This document shows positions 1 through 49,025 of a stretch of DNA of 49,025 nucleotides, in pieces; position 1 is the stretch's first letter, and the number at the start of each line of letters is the position of its first letter. A program made the translations under genes and the position numbers. The notes under the pieces are model-generated. The model was not told where the DNA came from. It saw only the letters and a program-made list of their open reading frames with translations, and searched no databases. The stretch is taken from contig JAJRYV010000065.1 in the NCBI GenBank assembly GCA_024275575.1, positions 1 through 49,025 on the forward strand, written 5' to 3'. Source of the stretch: a bacterium. GTDB taxonomy: Bacteria > Zhuqueibacterota > Zhuqueibacteria > Zhuqueibacterales > Geothermadaptataceae.

Positions 1-1360
1 CCCCTGGCTCCGGGTGAATCGGACGCCAACGGCGCCAATAGCGATCTCGACTGGAACACCAAGTCCCTGCAAGCGGAAATCCACTTCAACGACGGCAAAA
101 TTCTCGCGGCCATGGCTGCCAACACCGGTGACAGCGACGACGGCAATAGTGCATTGTGGCAGGTCGATTTCGGCACTTCCGGCGGCGGCGGTTCCAATCC
201 CCCCCCCCGCAAATGGCGATTACAATGCGACAGTTACCCTCGAAATAACCAACACCCAATGGGATAGTTTCATCTGCCGCGTAGAAAACGGCGACAATTC
301 CACTTCAATTTCCTCAATCGAACTCTCCATTCAAGACACAGGCGGCAATTTCGACGTCTTTGGCAATGGCAGTCTTTACACTGTTTCCCCCAATCTTGGC
401 AGCAACAACAACGGCACTTATTCGCCGGATGTAACCCTCAGTTTCAGCAGCGCTCTCAGTTCAAACCAAAGCGACGTTAACAGCAGCGGTGATCTTGATG
501 GACCGATTACGGATATCCAGGTGACCATCCATTATTCAGACGGGACGAACAATACCCTCGTCATGAGCAAAGTTGGTAATGACTGGGTTGCCGAAGACGG
601 CAACGGGGGTGGTTCCACGCCACCCCCGCCATCCAACGATTATAACGCGACATTGACGCTGGAAAATACCAACGTGCAATGGAGTAATTTTATCTGCCGC
701 GTCGAAAACGGCAGCAACTCGAAAGCCATCGAATCCATCGATCTGGCGATTCAGGATGTTGGTGGGAATTTCGATGTTTTCAGCAATGGCAGTCTGTACA
801 CCGTGATGCCGGGTCTCGGCGGCAACGGTAACGGCACCTATTCTCCTACCGTTACGTTGACCTTCACTGTGCCCATGAGCGCTAGTCAGAGCGATGTCAA
901 CAGCAGCGGCGATCTCGACGGGCCGATCAGCGATATTCGCGCGACATTTCATTATGCCGATGGCGCTGACCGCACTGTTACGATGACCAAATCGGGCGAG
1001 GATTGGATCGCGCAGGACGGTAGCGGCGGCGCGGCCAAGAGTAAATCACCGCAAATGCAGCGGCAAACGGTTACGTTGCCCGACGGTATTTATCTCAATC
1101 CGGCTTATCCAAATCCGTTCCATAACGAGACGACGATCGAATTCAGCTTGCAAAAACCGGGCACGGTAGATCTGGCGGTTTACGATATTCGCGGCCGGGA
1201 AATCCAGCGTCTGCTCGATGAGCCAATCACCGCCGGTTTACACCGCGCAACCTGGAATGGCAGAGATCACAACGGCAATGCGCTGAGTTCCGGTTTGTAT
1301 TTCGTTCGTCTGCAGACCGGGCGCCGTATTTTGGTTCAGAAAGTTTTATTGAAGAAATAA
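1..1360 (+). CDS. Secreted repeat protein with T9SS-type sorting domain; 5' partial and frameshifted at a C10 tract
   Basis: The gene enters the window already open. From base 1 the frame reads PLAPGESDANGANSDLDW and continues to a Gly/Ser-Pro linker at about 190-208. There a run of ten C (199-208) interrupts it, and the rest reads one base further along (ANGDYNATV onwards) to the stop at 1360. An ATG at 14 in the second frame gives only an arginine/threonine-rich nonsense lead, so it is not the start. Downstream are two 140-residue repeats, each ending in a Pro-rich linker. The upstream frame matches the tail of a further repeat (SDxN..SDLD..). The last 90 residues carry the YPNPF motif, VYDIRGREI and SGLYFVRL, typical of T9SS type A sorting/FlgD-Ig tails, so the product is probably displayed on or released from the cell surface. 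The ligand or enzymatic function of the repeats is not recognised. Confidence 0.75.
   Translation, partial: PWLRVNRTPTAPIAISTGTPSPCKRKSTSTTAKFSRPWLPTPVTATTAIVHCGRSISALPAAAVPIPPPANGDYNATVTLEITNTQWDSFICRVENGDNSTSISSIELSIQDTGGNFDVFGNGSLYTVSPNLGSNNNGTYSPDVTLSFSSALSSNQSDVNSSGDLDGPITDIQVTIHYSDGTNNTLVMSKVGNDWVAEDGNGGGSTPPPPSNDYNATLTLENTNVQWSNFICRVENGSNSKAIESIDLAIQDVGGNFDVFSNGSLYTVMPGLGGNGNGTYSPTVTLTFTVPMSASQSDVNSSGDLDGPISDIRATFHYADGADRTVTMTKSGEDWIAQDGSGGAAKSKSPQMQRQTVTLPDGIYLNPAYPNPFHNETTIEFSLQKPGTVDLAVYDIRGREIQRLLDEPITAGLHRATWNGRDHNGNALSSGLYFVRLQTGRRILVQKVLLKK
218..1057 (+). repeat. Two tandem 420-bp coding repeats (140 residues each)
   Basis: Copy one begins with DYNATVTLE at 218 and copy two with DYNATLTLE at 638, exactly 420 bases apart. 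Shared landmarks are W..FICRVENG, IQD.GGNFDVF.NGSLYTV, NGTYSP.VTL, SQSDVNSSGDLDGPI and a DW.A.DG tail. The first ~200 bases of the window hold the diverged tail of an earlier copy in another frame. The domain family is not recognised. Confidence 0.85.
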
Positions 1361-1369
1361 GGCTGGTTT

Positions 1370-1389
1370 ACAGGCCCTGCGGGGCCTGT
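1370..1389 (+). terminator. Possible terminator hairpin after the first gene
   Basis: An 8-bp perfect stem (ACAGGCCC pairing with GGGCCTGT) with a TGCG loop starts 10 bases after the stop codon. The following sequence is TGTGTGCCC, so the uridine tract is poor. It could be a rho-independent terminator of limited strength or only an mRNA 3'-end stabiliser. Confidence 0.4.
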
Positions 1390-1406
1390 TGTGTGCCCGT
1401 TCACTG

Positions 1407-1679
1407 TCCGGTTATCCAGTTAACTCAGCAAGTGATAACTATGCCGCCGCTCTGAGGCATAGCTGCCAAGTTGGGAGTAAACCATTTAAAAACAACGGTG
1501 ATGCAACGTCCGCTGCGGAATGAATCCCGCAGCTATTAAAAAACCCGCCTGAAGGCGGCTCAATTATCAAGCTCGCTTCAGCGAGGTTAGGTTTACGTAG
1601 CTGCATGTTTAATATGCAGCGTGTGTCTAACAGCCGTTTTTATATAAAAAAAGAATGCTGAGTTAACTGGATACCCAGA
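1407..1679. mobile_element. MITE-like element, copy 1 (terminal inverted repeats, no coding capacity)
   Basis: A perfect 18-bp inverted repeat (TATCCAGTTAACTCAGCA at 1413-1430, its complement at 1656-1673) bounds about 270 bases without a gene. The arms extend imperfectly to 1407 and 1679. The left 70 bases are roughly three-quarters identical, by eye, to the element at 10361-10481. Between the arms lie several hairpins: GCTGCGG/CCGCAGC near 1513-1533, CCGCC/GGCGG at 1545-1558, CTCGC/GCGAG near 1573-1586, and GCTGCAT/ATGCAGC near 1600-1620. No target-site duplication was found for this copy. A non-autonomous transposable element is the simplest reading; a structured RNA is the alternative. 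Confidence 0.55.
1538..1558 (-). terminator. Intrinsic terminator on the minus strand inside the MITE-like element
   Basis: Read on the minus strand, CCGCC-TTCA-GGCGG is followed by G and six T (the A run at 1538-1543). This is a textbook rho-independent terminator, and two further hairpins lie just upstream on the same strand. It implies a short minus-strand transcript of roughly 100-130 bases starting near 1660. Whether such an RNA exists is inference. Confidence 0.5.
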
Positions 1680-2130
1680 AACCGGTTGATATCAACCACC
1701 TTTGCAGTCCCTTGAAAAATCCTTTCATCATAAATTCGTTGACGCGCCATTATTTTCAGGGGGTTCGCCGGATATCAGATACCATCATTGAATGCTTTTT
1801 CCCGCGTAAAAATTATTCATCTCCATTTGTCCCGGCCTTTTTTCTCCGGTGAGTTAAAAACCTGACCTTGCTTTACCATTTCATTTTTCCTGCCTGAGAC
1901 TGCTGTTTACATCTGAGAACTGGTTGATTTGCACCATGCCGGCCCATTTCAACCACCTGTGAAAAAACTGTGATGTTTATATAAACCAGCCGATATATCA
2001 GATGAATCTAAATGAAAAAAATGTATTGGTTCAAAAGCAGCAGCTTAGCATAACGGGTGCAGCAGCGGCACACTGCAATGGCATTGCGTTTGCCGTCAGA
2101 ACCATAAATTGAGTAAAAAAAGGCTGAACG
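1680..2130. other. Intergenic region upstream of the HAMP/giant-protein operon
   Basis: No gene was seen in this 451-base stretch. It contains CCGGTTGATATCAACCACC, a GGTTGATATCAACC palindrome near 1683-1697. A two-part hairpin sits at 2066-2095 (CGGCA/TGCCG enclosing GCAAT/ATTGC), 36 bases before the HAMP gene start, and could be a leader structure. No promoter was assigned with confidence. Confidence 0.5.
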
Positions 2131-2664
2131 ATGCGCAAGGTTTATTACGTCTTTCCTAAAATTCAATACCCGGTCATCCTGCGATGGACGGCAACTGTTG
2201 TCGTGGAACTGATCGTATTTGGCATGATCGTGAAGATGATGACGCAATACTCTTCCGGCCGGCATAACGATATGGCAATTTACATGCAGTTTGCAGTTTT
2301 CATCGCTGTTATCCTGATTTTTTCGTTGATCAACTTATGGCTCTCCACCAGATTAACCCATCGTTTTGTCGGCCCCCTGGTGCAGGTGCAGCGCGTTCTG
2401 AATCAGGCACGCCATGGTAATTATTCCGTGCGGGTCAGTTTGCGCAGCAACGACTGTTTGCACGAATTTGCGGCTGAAGTGAATTTATTACTGCAGGGTC
2501 TGGAAGATTCGCGCGGTATTTTACGCGAGCTACACGCCTCTTTTGATGTGCCCGCAGGTGCTGACTGCAACCGCATCAAACAAACGATGGCTCATAATAA
2601 TGGAAAACAAAATACAACCACGCCCGAGAATCAAAAGCAATGTATTAAGGAGGCAGGTGCATGA
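2131..2664 (+). CDS. Small two-TM HAMP-domain membrane protein
   Basis: The 177-residue product has two hydrophobic segments, about residues 15-37 and 50-71. They are followed by a HAMP-like region at about 69-125 with PLVQVQRVLNQARHGNYSVRV, a typical amphipathic helix plus connector. It has no kinase, methyl-accepting or GGDEF output domain, only a short polar tail. HAMP domains pass signals from membrane helices to cytoplasmic outputs, so this may be a partner or regulator rather than a complete receptor. Its stop overlaps the start of the giant secreted protein gene (ATGA, 2661-2664), so the two are almost certainly co-translated. The start ATG has only a weak ribosome-binding site (AAGGCTGAACG). 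Function in relation to the secreted neighbour is unknown. Confidence 0.7.
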   Translation: MRKVYYVFPKIQYPVILRWTATVVVELIVFGMIVKMMTQYSSGRHNDMAIYMQFAVFIAVILIFSLINLWLSTRLTHRFVGPLVQVQRVLNQARHGNYSVRVSLRSNDCLHEFAAEVNLLLQGLEDSRGILRELHASFDVPAGADCNRIKQTMAHNNGKQNTTTPENQKQCIKEAGA

Positions 2665-5600
2665 ATTTGATGAGTTACCGATCGATGACAAAATGGAATT
2701 TATGGCTTGTTGCGAGTGTAATTTTTTCTTTTCCTGCCAGTATTATTGCTCAGGGGCCGGTCAAATTGCAAGTTTTGCTGCCCGGTATGAATGCCGCGCC
2801 GGGAACGCAAACCGGTTATACCGGATCGCCGATCAGCCAGACGACCGGTGTGCCTTTCGAAGTGATCGTCAATGCGGTGGATGAAAACTGGAATGTCGTT
2901 TCCAGCGCCGATCAGGTTTCGGCGACAGCGTCGGACCCTTTCGCAAATCTGCCGTTGCCGGCAAATTTGAATAATGGCACCCTGGTTTTATCATTGACGA
3001 TGAACTCGCCTGGCAATCACTCCATCACATTGGACGATGATACTGACCCGGTCGTTGCCAAAGGCCACAGCCCCGGCTTTCAGGTTGTGGATCTGAAATC
3101 CTTTCGCATCAGCGATATCGGCGATCCGTGGTGGCTGATCCCCGGGCAGGTGAAAGTGGGGCGCAATCTGCGCAATATCAAAATCACTGCGCGCAATGAA
3201 AACGGCGATAAAGTCAGCAATTACAATGGCACAGTTTATCTCTCACAGCAGACAGATTACGGCGTCGGTCGCATTTCACCCGAATCGGTACAGCTCGTCA
3301 ACGGCGAGTGGCAAGGCACGTTGCGCGTCTATCGTGCGGGTAAAAAGTCGGCAAGCTGGGGTGTAACCGGTGATGTCTGGGTCGAAGCCACCGATGCCGC
3401 ACCGACGCCGCACACCGGCGAAAGTAACCACTTCTGTGCCAGCGCTGATGCGTTTGATCGTCTGCTGGTTGTCGTACCCGGGGAAAGTTTTCTTCCCGGC
3501 AGTGAAAGCGGACGGATGGGCTCGCCCGTAGATCAGCAGGGTGATCAACCTTTTCAAATCAGCGTTTATGCCACCGATCAGTTCTGGAATCAGGCGACAA
3601 ATATCGGACATACGATTATGCTGAGTTCCACCGACCCGGCTGCGGTGCTGGGCCCCTATGGCACCCTTGCCGGCGGCATGACGACAATGGCAGTTCGTCT
3701 GCTGACCTCTGGCACGCAGACGATCACCGCAAGCGATGTCACCGATAGCAACAAAGACCCGCACATGAGCTCGGAAATTACGGTTTTGAGCCAGGGACTG
3801 GATCATTTTACTTTTAATTCGATTTCCTCGCCACGTTCTGCAGGCGAGGCTTTTCCGGTGATCATCACAGCGGTGAATGAGCAGGGTTCCATCGTCAGCG
3901 ATTTTAACGGCACCCTCGATTTATCGGTTTCCAGCGGTAATGAAACGTTGACGCCAACGGAAATTAACATGACCAACGGCTGGTGGTCCGGTGATGTGAC
4001 TCTCACCAAAGCGGTTTCTTTATTAACCCTGAGTGTGCAGGACCGTACGAATCCACCGCATGCGGGCGAAAGTAATCAATTTGACGTACAGGCTGCGCAA
4101 GTGCACCAGTTGCAGGTACTGCTGCCCGGCGAAAGCGGCACACCGGGGCTGGCGCCGGGAAAAACCGGCGACCCTGGAGAAATCCTCTCCGGCACCTCGA
4201 TTCAGGTTCGGGTGAATGCAGTTGATGCATGGTGGAATGTCGTCACCGGCAATGCTGATCTCGTGCATTTAACCGCGAGTGATCCGTTGGCCGCTTTGCC
4301 TGCCGACGCTTCGCTGAACGCCGGTACCCGGCAATTCATCGTCACCCTTTCGAGTACCGGCTTGCAATCGGTGACCGCCTCGGATCAGACAAACGGTAGT
4401 GTTGCGCCCAATACCAGCTCGCTGATCCGGGTGAATCCGGGCAATTTTGATCATTTTATCTTCAATCCAATCGCCGGCCCGGTAGTGGCCGGCACACCTT
4501 TTCAGGTGACCATCACGGCAGTCGACGGCAACGGCAATCCGGTCGATGCCTTTTCCGGCATTGTCAACCTCGAAGCAAACACCGGCGAGGGCACGGTTAC
4601 CCCGTCGCAGCTCAATTTTAATAATGGGCAATGGAACGGCAATGTCAGCATCACCAAAGCTGACGGCGGCGCCGTTTTATCGGTTTCCGATGCGGCCAGC
4701 CCGCCGCATGCCGGTTCCAGCAATCAGTTTGTCGTCAATCCCGGCGCTTTTGCAAAATTGCAGGTCATTGTTCCCGGGCTGACGGCCACACCGGGCGTGG
4801 CGCCCGGTTATAGCGGCGTTAGTGAAGCGCAAAACGGCGGCGTGCCATTCGCCATCACCGTCAATGCGGTGGACGCCAACTGGAATATCGTATCCACGGT
4901 CAACGATTCTTTTGCCGTTTCCTCAACCGATGTTTTGGCTTCAATCCCACCGTCGACGATATTTCTTAACGGCAGCCGTTATTTGAGCATAACATTAAAT
5001 TCCCAGGGTGCGCAGACGATTTCCGCCGTTTCGCTGGATGTGCCCGGCATCGTCAACGGTCAATCGCCGGCAATTACTGTTTTGCCGGCGAATCTCGATC
5101 ATTTTACCATTTCGCAGATCACCGGACCGGTTGTCGCCGGCGAGGCCATCGCAATCACGGTACAGGCGAAAACCAACACCAATACACTCGTCGCAGGCTT
5201 TAATTCGACGGTATCCCTTTCGGCTTCCAGCGGTGAGGGAACGGTTTCCCCGGCGACCATCGGGCCTTTTGTCAATGGCGAATGGAGCGGGGAAATCAAA
5301 CTTTCAAAAGCGGAGATGAATGTCATCGTCAGTGTGAGCGACGGTGCAACACCGGCTCACGAAGGCGACAGCAACCCGTTTACCGTCATTCCGGCTAAAT
5401 TCAGCACATTACAAGTTTTGCTGCCGGGTGAAAGCGCGACGCCGGGCGTCTCCCCCGGAAAAAGCGGGCTGCCCAATGATCAGCAGACCGGCATCCAGTT
5501 TGACGTCATCGTGCAGGCGGTGGATGATCACTGGAATCTCGTCAATTCCATCAGCGACAGCATCCGGCTGATTTCCACCGACAGTCTGGCGTTGCTGACG

Positions 5601-8600
5601 GAACGGGGAAAAATGCAATCCGGGAAAGCGATTTTCACCACGATCATGGGGCTGGCCGGCACCCATACTTTCACCGCATTTGACCTCAGCGATGTTACAA
5701 AACTTTCGGGATTGAGCAGCGCTCTCAACGTCAATCCGGGGAATTTGCATCATTTTAGTTTTGAAAATATCACAGATCAAACTGCGGGCGGTGCGTTTTC
5801 GGTTAAAATCACCGCCGTCGATCAGGCCGGCAGTCCGGTTGCCGGATTTAACGGCCATGCAAAAATCGAAAGTTCCACCGGTGTGGGCACGCTCTCACCC
5901 GCGGAAATCGTTTTTGTCGATGGTGTCTGGCAGGGCAATGTCACGATCACAAAAGCCACGAATCAGGCAAGATTAAGCTGTTTCGATTTTGCCGCGCCGC
6001 CGCATCAGGGACAGAGCAACGATTTCACCGTCGATGCCGGCGAATTTGTGCAACTGCAAATTATTCTGCCCGGAGAGACAACAACCCCGGGCATCGCGCC
6101 GGGAAAAACCGGCGAGGTCAAAGCGCAAATTACCGGCGATGCTTTTCTCGTGCAAGTTGCAGCCGTCGATCGTTACTGGAATCCGGTTCCGGCAGCAAGT
6201 GGGCTGGTCGGGCTCGCCAGCAGCGACGGCAACGCCAACTTACCCGTCGATACAGCTCTGCAGGCAGGCAGTGCGACTTTTACGACTTTTCGTTTTGGCG
6301 CGCCTGGTTACTGGAGCATCACGGCGCTGCATCGTAATAATAATGATATTTCTTCGGATACTTCACCGCTGGTGCATGTGATCACCGGTGCAGTTGCCAG
6401 TTTTTCTTTCGATGCCATCACCAGCCCGCAAGTGGCGGGTGATACGATTTTTACGACGATTCGGGCGATTGACGGCAGTGGTGAAACGGTGTCCAATTAT
6501 AATGAACAGGCCAACATCACCGCATCGACCGGGCCGGGCACAATTTTCGCCCAAACCGCCCAATTTGTCGAAGGCGAGTGGAGCGGGCCGGTCGTTCTCA
6601 CCAAAGCCGCCATCAGCGTGCATTTGAATATTCATGATTTCGCCGACGCCGTGCGCGGCAACAGCAATCCCTTCACCCTCGTGGCCGGTGCATTGGAAAA
6701 AATTCAAATCGCGCTGCTGGGTGAATCAGCAACGCCGGGATTGTCGCCGGGCCGTAGCGGTACACCTGCGGCGCAAACAGCCGGTGTTCCTTTTAGTGCA
6801 GATGTGCGCCTGACGGATGCCTATTGGAACGCCGCGAGCCTGTCCGATACCACATGGCTGCATTTCAGCGCCTCCGATGCGGATGCAGCGGTCACTTTGC
6901 CGGCTGATACATTCATGATTTTTGCCGAAGAGAAATTCAATTTCACCCTGCTGACGGAAGGCGAACAATTTCTAACGGTTACGACAACCTCCGGCGTCGC
7001 ACTCGCTGATACTTCCAGCAGTTTTTATCTCGACTCCGGCCGGCTGCATCATTTTGAATTTTCACAAATCGACAGTGTGCAAACTGCCGGGACGCCGTTC
7101 TTTGTGTCCATTGCGGCGATCAACGAGCACGGCAACCCGGTGACGGCGTATAACGGTGACATCATTCTTTCGGCATCCACCGGCAACGGCACACTGTCAA
7201 AAGCGGGCGTAACCCTGAGCGAGGGATTCTGGCAGGGTGAATTGACCTGTACTCGTGCAGACGAGGCCGTGGTTATTTATGCCGCCGATTATGTCGCACC
7301 GCCAAATACACATAGCGGATTCAGCAACGCTTTCAACGTGGCGTCAGATTCTCTTGCCGGATTGCAAGTGTTGCTGCCCGGCGAAAGTGCCACACCCGGT
7401 GTCGCACCCGGTAAAAAAGGCAAAGCGGCAATCGAAACGGCCGGTGTGGAAACATTGTTGGATATTCGGGCGGTCGACCGCTTCTGGAATAAAATCCCAG
7501 CCGCGGCAGATACTTTGAGCCTCGCCGCGACAGATTCATTCACCGTTTTACCGGCTGAAGCAATTCTGCAAAATGGCGAGGTGACCATCGGCGTAACCTT
7601 CCGTGCTGCTCGTGTGCAGAAGATTTTTGCGAAACCGGGTTCTGCAGATTTGCCGGTTGCGGAAAGCGCCGAGGTCACCATCATTCCCAATGCTTTTACT
7701 AACCTGCTCATGCTGCTGCCGGGCGAAACAACCCTGCCGGGTGATACGGAAACCGATCCGTTGAAATCGCCGGGACGCGACGGCGAACCGGTGAAACAGA
7801 CCTCCGGTCTGCCGTTTGAAGTCATCGTTTTGGCGGTGGATGATTACTGGAATCCGGTTTACGATACACCGGCTGATCAGATTTCACTTTTCACGACAGA
7901 CAATCAGGCTGAAGTTGAGCCGCCGCAACAGGTGCTGCAGAACGGTCGCGCTGATTTTCAGGTGACATTAACCGGCGGCGGCAACCAGGTTCTGCACGCC
8001 AACAATCAGACAAACAGCAGCATGACTGCCTCTCTCGACGGCGTCGTCGATGTGCTCATCGGTGGTTTGCATTATGAGGTGATCATCGATTCTAACCGCA
8101 TTGTTGCCGGAACGCCGTTTTCAATGCATGTTTATTACCGCAACGGTATCGGCCAGACAGTTGTCAGCGCCAATCAACTGGTGCGGCTTTCAGCGGTTGA
8201 CGCCAGCAATTTGAGTGAAGAAATCGGCGTACTCAGCAACGCCTCCTTTAATTTGCAGGCAGGCCGGCGGGATATTACACAAATTTTTAACCACGCCGGC
8301 TGGATTCGCCTTCGAGTTACTGATGATTTGGGAACAGAGCCGGCCTATTCCGACCCGGTTCTTTTTACTGCCGGAGACGTTGCCAACGTCATGCTTTCTG
8401 CAGAAAAATCGGAAATTGGCGGTTTACAGGAAACGGAAATCCGCATTGATCTTCGCGATGCTGCCGGCAATCCTGTAAGCGGAAAAGAGATTTCGCTCAC
8501 AGTGACAGCCGGCTCCGGTCTGTTGGCAAAATCAATGGCACAATCCGATTCCACAGGTGCTGCTCATGTTATTTTTACCGCAGGCCGTATCACTGAAACG

Positions 8601-9002
8601 AATACGATTGTCGCCACCGCAGATTCCATTTCCAGTGAGCTGGATATCATCGTCAATCTCACATCTTCCGATTTGCCCGACGGCGTCGCGATCAATTACC
8701 CAAATCCCTTCGGTCGCGAATCGAAAACGACACGCATCGATTATTATCTCGCGGAAGATGCCGACGTCACGCTGACCGTTTATGATCTGTTCGGTCGGAA
8801 AATCTGGAAACGGGAATATGCAGCCGGAAGCGAGGGCGGCCGAGGCCGTAGCTCCAGCGCCCATCCCAACTCGGTCGAATGGGACGGCACCAATGGCAAA
8901 GGCCGGAAAGTCGGTAACGGCGGTTATATTCTCGTTGCTCAGGCTCGCGCCAACGGCAAAACAATCATGAATATGAAACGGAAAATTGTGATCGTACGAT
9001 AA
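2661..9002 (+). CDS. Giant modular secreted surface protein with T9SS-type sorting domain
   Basis: The 2,113-residue protein starts at an ATG 8 bases after AAGGAGG. A signal peptide (about residues 10-31, ending SIIAQ) is followed by a long array of alternating Ig-like units. One unit type carries LQVLLPGE..TPG..PG..G and AVD..WN.V; nine copies are visible. The other carries DHF.F..I..P..AG, AV...G..V..FNG and a P.H.G.SN.F end; seven copies are visible. Near residues 1915-2000 there is a Big_1/invasin-type Ig domain (DLRDAAGNPVSGKEISL). The last ~105 residues form a sorting/FlgD-Ig domain (INYPNPFGRES, TVYDLFGRKIW, GGYILVAQA). The architecture fits a surface-anchored adhesin or stalk-like protein; no enzymatic motif was seen. 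A PorV/PorQ-like gene follows after 59 bases, consistent with a shared export and anchoring role. Confidence 0.85.
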   Translation: MNLMSYRSMTKWNLWLVASVIFSFPASIIAQGPVKLQVLLPGMNAAPGTQTGYTGSPISQTTGVPFEVIVNAVDENWNVVSSADQVSATASDPFANLPLPANLNNGTLVLSLTMNSPGNHSITLDDDTDPVVAKGHSPGFQVVDLKSFRISDIGDPWWLIPGQVKVGRNLRNIKITARNENGDKVSNYNGTVYLSQQTDYGVGRISPESVQLVNGEWQGTLRVYRAGKKSASWGVTGDVWVEATDAAPTPHTGESNHFCASADAFDRLLVVVPGESFLPGSESGRMGSPVDQQGDQPFQISVYATDQFWNQATNIGHTIMLSSTDPAAVLGPYGTLAGGMTTMAVRLLTSGTQTITASDVTDSNKDPHMSSEITVLSQGLDHFTFNSISSPRSAGEAFPVIITAVNEQGSIVSDFNGTLDLSVSSGNETLTPTEINMTNGWWSGDVTLTKAVSLLTLSVQDRTNPPHAGESNQFDVQAAQVHQLQVLLPGESGTPGLAPGKTGDPGEILSGTSIQVRVNAVDAWWNVVTGNADLVHLTASDPLAALPADASLNAGTRQFIVTLSSTGLQSVTASDQTNGSVAPNTSSLIRVNPGNFDHFIFNPIAGPVVAGTPFQVTITAVDGNGNPVDAFSGIVNLEANTGEGTVTPSQLNFNNGQWNGNVSITKADGGAVLSVSDAASPPHAGSSNQFVVNPGAFAKLQVIVPGLTATPGVAPGYSGVSEAQNGGVPFAITVNAVDANWNIVSTVNDSFAVSSTDVLASIPPSTIFLNGSRYLSITLNSQGAQTISAVSLDVPGIVNGQSPAITVLPANLDHFTISQITGPVVAGEAIAITVQAKTNTNTLVAGFNSTVSLSASSGEGTVSPATIGPFVNGEWSGEIKLSKAEMNVIVSVSDGATPAHEGDSNPFTVIPAKFSTLQVLLPGESATPGVSPGKSGLPNDQQTGIQFDVIVQAVDDHWNLVNSISDSIRLISTDSLALLTERGKMQSGKAIFTTIMGLAGTHTFTAFDLSDVTKLSGLSSALNVNPGNLHHFSFENITDQTAGGAFSVKITAVDQAGSPVAGFNGHAKIESSTGVGTLSPAEIVFVDGVWQGNVTITKATNQARLSCFDFAAPPHQGQSNDFTVDAGEFVQLQIILPGETTTPGIAPGKTGEVKAQITGDAFLVQVAAVDRYWNPVPAASGLVGLASSDGNANLPVDTALQAGSATFTTFRFGAPGYWSITALHRNNNDISSDTSPLVHVITGAVASFSFDAITSPQVAGDTIFTTIRAIDGSGETVSNYNEQANITASTGPGTIFAQTAQFVEGEWSGPVVLTKAAISVHLNIHDFADAVRGNSNPFTLVAGALEKIQIALLGESATPGLSPGRSGTPAAQTAGVPFSADVRLTDAYWNAASLSDTTWLHFSASDADAAVTLPADTFMIFAEEKFNFTLLTEGEQFLTVTTTSGVALADTSSSFYLDSGRLHHFEFSQIDSVQTAGTPFFVSIAAINEHGNPVTAYNGDIILSASTGNGTLSKAGVTLSEGFWQGELTCTRADEAVVIYAADYVAPPNTHSGFSNAFNVASDSLAGLQVLLPGESATPGVAPGKKGKAAIETAGVETLLDIRAVDRFWNKIPAAADTLSLAATDSFTVLPAEAILQNGEVTIGVTFRAARVQKIFAKPGSADLPVAESAEVTIIPNAFTNLLMLLPGETTLPGDTETDPLKSPGRDGEPVKQTSGLPFEVIVLAVDDYWNPVYDTPADQISLFTTDNQAEVEPPQQVLQNGRADFQVTLTGGGNQVLHANNQTNSSMTASLDGVVDVLIGGLHYEVIIDSNRIVAGTPFSMHVYYRNGIGQTVVSANQLVRLSAVDASNLSEEIGVLSNASFNLQAGRRDITQIFNHAGWIRLRVTDDLGTEPAYSDPVLFTAGDVANVMLSAEKSEIGGLQETEIRIDLRDAAGNPVSGKEISLTVTAGSGLLAKSMAQSDSTGAAHVIFTAGRITETNTIVATADSISSELDIIVNLTSSDLPDGVAINYPNPFGRESKTTRIDYYLAEDADVTLTVYDLFGRKIWKREYAAGSEGGRGRSSSAHPNSVEWDGTNGKGRKVGNGGYILVAQARANGKTIMNMKRKIVIVR
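2764..7725 (+). repeat. Tandem ~650-bp coding repeats in the giant surface protein
   Basis: The LQVLLPGE-type motif recurs at about 2764, 3459, 4108, 4754, 5407, 6050, 6700, 7360 and 7703. Spacing is about 643-660 bases (about 216 residues) after a first interval of about 695. The last interval is about 343 because the second unit type is absent there. DNA identity is moderate, so these are old, diverged duplications rather than recent slippage products. Confidence 0.85.
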
Positions 9003-9061
9003 AATTTTAGTACCCCTGACAGGGTTGGAGTCTGACTACGGAACGTTATGGAGACGAAAAT

Positions 9062-10309
9062 ATGAAGGTCACAAGATACAAAAGTTTATTTGCTACCTCG
9101 GTTTTGATGTTCTTGCTCACTTCCCGGGTTTCGGCGCAGGTGGGAACGGCGGGCATGCCCGGCGCCTATCTTTATTCCGGCGTCGGGGCGCGGGCAATCG
9201 GCATGGGCGGGGCCTACACAGCTATCGCCAGCGATGTCACCGCGGTTTACTGGAATCCCGCCGCGCTAGCAACACAAAATCCCTACCAATTTTCATTTAT
9301 GCATAACAGCCTGTTCATGGGCACGGCTGTCGATTTTATCGTTGCCAGCGCGCCGACGGAAAACTACGGTAGCTTCGGCCTTGGCCTGTTGACCCTGGGT
9401 TCGGGGAATTTCGAGCAACGCAGCGTGCTCAATGAAAACCTGGGCGATTTCAGTATGCGCGACCTCGCTTTTTTCGTCTCATGGGCGCAGGAAGTTTATC
9501 CCGATATTTCCGTTGGGGTCAACTATAAATTTGTCAACCAGAAAATACTGAACTACGGCGGCAGCGGGCATGGATTTGATCTTGCTGTGAAAACTCGCCT
9601 TTTTGATCGTCTCGATGCCGGTCTGATGCTGGCCAATGTTCTGAGCCCGAAAGTAACGCTGGTTTCGGAAAGTGAAAGCTACCCGCTGCAAATCCGCACA
9701 GGGCTATCGAGCACTTTTTTAGATGAAAAATTGACGTTGAGCACCGAATTTAGCAATACCAGCGGCTGGGGTTCGCCGCAGTTGCATTTCGGCGCAGAAT
9801 ACATGGCGATGCCCAATCTGGCTTTACGCATCGGTGTGAATGACGGACTTTTTTCCCTCGGTGCGGGATTTACATTCCAAAAATATGGTGTGGATTACGG
9901 CACTGCCAATAATTCTGTTCTCGGCGCCAGCCATCGTTTTGCCCTCAATTATACTTTTGGTGGTTTTGGTGTTGTGGCGCTGGCTTCTCCATCGATATTT
10001 TCACCGGCCGGCGATGTCAACGTGACGCGGATCAAATTGAAAGTGAAAAGTAAAGCCAAAATCGAGCAATGGATTTTCGCCATCGTCGATATGGAAGGCC
10101 GGATTGTGCGACAGTTCAGCGGCAGCGACATGCCGCCGGAAGAGATCATCTGGGATGGCCGCGACAACCGCGGCGCTCTGGCCGCCGACGGCCGCTTTAC
10201 TTATCGCTTCGACGTTCGTACCGAAGAAGCTGAAGATATGATGGCCAACGGGTTACTGGTCAAAATCGATACGAGAGGGCCGGTCGGGGTCATCGGCGGC
10301 GAGGATTAA
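9062..10309 (+). CDS. PorV/PorQ-family outer-membrane protein with C-terminal FlgD-Ig-like domain
   Basis: The 415-residue protein has a signal peptide (residues 1-26, ending RVSAQ). The family signature follows: SGVGARAIGMGGAYTAIASD, then AVYWNPAALA. About 300 residues of amphipathic strands suggest a FadL-like beta barrel. PorV-type proteins act in T9SS as outer-membrane shuttles that collect cargo and pass it to the attachment complex. Here the barrel carries an extra tail (about residues 320-405: WIFAIVDMEGRIVRQF, IIWDGRDNRGALAADG) like the FlgD-Ig half of sorting domains, which is not usual for PorV. GGAG lies 9 bases before the ATG. Position directly behind a giant T9SS cargo gene supports a dedicated shuttle or anchor, but paralogues with other roles (UPF0164-like) are possible. 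Confidence 0.75.
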   Translation: MKVTRYKSLFATSVLMFLLTSRVSAQVGTAGMPGAYLYSGVGARAIGMGGAYTAIASDVTAVYWNPAALATQNPYQFSFMHNSLFMGTAVDFIVASAPTENYGSFGLGLLTLGSGNFEQRSVLNENLGDFSMRDLAFFVSWAQEVYPDISVGVNYKFVNQKILNYGGSGHGFDLAVKTRLFDRLDAGLMLANVLSPKVTLVSESESYPLQIRTGLSSTFLDEKLTLSTEFSNTSGWGSPQLHFGAEYMAMPNLALRIGVNDGLFSLGAGFTFQKYGVDYGTANNSVLGASHRFALNYTFGGFGVVALASPSIFSPAGDVNVTRIKLKVKSKAKIEQWIFAIVDMEGRIVRQFSGSDMPPEEIIWDGRDNRGALAADGRFTYRFDVRTEEAEDMMANGLLVKIDTRGPVGVIGGED

Positions 10310-10360
10310 AGCCTGCAGGATGGCAATTTTTAGTAAAAACAGGATGTTCACCCAACGGGA

Positions 10361-10481
10361 TTCTGGGTATCCAGATAGCTCAGCAAGCGGTAAATATGCT
10401 ACTCCTCTGGGGCGAACTGTCAAGTTAAGAGCGTAAGCCTAGTGCGCTGAATAGTTACGCTGGGTTAACTGGATAGCCAGA
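10361..10481. mobile_element. MITE-like element, copy 2, with 8-bp target-site duplication
   Basis: The 121-base element is bounded by imperfect inverted repeats of about 24 bp: TTCTGGGTATCCAG at the left, CTGGATAGCCAGA at the right. It is flanked by a perfect direct repeat CAACGGGA at 10353-10360 and 10482-10489. Its left 70 bases align with the copy at 1407-1679 (shared CTCAGCAAG, TATGC, CTCTG.GGC, CAAGTT). There is no coding capacity. An 8-bp duplication is typical of several transposase families, so the mobilising family cannot be named. It lies seven bases upstream of the TPR gene once its duplication is counted, so it may supply or disturb that gene's promoter or ribosome-binding site. 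Confidence 0.65.
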
Positions 10482-10496
10482 CAACGGGACTTTCAA

Positions 10497-13400
10497 ATGA
10501 AAGCATATTTAACAATCAAATATATCTGTTTCAACTTTTGGCTTTTGCTGCTTCTTGCATCGACGGTTTCTGCGGCAGAAAAAAACAGCGCCTGGCAGGA
10601 TTATGAACAGGCGGTAAACCTGTATCGGTACGGGGGCGCAACAGATAAAATTCTTAAACTCTGCAAAAGTGTGCGAAAAAATGCCGGCGATCCGGTTTTG
10701 CAGGCGCGCGCAGCTTTTCTTTCTGTTCAGGTTTATAACGCAGAAAATAATTTTCACAAAGCCGGCGAACTGCTTGCAGATTTATACAATCCCGCAGATA
10801 AATTCCCGAAAACGATCAGTGCCGAAGCGCGGCTGCGTCACGCAAACATCCTGCATAAAATGCTGCAACCGGAAAGAGCACAGCAGCTTTTCATCACTGT
10901 TTGTGATAGTGCGCCGAACATTTTTTACGCCCGGGAAGCGCAGCTCGGTCTGGCGAACCTCTTTGCCAATACCGGCAGTTGGCAGAAAAGTGATTCCGTT
11001 TTAACCGCACTCGTCGCTGTTATGCCAAATTATAAAAACGACGAACGCGTCCGTATTCTGACTGCACGCCAGGCGCTGTCGCTGGGGAATCCACAGCAAG
11101 CGATCGGGCAATTGCAGGGCAAACAAAGCGAGGCTTCTCTCGTACTTCTCGCGCAGGCTTACGAAAAAGCCGGCAAGTCGATCATGGCTGTCGGGGTCTA
11201 TAAAAAAATTTGTGATCGGTACCCGGGCACGATTGCAGCGGAAAACGCCCTGTTTCAGGCGGGTGAAGTCTTCATGCGCGCCGAAGACTGGCTGGCGGCA
11301 CGCAATGAATTCAAAAAATTGCTGCAGAATTATCCGCAGAGCAGCAGAAAAACCAGTGTTCAGTTTCGTCTCGGCTGGATTTATTTGCAATTAAAACAAT
11401 ATGACAAAGCTCTTGCCGCATTTCAAGTCCGGTTATCAGATCCCGGGCAAGCGAGCTATTTTGCCTTTATGCGCGCCGAATGCTTGTATCGTATGGGGTT
11501 GACGGCGCCGGAAAAATTGCAGGAAGCGGTTTTGGCATTCAATGGTCTGGCAGCATTATACAGCAAATCAACCGTGGCGCCGCCGGCCAAACTGCGGGCA
11601 GCGCTGATTTTGTTTGAAAGGGGCGCCGCAGCAGACGCCGTCATCAGTCTGCGGCAGTTTCTCTCGTTATACCCGAAAGATGAACTCGGCGCCACGGCGA
11701 TTTTTCTACTCGCCACAAGAGGCGAACCCGGCATGGCCGGCTATTATTTTAATAGCTTAATCGAGAAATATCAGCGCAGCGCTTTGTTTGATGTCGCGCT
11801 TACTGCTTTGCAGGTGAAAGATTACCGGAAGGAAAAATATCAGGAGATCATCAATCGCCAGGCTCATCTCGGATTGGAAAAAATCAAAAGCGGCAATCCT
11901 TTCTGGTTGCGGGCGCAAGCGCTGCTGCATGCTGAATCATCCTATTATTTACAGCATTACGAGCAGGCGCTGCGTGATTATGATCAGGCAATCGGAGGTT
12001 CTGAAGATGAAATTGCACAAAATGCGAAGTTGGGTAAAGCATGGTGCCTTCTGCAGCAGGGTTTTGTCGATTCCGCCCGCGTCCGGTTTGTGAAATTGGA
12101 AAAAAATCTCGCCGGCCCGGCTTTTGCAAAAGCAGCCTACGGCCTGGCGACCTGCTACTTTCGTCAAAAAGAATACGAAAAAGCATTGCAGGTCTATCCG
12201 GCTAATTTAGCAGACGAGGGCAATGGTGAATTGCAGGCGCTGATCGCCAAATCACTTTTTCGCAGCGCTGAATGTTACTTTCGTCTCGAATACTACGGCC
12301 AGGCGATTGAAATATGGCTGCAATTAGCGCAAAACTATCCGCAGCATAAACTGGCCGCCAAATCCCTGTACCGTGCGGCTGATACCTATTTTCGTGCCAA
12401 CCATTTCGACAAGGCGGAAACGACTTATACGCAAATTTTGCAGAACTACAACAGCAGTTCATTCGCGGCTGAAAGCATGTTGCAGCTCGCCCAGTGCAAG
12501 TATAATTCCGGCGATTATCAGGCTGCTGTCAGCGGGTTTGAAAAATTTATAAAAAAATATCCACGGCACCGGAAGAGCAAAGATGCCCTCGAGGGCATTC
12601 AGCTTGGTTATTATCAGATGGGGCAAAGTGAACTGGCCTCCGGCACACTGGAAAAAGTCATCGAGGAGTTTCCTGACGGCATGCTCTCGGCTGATGCCCG
12701 CTACCGCCTTGCATCCAGTTACCTCGCAGGGGGAAATTTTACCAAAGCCATCGAGGCTTTCAAAGAGATTTTAACGCAATTCCCCGGCACATCTTACGCC
12801 ATGGACGCTCAATTCGCCCTCGCAGGCGCTTATCAGGCGCAGGGTAAAAATGAAATGGCGAACGCCGAATATCAGCGGTTTATCCAATATTTCCCCGACA
12901 GCCCGAATATCGCGGAGGCGACATTTAATCTCGCCATCGGCTATTTCAACCTCGAAAGTTATCTTAGCGCCAGTGATTTTTTCAACCAAATTGCTGAAAA
13001 GCACCAGCACAGCTCTTTTTATCTGCCGGCTTTGCAGAATCTTGGCTGGTGTTATAAAAAACTGGGAGAAAATGAAAAAGCACTGCAATACTTTCAGTTG
13101 TTTGTCGATAAAAATGCTGCAGGGCCGGAACAGGATCAGATGCGTTTGCAAATCGCCACGATGAAAGCTGAACTGGGTCTGGAGGCGGAAGCTATGCCGG
13201 TATTTTTAGCGCTTTCAAAAAATTCCGATGGCGAAATTGCGGCCGAGGCTGCTTATCAGCGCGCTATGTTGCTACTAAAAAATGAAAATATCGAATTGGC
13301 GCGCCGCGCCTTCAACCTGGCAATTAAAAAAGGAGCGGCTGATAATTTTTACCGGCTCAGTGCGCTGGCTCAGTTAGGGGCCATTTACGAAGGGCGCAAA

Positions 13401-13520
13401 AACTGGAAAAAAGCAGTCGCTGCTTATAAACTTCTGGCCGACAGCGCAAGCGATCCCACGTGGGTTGCTGCAGCGCAGGAACGCATGCAAGCGATTGTTT
13501 CGCGCATATCGGCGGAGTAA
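10497..13520 (+). CDS. Large exported TPR-repeat protein of the Exb/TonB operon
   Basis: The 1,007-residue protein has a signal peptide (about residues 1-26, hydrophobic core WLLLLLASTVSA). The rest is nearly all tetratricopeptide repeats, recognisable from recurring A..LY..A and YP.S..A..A motifs such as YPQSSRKTSVQFRLGWIY and FPGTSYAMDAQFALAGAY. TPR solenoids are protein-binding scaffolds; this one should sit in the periplasm. In Tol-Pal systems a smaller periplasmic TPR protein (YbgF/CpoB) accompanies TolQRA, and this gene may play a comparable but much larger role. The gap to the ExbB-like gene is 124 bases, so an internal promoter is possible. The ribosome-binding site before the ATG is poor (ACGGGACTTTCAA), and the upstream edge is a MITE-like element. 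Confidence 0.8.
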   Translation: MKAYLTIKYICFNFWLLLLLASTVSAAEKNSAWQDYEQAVNLYRYGGATDKILKLCKSVRKNAGDPVLQARAAFLSVQVYNAENNFHKAGELLADLYNPADKFPKTISAEARLRHANILHKMLQPERAQQLFITVCDSAPNIFYAREAQLGLANLFANTGSWQKSDSVLTALVAVMPNYKNDERVRILTARQALSLGNPQQAIGQLQGKQSEASLVLLAQAYEKAGKSIMAVGVYKKICDRYPGTIAAENALFQAGEVFMRAEDWLAARNEFKKLLQNYPQSSRKTSVQFRLGWIYLQLKQYDKALAAFQVRLSDPGQASYFAFMRAECLYRMGLTAPEKLQEAVLAFNGLAALYSKSTVAPPAKLRAALILFERGAAADAVISLRQFLSLYPKDELGATAIFLLATRGEPGMAGYYFNSLIEKYQRSALFDVALTALQVKDYRKEKYQEIINRQAHLGLEKIKSGNPFWLRAQALLHAESSYYLQHYEQALRDYDQAIGGSEDEIAQNAKLGKAWCLLQQGFVDSARVRFVKLEKNLAGPAFAKAAYGLATCYFRQKEYEKALQVYPANLADEGNGELQALIAKSLFRSAECYFRLEYYGQAIEIWLQLAQNYPQHKLAAKSLYRAADTYFRANHFDKAETTYTQILQNYNSSSFAAESMLQLAQCKYNSGDYQAAVSGFEKFIKKYPRHRKSKDALEGIQLGYYQMGQSELASGTLEKVIEEFPDGMLSADARYRLASSYLAGGNFTKAIEAFKEILTQFPGTSYAMDAQFALAGAYQAQGKNEMANAEYQRFIQYFPDSPNIAEATFNLAIGYFNLESYLSASDFFNQIAEKHQHSSFYLPALQNLGWCYKKLGENEKALQYFQLFVDKNAAGPEQDQMRLQIATMKAELGLEAEAMPVFLALSKNSDGEIAAEAAYQRAMLLLKNENIELARRAFNLAIKKGAADNFYRLSALAQLGAIYEGRKNWKKAVAAYKLLADSASDPTWVAAAQERMQAIVSRISAE

Positions 13521-13644
13521 TTCGGGGGATTTATTGATCACAGCAGGATTTTAAAACCTGTTGTAAATAATGTTCAATTTAATGTAACAAGATGAAAGTT
13601 AGGGGGTTGTAGATCAGGCACTACGAAATCATTTGGAGAGAGAA

Positions 13645-14259
13645 ATGGAACTGAATGTTATCGATACCTTACGATCGAGTTTTACCATGCTCATCCTGCT
13701 GGGATGTTCTGTTTTGGCGCTGACTTTTATCTTTGAAAGGTGGCTTTATTTAAAGCGCTCGACCATCAATGCGGAATATTTTTTCCGTCAGTTTCGGGAA
13801 GCCTTCAGCAAAGGCGGCCAGGATGCGGCGCTGGCAGTGTGCAATGGTTCCATAACGCCGCTCGCTACGGTCATTCGTGCCGGGATCGAAAACCCCAATG
13901 CCACGGCGCATGCTTCTGAAGAAATGATGGACGCCACCGCGATCGACGAGCGCAGCAAGCTAGAAAAAAATCTCAACACCCTGGGCACACTCGGCAATAT
14001 TTCACCATTGATCGGTTTATTCGGCACGGTCATCGGGATTATTCGTGCGTTTCATGCCCTTGCGGTCAGCGGCTCCGCCGGGCCGTCGGTGATTTCAGCA
14101 GGTATTGCAGAAGCCTTGATCACCACAGCCGGAGGACTGATTGTCGCTGTGCCAGCGGTTGTTTTTTATAATTATTTTCTGCGCCGCGTCAATACCATCA
14201 TGACAGATATCGAATCGGTGAGCAAAAAAGTGCTGGTCACAACAGGGAAAATCAGTTAG
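13645..14259 (+). CDS. MotA/TolQ/ExbB-family proton channel subunit
   Basis: The 204-residue integral membrane protein has three membrane segments: about residues 8-28 (MLILLGCSVLALTFIFERW), 110-135 (GNISPLIGLFGTVIGIIRAF) and 155-178 (EALITTAGGLIVAVPAVVFYNY). The second and third carry the ExbB/TolQ channel signature (GLFGTVIGI, AEALITTAGGL.VA.PA). Family members form a pentamer around an ExbD/TolR dimer and use proton flow to energise TonB/TolA. I chose ATG 13645 over TTG 13633 because GGAGAG lies 6 bases before the ATG. Two exbD-like genes and tonB follow, so a TonB-type complex is more likely than TolQ. Confidence 0.9.
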   Translation: MELNVIDTLRSSFTMLILLGCSVLALTFIFERWLYLKRSTINAEYFFRQFREAFSKGGQDAALAVCNGSITPLATVIRAGIENPNATAHASEEMMDATAIDERSKLEKNLNTLGTLGNISPLIGLFGTVIGIIRAFHALAVSGSAGPSVISAGIAEALITTAGGLIVAVPAVVFYNYFLRRVNTIMTDIESVSKKVLVTTGKIS

Positions 14260-14280
14260 GCAAAAAGGACGCCGCATAAC

Positions 14281-14691
14281 ATGGATGTGAACAAAGGACA
14301 AAAAAAAAGCGGGATGAGTGAAATCAATCTCACTTCGCTGGTCGACGTATGTCTGACGCTGGTCATCATTTTTATGGTCACCTCGCCGCTGGTAATGCAA
14401 TCGGGTATCAAAATTTCAACGCCTTCGATCGGCAAAGCAAGCCAGAAAAAAGGTGAAACCGAGATGAAGGCCAATATTCATCTCAAACCGCATGGTCTTG
14501 TGCAGTTCAACGGGCGGGAAATCGATGATGCCAGTTTTGCCGATTCACTGCGCATATTTCTGGCCGCGAGCAAAGAAAAACTCGTGGTGATCAGCGCCGA
14601 TGGTGAGGTCATGCACGATCGTGTCATCGCTGTTATGGATGAGGCCAAACAGTGCGGTGCAAAAAAGCTATCGCTCATCCGCCGTAAATAA
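14281..14691 (+). CDS. ExbD/TolR-family subunit 1 (canonical membrane Asp present)
   Basis: The 136-residue protein has a short cytoplasmic N-terminus, one membrane helix (about residues 17-38) and a periplasmic ExbD-type domain. The helix carries Asp22 in NLTSLVDVCLTLVIIFMV, the conserved residue that couples proton flow in ExbD and TolR. The periplasmic part shows VVISADGEV and a C-terminal GAKKLSLI strand, typical of the family. It follows the ExbB-like gene by 21 bases and precedes a second exbD-like gene by 36. Two tandem ExbD proteins are common in Bacteroidetes-type TonB operons. Confidence 0.9.
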   Translation: MDVNKGQKKSGMSEINLTSLVDVCLTLVIIFMVTSPLVMQSGIKISTPSIGKASQKKGETEMKANIHLKPHGLVQFNGREIDDASFADSLRIFLAASKEKLVVISADGEVMHDRVIAVMDEAKQCGAKKLSLIRRK

Positions 14692-14727
14692 TCACGAACG
14701 GAATTCATAACATCGGGAAATGTCAAC

Positions 14728-15126
14728 ATGCAGATAAACAGTAAAATTGAAATCACACCGTTAGTGGGTGTGGCGCTGATTCTGGTCATCGTTTTTATGG
14801 TGACCAGCCCGCTGATCATGGCACCTTCGGACATGGAAGTGGATTTGCCACAAGCGGCAACGCGCGAGGCGAAATCAGAAACCAATATCACGATTTCCCT
14901 CAGCCGTAGCGGCGAACTGGCGCTCAATGAAGATAAAACCGCCCAAAAGAAAATCGGCCCAGCATTGCAAAAACAGTTGAAAAAATATCCCAGGCGCCTC
15001 GTCGTCATTCGTGCAGACAAGAATATCAAACATGAAAAAATTTTGCAATTGCTGACGATCGTTAAAAATGCCGGTGCGACAAATATTGCGCTCGCCACGG
15101 TGCAGCGCAATCGCAAAGGTGTGTAA
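14728..15126 (+). CDS. ExbD/TolR-family subunit 2, membrane Asp replaced by Gly
   Basis: The 132-residue protein has the ExbD layout: KIEITPLVGVALILVIVFMVTSPL as the membrane helix, then a periplasmic domain with VVIRADKNIKHEKI and an ATNIALAT strand. The family consensus at the start of the helix is ITPLVDV; here residue 14 is Gly (codon GGT at 14767-14769), one base from GAT. This residue is essential for proton coupling in ExbD and TolR, so this subunit probably cannot conduct protons itself. It may act as a structural partner for the Asp-containing paralogue in a heterodimer. The frame is otherwise intact, and the tonB start follows 6 bases after the stop. Confidence 0.85.
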   Translation: MQINSKIEITPLVGVALILVIVFMVTSPLIMAPSDMEVDLPQAATREAKSETNITISLSRSGELALNEDKTAQKKIGPALQKQLKKYPRRLVVIRADKNIKHEKILQLLTIVKNAGATNIALATVQRNRKGV

Positions 15127-15131
15127 ATCCG

Positions 15132-16193
15132 ATGAAAAATTCTGGCAAAAACGATCACGTGCCGGCAAACTCAACAGAATCTGCAGCGCCTGCGAAAGCG
15201 AAAACACCGGCCCGATTGTGGCACACGATCAGCGAGAAAAAACTGTCGCGAAATCTTGCCGGTTTCACAATTTCGGCAATCGTGCATCTAACGGTTCTCT
15301 TTATATATATTGGAATTAGCGCTTTCGACCAGCCCGAAGTCATCGAAATTCGCGAAATCAGTTTTGTGGATATGACGGCACCAGCAGCAGACCTGGCGCC
15401 TAAAAAGAAAAAGCATTTCAACCGGCGAAAACAGGAAACGATTGCGATGGCCCGGGCGTCCAAAATTGAAAAAAACATCCCGAAGGTTCAAGCGGCTGTT
15501 GTCAGGCATTTCTCTCGGGAAAAAGTCGCTGTTACGCAGGCTGTCAGCCTAACCCGGCGACTGGATATGAAACGGACACAGGCACCGCTGCAAGCTGCGC
15601 CTATCTCACTGGTCAAAAAACCTCTGGTTGAGGTGTTGAAAATCAGCCGGGCGCAGGGAACACGCACGGACAATAAAGTGCGCAATCCGGCCGCACCGAT
15701 CAAACTAAAACGGGCGTCGGTTTTGAAGCCCCCGGTGAAATTTCCCCGATCTCGCAAGCCTGTAATGCAGAGTAACGAAAAGATCAACCTGGCAACACGT
15801 AAAAATCCGCCACAAAAAGTTCAACCTGACCATGGAAGAGCTGCTTTTACCAGTGTGTTTAATGCAAAATCCGCCACAGTGCAAATTGAAAAAACAAAAT
15901 CCGGGGTTACCATCACCGGGCCGCTTGGTTCGCGAAAGATTCTCAAGCGTTTCATGCCGGAATTCCCGGATTGGGCGAAACGCCAGGGTGTCGGTGCGCG
16001 TGTCGCCCTGCAATTTACCGTGATGGAAAACGGCCATGTCAAAGAAAATATCATTGTAATGCGTACCAGCGGCTCCGCTGGTTGGGATAAAATCGTGCGC
16101 GAAGCGTTGCTGAAATGGCGTTTTGCTCCCCTGCGAAGCGGTGGCCGCCGCGATCAGACCGGGGTCATCACCTTTCAATTCGTCGTGAATTAA
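15132..16193 (+). CDS. TonB-family energy transducer
   Basis: The 353-residue protein has an N-terminal cytoplasmic stretch and one membrane anchor at about residues 43-62 (AGFTISAIVHLTVLFIYIGI, including the His common in TonB anchors). A long Lys/Pro/Arg-rich periplasmic linker spans about residues 75-255. A C-terminal TonB domain spans about residues 262-353 (FPDWAKRQGVGARVALQFTV, REALLKWRFAPL, VITFQFVVN). TonB links the ExbB/ExbD motor to outer-membrane receptors. The linker is basic rather than the Pro-Lys/Pro-Glu ladder of E. coli TonB. It is tightly placed behind exbD2 in the same operon; no receptor gene is present in the window. Confidence 0.88.
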   Translation: MKNSGKNDHVPANSTESAAPAKAKTPARLWHTISEKKLSRNLAGFTISAIVHLTVLFIYIGISAFDQPEVIEIREISFVDMTAPAADLAPKKKKHFNRRKQETIAMARASKIEKNIPKVQAAVVRHFSREKVAVTQAVSLTRRLDMKRTQAPLQAAPISLVKKPLVEVLKISRAQGTRTDNKVRNPAAPIKLKRASVLKPPVKFPRSRKPVMQSNEKINLATRKNPPQKVQPDHGRAAFTSVFNAKSATVQIEKTKSGVTITGPLGSRKILKRFMPEFPDWAKRQGVGARVALQFTVMENGHVKENIIVMRTSGSAGWDKIVREALLKWRFAPLRSGGRRDQTGVITFQFVVN

Positions 16194-16247
16194 ACAAAAC
16201 CGGCGCTGTGTGCGGTGAGCCATTCGCACACGATGAGGAGAGATAAA

Positions 16248-17102
16248 ATGAACCTTTTCAAAATCACACTTTTCGGGCTCATCTGGCCTGCTTTAATTTG
16301 GGCGCAAGATCACTCAAAGGCCGATTCGGCCTCCAATGTGCTCGATGATGTCGTCGTGCAGATGAAATACAAGGGGCCTTTTGAGGAAGACAAATTGCCC
16401 CTCGACCTGAATTTTGATTACAGTCAAGAAGCGGTGATTAAAAACCGGGTGAACTGGAAAAGCATTGGTGATCGCGATCACGATAAAACTGTCGCGGAAT
16501 TGAATGCGTTGTTACCGCTGCATTTTTCGCAGCCACAATATGCACAGATAAAACCGGCGCCGGTAAAATCTTTTCATACAAAGTTTGAAAAATTGCAGCG
16601 CTGGCAACTGGATATTACCAACAGTGACGGCTCTCTTTTTCGGCGTATTGCCGGGCAGGGAAATCCACCGGCAAATTTGTCCTGGGACGGGCTCGGTGAT
16701 AATAACGATCCTTTACTCGCTGGGGAAAATTACGCCTATAGTTTCACCGCCGTAGACCAGGCAGGAAACAGACGCACTTTTCCGGGCAACTCCTTTCAGA
16801 TTGCGGCGTTCAGCTTGCAACTCGGCGATAGCCTGCTGATCGGATTGGGAGACAAAACGCTGTTCAACAACGCCGGCTTGCGTCTGCTGTCCGGCGCTAT
16901 CGATTTTGCCCGTGAAGTGGCCACATTAATTCGTCTGCACCCAGGCAATCGCGAAGTGCAGGTTGCCTGGGGAAACATTGCAGGGGAAAAATTTTTGCAA
17001 ATGCTCGCCGATGAATTGGTCGTGCCGCAATCTTATTTCAACCGTATAAAACCAGATAAGAATGCGTTTGGCGGCATCGTTTTTTACCTCATCCCGAAGT
17101 GA
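16248..17102 (+). CDS. Secreted FlgD-Ig/OmpA-like protein at the end of the TonB operon
   Basis: The start at ATG 16248 follows GAGGAGAG by 6 bases. It gives a clean signal peptide (FKITLFGLIWPALIWAQ); the earlier GTG at 16215 would put a charged stretch in front. The 284-residue product has a middle FlgD-Ig-like region (WQLDITNSDGSLFRRI, LSWDGLGDNNDPLLAGENYAY). A C-terminal region of ~90 residues (LRLLSGAIDFAREVATLIRLHP, VQVAWGNI, IKPDKNAFGGIVFYL) resembles the OmpA/Pal peptidoglycan-binding fold but lacks a clear NX2LSX2RA motif. A peptidoglycan-linked partner of the TonB/TPR complex, analogous to Pal, is inferred. The gene is followed by a strong terminator. Confidence 0.65.
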   Translation: MNLFKITLFGLIWPALIWAQDHSKADSASNVLDDVVVQMKYKGPFEEDKLPLDLNFDYSQEAVIKNRVNWKSIGDRDHDKTVAELNALLPLHFSQPQYAQIKPAPVKSFHTKFEKLQRWQLDITNSDGSLFRRIAGQGNPPANLSWDGLGDNNDPLLAGENYAYSFTAVDQAGNRRTFPGNSFQIAAFSLQLGDSLLIGLGDKTLFNNAGLRLLSGAIDFAREVATLIRLHPGNREVQVAWGNIAGEKFLQMLADELVVPQSYFNRIKPDKNAFGGIVFYLIPK

Positions 17103-17126
17103 AAGCACGACAGAAATTTTCTCATA

Positions 17127-17165
17127 AATAGATAAAGCCTCGCGGGAAACGAGGCTTTATCTATT
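17127..17165. terminator. Strong bidirectional terminator between convergent genes
   Basis: A perfect 16-bp stem (AATAGATAAAGCCTCG at 17127-17142, complement at 17150-17165) with a CGGGAAA loop lies 24 bases after the plus-strand operon and 30 bases after the minus-strand Bax-inhibitor gene. The A/T-rich outer half of the stem gives a U-rich 3' side in both directions. It likely ends both transcripts. Confidence 0.85.
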
Positions 17166-17195
17166 GTTTGCGGAAAAGTGAGAGAGATTTGATTC

Positions 17196-17933
17196 TCAAT
17201 CGCGGCTCTGCAGTTTTGCCAGCAATCGCAACATCTCGAGGTAAAGCCAGACCAGGGTGATCATCAAACCGAAGCCCGCGTACCATTCCATGAATTTCGG
17301 CATGCCCTGGGCGCTGGCGTTTTCGATAAAATCGAAATCGAGCAGCAGGTTAAAGGCGGCCACGCCGATGACCACGAGACTGAATCCGATACCGAAAAGG
17401 CCGTTGCTGTGCAGCAGCGGCATACTGATACCGAAAAAACCGAGAATAATGGAAGCGAAGTAGAAAAGCGCAATTGCGCCGGTTGCGGCAATCACACCGG
17501 AGCGCAGTTTTTCTGTGACTTTAATGGTGCCGCTGCGGTAAAGAAAGAGCATGACGAACATCGTCCCGAAAGTCAACCCGACTGCCTGCAGAACGATACC
17601 GGCATACATGTGCGCATACATTGCGGAAATGCCGCCGAGGAAGAGCCCTTCGAGCACGGCATAAATTGGAGCGGAAATGGGCGCCCAGTTGGGTTTAAAA
17701 ATCGTAACCATCGCAGCGATCAATCCACCGAAGAGCCCCAGCATGAGCAGTCCGGAACCGGTATCGCCGGAAAAATAGCGATCCCAGGTAAAGGTCGCTG
17801 CGAAAAATGCCAGAAAAAGCAGAATGATGGTTTTGTTCATCGTGCCCTGGATGGTCATTACGGTCGTTTCGTCGACAGCGTGAGCGCGGGCGCCGAAGCG
17901 TTGTGAATTAAAAATGGGGTTAGAACCTCGCAT
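17196..17933 (-). CDS. Bax inhibitor-1/YccA-family integral membrane protein
   Basis: The 245-residue protein has a hydrophilic N-terminus (about 30 residues) and then about seven membrane segments. It carries family hallmarks: GLFLGGISAMYAHMYAGIVLQA, FGTMFVMLFLYRSG, GFSLVVIGVAAFNLLLDFDFIE, and a terminal WYAGFGLMITLVWLYLEMLRLL with the conserved Asp pair in LLLDFDFIE. Related bacterial proteins are pH-sensitive calcium leak channels or protease regulators; the physiological role here is unknown. AAGGAGATGACAA precedes the ATG at 17933. The gene stands alone, convergent with the TonB operon. Confidence 0.9.
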   Translation of the reverse strand: MRGSNPIFNSQRFGARAHAVDETTVMTIQGTMNKTIILLFLAFFAATFTWDRYFSGDTGSGLLMLGLFGGLIAAMVTIFKPNWAPISAPIYAVLEGLFLGGISAMYAHMYAGIVLQAVGLTFGTMFVMLFLYRSGTIKVTEKLRSGVIAATGAIALFYFASIILGFFGISMPLLHSNGLFGIGFSLVVIGVAAFNLLLDFDFIENASAQGMPKFMEWYAGFGLMITLVWLYLEMLRLLAKLQSRD

Positions 17934-18492
17934 TTGTCATCTCCTTGAAATTTATGAATTTATATTTTTTTGCAAAATTATTCCCGTCAGCAGCGTAAAG
18001 TGCCGACATCGGAGCGCCGATGTCGGCACATATTCAGCGAAACCACGCTGCTCCAAATCTTTAAAGCGAGTGATGCTGCCAGCGCCGGTTTTATCTTCAG
18101 GCAATTGCAGCGGCCAGCGTGAAAAGCGGCACTGTAAAAAACGGGCGCAATAGATGGCTTATGAGCACGTTATCGGTTCGATTTTCTAACAATAAACAGG
18201 GTAAATTTATTGCAATAATTATCACAATAATATACAGCATCGATGCCGGAATCTTGCCGGTTTTTTTGATCGTGTGTTGAATTATGACGATGCCATTGGC
18301 CTGAAAGGTTTAGCCCTGCAGTTACTTTTAAACTAATCCCGCAGTGGTGCAGTTGGGTTGCTGAATGGATACGATTCCACCACGTTATTATTTGGTTATT
18401 TTTTTGTTGATTTCTCTGCGAGGGCTTGTTAAGTTAATCTGCGGTTTTAAATTTTTAATCGTAATTCTCCTTCCAAAAGCTGGATTTTAAAT
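17934..18492. other. Intergenic region between divergent genes
   Basis: No coding signal was seen in this 559-base stretch. It should hold the promoters of the Bax-inhibitor gene (minus) and the molybdoenzyme fusion (plus). The central part (18175-18250) is A/T-rich. Apart from the nested hairpin at 17989-18052, only short repeats such as GCCGG near 18245 and 18258 were seen. No riboswitch was recognised. Confidence 0.5.
17989..18052. repeat. Nested long hairpin upstream of the Bax-inhibitor gene
   Basis: An outer 8-bp stem (AGCAGCGT/ACGCTGCT, 17989-17996 with 18045-18052) encloses a perfect 13-bp hairpin (GTGCCGACATCGG at 18000-18012, complement at 18017-18029, loop AGCG). No T tract follows on either strand, so it is not an intrinsic terminator. 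It lies 56 bases before the minus-strand start codon and could be a leader structure or a palindromic repeat. Confidence 0.6.
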
Positions 18493-21400
18493 ATGCCCGA
18501 CAGTCCTGTCAGCAGTGAAAAAAACGGCATTTGCGGCATCTGCCCTTACGGATGCTGGATTACCGTCACCTATAATGAAACGGGCAAAATTTCCAAAGTG
18601 CGCGCTGATGAAAATTCCCGTTTCGGCAGCATCTGCCTGCTCGGTATTCATTCCACTGAAATCATCTATAGCAAAGACCGCCTGCGATATCCGCAAAAAC
18701 GCCTGGGCAAAAAAGGGAATTATGATTTCGTCCGCATTTCGTGGGATGAAGCTTACGACCTTATCGCTGATAATTTGATCCGTATCAGGGATGAATCGGG
18801 CGCCAAAGCAAGCGGTATTTACACTGGACGCGGCAGCTTCGATTTTTCGATGAACGATGTCTTCCAACCCCGCGACGTCATCCGCCAATCCACGGCCAGC
18901 AGCCTGCTTTTCCCATTTGGATCACCCAATACGTTCGGTGTCGGTTCGCTTTGCTATGTCTCTTTCGGTATGATTGCGCCGCATACAACCCTCGGCGCTA
19001 TGTGGCTGGATATGTACACCGATATCGAAAATGCCGGAATCATCATCGTCTGGGGTGCAAATCCGGCGACAGACTCACCACCGACAAATTTCGAACGCAT
19101 CATCAAAGCGCACCAGCGCGGCGCCAAAGTCATCGTCATCGATCCGCGGCGCACAGCGACCGCGAGACAAACGCAGGCGCAGTGGATTCCCATCCGCCCC
19201 GGTACCGATGGCGCGCTGGCGTTGGGCTTGTGTAACATTCTCATCAGGGAAGAGCTGTTCGATGAAAAATTTGTCAAAAACTGGACAGGCGGGTTCGAAG
19301 ATTTCTCGCAGCACGTGCAACATTTTACCCCGCAGGTCGTGCAGGATATTTGTGACATCCCTGCCGAGACCGTCGCAATGCTTGCGCGGGAAATAGCAAC
19401 AGCAAACGGCGTGGCGCAGGTGATGTATACCGGGCTGGAATACAGCGCCGGCGGCGTGCAGGCGATTCGCGCCACCCTCGTTTTGTGGGCGATAGCCGGT
19501 CAACTCGATGTGCCTGGCGGTTTGAACTTCAATATGCCCGGGAACGAATTCCCCATCAATCGCACCGGTAATATCGCCAATCCCGATGTGCGCAATGCCA
19601 TTGGCCGCAATTTATTTCCACTCTACACAAAATACCGCGATGAGTCGCATCCACAGGCCCTGCCGCAGGCGGTTTTGTATGGCAACCCTTACTTTATTCG
19701 GGGTCTCATCGTCTTGGGTGCTTCGATTATCACTTCATGGCCGAACCCGTCATTGTGGCGAAAAACACTAAATGCCCTCGATTTTCTCGTTTGCATCGAC
19801 CGCCAATTAACCGCGGATTGTGCCTATGCCGACGTCGTTTTGCCGGCGACAACGATGTACGAGATCGAAACTTACATGACCTATGGCTCGGTTTTTAAAA
19901 TCCGCGAGCGGATGATCGAACCCGTCGGCGAGGCACGCAGCGATTTTTTTATTCAGGCGCAAATTGCTGAAAGATTGGGTTACGGTCATCTTTTTCCGCA
20001 AACCAGGGAGGAACTTTTTGCAAATGCCTTGCACGGTACGGGTTTCAGCATCGATGAAATTCGTCGGGGTGATGGAACGGCTCAGACTCCGGTGAAAATG
20101 ATGCAATACAAAAAATGGGAAAAAGGCCTGCTGCGTCCCGACGGCCGTCCCGGCTTCGATACGCCAAGCGGTGAATTTGAGATCACCTCATCCATTTTGG
20201 AAGAATACGGCTATGAAGCGTTGCCCATGTACATCGAACCGCAGGAGGGACCGCTGTCCGCTCCGGCCATCGCTGCCGATTTCCCCCTGATTTTTAACTC
20301 GGGCGCACGTGTTAAAAGCGATTTCCGCTCGCAACATCACGGCGTCCCGGCGCTGATTAAAAAGCGTCCCGACCCCACCGTTACCATCAACTGCAACGAT
20401 GCAGCCGCACGGGATATAAAAACCGGCGATCTCGTCCGTTTGAAATCAAAACGTGGCGCCGTGCTGTTACGTGCCTTTGTCACCGATGATATCGTCGCCG
20501 GAAGCATCGAGGCAAACATGGGCGGCGGCGGGCCGGTGGGGCCAAAATCCTGGCAAAACTGCAATATCAATACGCTCACCGATCTCGATCAATTCGATGC
20601 CATCTCCGGTTTCCCAGTTTATAAATCTTTACTTTGTGAAGTGGAAAAAGTCACCGACGCCGGCCAGACTGCCGCAATCGACTCAGGCGAATATGAGAGC
20701 AACATCGAAATTCAAGTGGAATCGAACAACGGCCGGTTGATCTACCTCGACAATAACGCCACGACAGCGCCCGCGCCGGAGGTCATCGCTGAAATGCAGA
20801 AAATCATCGGATTTTACGGCAATCCGTCGAGCATTTATAAATTCGGCCAGGAAGCAAAAAATGTGGTTGAAAATTCTCGCCGTAAAATTGCCCAGCTCAT
20901 CAATTCTACCTCTCGGCGCATCATTTTTCAAAGTTGCGGTTCGGAGGCGAACAATCAGGCGCTGAAAGGTGTGGCGTTCGCTGCGGCAAAATTCGGAAAA
21001 AATCATCTCATCACCTCGGTGATCGAACATCCATCGGTACGCAAAACCTGCCGCCGGCTGCAGGAAAACGGCTTTGCGGTCACTTTTCTCGGCGTCGATC
21101 GTCAGGGGCGCATCGACCCATTGGAATTAGCCGAAAAGATTACCGAAAAAACCTGCCTCGTCAGCATCATGCTGGCTAACAACGAGACCGGCACCACCCA
21201 GCCAATCAGGAAATTTGTGGAAATAACGAAAAAACGCAACGTGCTTTTTCATACCGACGCCACCCAGGCTGTGGGAAAAATCACTGTCGATGTGCAGGAA
21301 CTCGGTGTTGATTTGCTAACTTTTTCAGCACATAAATTTCATGGTCCCAAGGGTATTGGTGGATTATACGCAGCGAAAACTGTTACCCTGGAAAGCCTCA

Positions 21401-21891
21401 TCAGCGGTGGCGGCCAGGAAAAAGGCAGCCGTGCAGGTACTGAAAATGTGATGGGGATCGCCGGTTTCGGCAAAGCGGCCGAGCTTGCCGGCAAACGCCT
21501 TTTCGAAATCCACAAGCTTCGAGAGCTGCGCGACCGACTTCAAACCGGTGTGCAAAATCTCGGTGTTGAAGTGGCTGTCAATGGTGATCCGGTGAATCGT
21601 TTGCCAAATACGCTGAACGTCACATTAAAAGGATTTCGCGGCGAGTCCATCGTGCTTTTATTAGGGCAACAAGGTTTCTGTTTCTCCTCCGGTTCCGCCT
21701 GCCGTTCAGGTTCGCCGGAGCCGTCCTATGTTCTCACTGAAATGGGTTTATCCGAAGATGAAGCCCACTGCTCGCTGCGTTTTTCGCTGAGTCGCGAAAA
21801 CACGACCGAAGAAATCGACACCGTTGTCGAAGCGCTCCACAAAGTCATCAACGATTCGCGGGACATGGTGAATTTCATCGCTTGCCGTTAA
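18493..21891 (+). CDS. Fusion of a molybdopterin oxidoreductase with a NifS/IscS-type cysteine desulfurase
   Basis: One uninterrupted 1,132-codon frame. Residues 10-50 hold a [4Fe-4S] motif (C14, C17, C21, C48). Residues 50-600 form the molybdopterin-guanine-dinucleotide oxidoreductase core (IIIVWGANPATDSPP at 183-197, VIVIDPRRTATA, IPIRPGTDGALALGLC), with Cys154 in GSLC the likely Mo ligand, as in PsrA/PhsA. Residues 600-715 are the molydopterin-binding cap. After an acidic linker (720-745) comes a full group I desulfurase: YLDNNATTAP at 751, HTDATQAVGK, PLP lysine K948 in SAHKFHGPKG, and catalytic Cys1070 in SSGSACRSG. No Tat or Sec signal is present, so it is cytoplasmic. Desulfurases supply sulfur to the Mo centre of formate dehydrogenases through FdhD, so in-built sulfuration is inferred. 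The substrate is unknown, and no electron-transfer subunit lies nearby. Confidence 0.88.
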   Translation: MPDSPVSSEKNGICGICPYGCWITVTYNETGKISKVRADENSRFGSICLLGIHSTEIIYSKDRLRYPQKRLGKKGNYDFVRISWDEAYDLIADNLIRIRDESGAKASGIYTGRGSFDFSMNDVFQPRDVIRQSTASSLLFPFGSPNTFGVGSLCYVSFGMIAPHTTLGAMWLDMYTDIENAGIIIVWGANPATDSPPTNFERIIKAHQRGAKVIVIDPRRTATARQTQAQWIPIRPGTDGALALGLCNILIREELFDEKFVKNWTGGFEDFSQHVQHFTPQVVQDICDIPAETVAMLAREIATANGVAQVMYTGLEYSAGGVQAIRATLVLWAIAGQLDVPGGLNFNMPGNEFPINRTGNIANPDVRNAIGRNLFPLYTKYRDESHPQALPQAVLYGNPYFIRGLIVLGASIITSWPNPSLWRKTLNALDFLVCIDRQLTADCAYADVVLPATTMYEIETYMTYGSVFKIRERMIEPVGEARSDFFIQAQIAERLGYGHLFPQTREELFANALHGTGFSIDEIRRGDGTAQTPVKMMQYKKWEKGLLRPDGRPGFDTPSGEFEITSSILEEYGYEALPMYIEPQEGPLSAPAIAADFPLIFNSGARVKSDFRSQHHGVPALIKKRPDPTVTINCNDAAARDIKTGDLVRLKSKRGAVLLRAFVTDDIVAGSIEANMGGGGPVGPKSWQNCNINTLTDLDQFDAISGFPVYKSLLCEVEKVTDAGQTAAIDSGEYESNIEIQVESNNGRLIYLDNNATTAPAPEVIAEMQKIIGFYGNPSSIYKFGQEAKNVVENSRRKIAQLINSTSRRIIFQSCGSEANNQALKGVAFAAAKFGKNHLITSVIEHPSVRKTCRRLQENGFAVTFLGVDRQGRIDPLELAEKITEKTCLVSIMLANNETGTTQPIRKFVEITKKRNVLFHTDATQAVGKITVDVQELGVDLLTFSAHKFHGPKGIGGLYAAKTVTLESLISGGGQEKGSRAGTENVMGIAGFGKAAELAGKRLFEIHKLRELRDRLQTGVQNLGVEVAVNGDPVNRLPNTLNVTLKGFRGESIVLLLGQQGFCFSSGSACRSGSPEPSYVLTEMGLSEDEAHCSLRFSLSRENTTEEIDTVVEALHKVINDSRDMVNFIACR

Positions 21892-21927
21892 ATCAGAGGT
21901 GACTGTTGAGGCCCACAATTTTTGAAC

Positions 21928-21993
21928 ATAGCGCGAAGGCGTCCCCGTCGAACGGCACGAGCGTTACGCTCAGCGAGGATGCCTTCGCGCTAT
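21928..21993. repeat. Long palindromic element after the fusion gene
   Basis: Arms ATAGCGCGAAGGCGTCC (21928-21944) and GGATGCCTTCGCGCTAT (21977-21993) pair over 17 positions with one G-T/mismatch site. They enclose a small GAGCG/CGCTC hairpin at 21959-21971. A short TTTTA follows the right arm. It may terminate the fusion transcript or be a dispersed palindromic repeat; the G+C-rich core and internal structure favour the latter. Confidence 0.6.
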
Positions 21994-22049
21994 TTTATCG
22001 AGAATGAGGCTAAATATTGCAATCAAAGTAACAAAAACTTGTGGAAAAT

Positions 22050-23012
22050 ATGAACCTACAACATAAAAAAATAATCGCAGCAGCCCGAGACCGGGGTATT
22101 GAGGTTACTCCTCTTGAAAAATATGGAGAAAAAGAAGCCCATCTGCTGTGTTACAATGGACGCGAAGAGCTGGTTGTTGCCGGGAATTTTCTCTCGCAGT
22201 TGACACTGCAGAATCATCGGCTTTGCAACAATAAGCAGCTCACAAAAGAAATATTTGCACGGCTGAAAATCCCCTTCCCACAAAGTGTAGTTTTTAAAAA
22301 TTTTAAAAAAGAGCGTGCGGCAATCGTCAAATTTTGGCACGATGACATGATTTGCGTTTGCAAACCCCTTTGCGGCACCAAAGGTGAGGGCGTACAGATG
22401 AATATCTCCAGCCTGCAAAAACTGCAAAAATACTGGCAGCAATGGTGCAGTAAATTTGAATATTTTCTGCTCGAAGAACAGGTAGCCGGTGATGATCTGC
22501 GAATTCAGGTTATTGCCGGGAAGGTCGTGGCCGCCTGTATTCGCGAACCGGCGTTCGTCGTTGGAGATAGTATCAACTCTGTTGCCGCTTTAATCGAAAA
22601 ACGGCGGCAAATCATCAAAAAACAAAATCCGGCAAACCGATTGGATATCGATGAGCCTGTGCTGGATTTATTGCAGCGGCAAAACCTCGCATTGCAATCC
22701 GTGCCGTGCAGCGGGCAGAAAGTGCGGTTGAAATACATCGCCAATATGAGCCAGGGCGCGCGTGCCATCGACGTGACCGATAAAATCGACAACCGGTTCC
22801 ACGAATGGGTGCAAAGATTCGCCGGGGGAACCGGCATGTCACTCTTTGCCTTCGATTTCATCGCCGGAGATTGTGCCCATGCTGATCCCGGCACTGTCCG
22901 GGCGCTGGAAATCAATCCGCAACCGGAATGGTTGCATCACACATTTTCACAAGACCGGACACATGATATTGCGGGGATGATTTTGAGGTGGTTGTTTGGG
23001 GATGTGCTGTAA
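22050..23012 (+). CDS. ATP-grasp ligase related to cyanophycin synthetase/GshAB
   Basis: The 320-residue protein matches the ATP-grasp half of CphA and GshAB-type enzymes. It shows VCKPLCGTKGEGV (phosphate-binding loop), LLEEQVAGDDLRIQVIAGKVVAA, REPAFVVGDSINSV, a linker ending LDIDEPVLDLL, then VRLKYIANMSQGARAIDVTD and the metal-binding ALEINPQPEW. Such enzymes join an amino acid to a carboxylate through an acyl phosphate. The N-terminal glutamate-ligase-like domain and the C-terminal Mur-ligase domain of full cyanophycin synthetase are both absent. The substrate is therefore unknown; a peptide or amino-acid ligase is inferred. GTG 22041 is an alternative start three codons upstream, and neither start has a strong ribosome-binding site. 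A protein resembling the missing CphA N-domain is encoded at 46456-47112. Confidence 0.75.
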   Translation: MNLQHKKIIAAARDRGIEVTPLEKYGEKEAHLLCYNGREELVVAGNFLSQLTLQNHRLCNNKQLTKEIFARLKIPFPQSVVFKNFKKERAAIVKFWHDDMICVCKPLCGTKGEGVQMNISSLQKLQKYWQQWCSKFEYFLLEEQVAGDDLRIQVIAGKVVAACIREPAFVVGDSINSVAALIEKRRQIIKKQNPANRLDIDEPVLDLLQRQNLALQSVPCSGQKVRLKYIANMSQGARAIDVTDKIDNRFHEWVQRFAGGTGMSLFAFDFIAGDCAHADPGTVRALEINPQPEWLHHTFSQDRTHDIAGMILRWLFGDVL

Positions 23013-23046
23013 AGAATTCCGTTTAAACAAAATGGAGATGATTTGA

Positions 23047-23181
23047 CGCCCGCACCCCTCGATACATTCCGCCTAAAAAGCAGGCGCAATACTCGGGATG
23101 CTCAGCCGTGGGTTCCACGAAACCAGAGATCAAAGCATCCCGAGTAGCTCCGGTGTTTTTCCCGGGCGTATCGGGGGGCGG
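23047..23181. repeat. Complex cruciform-like repeat between convergent genes
   Basis: A perfect 13-bp inverted repeat (TACTCGGGATGCT at 23090-23102, complement at 23134-23146) is nested inside imperfect outer arms (CGCACCCCTCGATAC at 23051-23065 against GTATCGGGGGGCGG at 23168-23181). A side hairpin CGCCT/AGGCG lies at 23070-23086. It fills the gap between the ATP-grasp gene and the end of the haem operon. It may end both transcripts or be a dispersed palindromic element. Confidence 0.6.
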
Positions 23182-23205
23182 ACAAAATGAGATATCCAAA
23201 GCTAT

Positions 23206-24489
23206 CTACAGCGTCTGCATCACCTTTTTTGCTGCGGCAATCATCGCTTCGATATCCTCTTCCGTATGCGCAAGAGAAACGAAGCAGGCTTCAAATTGCG
23301 ACGGTGCGAGGTAAATCCCGTTTTCAAGCATGGCATGAAAAAATTCACCGAATCGCGCGGTATTACTGTTTTTGGCGCCGGCATAATCATTGACCGGCGA
23401 TTCGCAGAAGAACATGCCCAACAGCGAAGCAACACGGCTCTGCTGAACCGGGATACCCGCTGCCTCTGCAGCTTCTCCGATGCCTGTTGCTAATTTTTCA
23501 CCTAAAAAATCGAGTTGTTCATAAACGCCGGCTTTTGCCAATTCATCGAGCATGGCAATGCCTGCGGCCATGGCCAGCGGATTGCCCGAAAGCGTGCCGG
23601 CCTGATAGACCGGCCCCTCCGGCGCGATATGTCCCATAATTTCTGCACGACCGCCATAGGCGCCAACCGGCATGCCGCCGCCGATGATTTTCCCCAAGCA
23701 GGTCAGATCCGGCATAACGTCAAAATGGGCCTGGGCACCGCCGAGGCCGAGACGAAAACCGGTGATCACTTCGTCAAAAATGAGCAGACTGCCGTGTTGC
23801 GTGCTCAGGCGCCGCAATCCCTGCAAGAATCCATCTTTGGGCAAGATAACGCCCATATTTGCCGCCACCGGTTCGAGAATGATCGCAGCAATTTCTCCGG
23901 GAAATTTTTCGTAAACTTCTTTTACCGCATCGAGGTCATTATAGGGCGCCGTCAGCGTTTCTTCAACCGCGCCAGCAGGCACGCCAGGTGTATCGGGCAA
24001 GCCGAAAGTGGCGATCCCTGATCCGGCTTGGGCCAGCAGCAGATCGCTGTGCCCGTGGTAGCAGCCGGCAAATTTGAGGATTTTCGTACGCCCGGTAAAT
24101 CCGCGGGCCAGCCGGATGGCCGACATCGTCGCTTCGGTACCGGAATTGACAAAACGAACTTTTTCTATCGAAGGTACGGCGTTGACAACACGACTGGCAA
24201 GCTCGATTTCCAGGCTTGTCGGCGCACCGAAGGACATGCCGTTCTCAGCCGTTTTCTGCACGGCGGAGATGATCGCCGGATGGGCGTGGCCGAGGATCAT
24301 CGGGCCCCAGGAAGCGACAAAATCGATGAATTCATTGTTATCTGCATCAAAAACACGGGCGCCTTTCGCTGATTCGATAAATGGCGGCGTGCCGCCGACA
24401 GCGCCGAATGCGCGCACCGGGCTATTCACACCTCCCGGCAGGAAATTTTGGGCTTTGGCGAATAATTGCTGGGATTTTTTTTGATTCAT
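23206..24489 (-). CDS. hemL: Glutamate-1-semialdehyde 2,1-aminomutase
   Basis: The PLP enzyme converts glutamate-1-semialdehyde to 5-aminolevulinate, the second step of the C5 haem pathway. Sequence marks include [20 protein letters not shown] near the N-terminus, [47 protein letters not shown] and the PLP-lysine motif [16 protein letters not shown]. Its length (427 residues) matches the family. I chose ATG 24489 ([10 protein letters not shown]); an upstream extension in frame would overlap nothing useful and shows no homology-like content. It is the last gene of the haem operon, 43 bases after hemH, though it acts second in the pathway. Confidence 0.95.
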
Positions 24490-24532
24490 TTTTAATCTCA
24501 CTTGAAAAAATGACAGGACATGATGATTCAGA

Positions 24533-25594
24533 TCACTGCTCTTGCATCTCTGCAAACGTTTTGCGGACAGAGTTCGAATTCAACAGTAGACCCGAACTCC
24601 ATTTTTCCAATGCATCGATATATTTTTCATGATCATTTAAACAGGGGATCATCCTGAACTCTGCGCCGCCGGCCTGTAAAAATACTTCTTTCCCTTCGAT
24701 CTCTATTTCCATCAGGGTTTCCAGGCAATCGACGGTAAATGCCGGGCAAATCACGGCCAGTTTGCGAACCCCTGATTGTGCCAACCGCACCAGTTCTGCA
24801 CCGGTTGCCGGCCCCAGCCATTTATCCCGACCGAGACGCGATTGAAAGGAGACAGAAAATTTTCCGGCTGGAAGGGCCAGTTTTTTCACCAATGCCTGTA
24901 CCGTGGAAAAAATCTGATGCCGATAGCAGGTCGCATGGGCTGGTGAGGCATTGGAACAACAGTTTTCGTTTTGCAAACAGTGCTCACCTGTGGGATCGGT
25001 TTTGATGATATGCCGTTCCGGTACGCCGTGAATACTGAAAAGCAGGTGATCGTAATCCCACTCCAGCTCATTTTTCGCTCTGGCGGCCAGTGCCTCAATA
25101 TATAAATCATCCCGATAAAACGGCGGGAAAAAGTTTAATGCAAGATTATTGTCAATCTTTGCCGCAGCCTCGCGGGTTTTGAGCTCTACCGTTTCATAAG
25201 TTGCCATCGCATAATGCGGATATTGTGGTATGGCAGCGATCTGTCGAACGCCTTTATCGTAGAGGCGGCGCAGGCCGGTTTCAATTGAGGGCATACCATA
25301 GCGCATGCCGAGTTCAACGGGGAGCGGCAGGCGGCCTTGCAGCTTTTCCCTGATTTTTTCACTGATTGCGATAAGGGGTGAGCCATCCTCACGCCAAATG
25401 CGTTTGTACGCTGCGGCGGATATTTTGGGGCGGCGCGGCAGAATAAATGCACTAACGATGAAACGTCGTAGCAAGTAGGGCAAATCGATCACACATTTAT
25501 CCATAAGAAATTCGTTGAGATAGCGCCGCACATCCGCTGTTTCAGCAGAAGCGGGTGAACCGAGATTAATGAGCAGGATACCACTTTTTTGCAC
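24533..25594 (-). CDS. hemH: Ferrochelatase with a probable internal [2Fe-2S] cysteine cluster
   Basis: The enzyme inserts Fe2+ into protoporphyrin IX, the last step of haem synthesis. It starts at GTG 25594, which has AGGAG ten bases upstream and gives [14 protein letters not shown], the usual ferrochelatase N-terminus; the ATG at 25621 lacks such a site. Motifs include [21 protein letters not shown], the catalytic-His motif [10 protein letters not shown] (His189) and KWLGP. Four cysteines (C206, C212, C213, C223 in HCLQNENCC and ATCYRHQ) resemble the internal cluster of [2Fe-2S] ferrochelatases described in Bdellovibrio-type proteins. Cluster binding is inferred. The gene sits 40 bases after hemB. 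Confidence 0.93.
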
Positions 25595-25634
25595 GTATTT
25601 ATCACTCCTGGAGCGTTGCATCTGATCAGCGTGC

Positions 25635-26624
<990 letters not shown>

Positions 26625-26647
26625 TTTGTCCTGTCTTTCTCGTTAAA

Positions 26648-28060
26648 TTATGCTGGCGATAATTTTATGTTTTTATCGTTCAACAACCCGTCCATGGATT
26701 TGACTTTTTCAGAAATTTTATAGGCCTGTTCAATACAATCACCAACCGAGATGCCACCGCGGAAATTGCCGTAAATATGCAGCCCCGGCAGTTGTGCTTC
26801 CGCCTGTTCGATGACAGCAAGTTTTAATCCGTGACCGAGCATGTATTGGGGAATCGCTTTTGGCCAGCGTTTTATTTTGGTGAAAACCGGCCGGGATATG
26901 AAACCCAGTAAAGATTGCAGCTCCTCTGTGATAATTTTTTGCAACCCGGTATCATTCTGCGCGAGCAGTTCCGGTTGTCGCATGCCACCGATAAATGCGG
27001 TAAAAGCTGCGAAACCTGAGGGCGCCCGCTGCGGGAACAGGCTCGAGTTCCAGATAGAACCAAGAATCCGGCGTTGTTCGCATTGAGGAACGAGCATACC
27101 GAAACCGTCGAGAGGGTGAGTGATTGTATCCCTCTTATAACCCTGATAAATTACGGCGACTTGCGCATAGGGGATGGAATGCAGCACAGCAGCAGCTTGC
27201 TCATTGAGATTTTCGATCATCGCGGCTGTGATATAAGCCGGTGTTGCCAATATGACCTGCCGCACTGCGATCGTTTTTCCATCTTGCCGGTGAATCGCAA
27301 ATCCATCTTCATCTTTGCTCACCGATTTGACGGCACAGCCCGTTGTCAATTCTTCTTGCAGCAATTGCGCCAGCCGGTCTGTCAGGCTTTGCATGCCTTT
27401 TTCAAAGGAAAAAAGTCCTGCTCTCGTACGATCGACTTCACCTGATTTTTTACGTTCTTTCCGCTTTCTGATTGCGCCTTTAATCAAACCGCCGTATTGT
27501 TTTTCCAACAGCCAGACGCGTTTGAAAGCATGTTTCACACTGAGTTTTTCGGGATCACCGGCGTAAACGCCGGCGACGAACGGATTGATCATATAATCGA
27601 GCGCTTCCTGCCCGATTCGCCGGCGCACAAAGTCGGCAAGGCTTTCTTCTTCCTTGTCGCGTTTCTGCGGCACAATAACATCGGCGAGCAGACGCAATTT
27701 GCCACGAAAACTCAGCAGCTTCGAGGTGAGAAATGCTGGCGGCGAAAGCGGCGCCGCACAGAGCTTGCCGTCGCGAACGATGTAGCGGTTTGCCGCAGCT
27801 TCATTGGCAAATTTCTGTTCGTTTTCCAGGCCAATATCAGCAATAAAATCAGCGAGTAATCGGGTCGAAGCCAGGGTGCTGTTCGGACCCTGATCGAATA
27901 AATAACCTTCGTTAAACCGCGTTCGGATAACACCGCCGGCTTCCTCCCGTTTTTCCAAAACACTTACCTTTTTGCCTGCCTTTTTCAAAAGCCAAGCGGT
28001 TGACAATCCTGTTACGCCGCCTCCGATTATACAAACATCAATTGCTGATGGTGTACTCAT
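26648..28060 (-). CDS. hemG: Oxygen-dependent protoporphyrinogen oxidase (HemY-type HemG)
   Basis: This FAD flavoprotein oxidises protoporphyrinogen IX to protoporphyrin IX with O2. The N-terminal FAD fold is clear (CIIGGGVTGLSTAWLLKKAG at residues 10-29, then SVLEKREEAGGVIRT). FDQGPNSTLAS, PFVAGVYAGDPEKLSVKHAF and the C-terminal LPGLHIYGNFRGGISVGDCIE are family signatures. At 470 residues it matches PPOX length. This is the aerobic HemY class (often named hemG or hemY), not the flavodoxin-like E. coli HemG. It lies 33 bases after hemN. Confidence 0.93.
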   Translation of the reverse strand: MSTPSAIDVCIIGGGVTGLSTAWLLKKAGKKVSVLEKREEAGGVIRTRFNEGYLFDQGPNSTLASTRLLADFIADIGLENEQKFANEAAANRYIVRDGKLCAAPLSPPAFLTSKLLSFRGKLRLLADVIVPQKRDKEEESLADFVRRRIGQEALDYMINPFVAGVYAGDPEKLSVKHAFKRVWLLEKQYGGLIKGAIRKRKERKKSGEVDRTRAGLFSFEKGMQSLTDRLAQLLQEELTTGCAVKSVSKDEDGFAIHRQDGKTIAVRQVILATPAYITAAMIENLNEQAAAVLHSIPYAQVAVIYQGYKRDTITHPLDGFGMLVPQCEQRRILGSIWNSSLFPQRAPSGFAAFTAFIGGMRQPELLAQNDTGLQKIITEELQSLLGFISRPVFTKIKRWPKAIPQYMLGHGLKLAVIEQAEAQLPGLHIYGNFRGGISVGDCIEQAYKISEKVKSMDGLLNDKNIKLSPA

Positions 28061-28093
28061 ATTTCATCCATAATTCACGCTATTTCCATGCGG

Positions 28094-29476
28094 CTACACC
28101 GTTCTCGAAAACCGCTGTTTTTTGTTTATTTTCAAATATTTATCAAAAGTCATAGCAATGTTGCGAATGACAAAAACTCCATTTTCTTTTATCTGAATGG
28201 AATCATCCTCCAGCGACAGCAGGCCATCTCCGGTAAACGCTTGCAATTCCTTTAACTCTCCAGCAAAATAATCATGAAAATCGATTTTAAATTTACGATT
28301 GATGGCTTTGAAATCGAGGGAAAAATCACACATGATGCGCATGATGACTTCGCGGCGCAGAAGATCATCCTCGCTCAGTTTAAAACCTTTTTCTACCGGT
28401 AGTTTACCCTGATCGAGCATTTTGTAATACTCCGGCAATGTTTTATAGCTTTGCGCATATGTTTCCGCGGTCTGGCTGATTCCGGACATGCCGTGGGCGA
28501 TAATATCGCAATCAGCATGAGTGGAATAGCCCTGAAAATTGCGATAGAGCGATTTGTTTTCCAGCGCCTGCGCCAGCTCATCTTCAGGCAGCGCAAAGTG
28601 GTCCATGCCGATAAAAACATATCCCGCTTCCGTCAGCCGTTCGATGCACATTTTCAGGATTTTCAACTTTTCTTCCGGCCCCGGCAGCGTTGCCGTATCG
28701 ATGATCTGCTGATGTTTTTTCAGCCACGGCACATGGGCATAATTAAACAATGCCAGCCGGTCCGGATGAATGGTCAACAAACGGTCGAGTGTGTCGTTAA
28801 ATGTCCACTCTGTTTGAAAGGGCAAGCCGTAAATAAAATCGAGGTTGACACTTTCAAACCCCAGTTCCCGGCCCATTGCAACGAAATTTCGTGTCAGGAT
28901 TTCGGGCTGCAGCCGGTTGATGGCTTTCTGTGTCGGTTCGTGGAAATCCTGCACGCCCATGCTCATGCGGTTGAAACCCACCTCCCGTAACGCCAGCAAA
29001 TGAGCTTTTGTCAATTTGCGGGGGTCGATTTCCACGCTGATTTCGGCGTTGTCGGCAAAAGTATAATGCTTGCGGATCACCTCGCCCAAAATACGAATCT
29101 GATCCGGCGTGAGAAATGTCGGTGTGCCGCCGCCCCAGTGCATCTGTCTGACGATGCGCTTGCCGGTATTCGCCGAGAGCAGATCGATCTCTTTGAGCAC
29201 ATACTGCAAATAATCGGCAACCTTTTTCGCATTGCGCGCCACCATCATCGTGCAGCCACAATAATAACACAATTGATGGCAAAAAGGAATATGAAAATAC
29301 AATGAGAGCGCCCGCTCTCGATAAACCGGGTTGGCCAGTTGATTTTTAAAAATATCAATAGAAAAATCAGCAGAGAATTGCGGCGCTGTCGGATAGCTGG
29401 TATATCGCGGCCCGGGTTTATCATATTTTTTCAGCAGGTCGATGTCGACGCTGAGTTTTTTCGTTTGCGTGATCAT
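28094..29476 (-). CDS. hemN: Oxygen-independent coproporphyrinogen III oxidase (radical SAM)
   Basis: The 460-residue enzyme decarboxylates coproporphyrinogen III to protoporphyrinogen IX with two SAM radicals and no O2. The HemN cluster signature is intact: C66, C70, C73 and C75 in FCHQLCYYCGC. GPRYTSYPTAP at the N-terminus, QMHWGGGTPTFL and SMGVQDFHEPTQKAINR are true-HemN features; HemW proteins lack the first. The ATG overlaps the hemE stop by one base (TAATG), giving tight translational coupling. The next gene encodes an O2-dependent enzyme, so the operon mixes both oxygen regimes. Confidence 0.95.
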   Translation of the reverse strand: MITQTKKLSVDIDLLKKYDKPGPRYTSYPTAPQFSADFSIDIFKNQLANPVYRERALSLYFHIPFCHQLCYYCGCTMMVARNAKKVADYLQYVLKEIDLLSANTGKRIVRQMHWGGGTPTFLTPDQIRILGEVIRKHYTFADNAEISVEIDPRKLTKAHLLALREVGFNRMSMGVQDFHEPTQKAINRLQPEILTRNFVAMGRELGFESVNLDFIYGLPFQTEWTFNDTLDRLLTIHPDRLALFNYAHVPWLKKHQQIIDTATLPGPEEKLKILKMCIERLTEAGYVFIGMDHFALPEDELAQALENKSLYRNFQGYSTHADCDIIAHGMSGISQTAETYAQSYKTLPEYYKMLDQGKLPVEKGFKLSEDDLLRREVIMRIMCDFSLDFKAINRKFKIDFHDYFAGELKELQAFTGDGLLSLEDDSIQIKENGVFVIRNIAMTFDKYLKINKKQRFSRTV

Positions 29477-30552
29477 TATGCCGGTGTCCCGTTTTGGAGA
29501 AGGATTGCCTCATCCGCTGCGTGGAATCGCGGGCTGTAATTTCGTACGGTTTCGACGAGCAGTTTAACATTTTCCACCGGTGTTTGCGGTGTAATGCCAT
29601 GTCCCAGATTAAAAACATGAGCGTGTCCGTTACCATAAGCATTGATGACTTTTTGCACTTCAACTTCAAGGATTTCCGGGCCGGCATAGAGCGCGGCAGG
29701 GTCAAGATTGCCCTGCAGTGCAACCTGATTACCGAGTTTTTCACGCACAGCGGCCAAGCTAGTTTGCCAGTCGATGCCCAGTGCATGGGCGCCGGTCGCG
29801 GCCAGTTCTTGTAAACTATGGTTGGCGCCGCGGGCAAACAGGATCAGCGGAATACCGCTATCTTTCAGATTATCTACAATTTTTGTCAGATAGGGCAACG
29901 AGAAGGCACGAAACTGTTCTTCAGTGAGAAATCCGCCCCAGCTATCGAAAATCTGCACCGCGCTCGCGCCGGCTTCGATTTGCTGCAATAGAAATGATGT
30001 CACAGCCCGGGTTAATTTATCGAGCAACTGATGCATGGCGCGTGGTTCATTGAACAAAAATGATTTTGCATATTGAAAAGTTTTGCTGCCGCGGCCTTCG
30101 AGCATGTAAGCGGCAAGGGTCCACGGCGCGCCGGCAAAGCCGATAACCGGTACACGATTATCGAGCGTTGTGCGTGTCAGACGAATGGCATCGCAGGTGG
30201 CTTGCAGCAGTTTGGAATCCTGTGGTATGGGCAATTTTTCCACAGCTTCGACAGAGCGCAGCGGTTTTTCAAAAACCGGCCCTTGCCCTTCAAAAACATC
30301 CATTTCCAAACCCATCGCATGGGGGATGACGAGGATGTCGGAAAAGATAATCGCCGCATCAACACCGATGATATCGACCGGCTGCACTGTAACTTCCGCA
30401 GCGAGTTCCGGAGTGTAAACCATTTCGAGAAAACTGGCTTTTTCACGCACGGCACGGTATTCCGGCAGATAGCGCCCCGCCTGCCGCATGATCCAAACCG
30501 GGGTGCGCGGCACAGCCTGCCGGTTTAATGCTTTTATTAATAAATCATTCAT
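29476..30552 (-). CDS. hemE: Uroporphyrinogen decarboxylase
   Basis: The enzyme removes four carboxyl groups from uroporphyrinogen III to give coproporphyrinogen III. The N-terminal signature PVWIMRQAGRYLPEYRAVR is present, followed by DAAIIFSDILVIPHAMG, GFAGAPWTLAAYMLEG, QIFDSWGGFL and a C-terminal HVFNLGHGI. At 358 residues it matches the family. Its start codon overlaps the end of hemD by 8 bases, and its stop overlaps the hemN start. Confidence 0.97.
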   Translation of the reverse strand: MNDLLIKALNRQAVPRTPVWIMRQAGRYLPEYRAVREKASFLEMVYTPELAAEVTVQPVDIIGVDAAIIFSDILVIPHAMGLEMDVFEGQGPVFEKPLRSVEAVEKLPIPQDSKLLQATCDAIRLTRTTLDNRVPVIGFAGAPWTLAAYMLEGRGSKTFQYAKSFLFNEPRAMHQLLDKLTRAVTSFLLQQIEAGASAVQIFDSWGGFLTEEQFRAFSLPYLTKIVDNLKDSGIPLILFARGANHSLQELAATGAHALGIDWQTSLAAVREKLGNQVALQGNLDPAALYAGPEILEVEVQKVINAYGNGHAHVFNLGHGITPQTPVENVKLLVETVRNYSPRFHAADEAILLQNGTPA

Positions 30553-31369
30553 AATCGAGACTCCAGTCTGATTCTAAATTGTTCTTTTCAAAAAAGTGCA
30601 GTGCGTTTTGTGCCTGAAAATGGGTGATGATTTTTTTCAATATCGCTGCCGTCGTCGGCTGCCCGGCAGTTATAATTTTTGCAAAACCGTCCCGGCGCAG
30701 CGCCCCTTCCGTCGTTGCACCGATTGCCGCACAAAATATGGATTTCACCAAACCTTCACAACTTGCGGGAACAACCCGACTGAAAGCGGCGACCGCCGAT
30801 GGGCTATAGAAAATCAATAAATCCGGGATGACCTGCAGCAGCAGCAGAATTGCTTTTGCGTCAACGGCGTTCACCGGCTCATAAATTTCGAGGCGCTCAT
30901 AAGACAACTGCGCAGCCGCAAGTTGTGCTTCCATCGTTGCATCAGCAGCGCGGCTGACCGGATGTATGATTGCATCATTTTTTGCGGAATTTTCGATGAT
31001 GCCGGCTGCAAATTCGCGGCTGTCTTTTGCTTTCGCATTGCAGCATTTGCCGTTGAAATGACAGCTGAGCAAGCGTGTTGTTTTATCGTTGATGCCAAAG
31101 CAAATAACATCCACCGGCAGGTTGTAATTCAAAGCATTCACCTGGGTAAAAAATTCTCCCACGGCAACCTGGCTGGTAAAAATCAGCCTGCTTCCCGGAG
31201 TAATTTTTTGCAAGCGTTCAGGGTTCAGAGGGATGGAGTGAAAACGGATACACGGCAGGTAGATCATTTCCGCGCCTTCTTTTTGCAGCAGGCCGTGCAG
31301 GTCATCGCTGGTTTGCAGCGGGCGTGTGAGAACGACACGGCGTCCGCAAAGTATCCTGGTATCAACCAT
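30545..31369 (-). CDS. hemD: Uroporphyrinogen-III synthase
   Basis: The enzyme cyclises hydroxymethylbilane with inversion of ring D. HemD is poorly conserved, but the pattern fits: GRRVVLTRPLQTSDDLHGLL at the start, SRLIFTSQVAVGEFF, YEPVNAVDAKAILLLL, LLIFYSPSAVAAFSRV, CAAIGATTEGALRRDGF and QPTTAAILKKI. The position between hemC and hemE supports the call. I chose ATG 31369, which overlaps the hemC end by 8 bases; the GTG at 31402 would add 11 residues without recognisable function. Cysteine content is higher than usual (CCNAKAK), with no known role. Confidence 0.88.
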   Translation of the reverse strand: MVDTRILCGRRVVLTRPLQTSDDLHGLLQKEGAEMIYLPCIRFHSIPLNPERLQKITPGSRLIFTSQVAVGEFFTQVNALNYNLPVDVICFGINDKTTRLLSCHFNGKCCNAKAKDSREFAAGIIENSAKNDAIIHPVSRAADATMEAQLAAAQLSYERLEIYEPVNAVDAKAILLLLQVIPDLLIFYSPSAVAAFSRVVPASCEGLVKSIFCAAIGATTEGALRRDGFAKIITAGQPTTAAILKKIITHFQAQNALHFFEKNNLESDWSLDYE

Positions 31370-32294
31370 GGACCAAAATTGTTGAAAGAATTCTCGCAGC
31401 ACCGGCTTCGAGCAGCTTTGCCGTTACCTCATTTGCAGCCAATTCATATTCAGCAGCTTTCCGCTGCGCGCGCGCCTCGACGAATTCACCATTTCCCAGG
31501 CTGATGACACGCCCGTGCAAACACAGTATATCATTTTTCACCTCACCAAAAACCGCGACGGGAACGGCGCAGCCACCGCCAAGTTTATTGAGCACCATGC
31601 GCTCAGCCGTAGCTGCGGCAAAGGTGCGAAAATCGTTCAATTTTTGAATGGTTTCGATGGTGTCGGCATCTTCGGCGCGTGTCTGAATGCCCAGCACACC
31701 CTGCGCCGGCGCCGGCAGCATCACCTCTTTGGGCCAATAGCAGGTGATTTTATCAGCCAAATCGAGGCGCTTCAAACCCGCAGCCGCGAGAATTGTGGCA
31801 TCGTATTCTCCTTCATCGACCTTGCGCATGCGTGTATCGACATTGCCGCGAATATCTTTGATGATGCAATAAGGAAATTTTGTCTTCAGTTGCGCGGCCC
31901 GGCGTGCACTGCTGCTGCCGATGACTGTGCCGGCGGAAATATCGTCGATAGATTTAATTTTTTGTGAATAGAGCACATCGCCGGCATCGACACGTGGTGG
32001 CATGGCGGCGATGCACAAACCAGGTGTATCCTCAGTGGGCAAATCTTTCAAACTATGTACCGCGACATCGATTTCTTTTTGCAGCAACGCATTTTCAATT
32101 TCTTTGACAAAAACGCCTTTGCCGGGCATCAAAGTGAGCGGCGTATCCAGCACCTTGTCGCCCTGTGTGTGTATGATTTTTAACTCGCATTTCAAATGCG
32201 GGTTGTTTTTTTCAACTGCTGCCAGCATTTGTTTTGATTGGGCCAGCGCCAGCTTGCTGCCCCGCGATCCAAAGGTGAGTCTCTTCCTGTCCAT
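31362..32294 (-). CDS. hemC: Porphobilinogen deaminase (hydroxymethylbilane synthase)
   Basis: The enzyme links four porphobilinogen units into hydroxymethylbilane. The N-terminus FGSRGSKLALAQSKQ, the substrate motifs VAVHSLKDLPT and GSSSARRAAQL, RGNVDTRMRKVDEGEYDA, APAQGVLGIQ and the dipyrromethane-carrying Cys242 (LGGGCAVPVA) are all present. The length of 310 residues is normal. It lies 14 bases after hemA and overlaps hemD. Confidence 0.97.
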   Translation of the reverse strand: MDRKRLTFGSRGSKLALAQSKQMLAAVEKNNPHLKCELKIIHTQGDKVLDTPLTLMPGKGVFVKEIENALLQKEIDVAVHSLKDLPTEDTPGLCIAAMPPRVDAGDVLYSQKIKSIDDISAGTVIGSSSARRAAQLKTKFPYCIIKDIRGNVDTRMRKVDEGEYDATILAAAGLKRLDLADKITCYWPKEVMLPAPAQGVLGIQTRAEDADTIETIQKLNDFRTFAAATAERMVLNKLGGGCAVPVAVFGEVKNDILCLHGRVISLGNGEFVEARAQRKAAEYELAANEVTAKLLEAGAARILSTILVHG

Positions 32295-32308
32295 CGCTAA
32301 CTTTCGTT

Positions 32309-33595
32309 TTAGTTTTGTACCCGAATATCAAATAAATCGCCAACAGACTGCATGAGCCCGGCAGCCTGTCCGGCGGAGGCTTTTTCCCGCAGTACCCGTG
32401 TCGGTTCACGCAAAATGCGACTCGTCAATTTATTGATTAATTTTTCCAGAATTTGCTGATCGTGCTGGTCGAGATTTTCGAAGCGGCGCAGCGCCCAGTT
32501 CAGTTCGGTTTCCCCGGCTGCAGTAACTTTTTGCCGCAATGCCGAAATGACGCCACTCACCTGGCGAATCCGCTGGTTCTCGTAGTATTCATCCATCTCT
32601 TCGTGCAGAATTTCAGCGGCGCGGGCGAGATCATCGGAACTCAGGCGTTCATCGCGATAGCCGTTGGATTTGATCTCAGTGAAATCGATGAGTTTGACAT
32701 CGGCCAAATCCAGCACATCGGTATCGATGTCGCGTGGCATGGCGATATCGATGAGATGGAGCGCGTGTCCGGATTTGCGGTTTACCTGTGAGAGCAGGGT
32801 TTTATCGATAAATTTCACCTCGCTACCGTAGGCGGAAAAAACGATATCAGCCGTATACAAAGCTTGGTTCAGGCTGGAAAACGGCAAAACAACGGCGCCG
32901 TATTTCGAAAATTTTTCCTGGCGGCTTTCCGCATTACGGCTGAAAACCTGAATGTTTTTAATGCCTTTGTTTTTCATGTGGCTGGCGGCTAACTGCGCCA
33001 TCTTGCCCGTTCCGATAATGATTGCATTGATTTCATGATCGAACTTTGATGAGGCAGTTAAAAAATCGATCGCCAGACCACTTAAAGAAATTTGAATTTG
33101 CCCGAGGCGAGTTTCGGTGCGAACTCGTTTGCCGGCTTTTAGCGCTGATTCAAAAATTGCTCCGAGGTGACTCGTCACCAGTTGATTCTGAACCGCAACC
33201 TGATACGCATTTTTAACCTGCCCCTGAATTTGTGTTTCACCGATTGCCAACGAATTGAGACCGGCCGTGGTTTGGAACAGATGCTGAATAACCTCGTTGT
33301 CGTTAAAAATTTTCGCGTAAAATTTAAAGTTTTCAACCGGAAGTCCGCTGTATTCAGCGACACGCTCAAACAGTGCAGTATAAACCTGCGCCGCAATTTC
33401 CGGATAATTCCCGGAAATCGAAAAGTAAAACTCAGTTCGATTGCAAGTCGAAAGCACGATTAATTCTGTGACAGACGGGCAGCCCGATGTCACTTTGCGA
33501 ACGAATTCAATGGCGTCATCTTCAGAAAAAGAGAGTTTTTCCAGAATAAACATAGGTGTATTTTGCAGATGAAATGAGATCAGTCCGAATTCCAC
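32309..33595 (-). CDS. hemA: Glutamyl-tRNA reductase
   Basis: The enzyme reduces glutamyl-tRNA(Glu) with NADPH to glutamate-1-semialdehyde, the committed and usually regulated step. The catalytic Cys51 lies in LSTCNRTEFY. The NADPH domain shows IIIGTGKMAQLAASHMKNKG, and the C-terminal dimerisation helix covers about residues 330-425. It starts at GTG 33595, with AAAGGA six bases upstream. It is the first gene of the operon hemACDENGBHL, so its promoter in the A/T-rich region just upstream drives the whole pathway. Confidence 0.95.
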   Translation of the reverse strand: MEFGLISFHLQNTPMFILEKLSFSEDDAIEFVRKVTSGCPSVTELIVLSTCNRTEFYFSISGNYPEIAAQVYTALFERVAEYSGLPVENFKFYAKIFNDNEVIQHLFQTTAGLNSLAIGETQIQGQVKNAYQVAVQNQLVTSHLGAIFESALKAGKRVRTETRLGQIQISLSGLAIDFLTASSKFDHEINAIIIGTGKMAQLAASHMKNKGIKNIQVFSRNAESRQEKFSKYGAVVLPFSSLNQALYTADIVFSAYGSEVKFIDKTLLSQVNRKSGHALHLIDIAMPRDIDTDVLDLADVKLIDFTEIKSNGYRDERLSSDDLARAAEILHEEMDEYYENQRIRQVSGVISALRQKVTAAGETELNWALRRFENLDQHDQQILEKLINKLTSRILREPTRVLREKASAGQAAGLMQSVGDLFDIRVQN

Positions 33596-33915
33596 TTTTT
33601 TCCTTTCGTTGCAGTTTCAATAAATCTGGTAACGCCGTTTCTCTGGCAATCGCTATGCCGGACTTCTTTTCCGTTTGTGCAAAAAAAAGACAAGCTCAAA
33701 TTAGTTTTTATTTTTTATAAAAGTTTCGTTTTTTGGTTGAATTACCCCCGGTGCTTTTTTCATTTTGGAAAAAAATTTTTCAATCCGAAACGTCAATTAA
33801 TGCAATTTTTCTAATAGAAGAAGGGGACAAGGGTGAATTAAAAACTGAAAATGAAAAGATTTTTTTGCCCTGCTCCGAAGAATGTATGTCTTCTGTTTTT
33901 CAACCCGTGGTTTTG
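33596..33915. other. A/T-rich region with the probable promoter of the haem operon
   Basis: This 320-base stretch lies between the end of the HlyD-like gene and hemA, both on the minus strand. It is rich in A and T runs (33680-33800). An open frame on the plus strand through it continues antisense to the HlyD-like gene and has no recognisable content. No terminator was identified with confidence. Confidence 0.45.
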
Positions 33916-34971
33916 TTAAAAAAGGGGTCTTTTCACATAAACCTTGACTTTCATCGCGAGAATATGGTTGTTCGGCCTGTTATTCGCGGGTTTTATTTCG
34001 GCGACAATCATATTCTGCGGCGCGGCAAACTGACCACGGTAAACATGTGGTGTGGCATCTGCTGCGATATAAATTTTCTGAATAACTCCGAGACTGCGTT
34101 TACCATTTTCGAAGCGAATGCGCACCTGGTCACCAATCTCGAAAGCCCCTTCTGCCGCGACATTAAAAAACGCTTTGATGAAAAAATTCTCCATTGCCGC
34201 AATTTTAACGACCGCTTCTCCCGGCGTGACCACCTCCCCAATATTTTGCACCACCGCCGTCACCTTCCCGGAAATCGGCGCCCGCAAAACCCGGTCTTCC
34301 GGCCAGATTTTGATGGTGTCCGGCAGCACACGCTTAAAATGATAGCCATTGCCTGCACCGGTGGCATTGTTGACATCAGCAAATAGGGTATTGATCAGGC
34401 GCTGAGCAGCTTTCGCTTTTGTGCGCAAAAGGATGAGCTGCTTACCTGTTGTCTGCACTTTGCCACTGATTAGATTATATTGCGATCGCGAAATAGCGCT
34501 CGCCTGCAGTAATTTCATCGCACGTTTTTTTTCCCGCCGCCGCTGCCGCAATTCATCTTCGAGCAGGCTGATTTCTTTCTTAAGAATTTTCAGCTCATTT
34601 TCCGCCTCTACAAGACGGCGACGAAGCCCCGACTGGCTGCCTGGTGAATAGAAGAAATTATCAGCGCCAAAACCGTAACCGCCGAGATAGATCAGTGGAT
34701 CGCCGCGCTGCACGAAATCGTTGATACTGCAATTTATTTTGACTATTGTTCCCGGGAATTGCGTCTCGACAAAAGACTCGCGCGAACTGATAAAACCAGT
34801 GCCCTCGATGTACAGCGAGTTACGATAAATCCACGAAGCAACCTTGAAAAGCAGAAACAAAATGATGGTCAGATAAATGATTTTTCCCCACGGCACGGGG
34901 CTGCTTTTTTTATGTTCCTGCGTCGATTGTACGAGACTGGCGTTATGTTTTTTAATTCTCCGGGCCCGCAT
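33916..34971 (-). CDS. HlyD-like membrane fusion/periplasmic adaptor protein of the polysaccharide operon
   Basis: The 351-residue protein has a basic cytoplasmic N-terminus and one membrane anchor (about residues 30-49). A biotinyl-lipoyl-like strand region follows (FPGTIVKINCSINDFVQRGDPLIYL). A coiled-coil hairpin lies at about 113-195 and includes ENELKILKKEISLLEDELRQ, and the second half of the lipoyl domain reads LRAPISGKVTAVVQNIGEVVTPGE. C-terminal beta-barrel residues follow. Such adaptors bridge an inner-membrane transporter or synthase to an outer-membrane channel. Here no ABC or RND pump lies nearby, but a GT2 synthase and a TolC-like protein do, as with the MFP partner (BgsB) of the mixed-linkage glucan synthase in Sinorhizobium. 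It starts 21 bases after the TolC-like gene. Confidence 0.85.
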   Translation of the reverse strand: MRARRIKKHNASLVQSTQEHKKSSPVPWGKIIYLTIILFLLFKVASWIYRNSLYIEGTGFISSRESFVETQFPGTIVKINCSINDFVQRGDPLIYLGGYGFGADNFFYSPGSQSGLRRRLVEAENELKILKKEISLLEDELRQRRREKKRAMKLLQASAISRSQYNLISGKVQTTGKQLILLRTKAKAAQRLINTLFADVNNATGAGNGYHFKRVLPDTIKIWPEDRVLRAPISGKVTAVVQNIGEVVTPGEAVVKIAAMENFFIKAFFNVAAEGAFEIGDQVRIRFENGKRSLGVIQKIYIAADATPHVYRGQFAAPQNMIVAEIKPANNRPNNHILAMKVKVYVKRPLF

Positions 34972-34992
34972 CTATCGCATCCCTACAAGTTT

Positions 34993-37077
34993 CTAACAGG
35001 TTGCAAAATTATGAATGGCGATGCCTGCATAATTTTTATCTTCTGAAAAAAGGCCATGCAATTCTTCCGTCATTTTATCAAATTCGGATAAATTTGCGAA
35101 ATCTGTGCAGTTGAGACCAATTCGATATTTTTTGTTTGCCTGCTGCACAATACGGATTAAATTGGCCAAAGCTGCCGCAATCTGCCGGGGCTCCCGGCGA
35201 TTGTAAGCCATGATGGTTAGCACATCGACGCTGTCGGCGAGTTTCGCAAGCAAATGTGTCTCAAAATTACCGAACTGCAACGGGATGTCTATTTCAAGGG
35301 GTAGAACCTGGCCGCTTGCGTGGATTTCCCGTTTAACTGCCATAATCGTTTCAAGATAAAACTGCAAATACAGATCTTTTCGCACAGACCAGGCGGCCAG
35401 CGTATGTGGCTCAATATCGAGGTGCACACCGGCCAGCAGACGGGCCGAGGCATAATTGCGGTTGAACTCCAGGATGGCACGGATTTTCCGCAACAGGTTT
35501 TCCCGGTTTTGTGGCAAAATCCAGTGCGGATCACCGAGCAAGGCGGCCAGCGGAATTTTCGCGCGGCGGAATTTTACCAGCAATTGCATAAATCGCCGGT
35601 TGCTGAACAGCGTTTTTTGCAAATCACCGGGGAAAGAGAGAAAGACCCTGTCAATTTTTTTTGTGCGGCAAAAATTGATCAGCGAATCAGCGCTCGTGCT
35701 TTCCAGCAGCATGGAAGGGGTTTTCCACACCCACAACGCTCGCGGCAGATTTTGTACATCGGGCTTATCGGCTTCACGGCGAAATCGTAGCACCTCGGGC
35801 CAGGAGATTCCGGATAAATGCATGAGTTCAAAATACTGCTCCATGTAATCGCTTTTGTATTCCAGCGCAGCGGTTTCGAGGTGAATTTCTCCGGCCTGAA
35901 GTTCGAGTAAATGCACCGGCGTCGATTCGATGCTTTCGATACCCTGCTCGGCGATCGCTTGCTCGATGCGTAAATTTTCCCGCAGCAGGCGCAGTTCTTC
36001 ATTTTTTTGCAGCACCAAATTCTTCAGCGAAAGCAATTGACTATAGGCCGTTTTGATGGTAAAAATGATATTTTGCCGTGTATTTTCTTCCTCGAGTCGA
36101 ATGGCCTTGCGGGTTGCTTCAAAATACTTTTTCTGCTGATTCTTTTGGGCAAAATAACCCATTCCAAGTCCCAGTTTGACACCAAACTCCGGCCCTGCTT
36201 CCAGTTCTCCCCGGCGCAACTCACGCACACGGTAGCCGAGATAGGGTTCGAAACTCAAATTTTCAACCGGAACAGCGCGAGACCGTGCCAATTCCCGCTG
36301 GATAAAATACAGACTCCGGCGACTCTGTAGGTCGTTCTCCAGCGCTGATTGCAGAAGCAACGCCTGCTGTGGAATAAATGGAATGTAAAAGCTGTCTTTC
36401 AGTTCAAACGAAGCGGTGTCAATGCGTAACGCGATTGCCAGGCGACTTTTACCCAACTGATATTCGTGCAAATTGTTCTCGTGTGCGACCGTATTTTTTT
36501 GCAATTCGATTTCGGCTGCGAGCACATCCTTTTTCAGCGCTTCCTGATTTTCCAACTGTATTTTGCGCAGTTGGAGAATTTGCACCGAAGTGCTGCAGAG
36601 TTGGGCAAAATAATCGGCCTGTATTTTATTGTTCAAAGTGCGTACATAAAGCTTGCGAAAAGCAAAAAGCGCCTGCAGCTGCAGTTTTTGCAAAGCAATT
36701 TTTTCCAGCGCGACATCGGCCTGTTTTTCCTGTTTGCGCAGAGAACGCAGCCTGAAATATTTGATCACGTCAAAAGCAAAGCGGCCGGTGAGCCAGTTCC
36801 TTGTAGCGAAATCACCTTCCTGAAAAGCAACGCCATCGGGGAAATGACGATAGTAAAAAGTCAGGCGCGGCCAGTATTTCGGGCCGGTGGCCTGCAAAAT
36901 ATGCGTCGCGGCGCGCACCCGCTCACGTGCGGCACACAATCCCGGATTTTGTTTGAGCAGAAGTTTTTCCATTTGCTCATAGGAATAAACCGCCGGCTGC
37001 GCTCGCATATCTGGAAAACATAAAAATAAAAGCGCTGCCGATAAAACAGCGAATTGGCAAAAATTCAACATCACCAT
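34993..37077 (-). CDS. TolC-like outer-membrane channel fused to a C-terminal glycosidase-like barrel
   Basis: The 694-residue protein has a signal peptide (residues 1-26, FPDMRAQ). Residues ~30-430 show outer-membrane efflux protein architecture: two long helical hairpins with heptad patterns (for example RKQEKQADVALEKIALQKLQ and IRLEEENTRQNIIFTIKTAY) separated by strand-rich segments. Residues ~445-690 switch to an alpha/beta barrel: RALWVWKTPSMLL, IDRVFLSFPG, AALLGDPHWIL, GVHLDIEPHTL (D554, E556), VDVLTIMAYNR, YRIGLNCT and NYAGIAIHNF. The DxE at a strand end and the AYN motif are glycoside-hydrolase-like (GH18/GH5 relatives). An exporter with a built-in glycan-processing domain is inferred. 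The start ATG 37077 follows GGAGG by 8 bases and overlaps the GT2 gene by 7. Confidence 0.82.
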   Translation of the reverse strand: MVMLNFCQFAVLSAALLFLCFPDMRAQPAVYSYEQMEKLLLKQNPGLCAARERVRAATHILQATGPKYWPRLTFYYRHFPDGVAFQEGDFATRNWLTGRFAFDVIKYFRLRSLRKQEKQADVALEKIALQKLQLQALFAFRKLYVRTLNNKIQADYFAQLCSTSVQILQLRKIQLENQEALKKDVLAAEIELQKNTVAHENNLHEYQLGKSRLAIALRIDTASFELKDSFYIPFIPQQALLLQSALENDLQSRRSLYFIQRELARSRAVPVENLSFEPYLGYRVRELRRGELEAGPEFGVKLGLGMGYFAQKNQQKKYFEATRKAIRLEEENTRQNIIFTIKTAYSQLLSLKNLVLQKNEELRLLRENLRIEQAIAEQGIESIESTPVHLLELQAGEIHLETAALEYKSDYMEQYFELMHLSGISWPEVLRFRREADKPDVQNLPRALWVWKTPSMLLESTSADSLINFCRTKKIDRVFLSFPGDLQKTLFSNRRFMQLLVKFRRAKIPLAALLGDPHWILPQNRENLLRKIRAILEFNRNYASARLLAGVHLDIEPHTLAAWSVRKDLYLQFYLETIMAVKREIHASGQVLPLEIDIPLQFGNFETHLLAKLADSVDVLTIMAYNRREPRQIAAALANLIRIVQQANKKYRIGLNCTDFANLSEFDKMTEELHGLFSEDKNYAGIAIHNFATC

Positions 37078-38372
37078 TCGATCATCCTCCGGCGCACTTT
37101 ATAGGGGGCAAAGGGGTCGTTGCGTGAATAATCGAAAACCAGCTCCTGTGTATATGCAATCAGGCGGATAAATTTCAGCAAAATTTTATACGGGTTATAA
37201 AGCGGCAAATAAAGGGTGAACCACAGATCTTTCACACGGCCGGAGAGAGCGACGGAAATAAGCAGTTCATAAAATTCAGCGACAAAATAGAGCACGTAAT
37301 TGATCGGCAAAATAAACGGTAGCAGTTCGGGAAAATTGATCGCCAGATCGAGAATGTAAAATGCGGTAATCGCCGCCAGGATGACGTGGTAAAAAATTGA
37401 ATCGATGAATGACACCGCGTCGCGCAGACGGAAGGCCCGTTGAAATGGATTAAAGACGTTTTTGTGCTTTTTGACACGGTTTTTGATGATGTTGCGGTCC
37501 CAGCGCTGCCGCTGTTTGATCAGTTTTGTAAAAGTTATTGGCACATTTGTCAGGCAAATGGCTTCGGGAATAAATAAAATACGATAGCCCTGTTTGCGAA
37601 TGCGAATCGCCAGGTCGGAATCGTTGCCCGGACCGGGTTCGTGCCCGCCGATGGTTTCGAAAGAGATGAGGTTTTTGCGAAAACCGCCGAAGGCACCGGA
37701 GATGATCGGTAAAATATCGAAATGAGAGCGAAAACGCCGGCCGATGCTGATGGAAAAAATATATTCGATTTGCTGCAGGGTTGTGAGAATGTTGCAGCCA
37801 GCATTGCGGGCGCGCAAATTGCCGGAAGCGCCGCCGACAGCGGAATCGGCGAAAACCTGCAGCAACTCAAAAATTGCATTGCGGTCGAACGTGGTGTCTG
37901 AATCGACAAAAACGATGAACTCGCCGTTGGCATATTTCAAACCGTGATTGAGCGCCGCCGATTTTCCTGCGCGTTCTTCGAAACGGTAGAAATGCACATT
38001 TTCCTGCTGCGCTAACTGCGTGCAGATTTCCGCAGTACGGTCGGTGGAGCCGTCATCGACGATGATCAATTCAAAATTTTTATATGATTGTTCACTCAGT
38101 GAGCGAATCGTCCAGGCGATCGTCTTTTCTTCATTTAATGCAGGAATGATCACTGAAACCAGTGGCGGACTCACCTGCAAGCGCTCGAGAAACGCCGGGT
38201 CTTTTTTGCGGGTATATTTGTGCAACAAACCCACGAATAAAATGTAGGTATCGGTGATAATATAGCGCGGCATATCGAAGATGATAAAAAACCAAAATAC
38301 CCGCAGCAGGCTCAGCGAGTCAAGGGATGCACCGTAATAAATGGCATCGCGGATATAATCAAACAATGCCAT
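37071..38372 (-). CDS. Processive GT2-family polysaccharide synthase (BcsA/PgaC/NodC-like)
   Basis: The 433-residue inner-membrane glycosyltransferase has an N-terminal membrane helix (about 22-45), a cytoplasmic GT-A domain and about three C-terminal membrane segments (315-400). Processive-synthase motifs are complete: DDGSTD (106-111), DSD (157-159), GNDSDLAIR in place of the usual TEDxDL (249-256), and QRQRW (287-291). Such enzymes polymerise and extrude beta-linked glycans such as cellulose, chitin or PNAG; the sugar cannot be read from sequence. It has no PilZ domain, so any c-di-GMP control would come from a partner. GGGAG lies 7 bases before the ATG. The gene overlaps both neighbours (14 and 7 bases). 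Confidence 0.9.
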   Translation of the reverse strand: MALFDYIRDAIYYGASLDSLSLLRVFWFFIIFDMPRYIITDTYILFVGLLHKYTRKKDPAFLERLQVSPPLVSVIIPALNEEKTIAWTIRSLSEQSYKNFELIIVDDGSTDRTAEICTQLAQQENVHFYRFEERAGKSAALNHGLKYANGEFIVFVDSDTTFDRNAIFELLQVFADSAVGGASGNLRARNAGCNILTTLQQIEYIFSISIGRRFRSHFDILPIISGAFGGFRKNLISFETIGGHEPGPGNDSDLAIRIRKQGYRILFIPEAICLTNVPITFTKLIKQRQRWDRNIIKNRVKKHKNVFNPFQRAFRLRDAVSFIDSIFYHVILAAITAFYILDLAINFPELLPFILPINYVLYFVAEFYELLISVALSGRVKDLWFTLYLPLYNPYKILLKFIRLIAYTQELVFDYSRNDPFAPYKVRRRMIEW

Positions 38373-39783
38373 TGAGCTGCTCCCAGGCAGATTCCAGGTT
38401 TTCGTAGGCGCCGGCGAGATCGACGGTTTTGTATTCGAGGTCGATTTTTACCTGAAACGCCTGATACAATTCATCGTGCAGGCGCTCGAAGGCAATCTGA
38501 GCAGCTTCAGCCCTGGTATTGGAAAAAAGAATGAGGATTTTTTCACTCGAAATATCGGTAAACAAATCGGTGCTGCGAAAGGTCGAATGCAGTACTGCAG
38601 AAAAATCTTCGCGAAACTGCCGCGTGTGTGTCGTCAGTTCCGATTCCAGCACCTGATGCGCGGTGAGCAGTGATAGCGTGGCGATGGTCGAGGAATACTT
38701 GTAACGCTGGCAGCGCAAAAATTCCACCCGCAAAAATTCCTGAAAGACCTCGTTTTTATAAAATCCTAGCTGTTTCTTAAAAATATCCATCAGACCCATG
38801 CTCGGCAGGTAACCCTCCTGCGCAGCCCGGCGCCCTTCCTGGCTTAATTTATATTCGTTAATTTCCGCCAGCAAAGTATCTTCCGGTGGAAAGATATGCC
38901 CCGAGTTCAGGCAAAAACAGCGCAGCAGCGGTTCAGAGAAGTTGCTGTTGCAGGCTTCACACCACAACACTTCCGAGGGCTTGTCATAGTCAACACCAAT
39001 ATGTCGCAATACTTTGGCGCATTTGGGGCAGACGAGGTCATGCCCCTGGCGGTATTCGGTTTCCTTGCTGACATAAGCGCAGCGGAAATGGTGAATCGTT
39101 GTTTCTTCCCGGATTTTCAGTGAGTTGCAGTGGGGGCAGACCTCACGAAAATTGATCTGCACATGTTTACAGTATGGGCATAAATTAACTTTATCCACCA
39201 GGGTGACGCTCAGGAGATTGGCCTCTCTCAGTTCTTCAAGAAACGAATGTTCCGTGCCAGCGTTGACGTTGAAAAGTAAATTGGCGAGCGGATAGCTGTA
39301 ACCGATACTGGAGGAAATTTTGCGCTCGGGAAAAAGTTGGAAAGCCGGGCGGGATAACATAAAACGCAACAGCAGCACTTCTTTGAAAGTGACATCAGTG
39401 CTGTGCTCGCTAATATTGGAGAGACGGCTGAGTTCACGCGCCAGATCGACCAATGGTAAAAACGCCGTTGTGAATTCCTGATAGCTTTCTGCCGGCCGGG
39501 CAAAACCATCGATGAGAGCGCTGAAATCATCTGTTGGCGTGGCAAAATTCAGGAATACCGGTTTTAAAAAATGTCTTTGATTACTGCGCAACTGGTGAAG
39601 CGCACGTACTGCCCAGCGTCTACTTTCCGCAACCAGAATGATAATTTCCGAGCTGTCCAGGTGGCTGTGCTCTAGCGTTGTTTTATAGTCTTTTAAAAGC
39701 CGCTGGAATCGCTCCTGCAGCCCGGGCGAGACATTGTTTTTATTCTCAAAAAGTATTGAGACATTGATTGAATTTTCAGGCAT
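38359..39783 (-). CDS. Zinc-ribbon TackOD1-type protein with a degenerate GGDEF-like domain
   Basis: The 474-residue soluble protein has three parts. Residues 1-115 look like an alpha/beta signalling fold (EIIILVAESRRWAVRAL, KPVFLNFATP). Residues ~125-300 contain four CxxC pairs (C202/C205, C216/C219, C252/C255, C275/C278) and match the TackOD1 metal-binding output domain by pattern. Residues ~345-470 resemble a diguanylate-cyclase fold (RVEFLRCQRYKYSSTIATLSL, FRSTDLFTDISSEKILILF) but lack GG(D/E)EF, so it should be catalytically inactive. As first gene of the operon it probably regulates the GT2 synthase, perhaps by sensing a nucleotide. No strong ribosome-binding site precedes the ATG. Confidence 0.7.
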   Translation of the reverse strand: MPENSINVSILFENKNNVSPGLQERFQRLLKDYKTTLEHSHLDSSEIIILVAESRRWAVRALHQLRSNQRHFLKPVFLNFATPTDDFSALIDGFARPAESYQEFTTAFLPLVDLARELSRLSNISEHSTDVTFKEVLLLRFMLSRPAFQLFPERKISSSIGYSYPLANLLFNVNAGTEHSFLEELREANLLSVTLVDKVNLCPYCKHVQINFREVCPHCNSLKIREETTIHHFRCAYVSKETEYRQGHDLVCPKCAKVLRHIGVDYDKPSEVLWCEACNSNFSEPLLRCFCLNSGHIFPPEDTLLAEINEYKLSQEGRRAAQEGYLPSMGLMDIFKKQLGFYKNEVFQEFLRVEFLRCQRYKYSSTIATLSLLTAHQVLESELTTHTRQFREDFSAVLHSTFRSTDLFTDISSEKILILFSNTRAEAAQIAFERLHDELYQAFQVKIDLEYKTVDLAGAYENLESAWEQLNGIV

Positions 39784-40078
39784 TGTGTCGTTCAGTCTGC
39801 TTTAATCTTGTTGCACAATTCAACAATTCCGGATCCGTGTGCCTTTTGCGATGAATGCCCGCATGCTGTGAAAAATCAGTTGATGCCAGGGTATCAAATT
39901 TAAAGTGCATTAAATAAGTGCCGGGGAAAACCCGTCTAAAGAAACCCCGGAACGAGGTAACATTAAAAACTGTGTAGTCGGGCGTCATCCTTTTCGATGT
40001 CTATTATTCGGCTAATTTACTGATTCTTTTAGCCATAAAGCAGAAATGATGCAACTGCGTTAAAATGTTTAAATTTTA

Positions 40079-40476
40079 GTGCTTTACCGCATTACCGGAA
40101 AAACTCGTATGAGCGCGGCATCGGGGGATATCCGAATTAATGATTGTATGGGAGGTATAAAAGCAAGAACGGCAAGTGGTGATATCGATCTGGGTTCGAA
40201 TGCAAAATATGATTTATCATCGAGTGCGGCCTTCGGTGATTGTCCTCTGGATTTTAACGGCATTGTCATCAATGCGATGATTGAGGTGACAGCATGGTTA
40301 AAACGCAACCGTATCAGTGCCCCTTCGCAATTTGACGAGGAAAAAGTTCATTCGGATTGTGGGGGCACAGTAAAATGGTGATGAAAACGGTAAAATTCGG
40401 TAGCGGCGATGCATTCATTCACCTTAAAACAGCATCAGGAAATAGCGTGATTAGAAAACTATTTCCTGCTTCTTAA
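40079..40476 (+). pseudogene. Remnant of a DUF4097-type beta-helix protein
   Basis: A 100-codon frame from a GTG contains two ASGDI steps (SAASGDIRINDCMGG, RTASGDIDLGSNAKY), typical of DUF4097 beta-helix repeats. It hits a stop at 40381. In another frame from 40375 the continuation KFGSGDAFIHLKTASGNS runs to a TAA at 40476, so the C-terminal rung is separated by a frameshift. The N-terminal signal peptide and most of the repeat domain are missing upstream. The pieces fit a decayed gene. No ribosome-binding site was seen. Confidence 0.65.
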
Positions 40477-40607
40477 GTTGCTTATAAAATTATAGTTCTA
40501 TGAACTCGTTTGCTGTGAGTCAGCCGCACGTTAGGCAAATTGCACCACGATTTTCACCAGATGGCAACCGCGGGAATTTTTGCCGGTTTGTTGCATTGTG
40601 AAGTCTG

Positions 40608-41123
40608 TCATTTTCCGGAATTATTATCGATAACATTATTTGATGCACCGGTTGCGCCATCTTTTTGGGCTTTGCGTTTGGCTTGTTTTGCTTTTTCACC
40701 GATTGTTTTGCCGTACATTTCCTTTTCTTTTTCTTTACGAAATTCGAGCGCCAGTTTTTTCGCCCCCTCTTCGCCATACTTTTTAATCGAGAAACTGGTG
40801 CGGCAGATTTTATTCGGCTCCGGTGAATAAGTCACCTCGTAAACAAGGCCTTTTGTTTTTGCTTTACGCCCGCGGGAAACCAGTGCCCGGCGTACCGATG
40901 TCGTTTCATTGCGTGCAACGATAACGCGATCAGTGCGTGGTTTGCCCAATTTCTTTTCAGTTTCGTTGCGCCAGGCCTGCGCTTTCATCAGCGCTTTGTG
41001 GCGCCCGCCACAGCGCTTATCGCTGAAAAACTTTGAATGGATTTTTTTGTTAAAACAAACTCTGACAAAAAAACCATGCGTTTTCCGTTCCTCCTGGTCA
41101 ATGCGTGAAATGCTTTTTGCCAT
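40608..41123 (-). CDS. Bacterial AP2/ERF-like DNA-binding protein (two repeats)
   Basis: The 171-residue basic protein starts at ATG 41123, with AAAGGAAC about 10 bases upstream; an earlier in-frame ATG lacks this. Residues ~5-60 (RIDQEERKTHGFFVRV, HSKFFSDKRCGGRHKAL, AQAWRNETEKKLG) match the AP2-like module seen in bacterial proteins and homing endonucleases. A second, weaker copy covers ~88-145 (GLVYEVTYSPEPNKICRTSFSIKKYGEEGAKKLA). The tail is Lys/Ala-rich. AP2 modules bind DNA; no nuclease motif is present, so a transcription factor or a domesticated mobile-element protein are both possible. It stands alone. Confidence 0.7.
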   Translation of the reverse strand: MAKSISRIDQEERKTHGFFVRVCFNKKIHSKFFSDKRCGGRHKALMKAQAWRNETEKKLGKPRTDRVIVARNETTSVRRALVSRGRKAKTKGLVYEVTYSPEPNKICRTSFSIKKYGEEGAKKLALEFRKEKEKEMYGKTIGEKAKQAKRKAQKDGATGASNNVIDNNSGK

Positions 41124-41731
41124 TTTGTTCTGTTCCTTTTTCCCCAGGGGTAAAATTTCGACGATGGGCATCGTCAATTTTTATTTTCGATTTATGTAAA
41201 GTGGTCATGAAAGTTTGACTACGCTAACTATTCCGAAAAATAACCGCTGTAATCCTTGTCCAGGTGTGCCATTTGATCTTAAATTAGAAAGGGAGTTTTA
41301 CTGATGCGTTGTATTATAAAAATCGAGATGCGCAATGTTGGATTTATTTCAAAACTGATTTTAGCAATTCGATAACCTGCGTCTGCATGCTCAAACTCCA
41401 GACGTCATTTGCTAAAATTATAACATCCATTTTACTAAAATGCAACTGCTTTTAGTTTTCGAGAAAAAATCAGTGATATTTTTTGTTAGGCAAACGATTG
41501 TTTTGCATCTCCGGCGTTTTGATAATCGATAACCAGCGCCTTTGATCTCCGGTTTTGAGTTGCCAACATCAAAGCTGGCGAGATCTGGAAAATACAGTGC
41601 AGAAAAGAGATAAATAGACTAATTTTTCTAAAGGGATCAGGTACAAGAGAAGAACCCAAGCTGGTTTTGAGAGCAGGAGCGAGGGGGGCCGGGCTTGTAT
41701 GTTGGGTGGATCGACAGGATCAGGTAATGCT
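41124..41731. other. Intergenic region downstream of moaA and upstream of the AP2 gene
   Basis: This is a 608-base region with no credible gene. It is A/T-rich at 41290-41500 and includes CTAAAA/TTTTAG inverted repeats near 41430-41456. A G-rich patch (CGAGGGGGGCCGGG) lies at about 41680-41693. A 98-codon minus-strand frame here runs antisense into moaA and was rejected. No terminator was assigned for moaA. Confidence 0.4.
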
Positions 41732-42733
41732 CTAACCACCGATAAAAGACATTTCGACTTTTCCCGAGTCTGTGTTGTGTTCGCTGCGTTCTTCGGAATA
41801 CCGGTTACTGCGTCCGCTCCACAAATTTTCAATAAAATCACTGATTTGCTCATCGGTCGCCCCATCTCTCAGCATGGTTCGCAAATCAGCGCCTTTTTGT
41901 GCGAATAAGCATAAATAAAGAGAGCCATGGGCAGAAAGCCGAATGCGGGAGCAACCGCCGCAAAAAGGCTGGGTTACGGAAGCGATCATGCCGATTTCAC
42001 CGCTGCCGTCACGGAATTTGTAACGATGTGCTACTTCACCGGCGTAATTGGGTTTTATTTCCTCAAGAGGAGAGTGGCTGTCGATCATATCCAGCATTTC
42101 ATGTACCGGAACGACCAAATCCATTTTCCATTTATTACTGTTTCCGACGTCCATAAATTCAATAAATCTGAGGATATGCGGTGTGTTCCTGAAGCGTTCA
42201 ATCAGCGGCAAGATGCTGTTTTCATTCACCCCGCGTTTGATCACAGTGTTGATTTTCACCGGGATCAAGCCGGCTTTTTCACATTCGGCTATCCAGCGCA
42301 ACGCTTTATCTACCGGAGAGTTAACGTCGTTCATTATTTGGTAGACGGTATCATCCAGCGCATCGAGACTAACGGTCATGCGTTTCAGGCCGGCACGTTT
42401 TAAAAATTCCACCCGCTCGACCGGAAAAGAGCCGTTCGTCGTCATACCAATATCGAGCGCGGGATTCTGTGCAAGGCGTGCAATAAATTTATCCAGGTTT
42501 TTTCGCAGGAGAGGTTCTCCGCCAGTTAGACGGATCTTTAAAATCCCGAGGCGAGTGAAAATATTGACGAGGCGATCAAGCTCCTCAAAAGTGAGCAGCT
42601 CTTTTTGCTTCATGAAGGCGTAATTTTTATATATTCTTCGCGGCATGCAGTAAATGCAGCGGAAATTACAGCGATCGGTTACGGACAGACGAAGGTCACG
42701 TAAAATGCGATTTTTTTTATCTCGAATTTTCAA
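41732..42733 (-). CDS. moaA: GTP 3',8-cyclase of molybdenum cofactor synthesis
   Basis: The radical-SAM enzyme starts molybdopterin synthesis by cyclising GTP to 3',8-cyclo-GTP. The N-terminal cluster motif is C22, C26, C29 (TDRCNFRCIYCMP). IRLTGGEPLLRKNL and MTTNGS bind SAM. The second cluster uses C258, C261 and C275 (FCGGCSRIRL, YLCLF), and the functional C-terminal Gly-Gly is present (SFIGG). At 333 residues it matches the family. The frame opens with TTG at 42733, only a weak GAG precedes it, and no nearby ATG gives the N-terminus. It stands alone without other moa/moe genes and may serve the Mo enzyme at 18493-21891. Confidence 0.95.
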   Translation of the reverse strand: MKIRDKKNRILRDLRLSVTDRCNFRCIYCMPRRIYKNYAFMKQKELLTFEELDRLVNIFTRLGILKIRLTGGEPLLRKNLDKFIARLAQNPALDIGMTTNGSFPVERVEFLKRAGLKRMTVSLDALDDTVYQIMNDVNSPVDKALRWIAECEKAGLIPVKINTVIKRGVNENSILPLIERFRNTPHILRFIEFMDVGNSNKWKMDLVVPVHEMLDMIDSHSPLEEIKPNYAGEVAHRYKFRDGSGEIGMIASVTQPFCGGCSRIRLSAHGSLYLCLFAQKGADLRTMLRDGATDEQISDFIENLWSGRSNRYSEERSEHNTDSGKVEMSFIGG

Positions 42734-43374
42734 TAGATAAGCTCAAAGTTGTCATCCCAAAACGATCGATATCTTAATTAAAAAATCCGGGAATTGCAAT
42801 TTATTTTAGAGAAAACGAATTAATTTCTGCAAACATTCTCTCAAAATTAATTCCTTTTGCAAAACCGGTAGTATCAGTAAAAAAGGAAAAAATTATGACG
42901 GTTCCCTGGTCAGCAATTAGGACACGATAGTCATCGATAGGTGTAACTTAAAATGTATTGATTATTACAATAACTTGCGTAAAAACAATAGGGATAAATA
43001 TAGCACGTCACAACAGTTCAGCAATCCAGCCCGCTGTCGGTGGGGCTTAATCTTAAAGCTCTGTCTGTTGGGCTGGTTTTTCTTTGGGTTTGTCAGGCGT
43101 CACATCCAGCCCTTTCTAACTGAGCACATGGGCTTAAATCCACGATGAGCATACCTGGACTGAACGAGATAGGACACAGCCTCACTCTGGGAAAACGTTA
43201 AAAATCTCGAGGGGAAATGCGATTATTTCAGCAACCTGGCCGACACTTAATGCGTAACCTGAGATATTTTTTTGCGAATGATGTTGCTTTTGCAAAAGCA
43301 GGACTTTAAATTAATGAACTTTCACCGGCAGTACAGGTGAACCGATGATTATCTTACTTCATTAGGAGGATCTA
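42734..43374. other. Long intergenic region with possible insertion-sequence remnants
   Basis: No intact gene was seen in 641 bases. Two similar stretches end in TAGGACAC: 42904-42925 (CCCTGGTCAGCAATTAGGACAC) and 43153-43177 (CCTGGACTGAACGAGATAGGACAC), in the same orientation. Between them, on the minus strand, the words VTPDKPKEKPAQQTEL resemble a transposase tail but are preceded by stops. A decayed insertion sequence is the likely but unproven explanation. Confidence 0.35.
43026..43085 (+). terminator. Terminator-like hairpin in the moaA/coiled-coil intergenic region
   Basis: CCAGCCC (43026-43032) pairs with GGGCTGG (43070-43076), with GGCTT/AAGC pairing inside the loop. TTTTTCTTT follows immediately on the plus strand. 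The form is that of a rho-independent terminator, but no plus-strand gene ends just upstream, so it may belong to the decayed element. Confidence 0.45.
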
Positions 43375-43737
43375 ATGGATAAACCCTATGAAAAATACTT
43401 TGATGATGCAGTTCAAAAAATCCAGGAGGGCATGAGTGCCCTGGCAGCAAAAACCGACGAGCTCACGCAGAAAGGCAAAATCAAGTTTGAGATCATGTCG
43501 ATAAAGCGAGACATCGACAAAAGCTTCAATGAATTGGGAAAGGTTGTTTATAACCTGCTGGTCACCGATGAAAAAACCGTGATCACCGGAGATGATTCGG
43601 TAAAATCAATTCGGCAAAAGCTGAATGGATTGAACGAAAAACTGGCCGCCAAAAACGCCGAATACGAGACTATTTCCCAACAAAATGAGGAAACAAAAGC
43701 CGGCACGAAAGAGGAAACCGATACCAATTTTGTTTAA
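43375..43737 (+). CDS. Small coiled-coil protein of unknown function
   Basis: The 120-residue, highly charged protein starts at an ATG 7 bases after AGGAGG, the best ribosome-binding site in this part of the window. Helical heptad-like stretches cover most of it (AVQKIQEGMSALAAKTDELT, IKFEIMSIKRDIDKSFNELG, LNGLNEKLAAKNAEYETISQ). There is no membrane segment or signal peptide. The C-terminal 53 bases overlap the CapA-like gene in another frame, so the two are probably co-translated. The family is not recognised; a structural or cell-envelope-associated cytoplasmic role would be a guess. Confidence 0.75.
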   Translation: MDKPYEKYFDDAVQKIQEGMSALAAKTDELTQKGKIKFEIMSIKRDIDKSFNELGKVVYNLLVTDEKTVITGDDSVKSIRQKLNGLNEKLAAKNAEYETISQQNEETKAGTKEETDTNFV

Positions 43738-44935
43738 AGCAATCGATCCCAGGGCGCGGCGTTTTTCCAGGAACGCTGCGGTCTTTCTCAGTTTATTTCT
43801 TGTGTTTCGCTGCAGCGGGGGAACTCAAATTCGCAACAGTCTGATCTTTACGCCCGATCGGGATGTTGCATATCCTCATAATAATATTATTTTTCGCAAG
43901 CCGTTCTCACAACCCGGTGAACATTCTCTCGAAATTATCGCCGGTGGGGACGTGATGATCGGGCATTGGACTGCTGCTTATTTAAAGCAGTACGGCAGTG
44001 ACTATCCGTTTCGCGAAATTCAAAGCATGCTGCAGGAGCACGACATTATTTTCGCCAATCTCGAAGCGCCTTTCGCGGATTCCGGGGATGTCGTCGAAGG
44101 AAAATCATTTACTTTCAAAGTGCCGACGCGGCATGTTGACGGATTACGCCGCGCCGGGTTCAATGTCCTCAGTTTGGCCAACAACCACATTTTAGATTAT
44201 GGGCAGGCTGGGTTGGAGCAGACATTGCGAGCGCTTGACAGCGCCAAAATCAAACATACCGGGGCCGGCTTGACACATGAGCAGGCCTGGCTGCCGGCGC
44301 AACTGCAAACCCGCGCCGGTAAGGTTGTGGTTCTGGCTTTTTCCATGACTTTTCCAAAGGAATTTTGGGCGACCGATTCCAGCGGCGGCACTGCTTATCC
44401 TTATGAGAATTTATTACGTTCAACGCTTGACAGCTTGAAAAATTCTGCTGATTTTATCCTGCTTTCGTTTCACTGGGGCCGGGAAAAAAGCACCGTACCG
44501 AAACAGTATCAACGGTTTTTCGCTCATCTCGCCATCGATCATGGCGCGGATTTGATCATCGGGCACCACCCGCACGTCTTGCAGGGCTTTGAAATTTACA
44601 AGGGCAAACTCATTGCCTATTCCCTGGGCAATCTTGCTTTTTCAGCGTACTCCCGTTCTGCAGTCAATTCGGCTTTGCTGCGTGTTGTCTTCGATTCCAC
44701 AGGCAAATTACTTTACGGTCGCATTCTTCCGCTGAATGTTGACAATGCTCAGGTGGAATTTCAACCACGGCCGGCAGAGGTTGAACGCACGCGGCGGATA
44801 TTCGCCCAACTGGATTCACTCTCGAGAAATCTTACCGGCCGCGATATCATCTCCGATAGTGGTTTGATTTTTGATTTTTTACCCCCAAGCAGCATGCCGC
44901 CCGACACCACAAATCGCGAAAACCGGACAGATTGA
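43685..44935 (+). CDS. CapA/PGA_cap-family exported metallophosphatase-like protein
   Basis: The 416-residue protein has a long basic N-terminus and then a hydrophobic segment (about residues 30-42, AAVFLSLFLVF) ending at a Cys that may be lipidated. The PGA_cap domain follows: IIAGGDVMIG, IIFANLEAPFADSG, VLSLANNHILDYG, LSFHWGREKSTVPKQYQRFF, IIGHHPHVLQG and IAYSLGNLAFS, with the metal-binding Asp/His/Asn set of this calcineurin-like fold. CapA-type proteins take part in poly-gamma-glutamate or capsule export; many homologues have no proven substrate. The start overlaps the preceding coiled-coil gene by 53 bases and has no strong ribosome-binding site, so the exact start is uncertain. Confidence 0.85.
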   Translation: MRKQKPARKRKPIPILFKAIDPRARRFSRNAAVFLSLFLVFRCSGGTQIRNSLIFTPDRDVAYPHNNIIFRKPFSQPGEHSLEIIAGGDVMIGHWTAAYLKQYGSDYPFREIQSMLQEHDIIFANLEAPFADSGDVVEGKSFTFKVPTRHVDGLRRAGFNVLSLANNHILDYGQAGLEQTLRALDSAKIKHTGAGLTHEQAWLPAQLQTRAGKVVVLAFSMTFPKEFWATDSSGGTAYPYENLLRSTLDSLKNSADFILLSFHWGREKSTVPKQYQRFFAHLAIDHGADLIIGHHPHVLQGFEIYKGKLIAYSLGNLAFSAYSRSAVNSALLRVVFDSTGKLLYGRILPLNVDNAQVEFQPRPAEVERTRRIFAQLDSLSRNLTGRDIISDSGLIFDFLPPSSMPPDTTNRENRTD

Positions 44936-45080
44936 CAAGCTTTCAATCAGGATTTTCATCTTGTGAAAATAATGATATCATGAATTACTCTGACTGCCAC
45001 AGGTCAGCAACTTATCACGAACCCGGTAACACATCCTGCTTTTTCCATTCCGTGAAAAATCCGGCGCATCCGGAGGGGTT

Positions 45081-46493
45081 ATGGCCTTAAAGAATATCGC
45101 AGAAACGGACCTGCATCAATTCTGGGAAAAATCAGAATACTTTTCTCACCTGCTTTTGAGCCATTCGGGCAGTGAAATTGAAATAATTCGCCGTGGCAAA
45201 GCCAATACGGACGGTGGCCCGGATTACCGCGGCATCGTTATTCGCATCGATGGAAAAATCACCCATGGCGATTGTGAAATTCATATTTCACCACTGGACT
45301 GGTCCCGGCACGGCCACCAGAAAGATGCAGCCTATAACCAGACCTGTCTGCATCTTGCGCTCGACTCGGTGCCGGCGCCACAAATTTTACTGGAAAACGG
45401 TTCGCCGGTTGAACAAATATTAGTTCCACAACGCATTTTCGAAGAATTTTTATCCCGCTCACGAAAGAAGAAAAATCCGATTCAACCGCTGAACTGTGCT
45501 TTAGCGCAGGAGAATTCAACCGTCAAGATCGCTATTCTGCAAACCGCCGGACACAAACGGCTGCAACAAAAATCCAGTTATTTTGCCGAACGATACAGCG
45601 CTGTTTCGTGGGATCAATTGCTGTATGAAGGTCTTTGTCAAGCGCTCGGTTATGCAAAAAATACACAGCCATTTTGCACGCTCTCGCGGCTTGTGCCCAT
45701 CGATTTACTTTTTCAGGAAATGCGGCATACTAAAATTCTGTCGGCAGAAAAGACCGCAGCAGCCCTGCTATTTGGCGCCGCAGGTTTTCTTGAACCCCAT
45801 CCGCAGGCGGAATTTACGAGCGCTGAAATTGCAGAATATAGCCGGCCGCTGATAAAATTCTGGAGCCATCTTCGCCATGTTTTGCAAATTCAGCCGATGC
45901 AAAGGACGCAATGGCAATTTTTTCGATTGCGGCCGCAAAACTTCCCCACACGCAGGATTGCCGGTATCGCCGGGCTGATCACAAAGTTTCAACGCCTGGG
46001 CATTCTTGAATATCTCTTGCACGATATAAAAAATGACCATCTATCAAAGGCGGAAATCAACAATAATTTGCGTCAGTTTTTCACCGTTGAAGCAGACCAT
46101 TACTGGTGTGATCACTTTGATTTTAAAATGCGCGAAAGCAGTGGACGCTCATCGAACCTGGGGATGTTAATCGGTAAAAATCGTGCTGCCGATCTGGTCG
46201 TCAATATCGTTTTTCCGGTTTTATTATTTTATGCCGGGGAAACCGGCGACGGGAAGTTGCAAAACAAGCTGCTTGAACTGTATTCATCTCACCCGCGTTT
46301 GCAGGAAAACAGCATCACACGGGAGATGCTGCGCAAGACCGGATTCCGCAAAATGCCGGGCGGTGATTCGAATTATAATGTATGCATGCAGCAGGGGTTT
46401 CTGCATCTCGCGAAAAATTCCTGCGGTGCGAATCAATGCAATCGTTGTCTCGAAATTATGCTGCCGTTCGCATCCAGGGAAGGGGAAAATTAA
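45081..46493 (+). CDS. DUF2851-family protein
   Basis: The 470-residue soluble protein matches DUF2851 by pattern: an N-terminal LHQFWEKSEYF, GSEIEIIRRGKANTDGGPDYRGIVIRIDG, GDCEIHISPLDWSRHGHQKDAAYNQTCLHLAL and a C-terminal CxxC-type knuckle (CGANQCNRCLEIMLPF). The GPDYxxA/GDVEIH-like core resembles a nuclease fold, but no activity is established for this family as far as I can tell. GGAGGGG lies 3-8 bases before the ATG. Its last 38 bases overlap the convergent gene on the minus strand. Confidence 0.85.
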   Translation: MALKNIAETDLHQFWEKSEYFSHLLLSHSGSEIEIIRRGKANTDGGPDYRGIVIRIDGKITHGDCEIHISPLDWSRHGHQKDAAYNQTCLHLALDSVPAPQILLENGSPVEQILVPQRIFEEFLSRSRKKKNPIQPLNCALAQENSTVKIAILQTAGHKRLQQKSSYFAERYSAVSWDQLLYEGLCQALGYAKNTQPFCTLSRLVPIDLLFQEMRHTKILSAEKTAAALLFGAAGFLEPHPQAEFTSAEIAEYSRPLIKFWSHLRHVLQIQPMQRTQWQFFRLRPQNFPTRRIAGIAGLITKFQRLGILEYLLHDIKNDHLSKAEINNNLRQFFTVEADHYWCDHFDFKMRESSGRSSNLGMLIGKNRAADLVVNIVFPVLLFYAGETGDGKLQNKLLELYSSHPRLQENSITREMLRKTGFRKMPGGDSNYNVCMQQGFLHLAKNSCGANQCNRCLEIMLPFASREGEN

Positions 46494-47112
46494 ATTGCTC
46501 GAGAAGTTTCAGGTATTGCATGGTTTTCTTTTTTGTCCATTTGAGCAAGCGGGCTAAAGCATGTAGTGAATATTCGTTTGTCTTCTCGATAATTTGTGCA
46601 ATTTGAATGATATCTTTGATGGAAAAATCAAGGTTTCTATCCTGAATCAGATCATTGCAGAGCTGCAGCGCCAAATAAATGGAAAATTTAGCCACGGAGG
46701 GTTTACGGCATTCGAGAAAGACATCAAAGCGGTATTCCGGTTCCCAATAATTGCAGGTCAGACCACTGCATTGGTCCAGTTGATTGACCTGGCACTGGAT
46801 TTCCAACGAAATATGTTCCACCAAATGTACCGTATCGATGACATCACCAACGATTTTTATGGGGGCCCCCAGGTGCCGGATATCAAAATTGCGATTGGGA
46901 AAATCCTGCTCTCCCTGGTGGCAATGGTGGTGGCGAATATTGGGGAAAAAGTTGAGCACGGCAAAAAGTAAATCAGGAAATTTTGCCAGGTAAAAGGATT
47001 TATCAGCGGTTATATCAATCGTTGCGCGGATGCGTTTTGTATCCTTGTTAAAGTTCGAATTCAGCTTATTCAACTCATCAAAATTGCCTTCAACAATCTT
47101 AATCAATTTCAT
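46456..47112 (-). CDS. Cyanophycin-synthetase N-domain-like protein with a C-terminal helical tail
   Basis: I chose ATG 47112 (MKLIKIVEGNF) because GGAG lies ten bases upstream; an earlier ATG at 47133 adds seven residues. The 218-residue protein contains LVEHISLEIQCQVNQLDQC, followed by CNYWEPEYRFDVFLEC and a helix IYLALQLCNDLI. This order resembles the N-terminal domain of cyanophycin synthetase (VxEHVALELQ..G, then the YRVVVEYE strand). The N-terminal half has ATIDI and DLLFAVLNFFP, like that domain's first repeat. The last 50 residues are helix-rich and HTH-like (SLHALARLLKWTKKKTMQYLKLL). No ATP-grasp domain is present. It may be a partner of an ATP-grasp enzyme such as that at 22050-23012, but they lie 23 kb apart. 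Confidence 0.5.
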   Translation of the reverse strand: MKLIKIVEGNFDELNKLNSNFNKDTKRIRATIDITADKSFYLAKFPDLLFAVLNFFPNIRHHHCHQGEQDFPNRNFDIRHLGAPIKIVGDVIDTVHLVEHISLEIQCQVNQLDQCSGLTCNYWEPEYRFDVFLECRKPSVAKFSIYLALQLCNDLIQDRNLDFSIKDIIQIAQIIEKTNEYSLHALARLLKWTKKKTMQYLKLLEQFNFPLPWMRTAA

Positions 47113-47749
47113 CGAAACCAATCTCCAGAACATCTCGTTTTAATCAATTAATAAATCAGAATCAGACAATAAAACCACATTCATTTTCGCTTTACGCCTG
47201 GAGTATAGTCATCAAGTAATTCAGTTTTCCCGAGCTGTTTCCGGATCTATCCGGAACTCCTGTAACCTGCTTTTTGCTTTTCAACCAACATCGTTTCCGA
47301 CCGGCAAATCAGGGGTAGTCATTGTGAGCTATGCCGGGTTTCAGGCACAAAATATCGCCGTTTTAAAAATAATCGACTTGATAATTTTCAACTTGAATGA
47401 AAAACGAAACATAGTGATGACAGAATAAAAACAACTATTTTCTTTAGTTTTAGCAAAGGGTGGATGGAGTAGAAAACCTGAGGGTTCGTTCGGATAAATC
47501 TGTATTCCCGGGGGGAGAATGATGAAATGCAGGTGCGTTTCAATGCTCGCTGCCCCGGGATTCACGCCTGCTTGTCAAAAGCGTGTGGGTACAGATTTCG
47601 AGAGGAGATCAAATTTAAAGGACAGACTAAAAACAATAGTTTGAACGATGCAAACAGATTTGCAGATTGTGCAAAAATATCTGTGAAATAATTTACACCG
47701 GAGTTTGAATTTTATCAAATAAAACGAAAACCGGGATTCTGAAATCCGA
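47113..47749. other. Intergenic region, no gene recognised
   Basis: This 637-base stretch separates two minus-strand genes. It contains a short TCCGGA/TCCGGA palindromic pair near 47242-47257 and A/T-rich patches at 47340-47460 and 47620-47720. A 74-codon minus-strand frame near 47341-47565 has no ribosome-binding site or recognisable content. Confidence 0.4.
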
Positions 47750-47944
47750 TCAGACGATATTCGATTTTTTCAGTCTGCCTTTAAGTACAATTTCATAAGT
47801 TCCGGTGCCGCTGTCAAGACTGGCGACTGCAGCGCTGTAACGGGTTGAGTTCTGCAGAATATTCTGTACATTTTCGCGCAAATCCGGTGAGGATGGTTTG
47901 GAAATTTCGATGTAATCGAGGTCTGAAAGGATGCATTTAGACAT
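47750..47944 (-). CDS. Small 64-residue protein with a strong ribosome-binding site
   Basis: An ATG at 47944 lies 7 bases after AGGAGA on the minus strand, a very good translation signal. The 64-residue product (start MSKCILSDLDYIEI, end VLKGRLKKSNIV) is soluble, with one Cys and a basic tail. The middle (NILQNSTRYSAAVASLDSGTGTYEIVLKG) suggests an alpha/beta mini-domain. A longer upstream extension of the frame lacks such a signal. No family is recognised. It stands alone in a gene-poor region. Confidence 0.6.
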   Translation of the reverse strand: MSKCILSDLDYIEISKPSSPDLRENVQNILQNSTRYSAAVASLDSGTGTYEIVLKGRLKKSNIV

Positions 47945-48623
47945 GGGGGTTCTCCTGAAAAAAAAAGTCCTTTGTGAAATTGTAGAATTGTGAGTTATTG
48001 GCGGTGTACCCAGGGAACGCACAATTAATTATGACATAGGCATCGGGGTGAGTATTCTAAAATGCTGATGCAGAAAATTAATATTTTTTGCAAATTCCTA
48101 TGATATTTATTAATTGTGAGAGGATGTGAAGTGTACAACCGTAAGCAAAAGTAAAACACTTAAGGATAATGGGAAGAAATAAATTAGGTGTTTTAGCGAC
48201 TTGCCATTATAAAAGTTTTTCGATAATGTGCAAGTTTTATGACAAAAAATTTTTTGTTTTTCGCAGCTCACAGCAAAAAAGCAAGAAAGAAAAAGGCATG
48301 AACAATCACGAAAAAATTCTCTTTTATTCAATTTCAGCTTTTAACTTGACTTTCATTCGATTTAAAGATAATATTTATAGTTTTGCACCACTTTCCTCTG
48401 CTGGTATGGAATCAGGCTATTTTTTGGTCTTTTTTAAGCTCGCAGACCGATTAATGCAAGAAAAAGAAAACGCATCCTGCTTATTTCAGTCTTATACTTA
48501 AAGCCCGCCAAGTTATGCTTCGCGGTCATTATCTGGATGCTGCGGCTCTGTACAAAGCTGCTAGTACACAACGATATCTGAGACTAAAAATAATAACCAC
48601 TTTGGATTTTACGGTATTTTCGC
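47945..48623. other. A/T-rich intergenic region upstream of uppS
   Basis: No convincing gene was seen in 679 bases. The stretch from about 48050 to 48480 is markedly A/T-rich. Open frames there (for example 48169-48501 on the plus strand) lack ribosome-binding sites and show Phe/Lys-rich composition typical of non-coding A/T-rich DNA. It should contain the promoter of the uppS gene. Confidence 0.45.
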
Positions 48624-49025
48624 ATGACAAAAGACACGACCAATAATGATTTTGACGAGTTAAAAGAAAAAATACTAAAATCCGGAAATTTGCCGGAGCA
48701 TGTTGCTATCATCATGGACGGTAATGGCCGCTGGGCCAAATCACGGCAATTAAATCGTGTTGCCGGACATAAGGAAGGTATTAATTCGGTGCGGGAAATT
48801 GTCGAGACTGCCGGAAACCTGGGCATTAAATATTTGACATTATATACGTTTTCAACTGAGAACTGGAACCGGCCTAAAGGCGAGGTTACCGCTTTGATGG
48901 CGCTGCTTTTAAAAACGATTCGGGCTGAAGTCAATGATCTGAATAAAAACAATGTCAAACTCACAACCATTGGCAGACTGAACGATCTGCCATTTCTCGC
49001 GCGCCAGAGCATGCGGCAGGCGATC
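48624..49025 (+). CDS. uppS: Undecaprenyl diphosphate synthase (isoprenyl transferase), 3' partial
   Basis: The gene runs off the window after 134 codons. The start ATG 48624 gives MTKDTTNNDFDELKEKI, and then the cis-prenyltransferase core: HVAIIMDGNGRWAKSR with the metal-binding Asp32, AGHKEGINSVREIVETAGNLGI, and LYTFSTENWNRPKGEV. The enzyme elongates farnesyl diphosphate to C55 undecaprenyl diphosphate, the lipid carrier for peptidoglycan and surface glycans. The missing C-terminal part would contain the RTSGExRLSNF region. No strong ribosome-binding site precedes the ATG. Confidence 0.95.
   Translation, partial: MTKDTTNNDFDELKEKILKSGNLPEHVAIIMDGNGRWAKSRQLNRVAGHKEGINSVREIVETAGNLGIKYLTLYTFSTENWNRPKGEVTALMALLLKTIRAEVNDLNKNNVKLTTIGRLNDLPFLARQSMRQAI

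Follow-up and report, generated by a model that had tools for sequence, protein, structure and literature searches.

The gene at 18493..21891 (forward strand) of the 49,025-nucleotide stretch of DNA analysed here (the window) codes for a protein of 1,132 residues which, judged by its sequence and its modelled fold, is a member of the metallopterin-dependent ergothioneine synthase (MES) family, first represented by CaMES from Caldithrix abyssi (Beliaeva & Seebeck 2022; PMC9516567). Ergothioneine, an antioxidant, is the product of the MES type of enzyme described in 2022 (PMC9516567). What is new here is a local anomaly and not a new kind of molybdoenzyme: the MES gene is kept in a genus without detectable EgtD, the methyltransferase that converts histidine to trimethylhistidine. 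The novelty implied by an earlier, sequence-only reading of this DNA does not hold, since the architecture was published in 2022 (PMC9516567) and is widespread.

Architecture and spread of the fusion

In translation, the 1,132 residues form a single stop-free frame. The gene is delimited as a fusion by this open frame, by Pfam and NCBIfam domains, by homologous fused loci and by an AlphaFold2 model. Its first part (approximately residues 1-718; 18493..20646, +) is a predicted bis-MGD metallopterin module similar to acetylene hydratase. It contains both domains that place a protein in the DMSO reductase superfamily (bis-MGD), namely PF00384 (Molybdopterin, residues 63-494, 1.5e-40) and PF01568 (Molydop_binding, residues 602-712, 1.6e-18), and it matches the solved structure 2e7z. 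This half holds the cysteines of a [4Fe-4S] motif (C14, C17, C21 and C48) and Cys154 (codon at 18952..18954, +), the predicted Mo or W ligand, which aligns with the ligand cysteine of acetylene hydratase. The second part (residues 750-1132; 20740..21888, +) is a group I (NifS/IscS-type) cysteine desulfurase by its fold, by PF00266 (Aminotran_5, residues 750-1110, 3.9e-76) and by the top NCBIfam model, NifS TIGR03402 (residues 750-1127, 6.9e-140), with a score under the equivalog cut-off of that model. The PLP lysine and the SSGSAC loop that characterise group I are both found, as Lys948 and as the segment SSGSACRSGS from residue 1065 onward, which includes the catalytic Cys1070. The sequence-only reading had described a 1,132-codon frame joining a Mo oxidoreductase to a full desulfurase, and had named C14, C17, C21, C48, C154, K948 and C1070; translation and Pfam agree with this description, and each residue is where it had been placed.

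A variable linker (approximately residues 719-749; 20647..20739, +), of low pLDDT and divergent length and charge, joins the two modules. It is acidic in the window protein, as had been noticed, but this acidity is uninformative because it is not conserved among the homologues, many of which have basic linkers, and linker length varies too.

When the Mo half was searched against 84,980 species of bacteria and archaea, 148 relatives were found, and the best 80 of them were retained. The desulfurase lies in the same frame at 79 of these best 80 of 148 loci, and the 80th ends at a contig edge. A genus mate (G001) carries the fusion as one open frame with 78% identity to the window protein, while members of the same family and class have proteins about 56% identical in alignments that span both halves. 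The fusion therefore recurs in related genomes, as the earlier reading had suggested checking, and an assembly artefact is ruled out by the 79 independent loci and by the open frame of G001. The best 80 of the 148 loci belong to more than 10 phyla, mostly as metagenome bins. The carriers include Calditrichota, KSB1, Nitrospirota, Planctomycetota (anammox bacteria), Desulfobacterota-type lineages, Pseudomonadota, Actinomycetota, Gemmatimonadota, Chloroflexota, Acidobacteriota, Spirochaetota, Bacteroidota and one methanosarcinal archaeon. The range of MES is thus wider here than the approximately 55 genomes of the 2022 report (PMC9516567).

The identities of the two halves correlate pairwise (r = 0.83 over 2,628 pairs, a descriptive value and not a test, as the sequences are related), which fits a single old fusion inherited as a unit. 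A recent stand-alone donor of the Mo half was looked for and rejected: no stand-alone relative appears among the best 80 of the 148 matches, and the next Mo relatives inside the phylum are about 31% identical to this half. Plasmid carriage was also discarded, as no plasmid record spans 80% of the query. The window protein is placed within a supported clade whose other members come from EgtD-bearing genomes.

C14, C17, C21, C48, C154, K948, C1070 and C1131 are invariant in the 73 full-length homologues. Cys1131 (codon at 21883..21885, +), the predicted relay cysteine, lies in the low-confidence C-terminal tail and had been overlooked in the earlier reading. Stand-alone NifS/IscS proteins have the group I fold, the SSGSAC loop and the PLP lysine in common with the C-terminal half, at about 41-47% identity, but they have no metallopterin module attached. 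The C-terminal cysteine is present in 73 of 73 fusions versus 0 of 21 stand-alone desulfurases from related genomes (one apparent case was a read-through beyond the stop and was discounted). Given its absence from all 21, this residue is a diagnostic mark of the fusions.

CaMES and the proposed reaction

The N-terminal module of CaMES resembles acetylene hydratase, and its C-terminal module is a functional cysteine desulfurase (PMC9516567). Sulfur from the desulfurase reaches the metal through a relay of persulfides and ends on the imidazole of trimethylhistidine (PMC9516567). Recombinant CaMES in E. coli converts trimethylhistidine to ergothioneine, and the conversion of trimethylhistidine and cysteine to ergothioneine was shown for four further homologues (PMC9516567). 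Ergothioneine formation is lost in the K952A, C1074S, C1135S and C153S variants and halved in C1097S (PMC9516567). The K952A and C153S variants fail to complement one another, and therefore sulfur is transferred within one chain, which must carry both modules (PMC9516567). As sulfur exchange between ergothioneine and trimethylhistidine persists in K952A, the Mo site of CaMES is not awaiting maturation; its sulfur is replenished in each turnover (PMC9516567). Its discoverers state that, MES apart, no metallopterin enzyme is known to catalyse C-S bond formation (PMC9516567).

Compared by the residue numbers given in PMC9516567, and not by sequence alignment, CaMES and the window protein (1136 and 1132 residues) have the same domain order, an acetylene-hydratase-like Mo half followed by a NifS/IscS-like half. 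C14, C17, C21 and C48 are identical, and C154 corresponds to C153. The spacing between the PLP lysine and the catalytic cysteine is 122 in both (K952/C1074 and K948/C1070), C1097 and C1093 come 23 residues after the catalytic cysteine, and C1135 and C1131 follow 38 residues later, with one residue left in each chain. C1093 is kept in 70 of the 73 full-length homologues, in agreement with the mild, non-essential phenotype of C1097 in CaMES. The architecture, the Fe-S and ligand cysteines, and the PLP lysine, catalytic cysteine and relay cysteine of MES are all found in the window protein. MoeA, which is encoded in the window genome, also agrees with this assignment.

The AlphaFold2 model, built from a 55-sequence alignment, has a mean pLDDT of 89 and a pTM of 0.87, with blocks of low pLDDT in the linker (residues 721-750) and values below 50 at residues 1129-1132. 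According to this model, the tail carrying C1131 is probably a flexible, mobile arm. The enzyme is expected to be a dimer. In a Foldseek comparison with solved structures, the top match is acetylene hydratase (target-normalised TM 0.85), and the C-terminal half matches Nfs1/IscS/NifS (about 0.9 on the same scale). By sequence, too, the nearest solved relative of the Mo half is acetylene hydratase (2e7z, 1.3e-64), and this half also resembles the polysulfide/thiosulfate reductases PsrA/PhsA in sequence and fold. The Fe-S and metal-ligand cysteines of the tungsten-containing acetylene hydratase correspond with those of the window protein, but acetylene hydratase lacks the desulfurase module. The Asp after its second Fe-S cysteine, the catalytic Asp13, aligns with Pro18 of the window protein. 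Acetylene hydration is not expected because of this replacement; together with the extra desulfurase module, it led us to discard an identity as acetylene hydratase.

We think that the fusion is probably an MES which inserts cysteine sulfur, most likely at C2 of trimethylhistidine, to give ergothioneine without O2. The C-terminal PLP desulfurase would transfer the sulfur of L-cysteine to a persulfide on Cys1070, and the mobile Cys1131 would take it from there to the bis-MGD centre, whose Mo or W would be held by Cys154. Once on the metal, the sulfur would be inserted in an imidazole C-H bond, most likely that of C2 of trimethylhistidine (hercynine), and ergothioneine would be formed with no need of O2. 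The architecture, residues and fold behind this proposal come from the window protein, while the relay, the intramolecular transfer and the C-S chemistry are inferred from CaMES. By this analogy, a sulfur relay and C-S bond formation of the MES type are to be expected with high confidence. We lean more cautiously towards trimethylhistidine as the physiological substrate, the least certain step since the genus has no detectable EgtD.

A genus without detectable EgtD

EgtD, scored as PF10017 over the Pfam cut-off, occurs in 69 of the 80 fusion genomes (best 80 of 148 relatives) and in 69 of the 78 that lie outside the genus, and its gene is within about 6 kb of the fusion at 45 of these 80 loci. 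In the phylum, EgtD is present in 6 of 9 carriers versus 10 of 73 non-carriers (Fisher p = 0.0013, not corrected for phylogeny). An OpuAC-type substrate-binding/permease gene is found in all six EgtD-positive carriers of the phylum, near EgtD in five of them. This context identifies the fusion family as MES.

The three carriers of the phylum without EgtD are exactly the window genus (the window genome, G001 and G002). Neither the window genome (97.7% complete) nor G002 (67% complete) has a PF10017 match, and G001 (98%, about 20 contigs) gave a sub-threshold match only (9.5e-4). With the EgtD protein of a relative as query, the three genomes gave no match at E up to 1. The OpuAC-type transporter is likewise absent from all three. 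EgtB was rejected as an alternative route, as nothing passes the cut-off in nine genomes and the weak matches resemble the sulfatase-modifying domain, which is related to EgtB. The EgtD that accompanied MES in its discovery is thus not detected in the window genome; however, this co-occurrence was the discovery criterion of PMC9516567 and is not a property of the enzyme itself. The 2022 survey started from genomes with histidine methyltransferases, so carriers without EgtD would escape its listing; we found no discussion of such carriers in its main text (PMC9516567). If trimethylhistidine is the substrate in this genus, it has to come from outside or by an undescribed route.

In the genus, the fusion is under purifying selection and both modules are constrained (dN 0.15, dS about 2.1 and saturated, dN/dS about 0.07 between the window gene and its genus mate). 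At 15 otherwise conserved positions, the two members of the pair deviate together, versus 0-8 such positions in 15 control pairs. Among these changes are N121, T134 and T460 (Cys, Ser and Ser, respectively, in other members), S152 and P387. Taken singly, the sequences of the genus have substitutions within the family range, which weakens a lineage-specific excess as proof of a new substrate.

Downstream of the fusion, the next gene (22041..23012, +) codes for an ATP-grasp ligase (cyanophycin-synthetase/GshAB-like), identified by NCBIfam, PDB and phylum searches. Its similarity is to the ATP-grasp region of both cyanophycin synthetase and GshAB, and its sole close homologue in the phylum, in G001 (68%), also adjoins the fusion. 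The ligase is a possible partner of the fusion protein. Co-transcription is doubtful because the palindrome between both genes belongs to a dispersed repeat family of about 20 genomic copies. The other neighbour is a Bax-inhibitor family protein (17196-17933, -), and no neighbour is conserved across the phylum loci beyond the genus. The remark of the earlier reading that no electron-transfer subunit is adjacent stands.

The MES of this genus, which differs from the CaMES-type family in lacking detectable EgtD and OpuAC-type genes and in having the adjoining ATP-grasp gene, could have switched its substrate. By the same relay and metal chemistry, it would sulfurise a different heterocycle; a candidate would be a peptide or histidine derivative that the ATP-grasp ligase makes. 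We regard this as a tentative alternative. The absence from all three genomes of two genes so common in the other carriers points in this direction, as do the genus-only ligase gene, which immediately follows the fusion in the two genomes that show this region, and the genus-shared changes at conserved positions, while the strong purifying selection implies an active role. However, the ligase linkage is seen in one genus only, with shared synteny, the genes are separated by the dispersed repeat and need not be co-transcribed, every residue known to matter in CaMES is intact, and another transporter could import trimethylhistidine. It is rather unlikely, in our opinion, that the enzyme no longer serves ergothioneine synthesis and yields an undescribed thio-metabolite from another heterocycle, possibly an ATP-grasp-made histidine derivative. 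Synthesis of ergothioneine from trimethylhistidine is still our preferred reading.

Other functions and significance

According to the sequence-only reading, the Mo site would be served by a sulfur donor built into the same enzyme. Part of this proposal survives, as the homologue CaMES does hand over persulfide sulfur to its metal (PMC9516567). Its first suggested purpose, the installation or repair of a sulfido ligand, does not, given that the sulfur of CaMES ends on the imidazole of trimethylhistidine (PMC9516567). A desulfurase that matures an ordinary redox Mo enzyme in this way would agree with the sulfido ligands of formate dehydrogenase and Nap-type enzymes and with the fact that FdhD family proteins were not detected in the window genome. 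We consider such a function very unlikely, as CaMES needs its desulfurase for turnover and K952A still exchanges sulfur (PMC9516567), no electron-transfer subunit is adjacent and the family is tightly associated with EgtD. FdhD was discarded as a partner, and the analogy with FdhD made in the earlier reading is unneeded. In eukaryotic Moco sulfurase (ABA3/MOCOS) and in FdhD-IscS, a desulfurase persulfide also reaches a Mo centre, as in MES, but there it serves a one-time sulfuration of the cofactor with MOSC or FdhD partners, whereas in CaMES the sulfur is consumed in each turnover and goes to the substrate (PMC9516567).

A persulfide or polysulfide reductase, releasing cysteine sulfur as H2S at the Mo site, would explain the resemblance to PsrA/PhsA. 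It is even harder to credit, since the window has no adjacent electron-transfer or membrane subunit, no neighbour is conserved across the phylum, the association with EgtD is family-wide and the nearest relative, acetylene hydratase, is non-redox. A relict gene decaying after EgtD loss would fit the missing methyltransferase and transporter as well as the in-frame TAG in one relative (G003) and the frame break in another (G043), but it is most improbable, as the frame is open with all catalytic residues intact, both halves are constrained between genus members, and the two broken copies lie outside the genus, in genomes that retain EgtD.

In summary, strong selection maintains an MES in one lineage where the usual source of its substrate, the methyltransferase, is not detected. 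If ergothioneine is still made, the lineage must scavenge trimethylhistidine or use a new route to it; otherwise, a new sulfur-containing metabolite awaits discovery. A switch of substrate, if true, would provide a second substrate for the one family of molybdopterin enzymes in which C-S bond formation is known.

Fusion carriers with no EgtD match and broken MES homologues

No match to EgtD, the histidine methyltransferase that makes trimethylhistidine, exceeded the cut-off in nine other genomes carrying the MES fusion (those of loci L068, L070, L073, L087, L086, L118, L122, L126 and L133), some of which are small or incomplete bins. Among the nine, L073 and L087 come from large genomes, of 6.0 Mb and 8.0 Mb respectively, and these two might be further uncoupled cases, in which the fusion is kept without EgtD.

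Two carriers outside the genus, G003 and G043, contain interrupted MES homologues: the former has one in-frame TAG (G003:C52:39593-42973), the latter one frame break (locus L037, 7864-11246). Either sequencing error or decay may account for these broken frames.

A putative desulfurase-SelD fusion in a class member

A cysteine desulfurase is joined in one frame to a putative selenophosphate synthetase (SelD) at locus L028 (409-2616, minus strand) of a class member; the second half of this frame was assigned to SelD by eye. Desulfurase matches in many relatives fall in frames of similar length (730-810 aa).

Surroundings of the MES-family gene in the window

The intergenic palindromic repeat at 21925-21996 has arms of 35 nt with 77% complementarity. 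It belongs to a dispersed family found at about 20 places in its own genome (at least 17 besides the window copy), and the genus mate G001 also has related palindromes.

An apparently complete haem biosynthesis operon occupies 23206-33595 on the minus strand, encoding GlutR, porphobilinogen deaminase, HemD, UroD, a HemN-like radical SAM protein, a protoporphyrinogen-oxidase-like amine oxidase, ALAD, ferrochelatase and a class III aminotransferase (HemL-like).

EgtD and its transporter neighbours

At loci L175 (838-3193) and L150 (G019 contig 61), the neighbours of EgtD are an ABC ATPase and an OpuAC/EgtU-type protein in which substrate-binding and permease parts are fused. This adjacency suggests that a quaternary-amine transporter is linked with ergothioneine in the KSB1 relatives.
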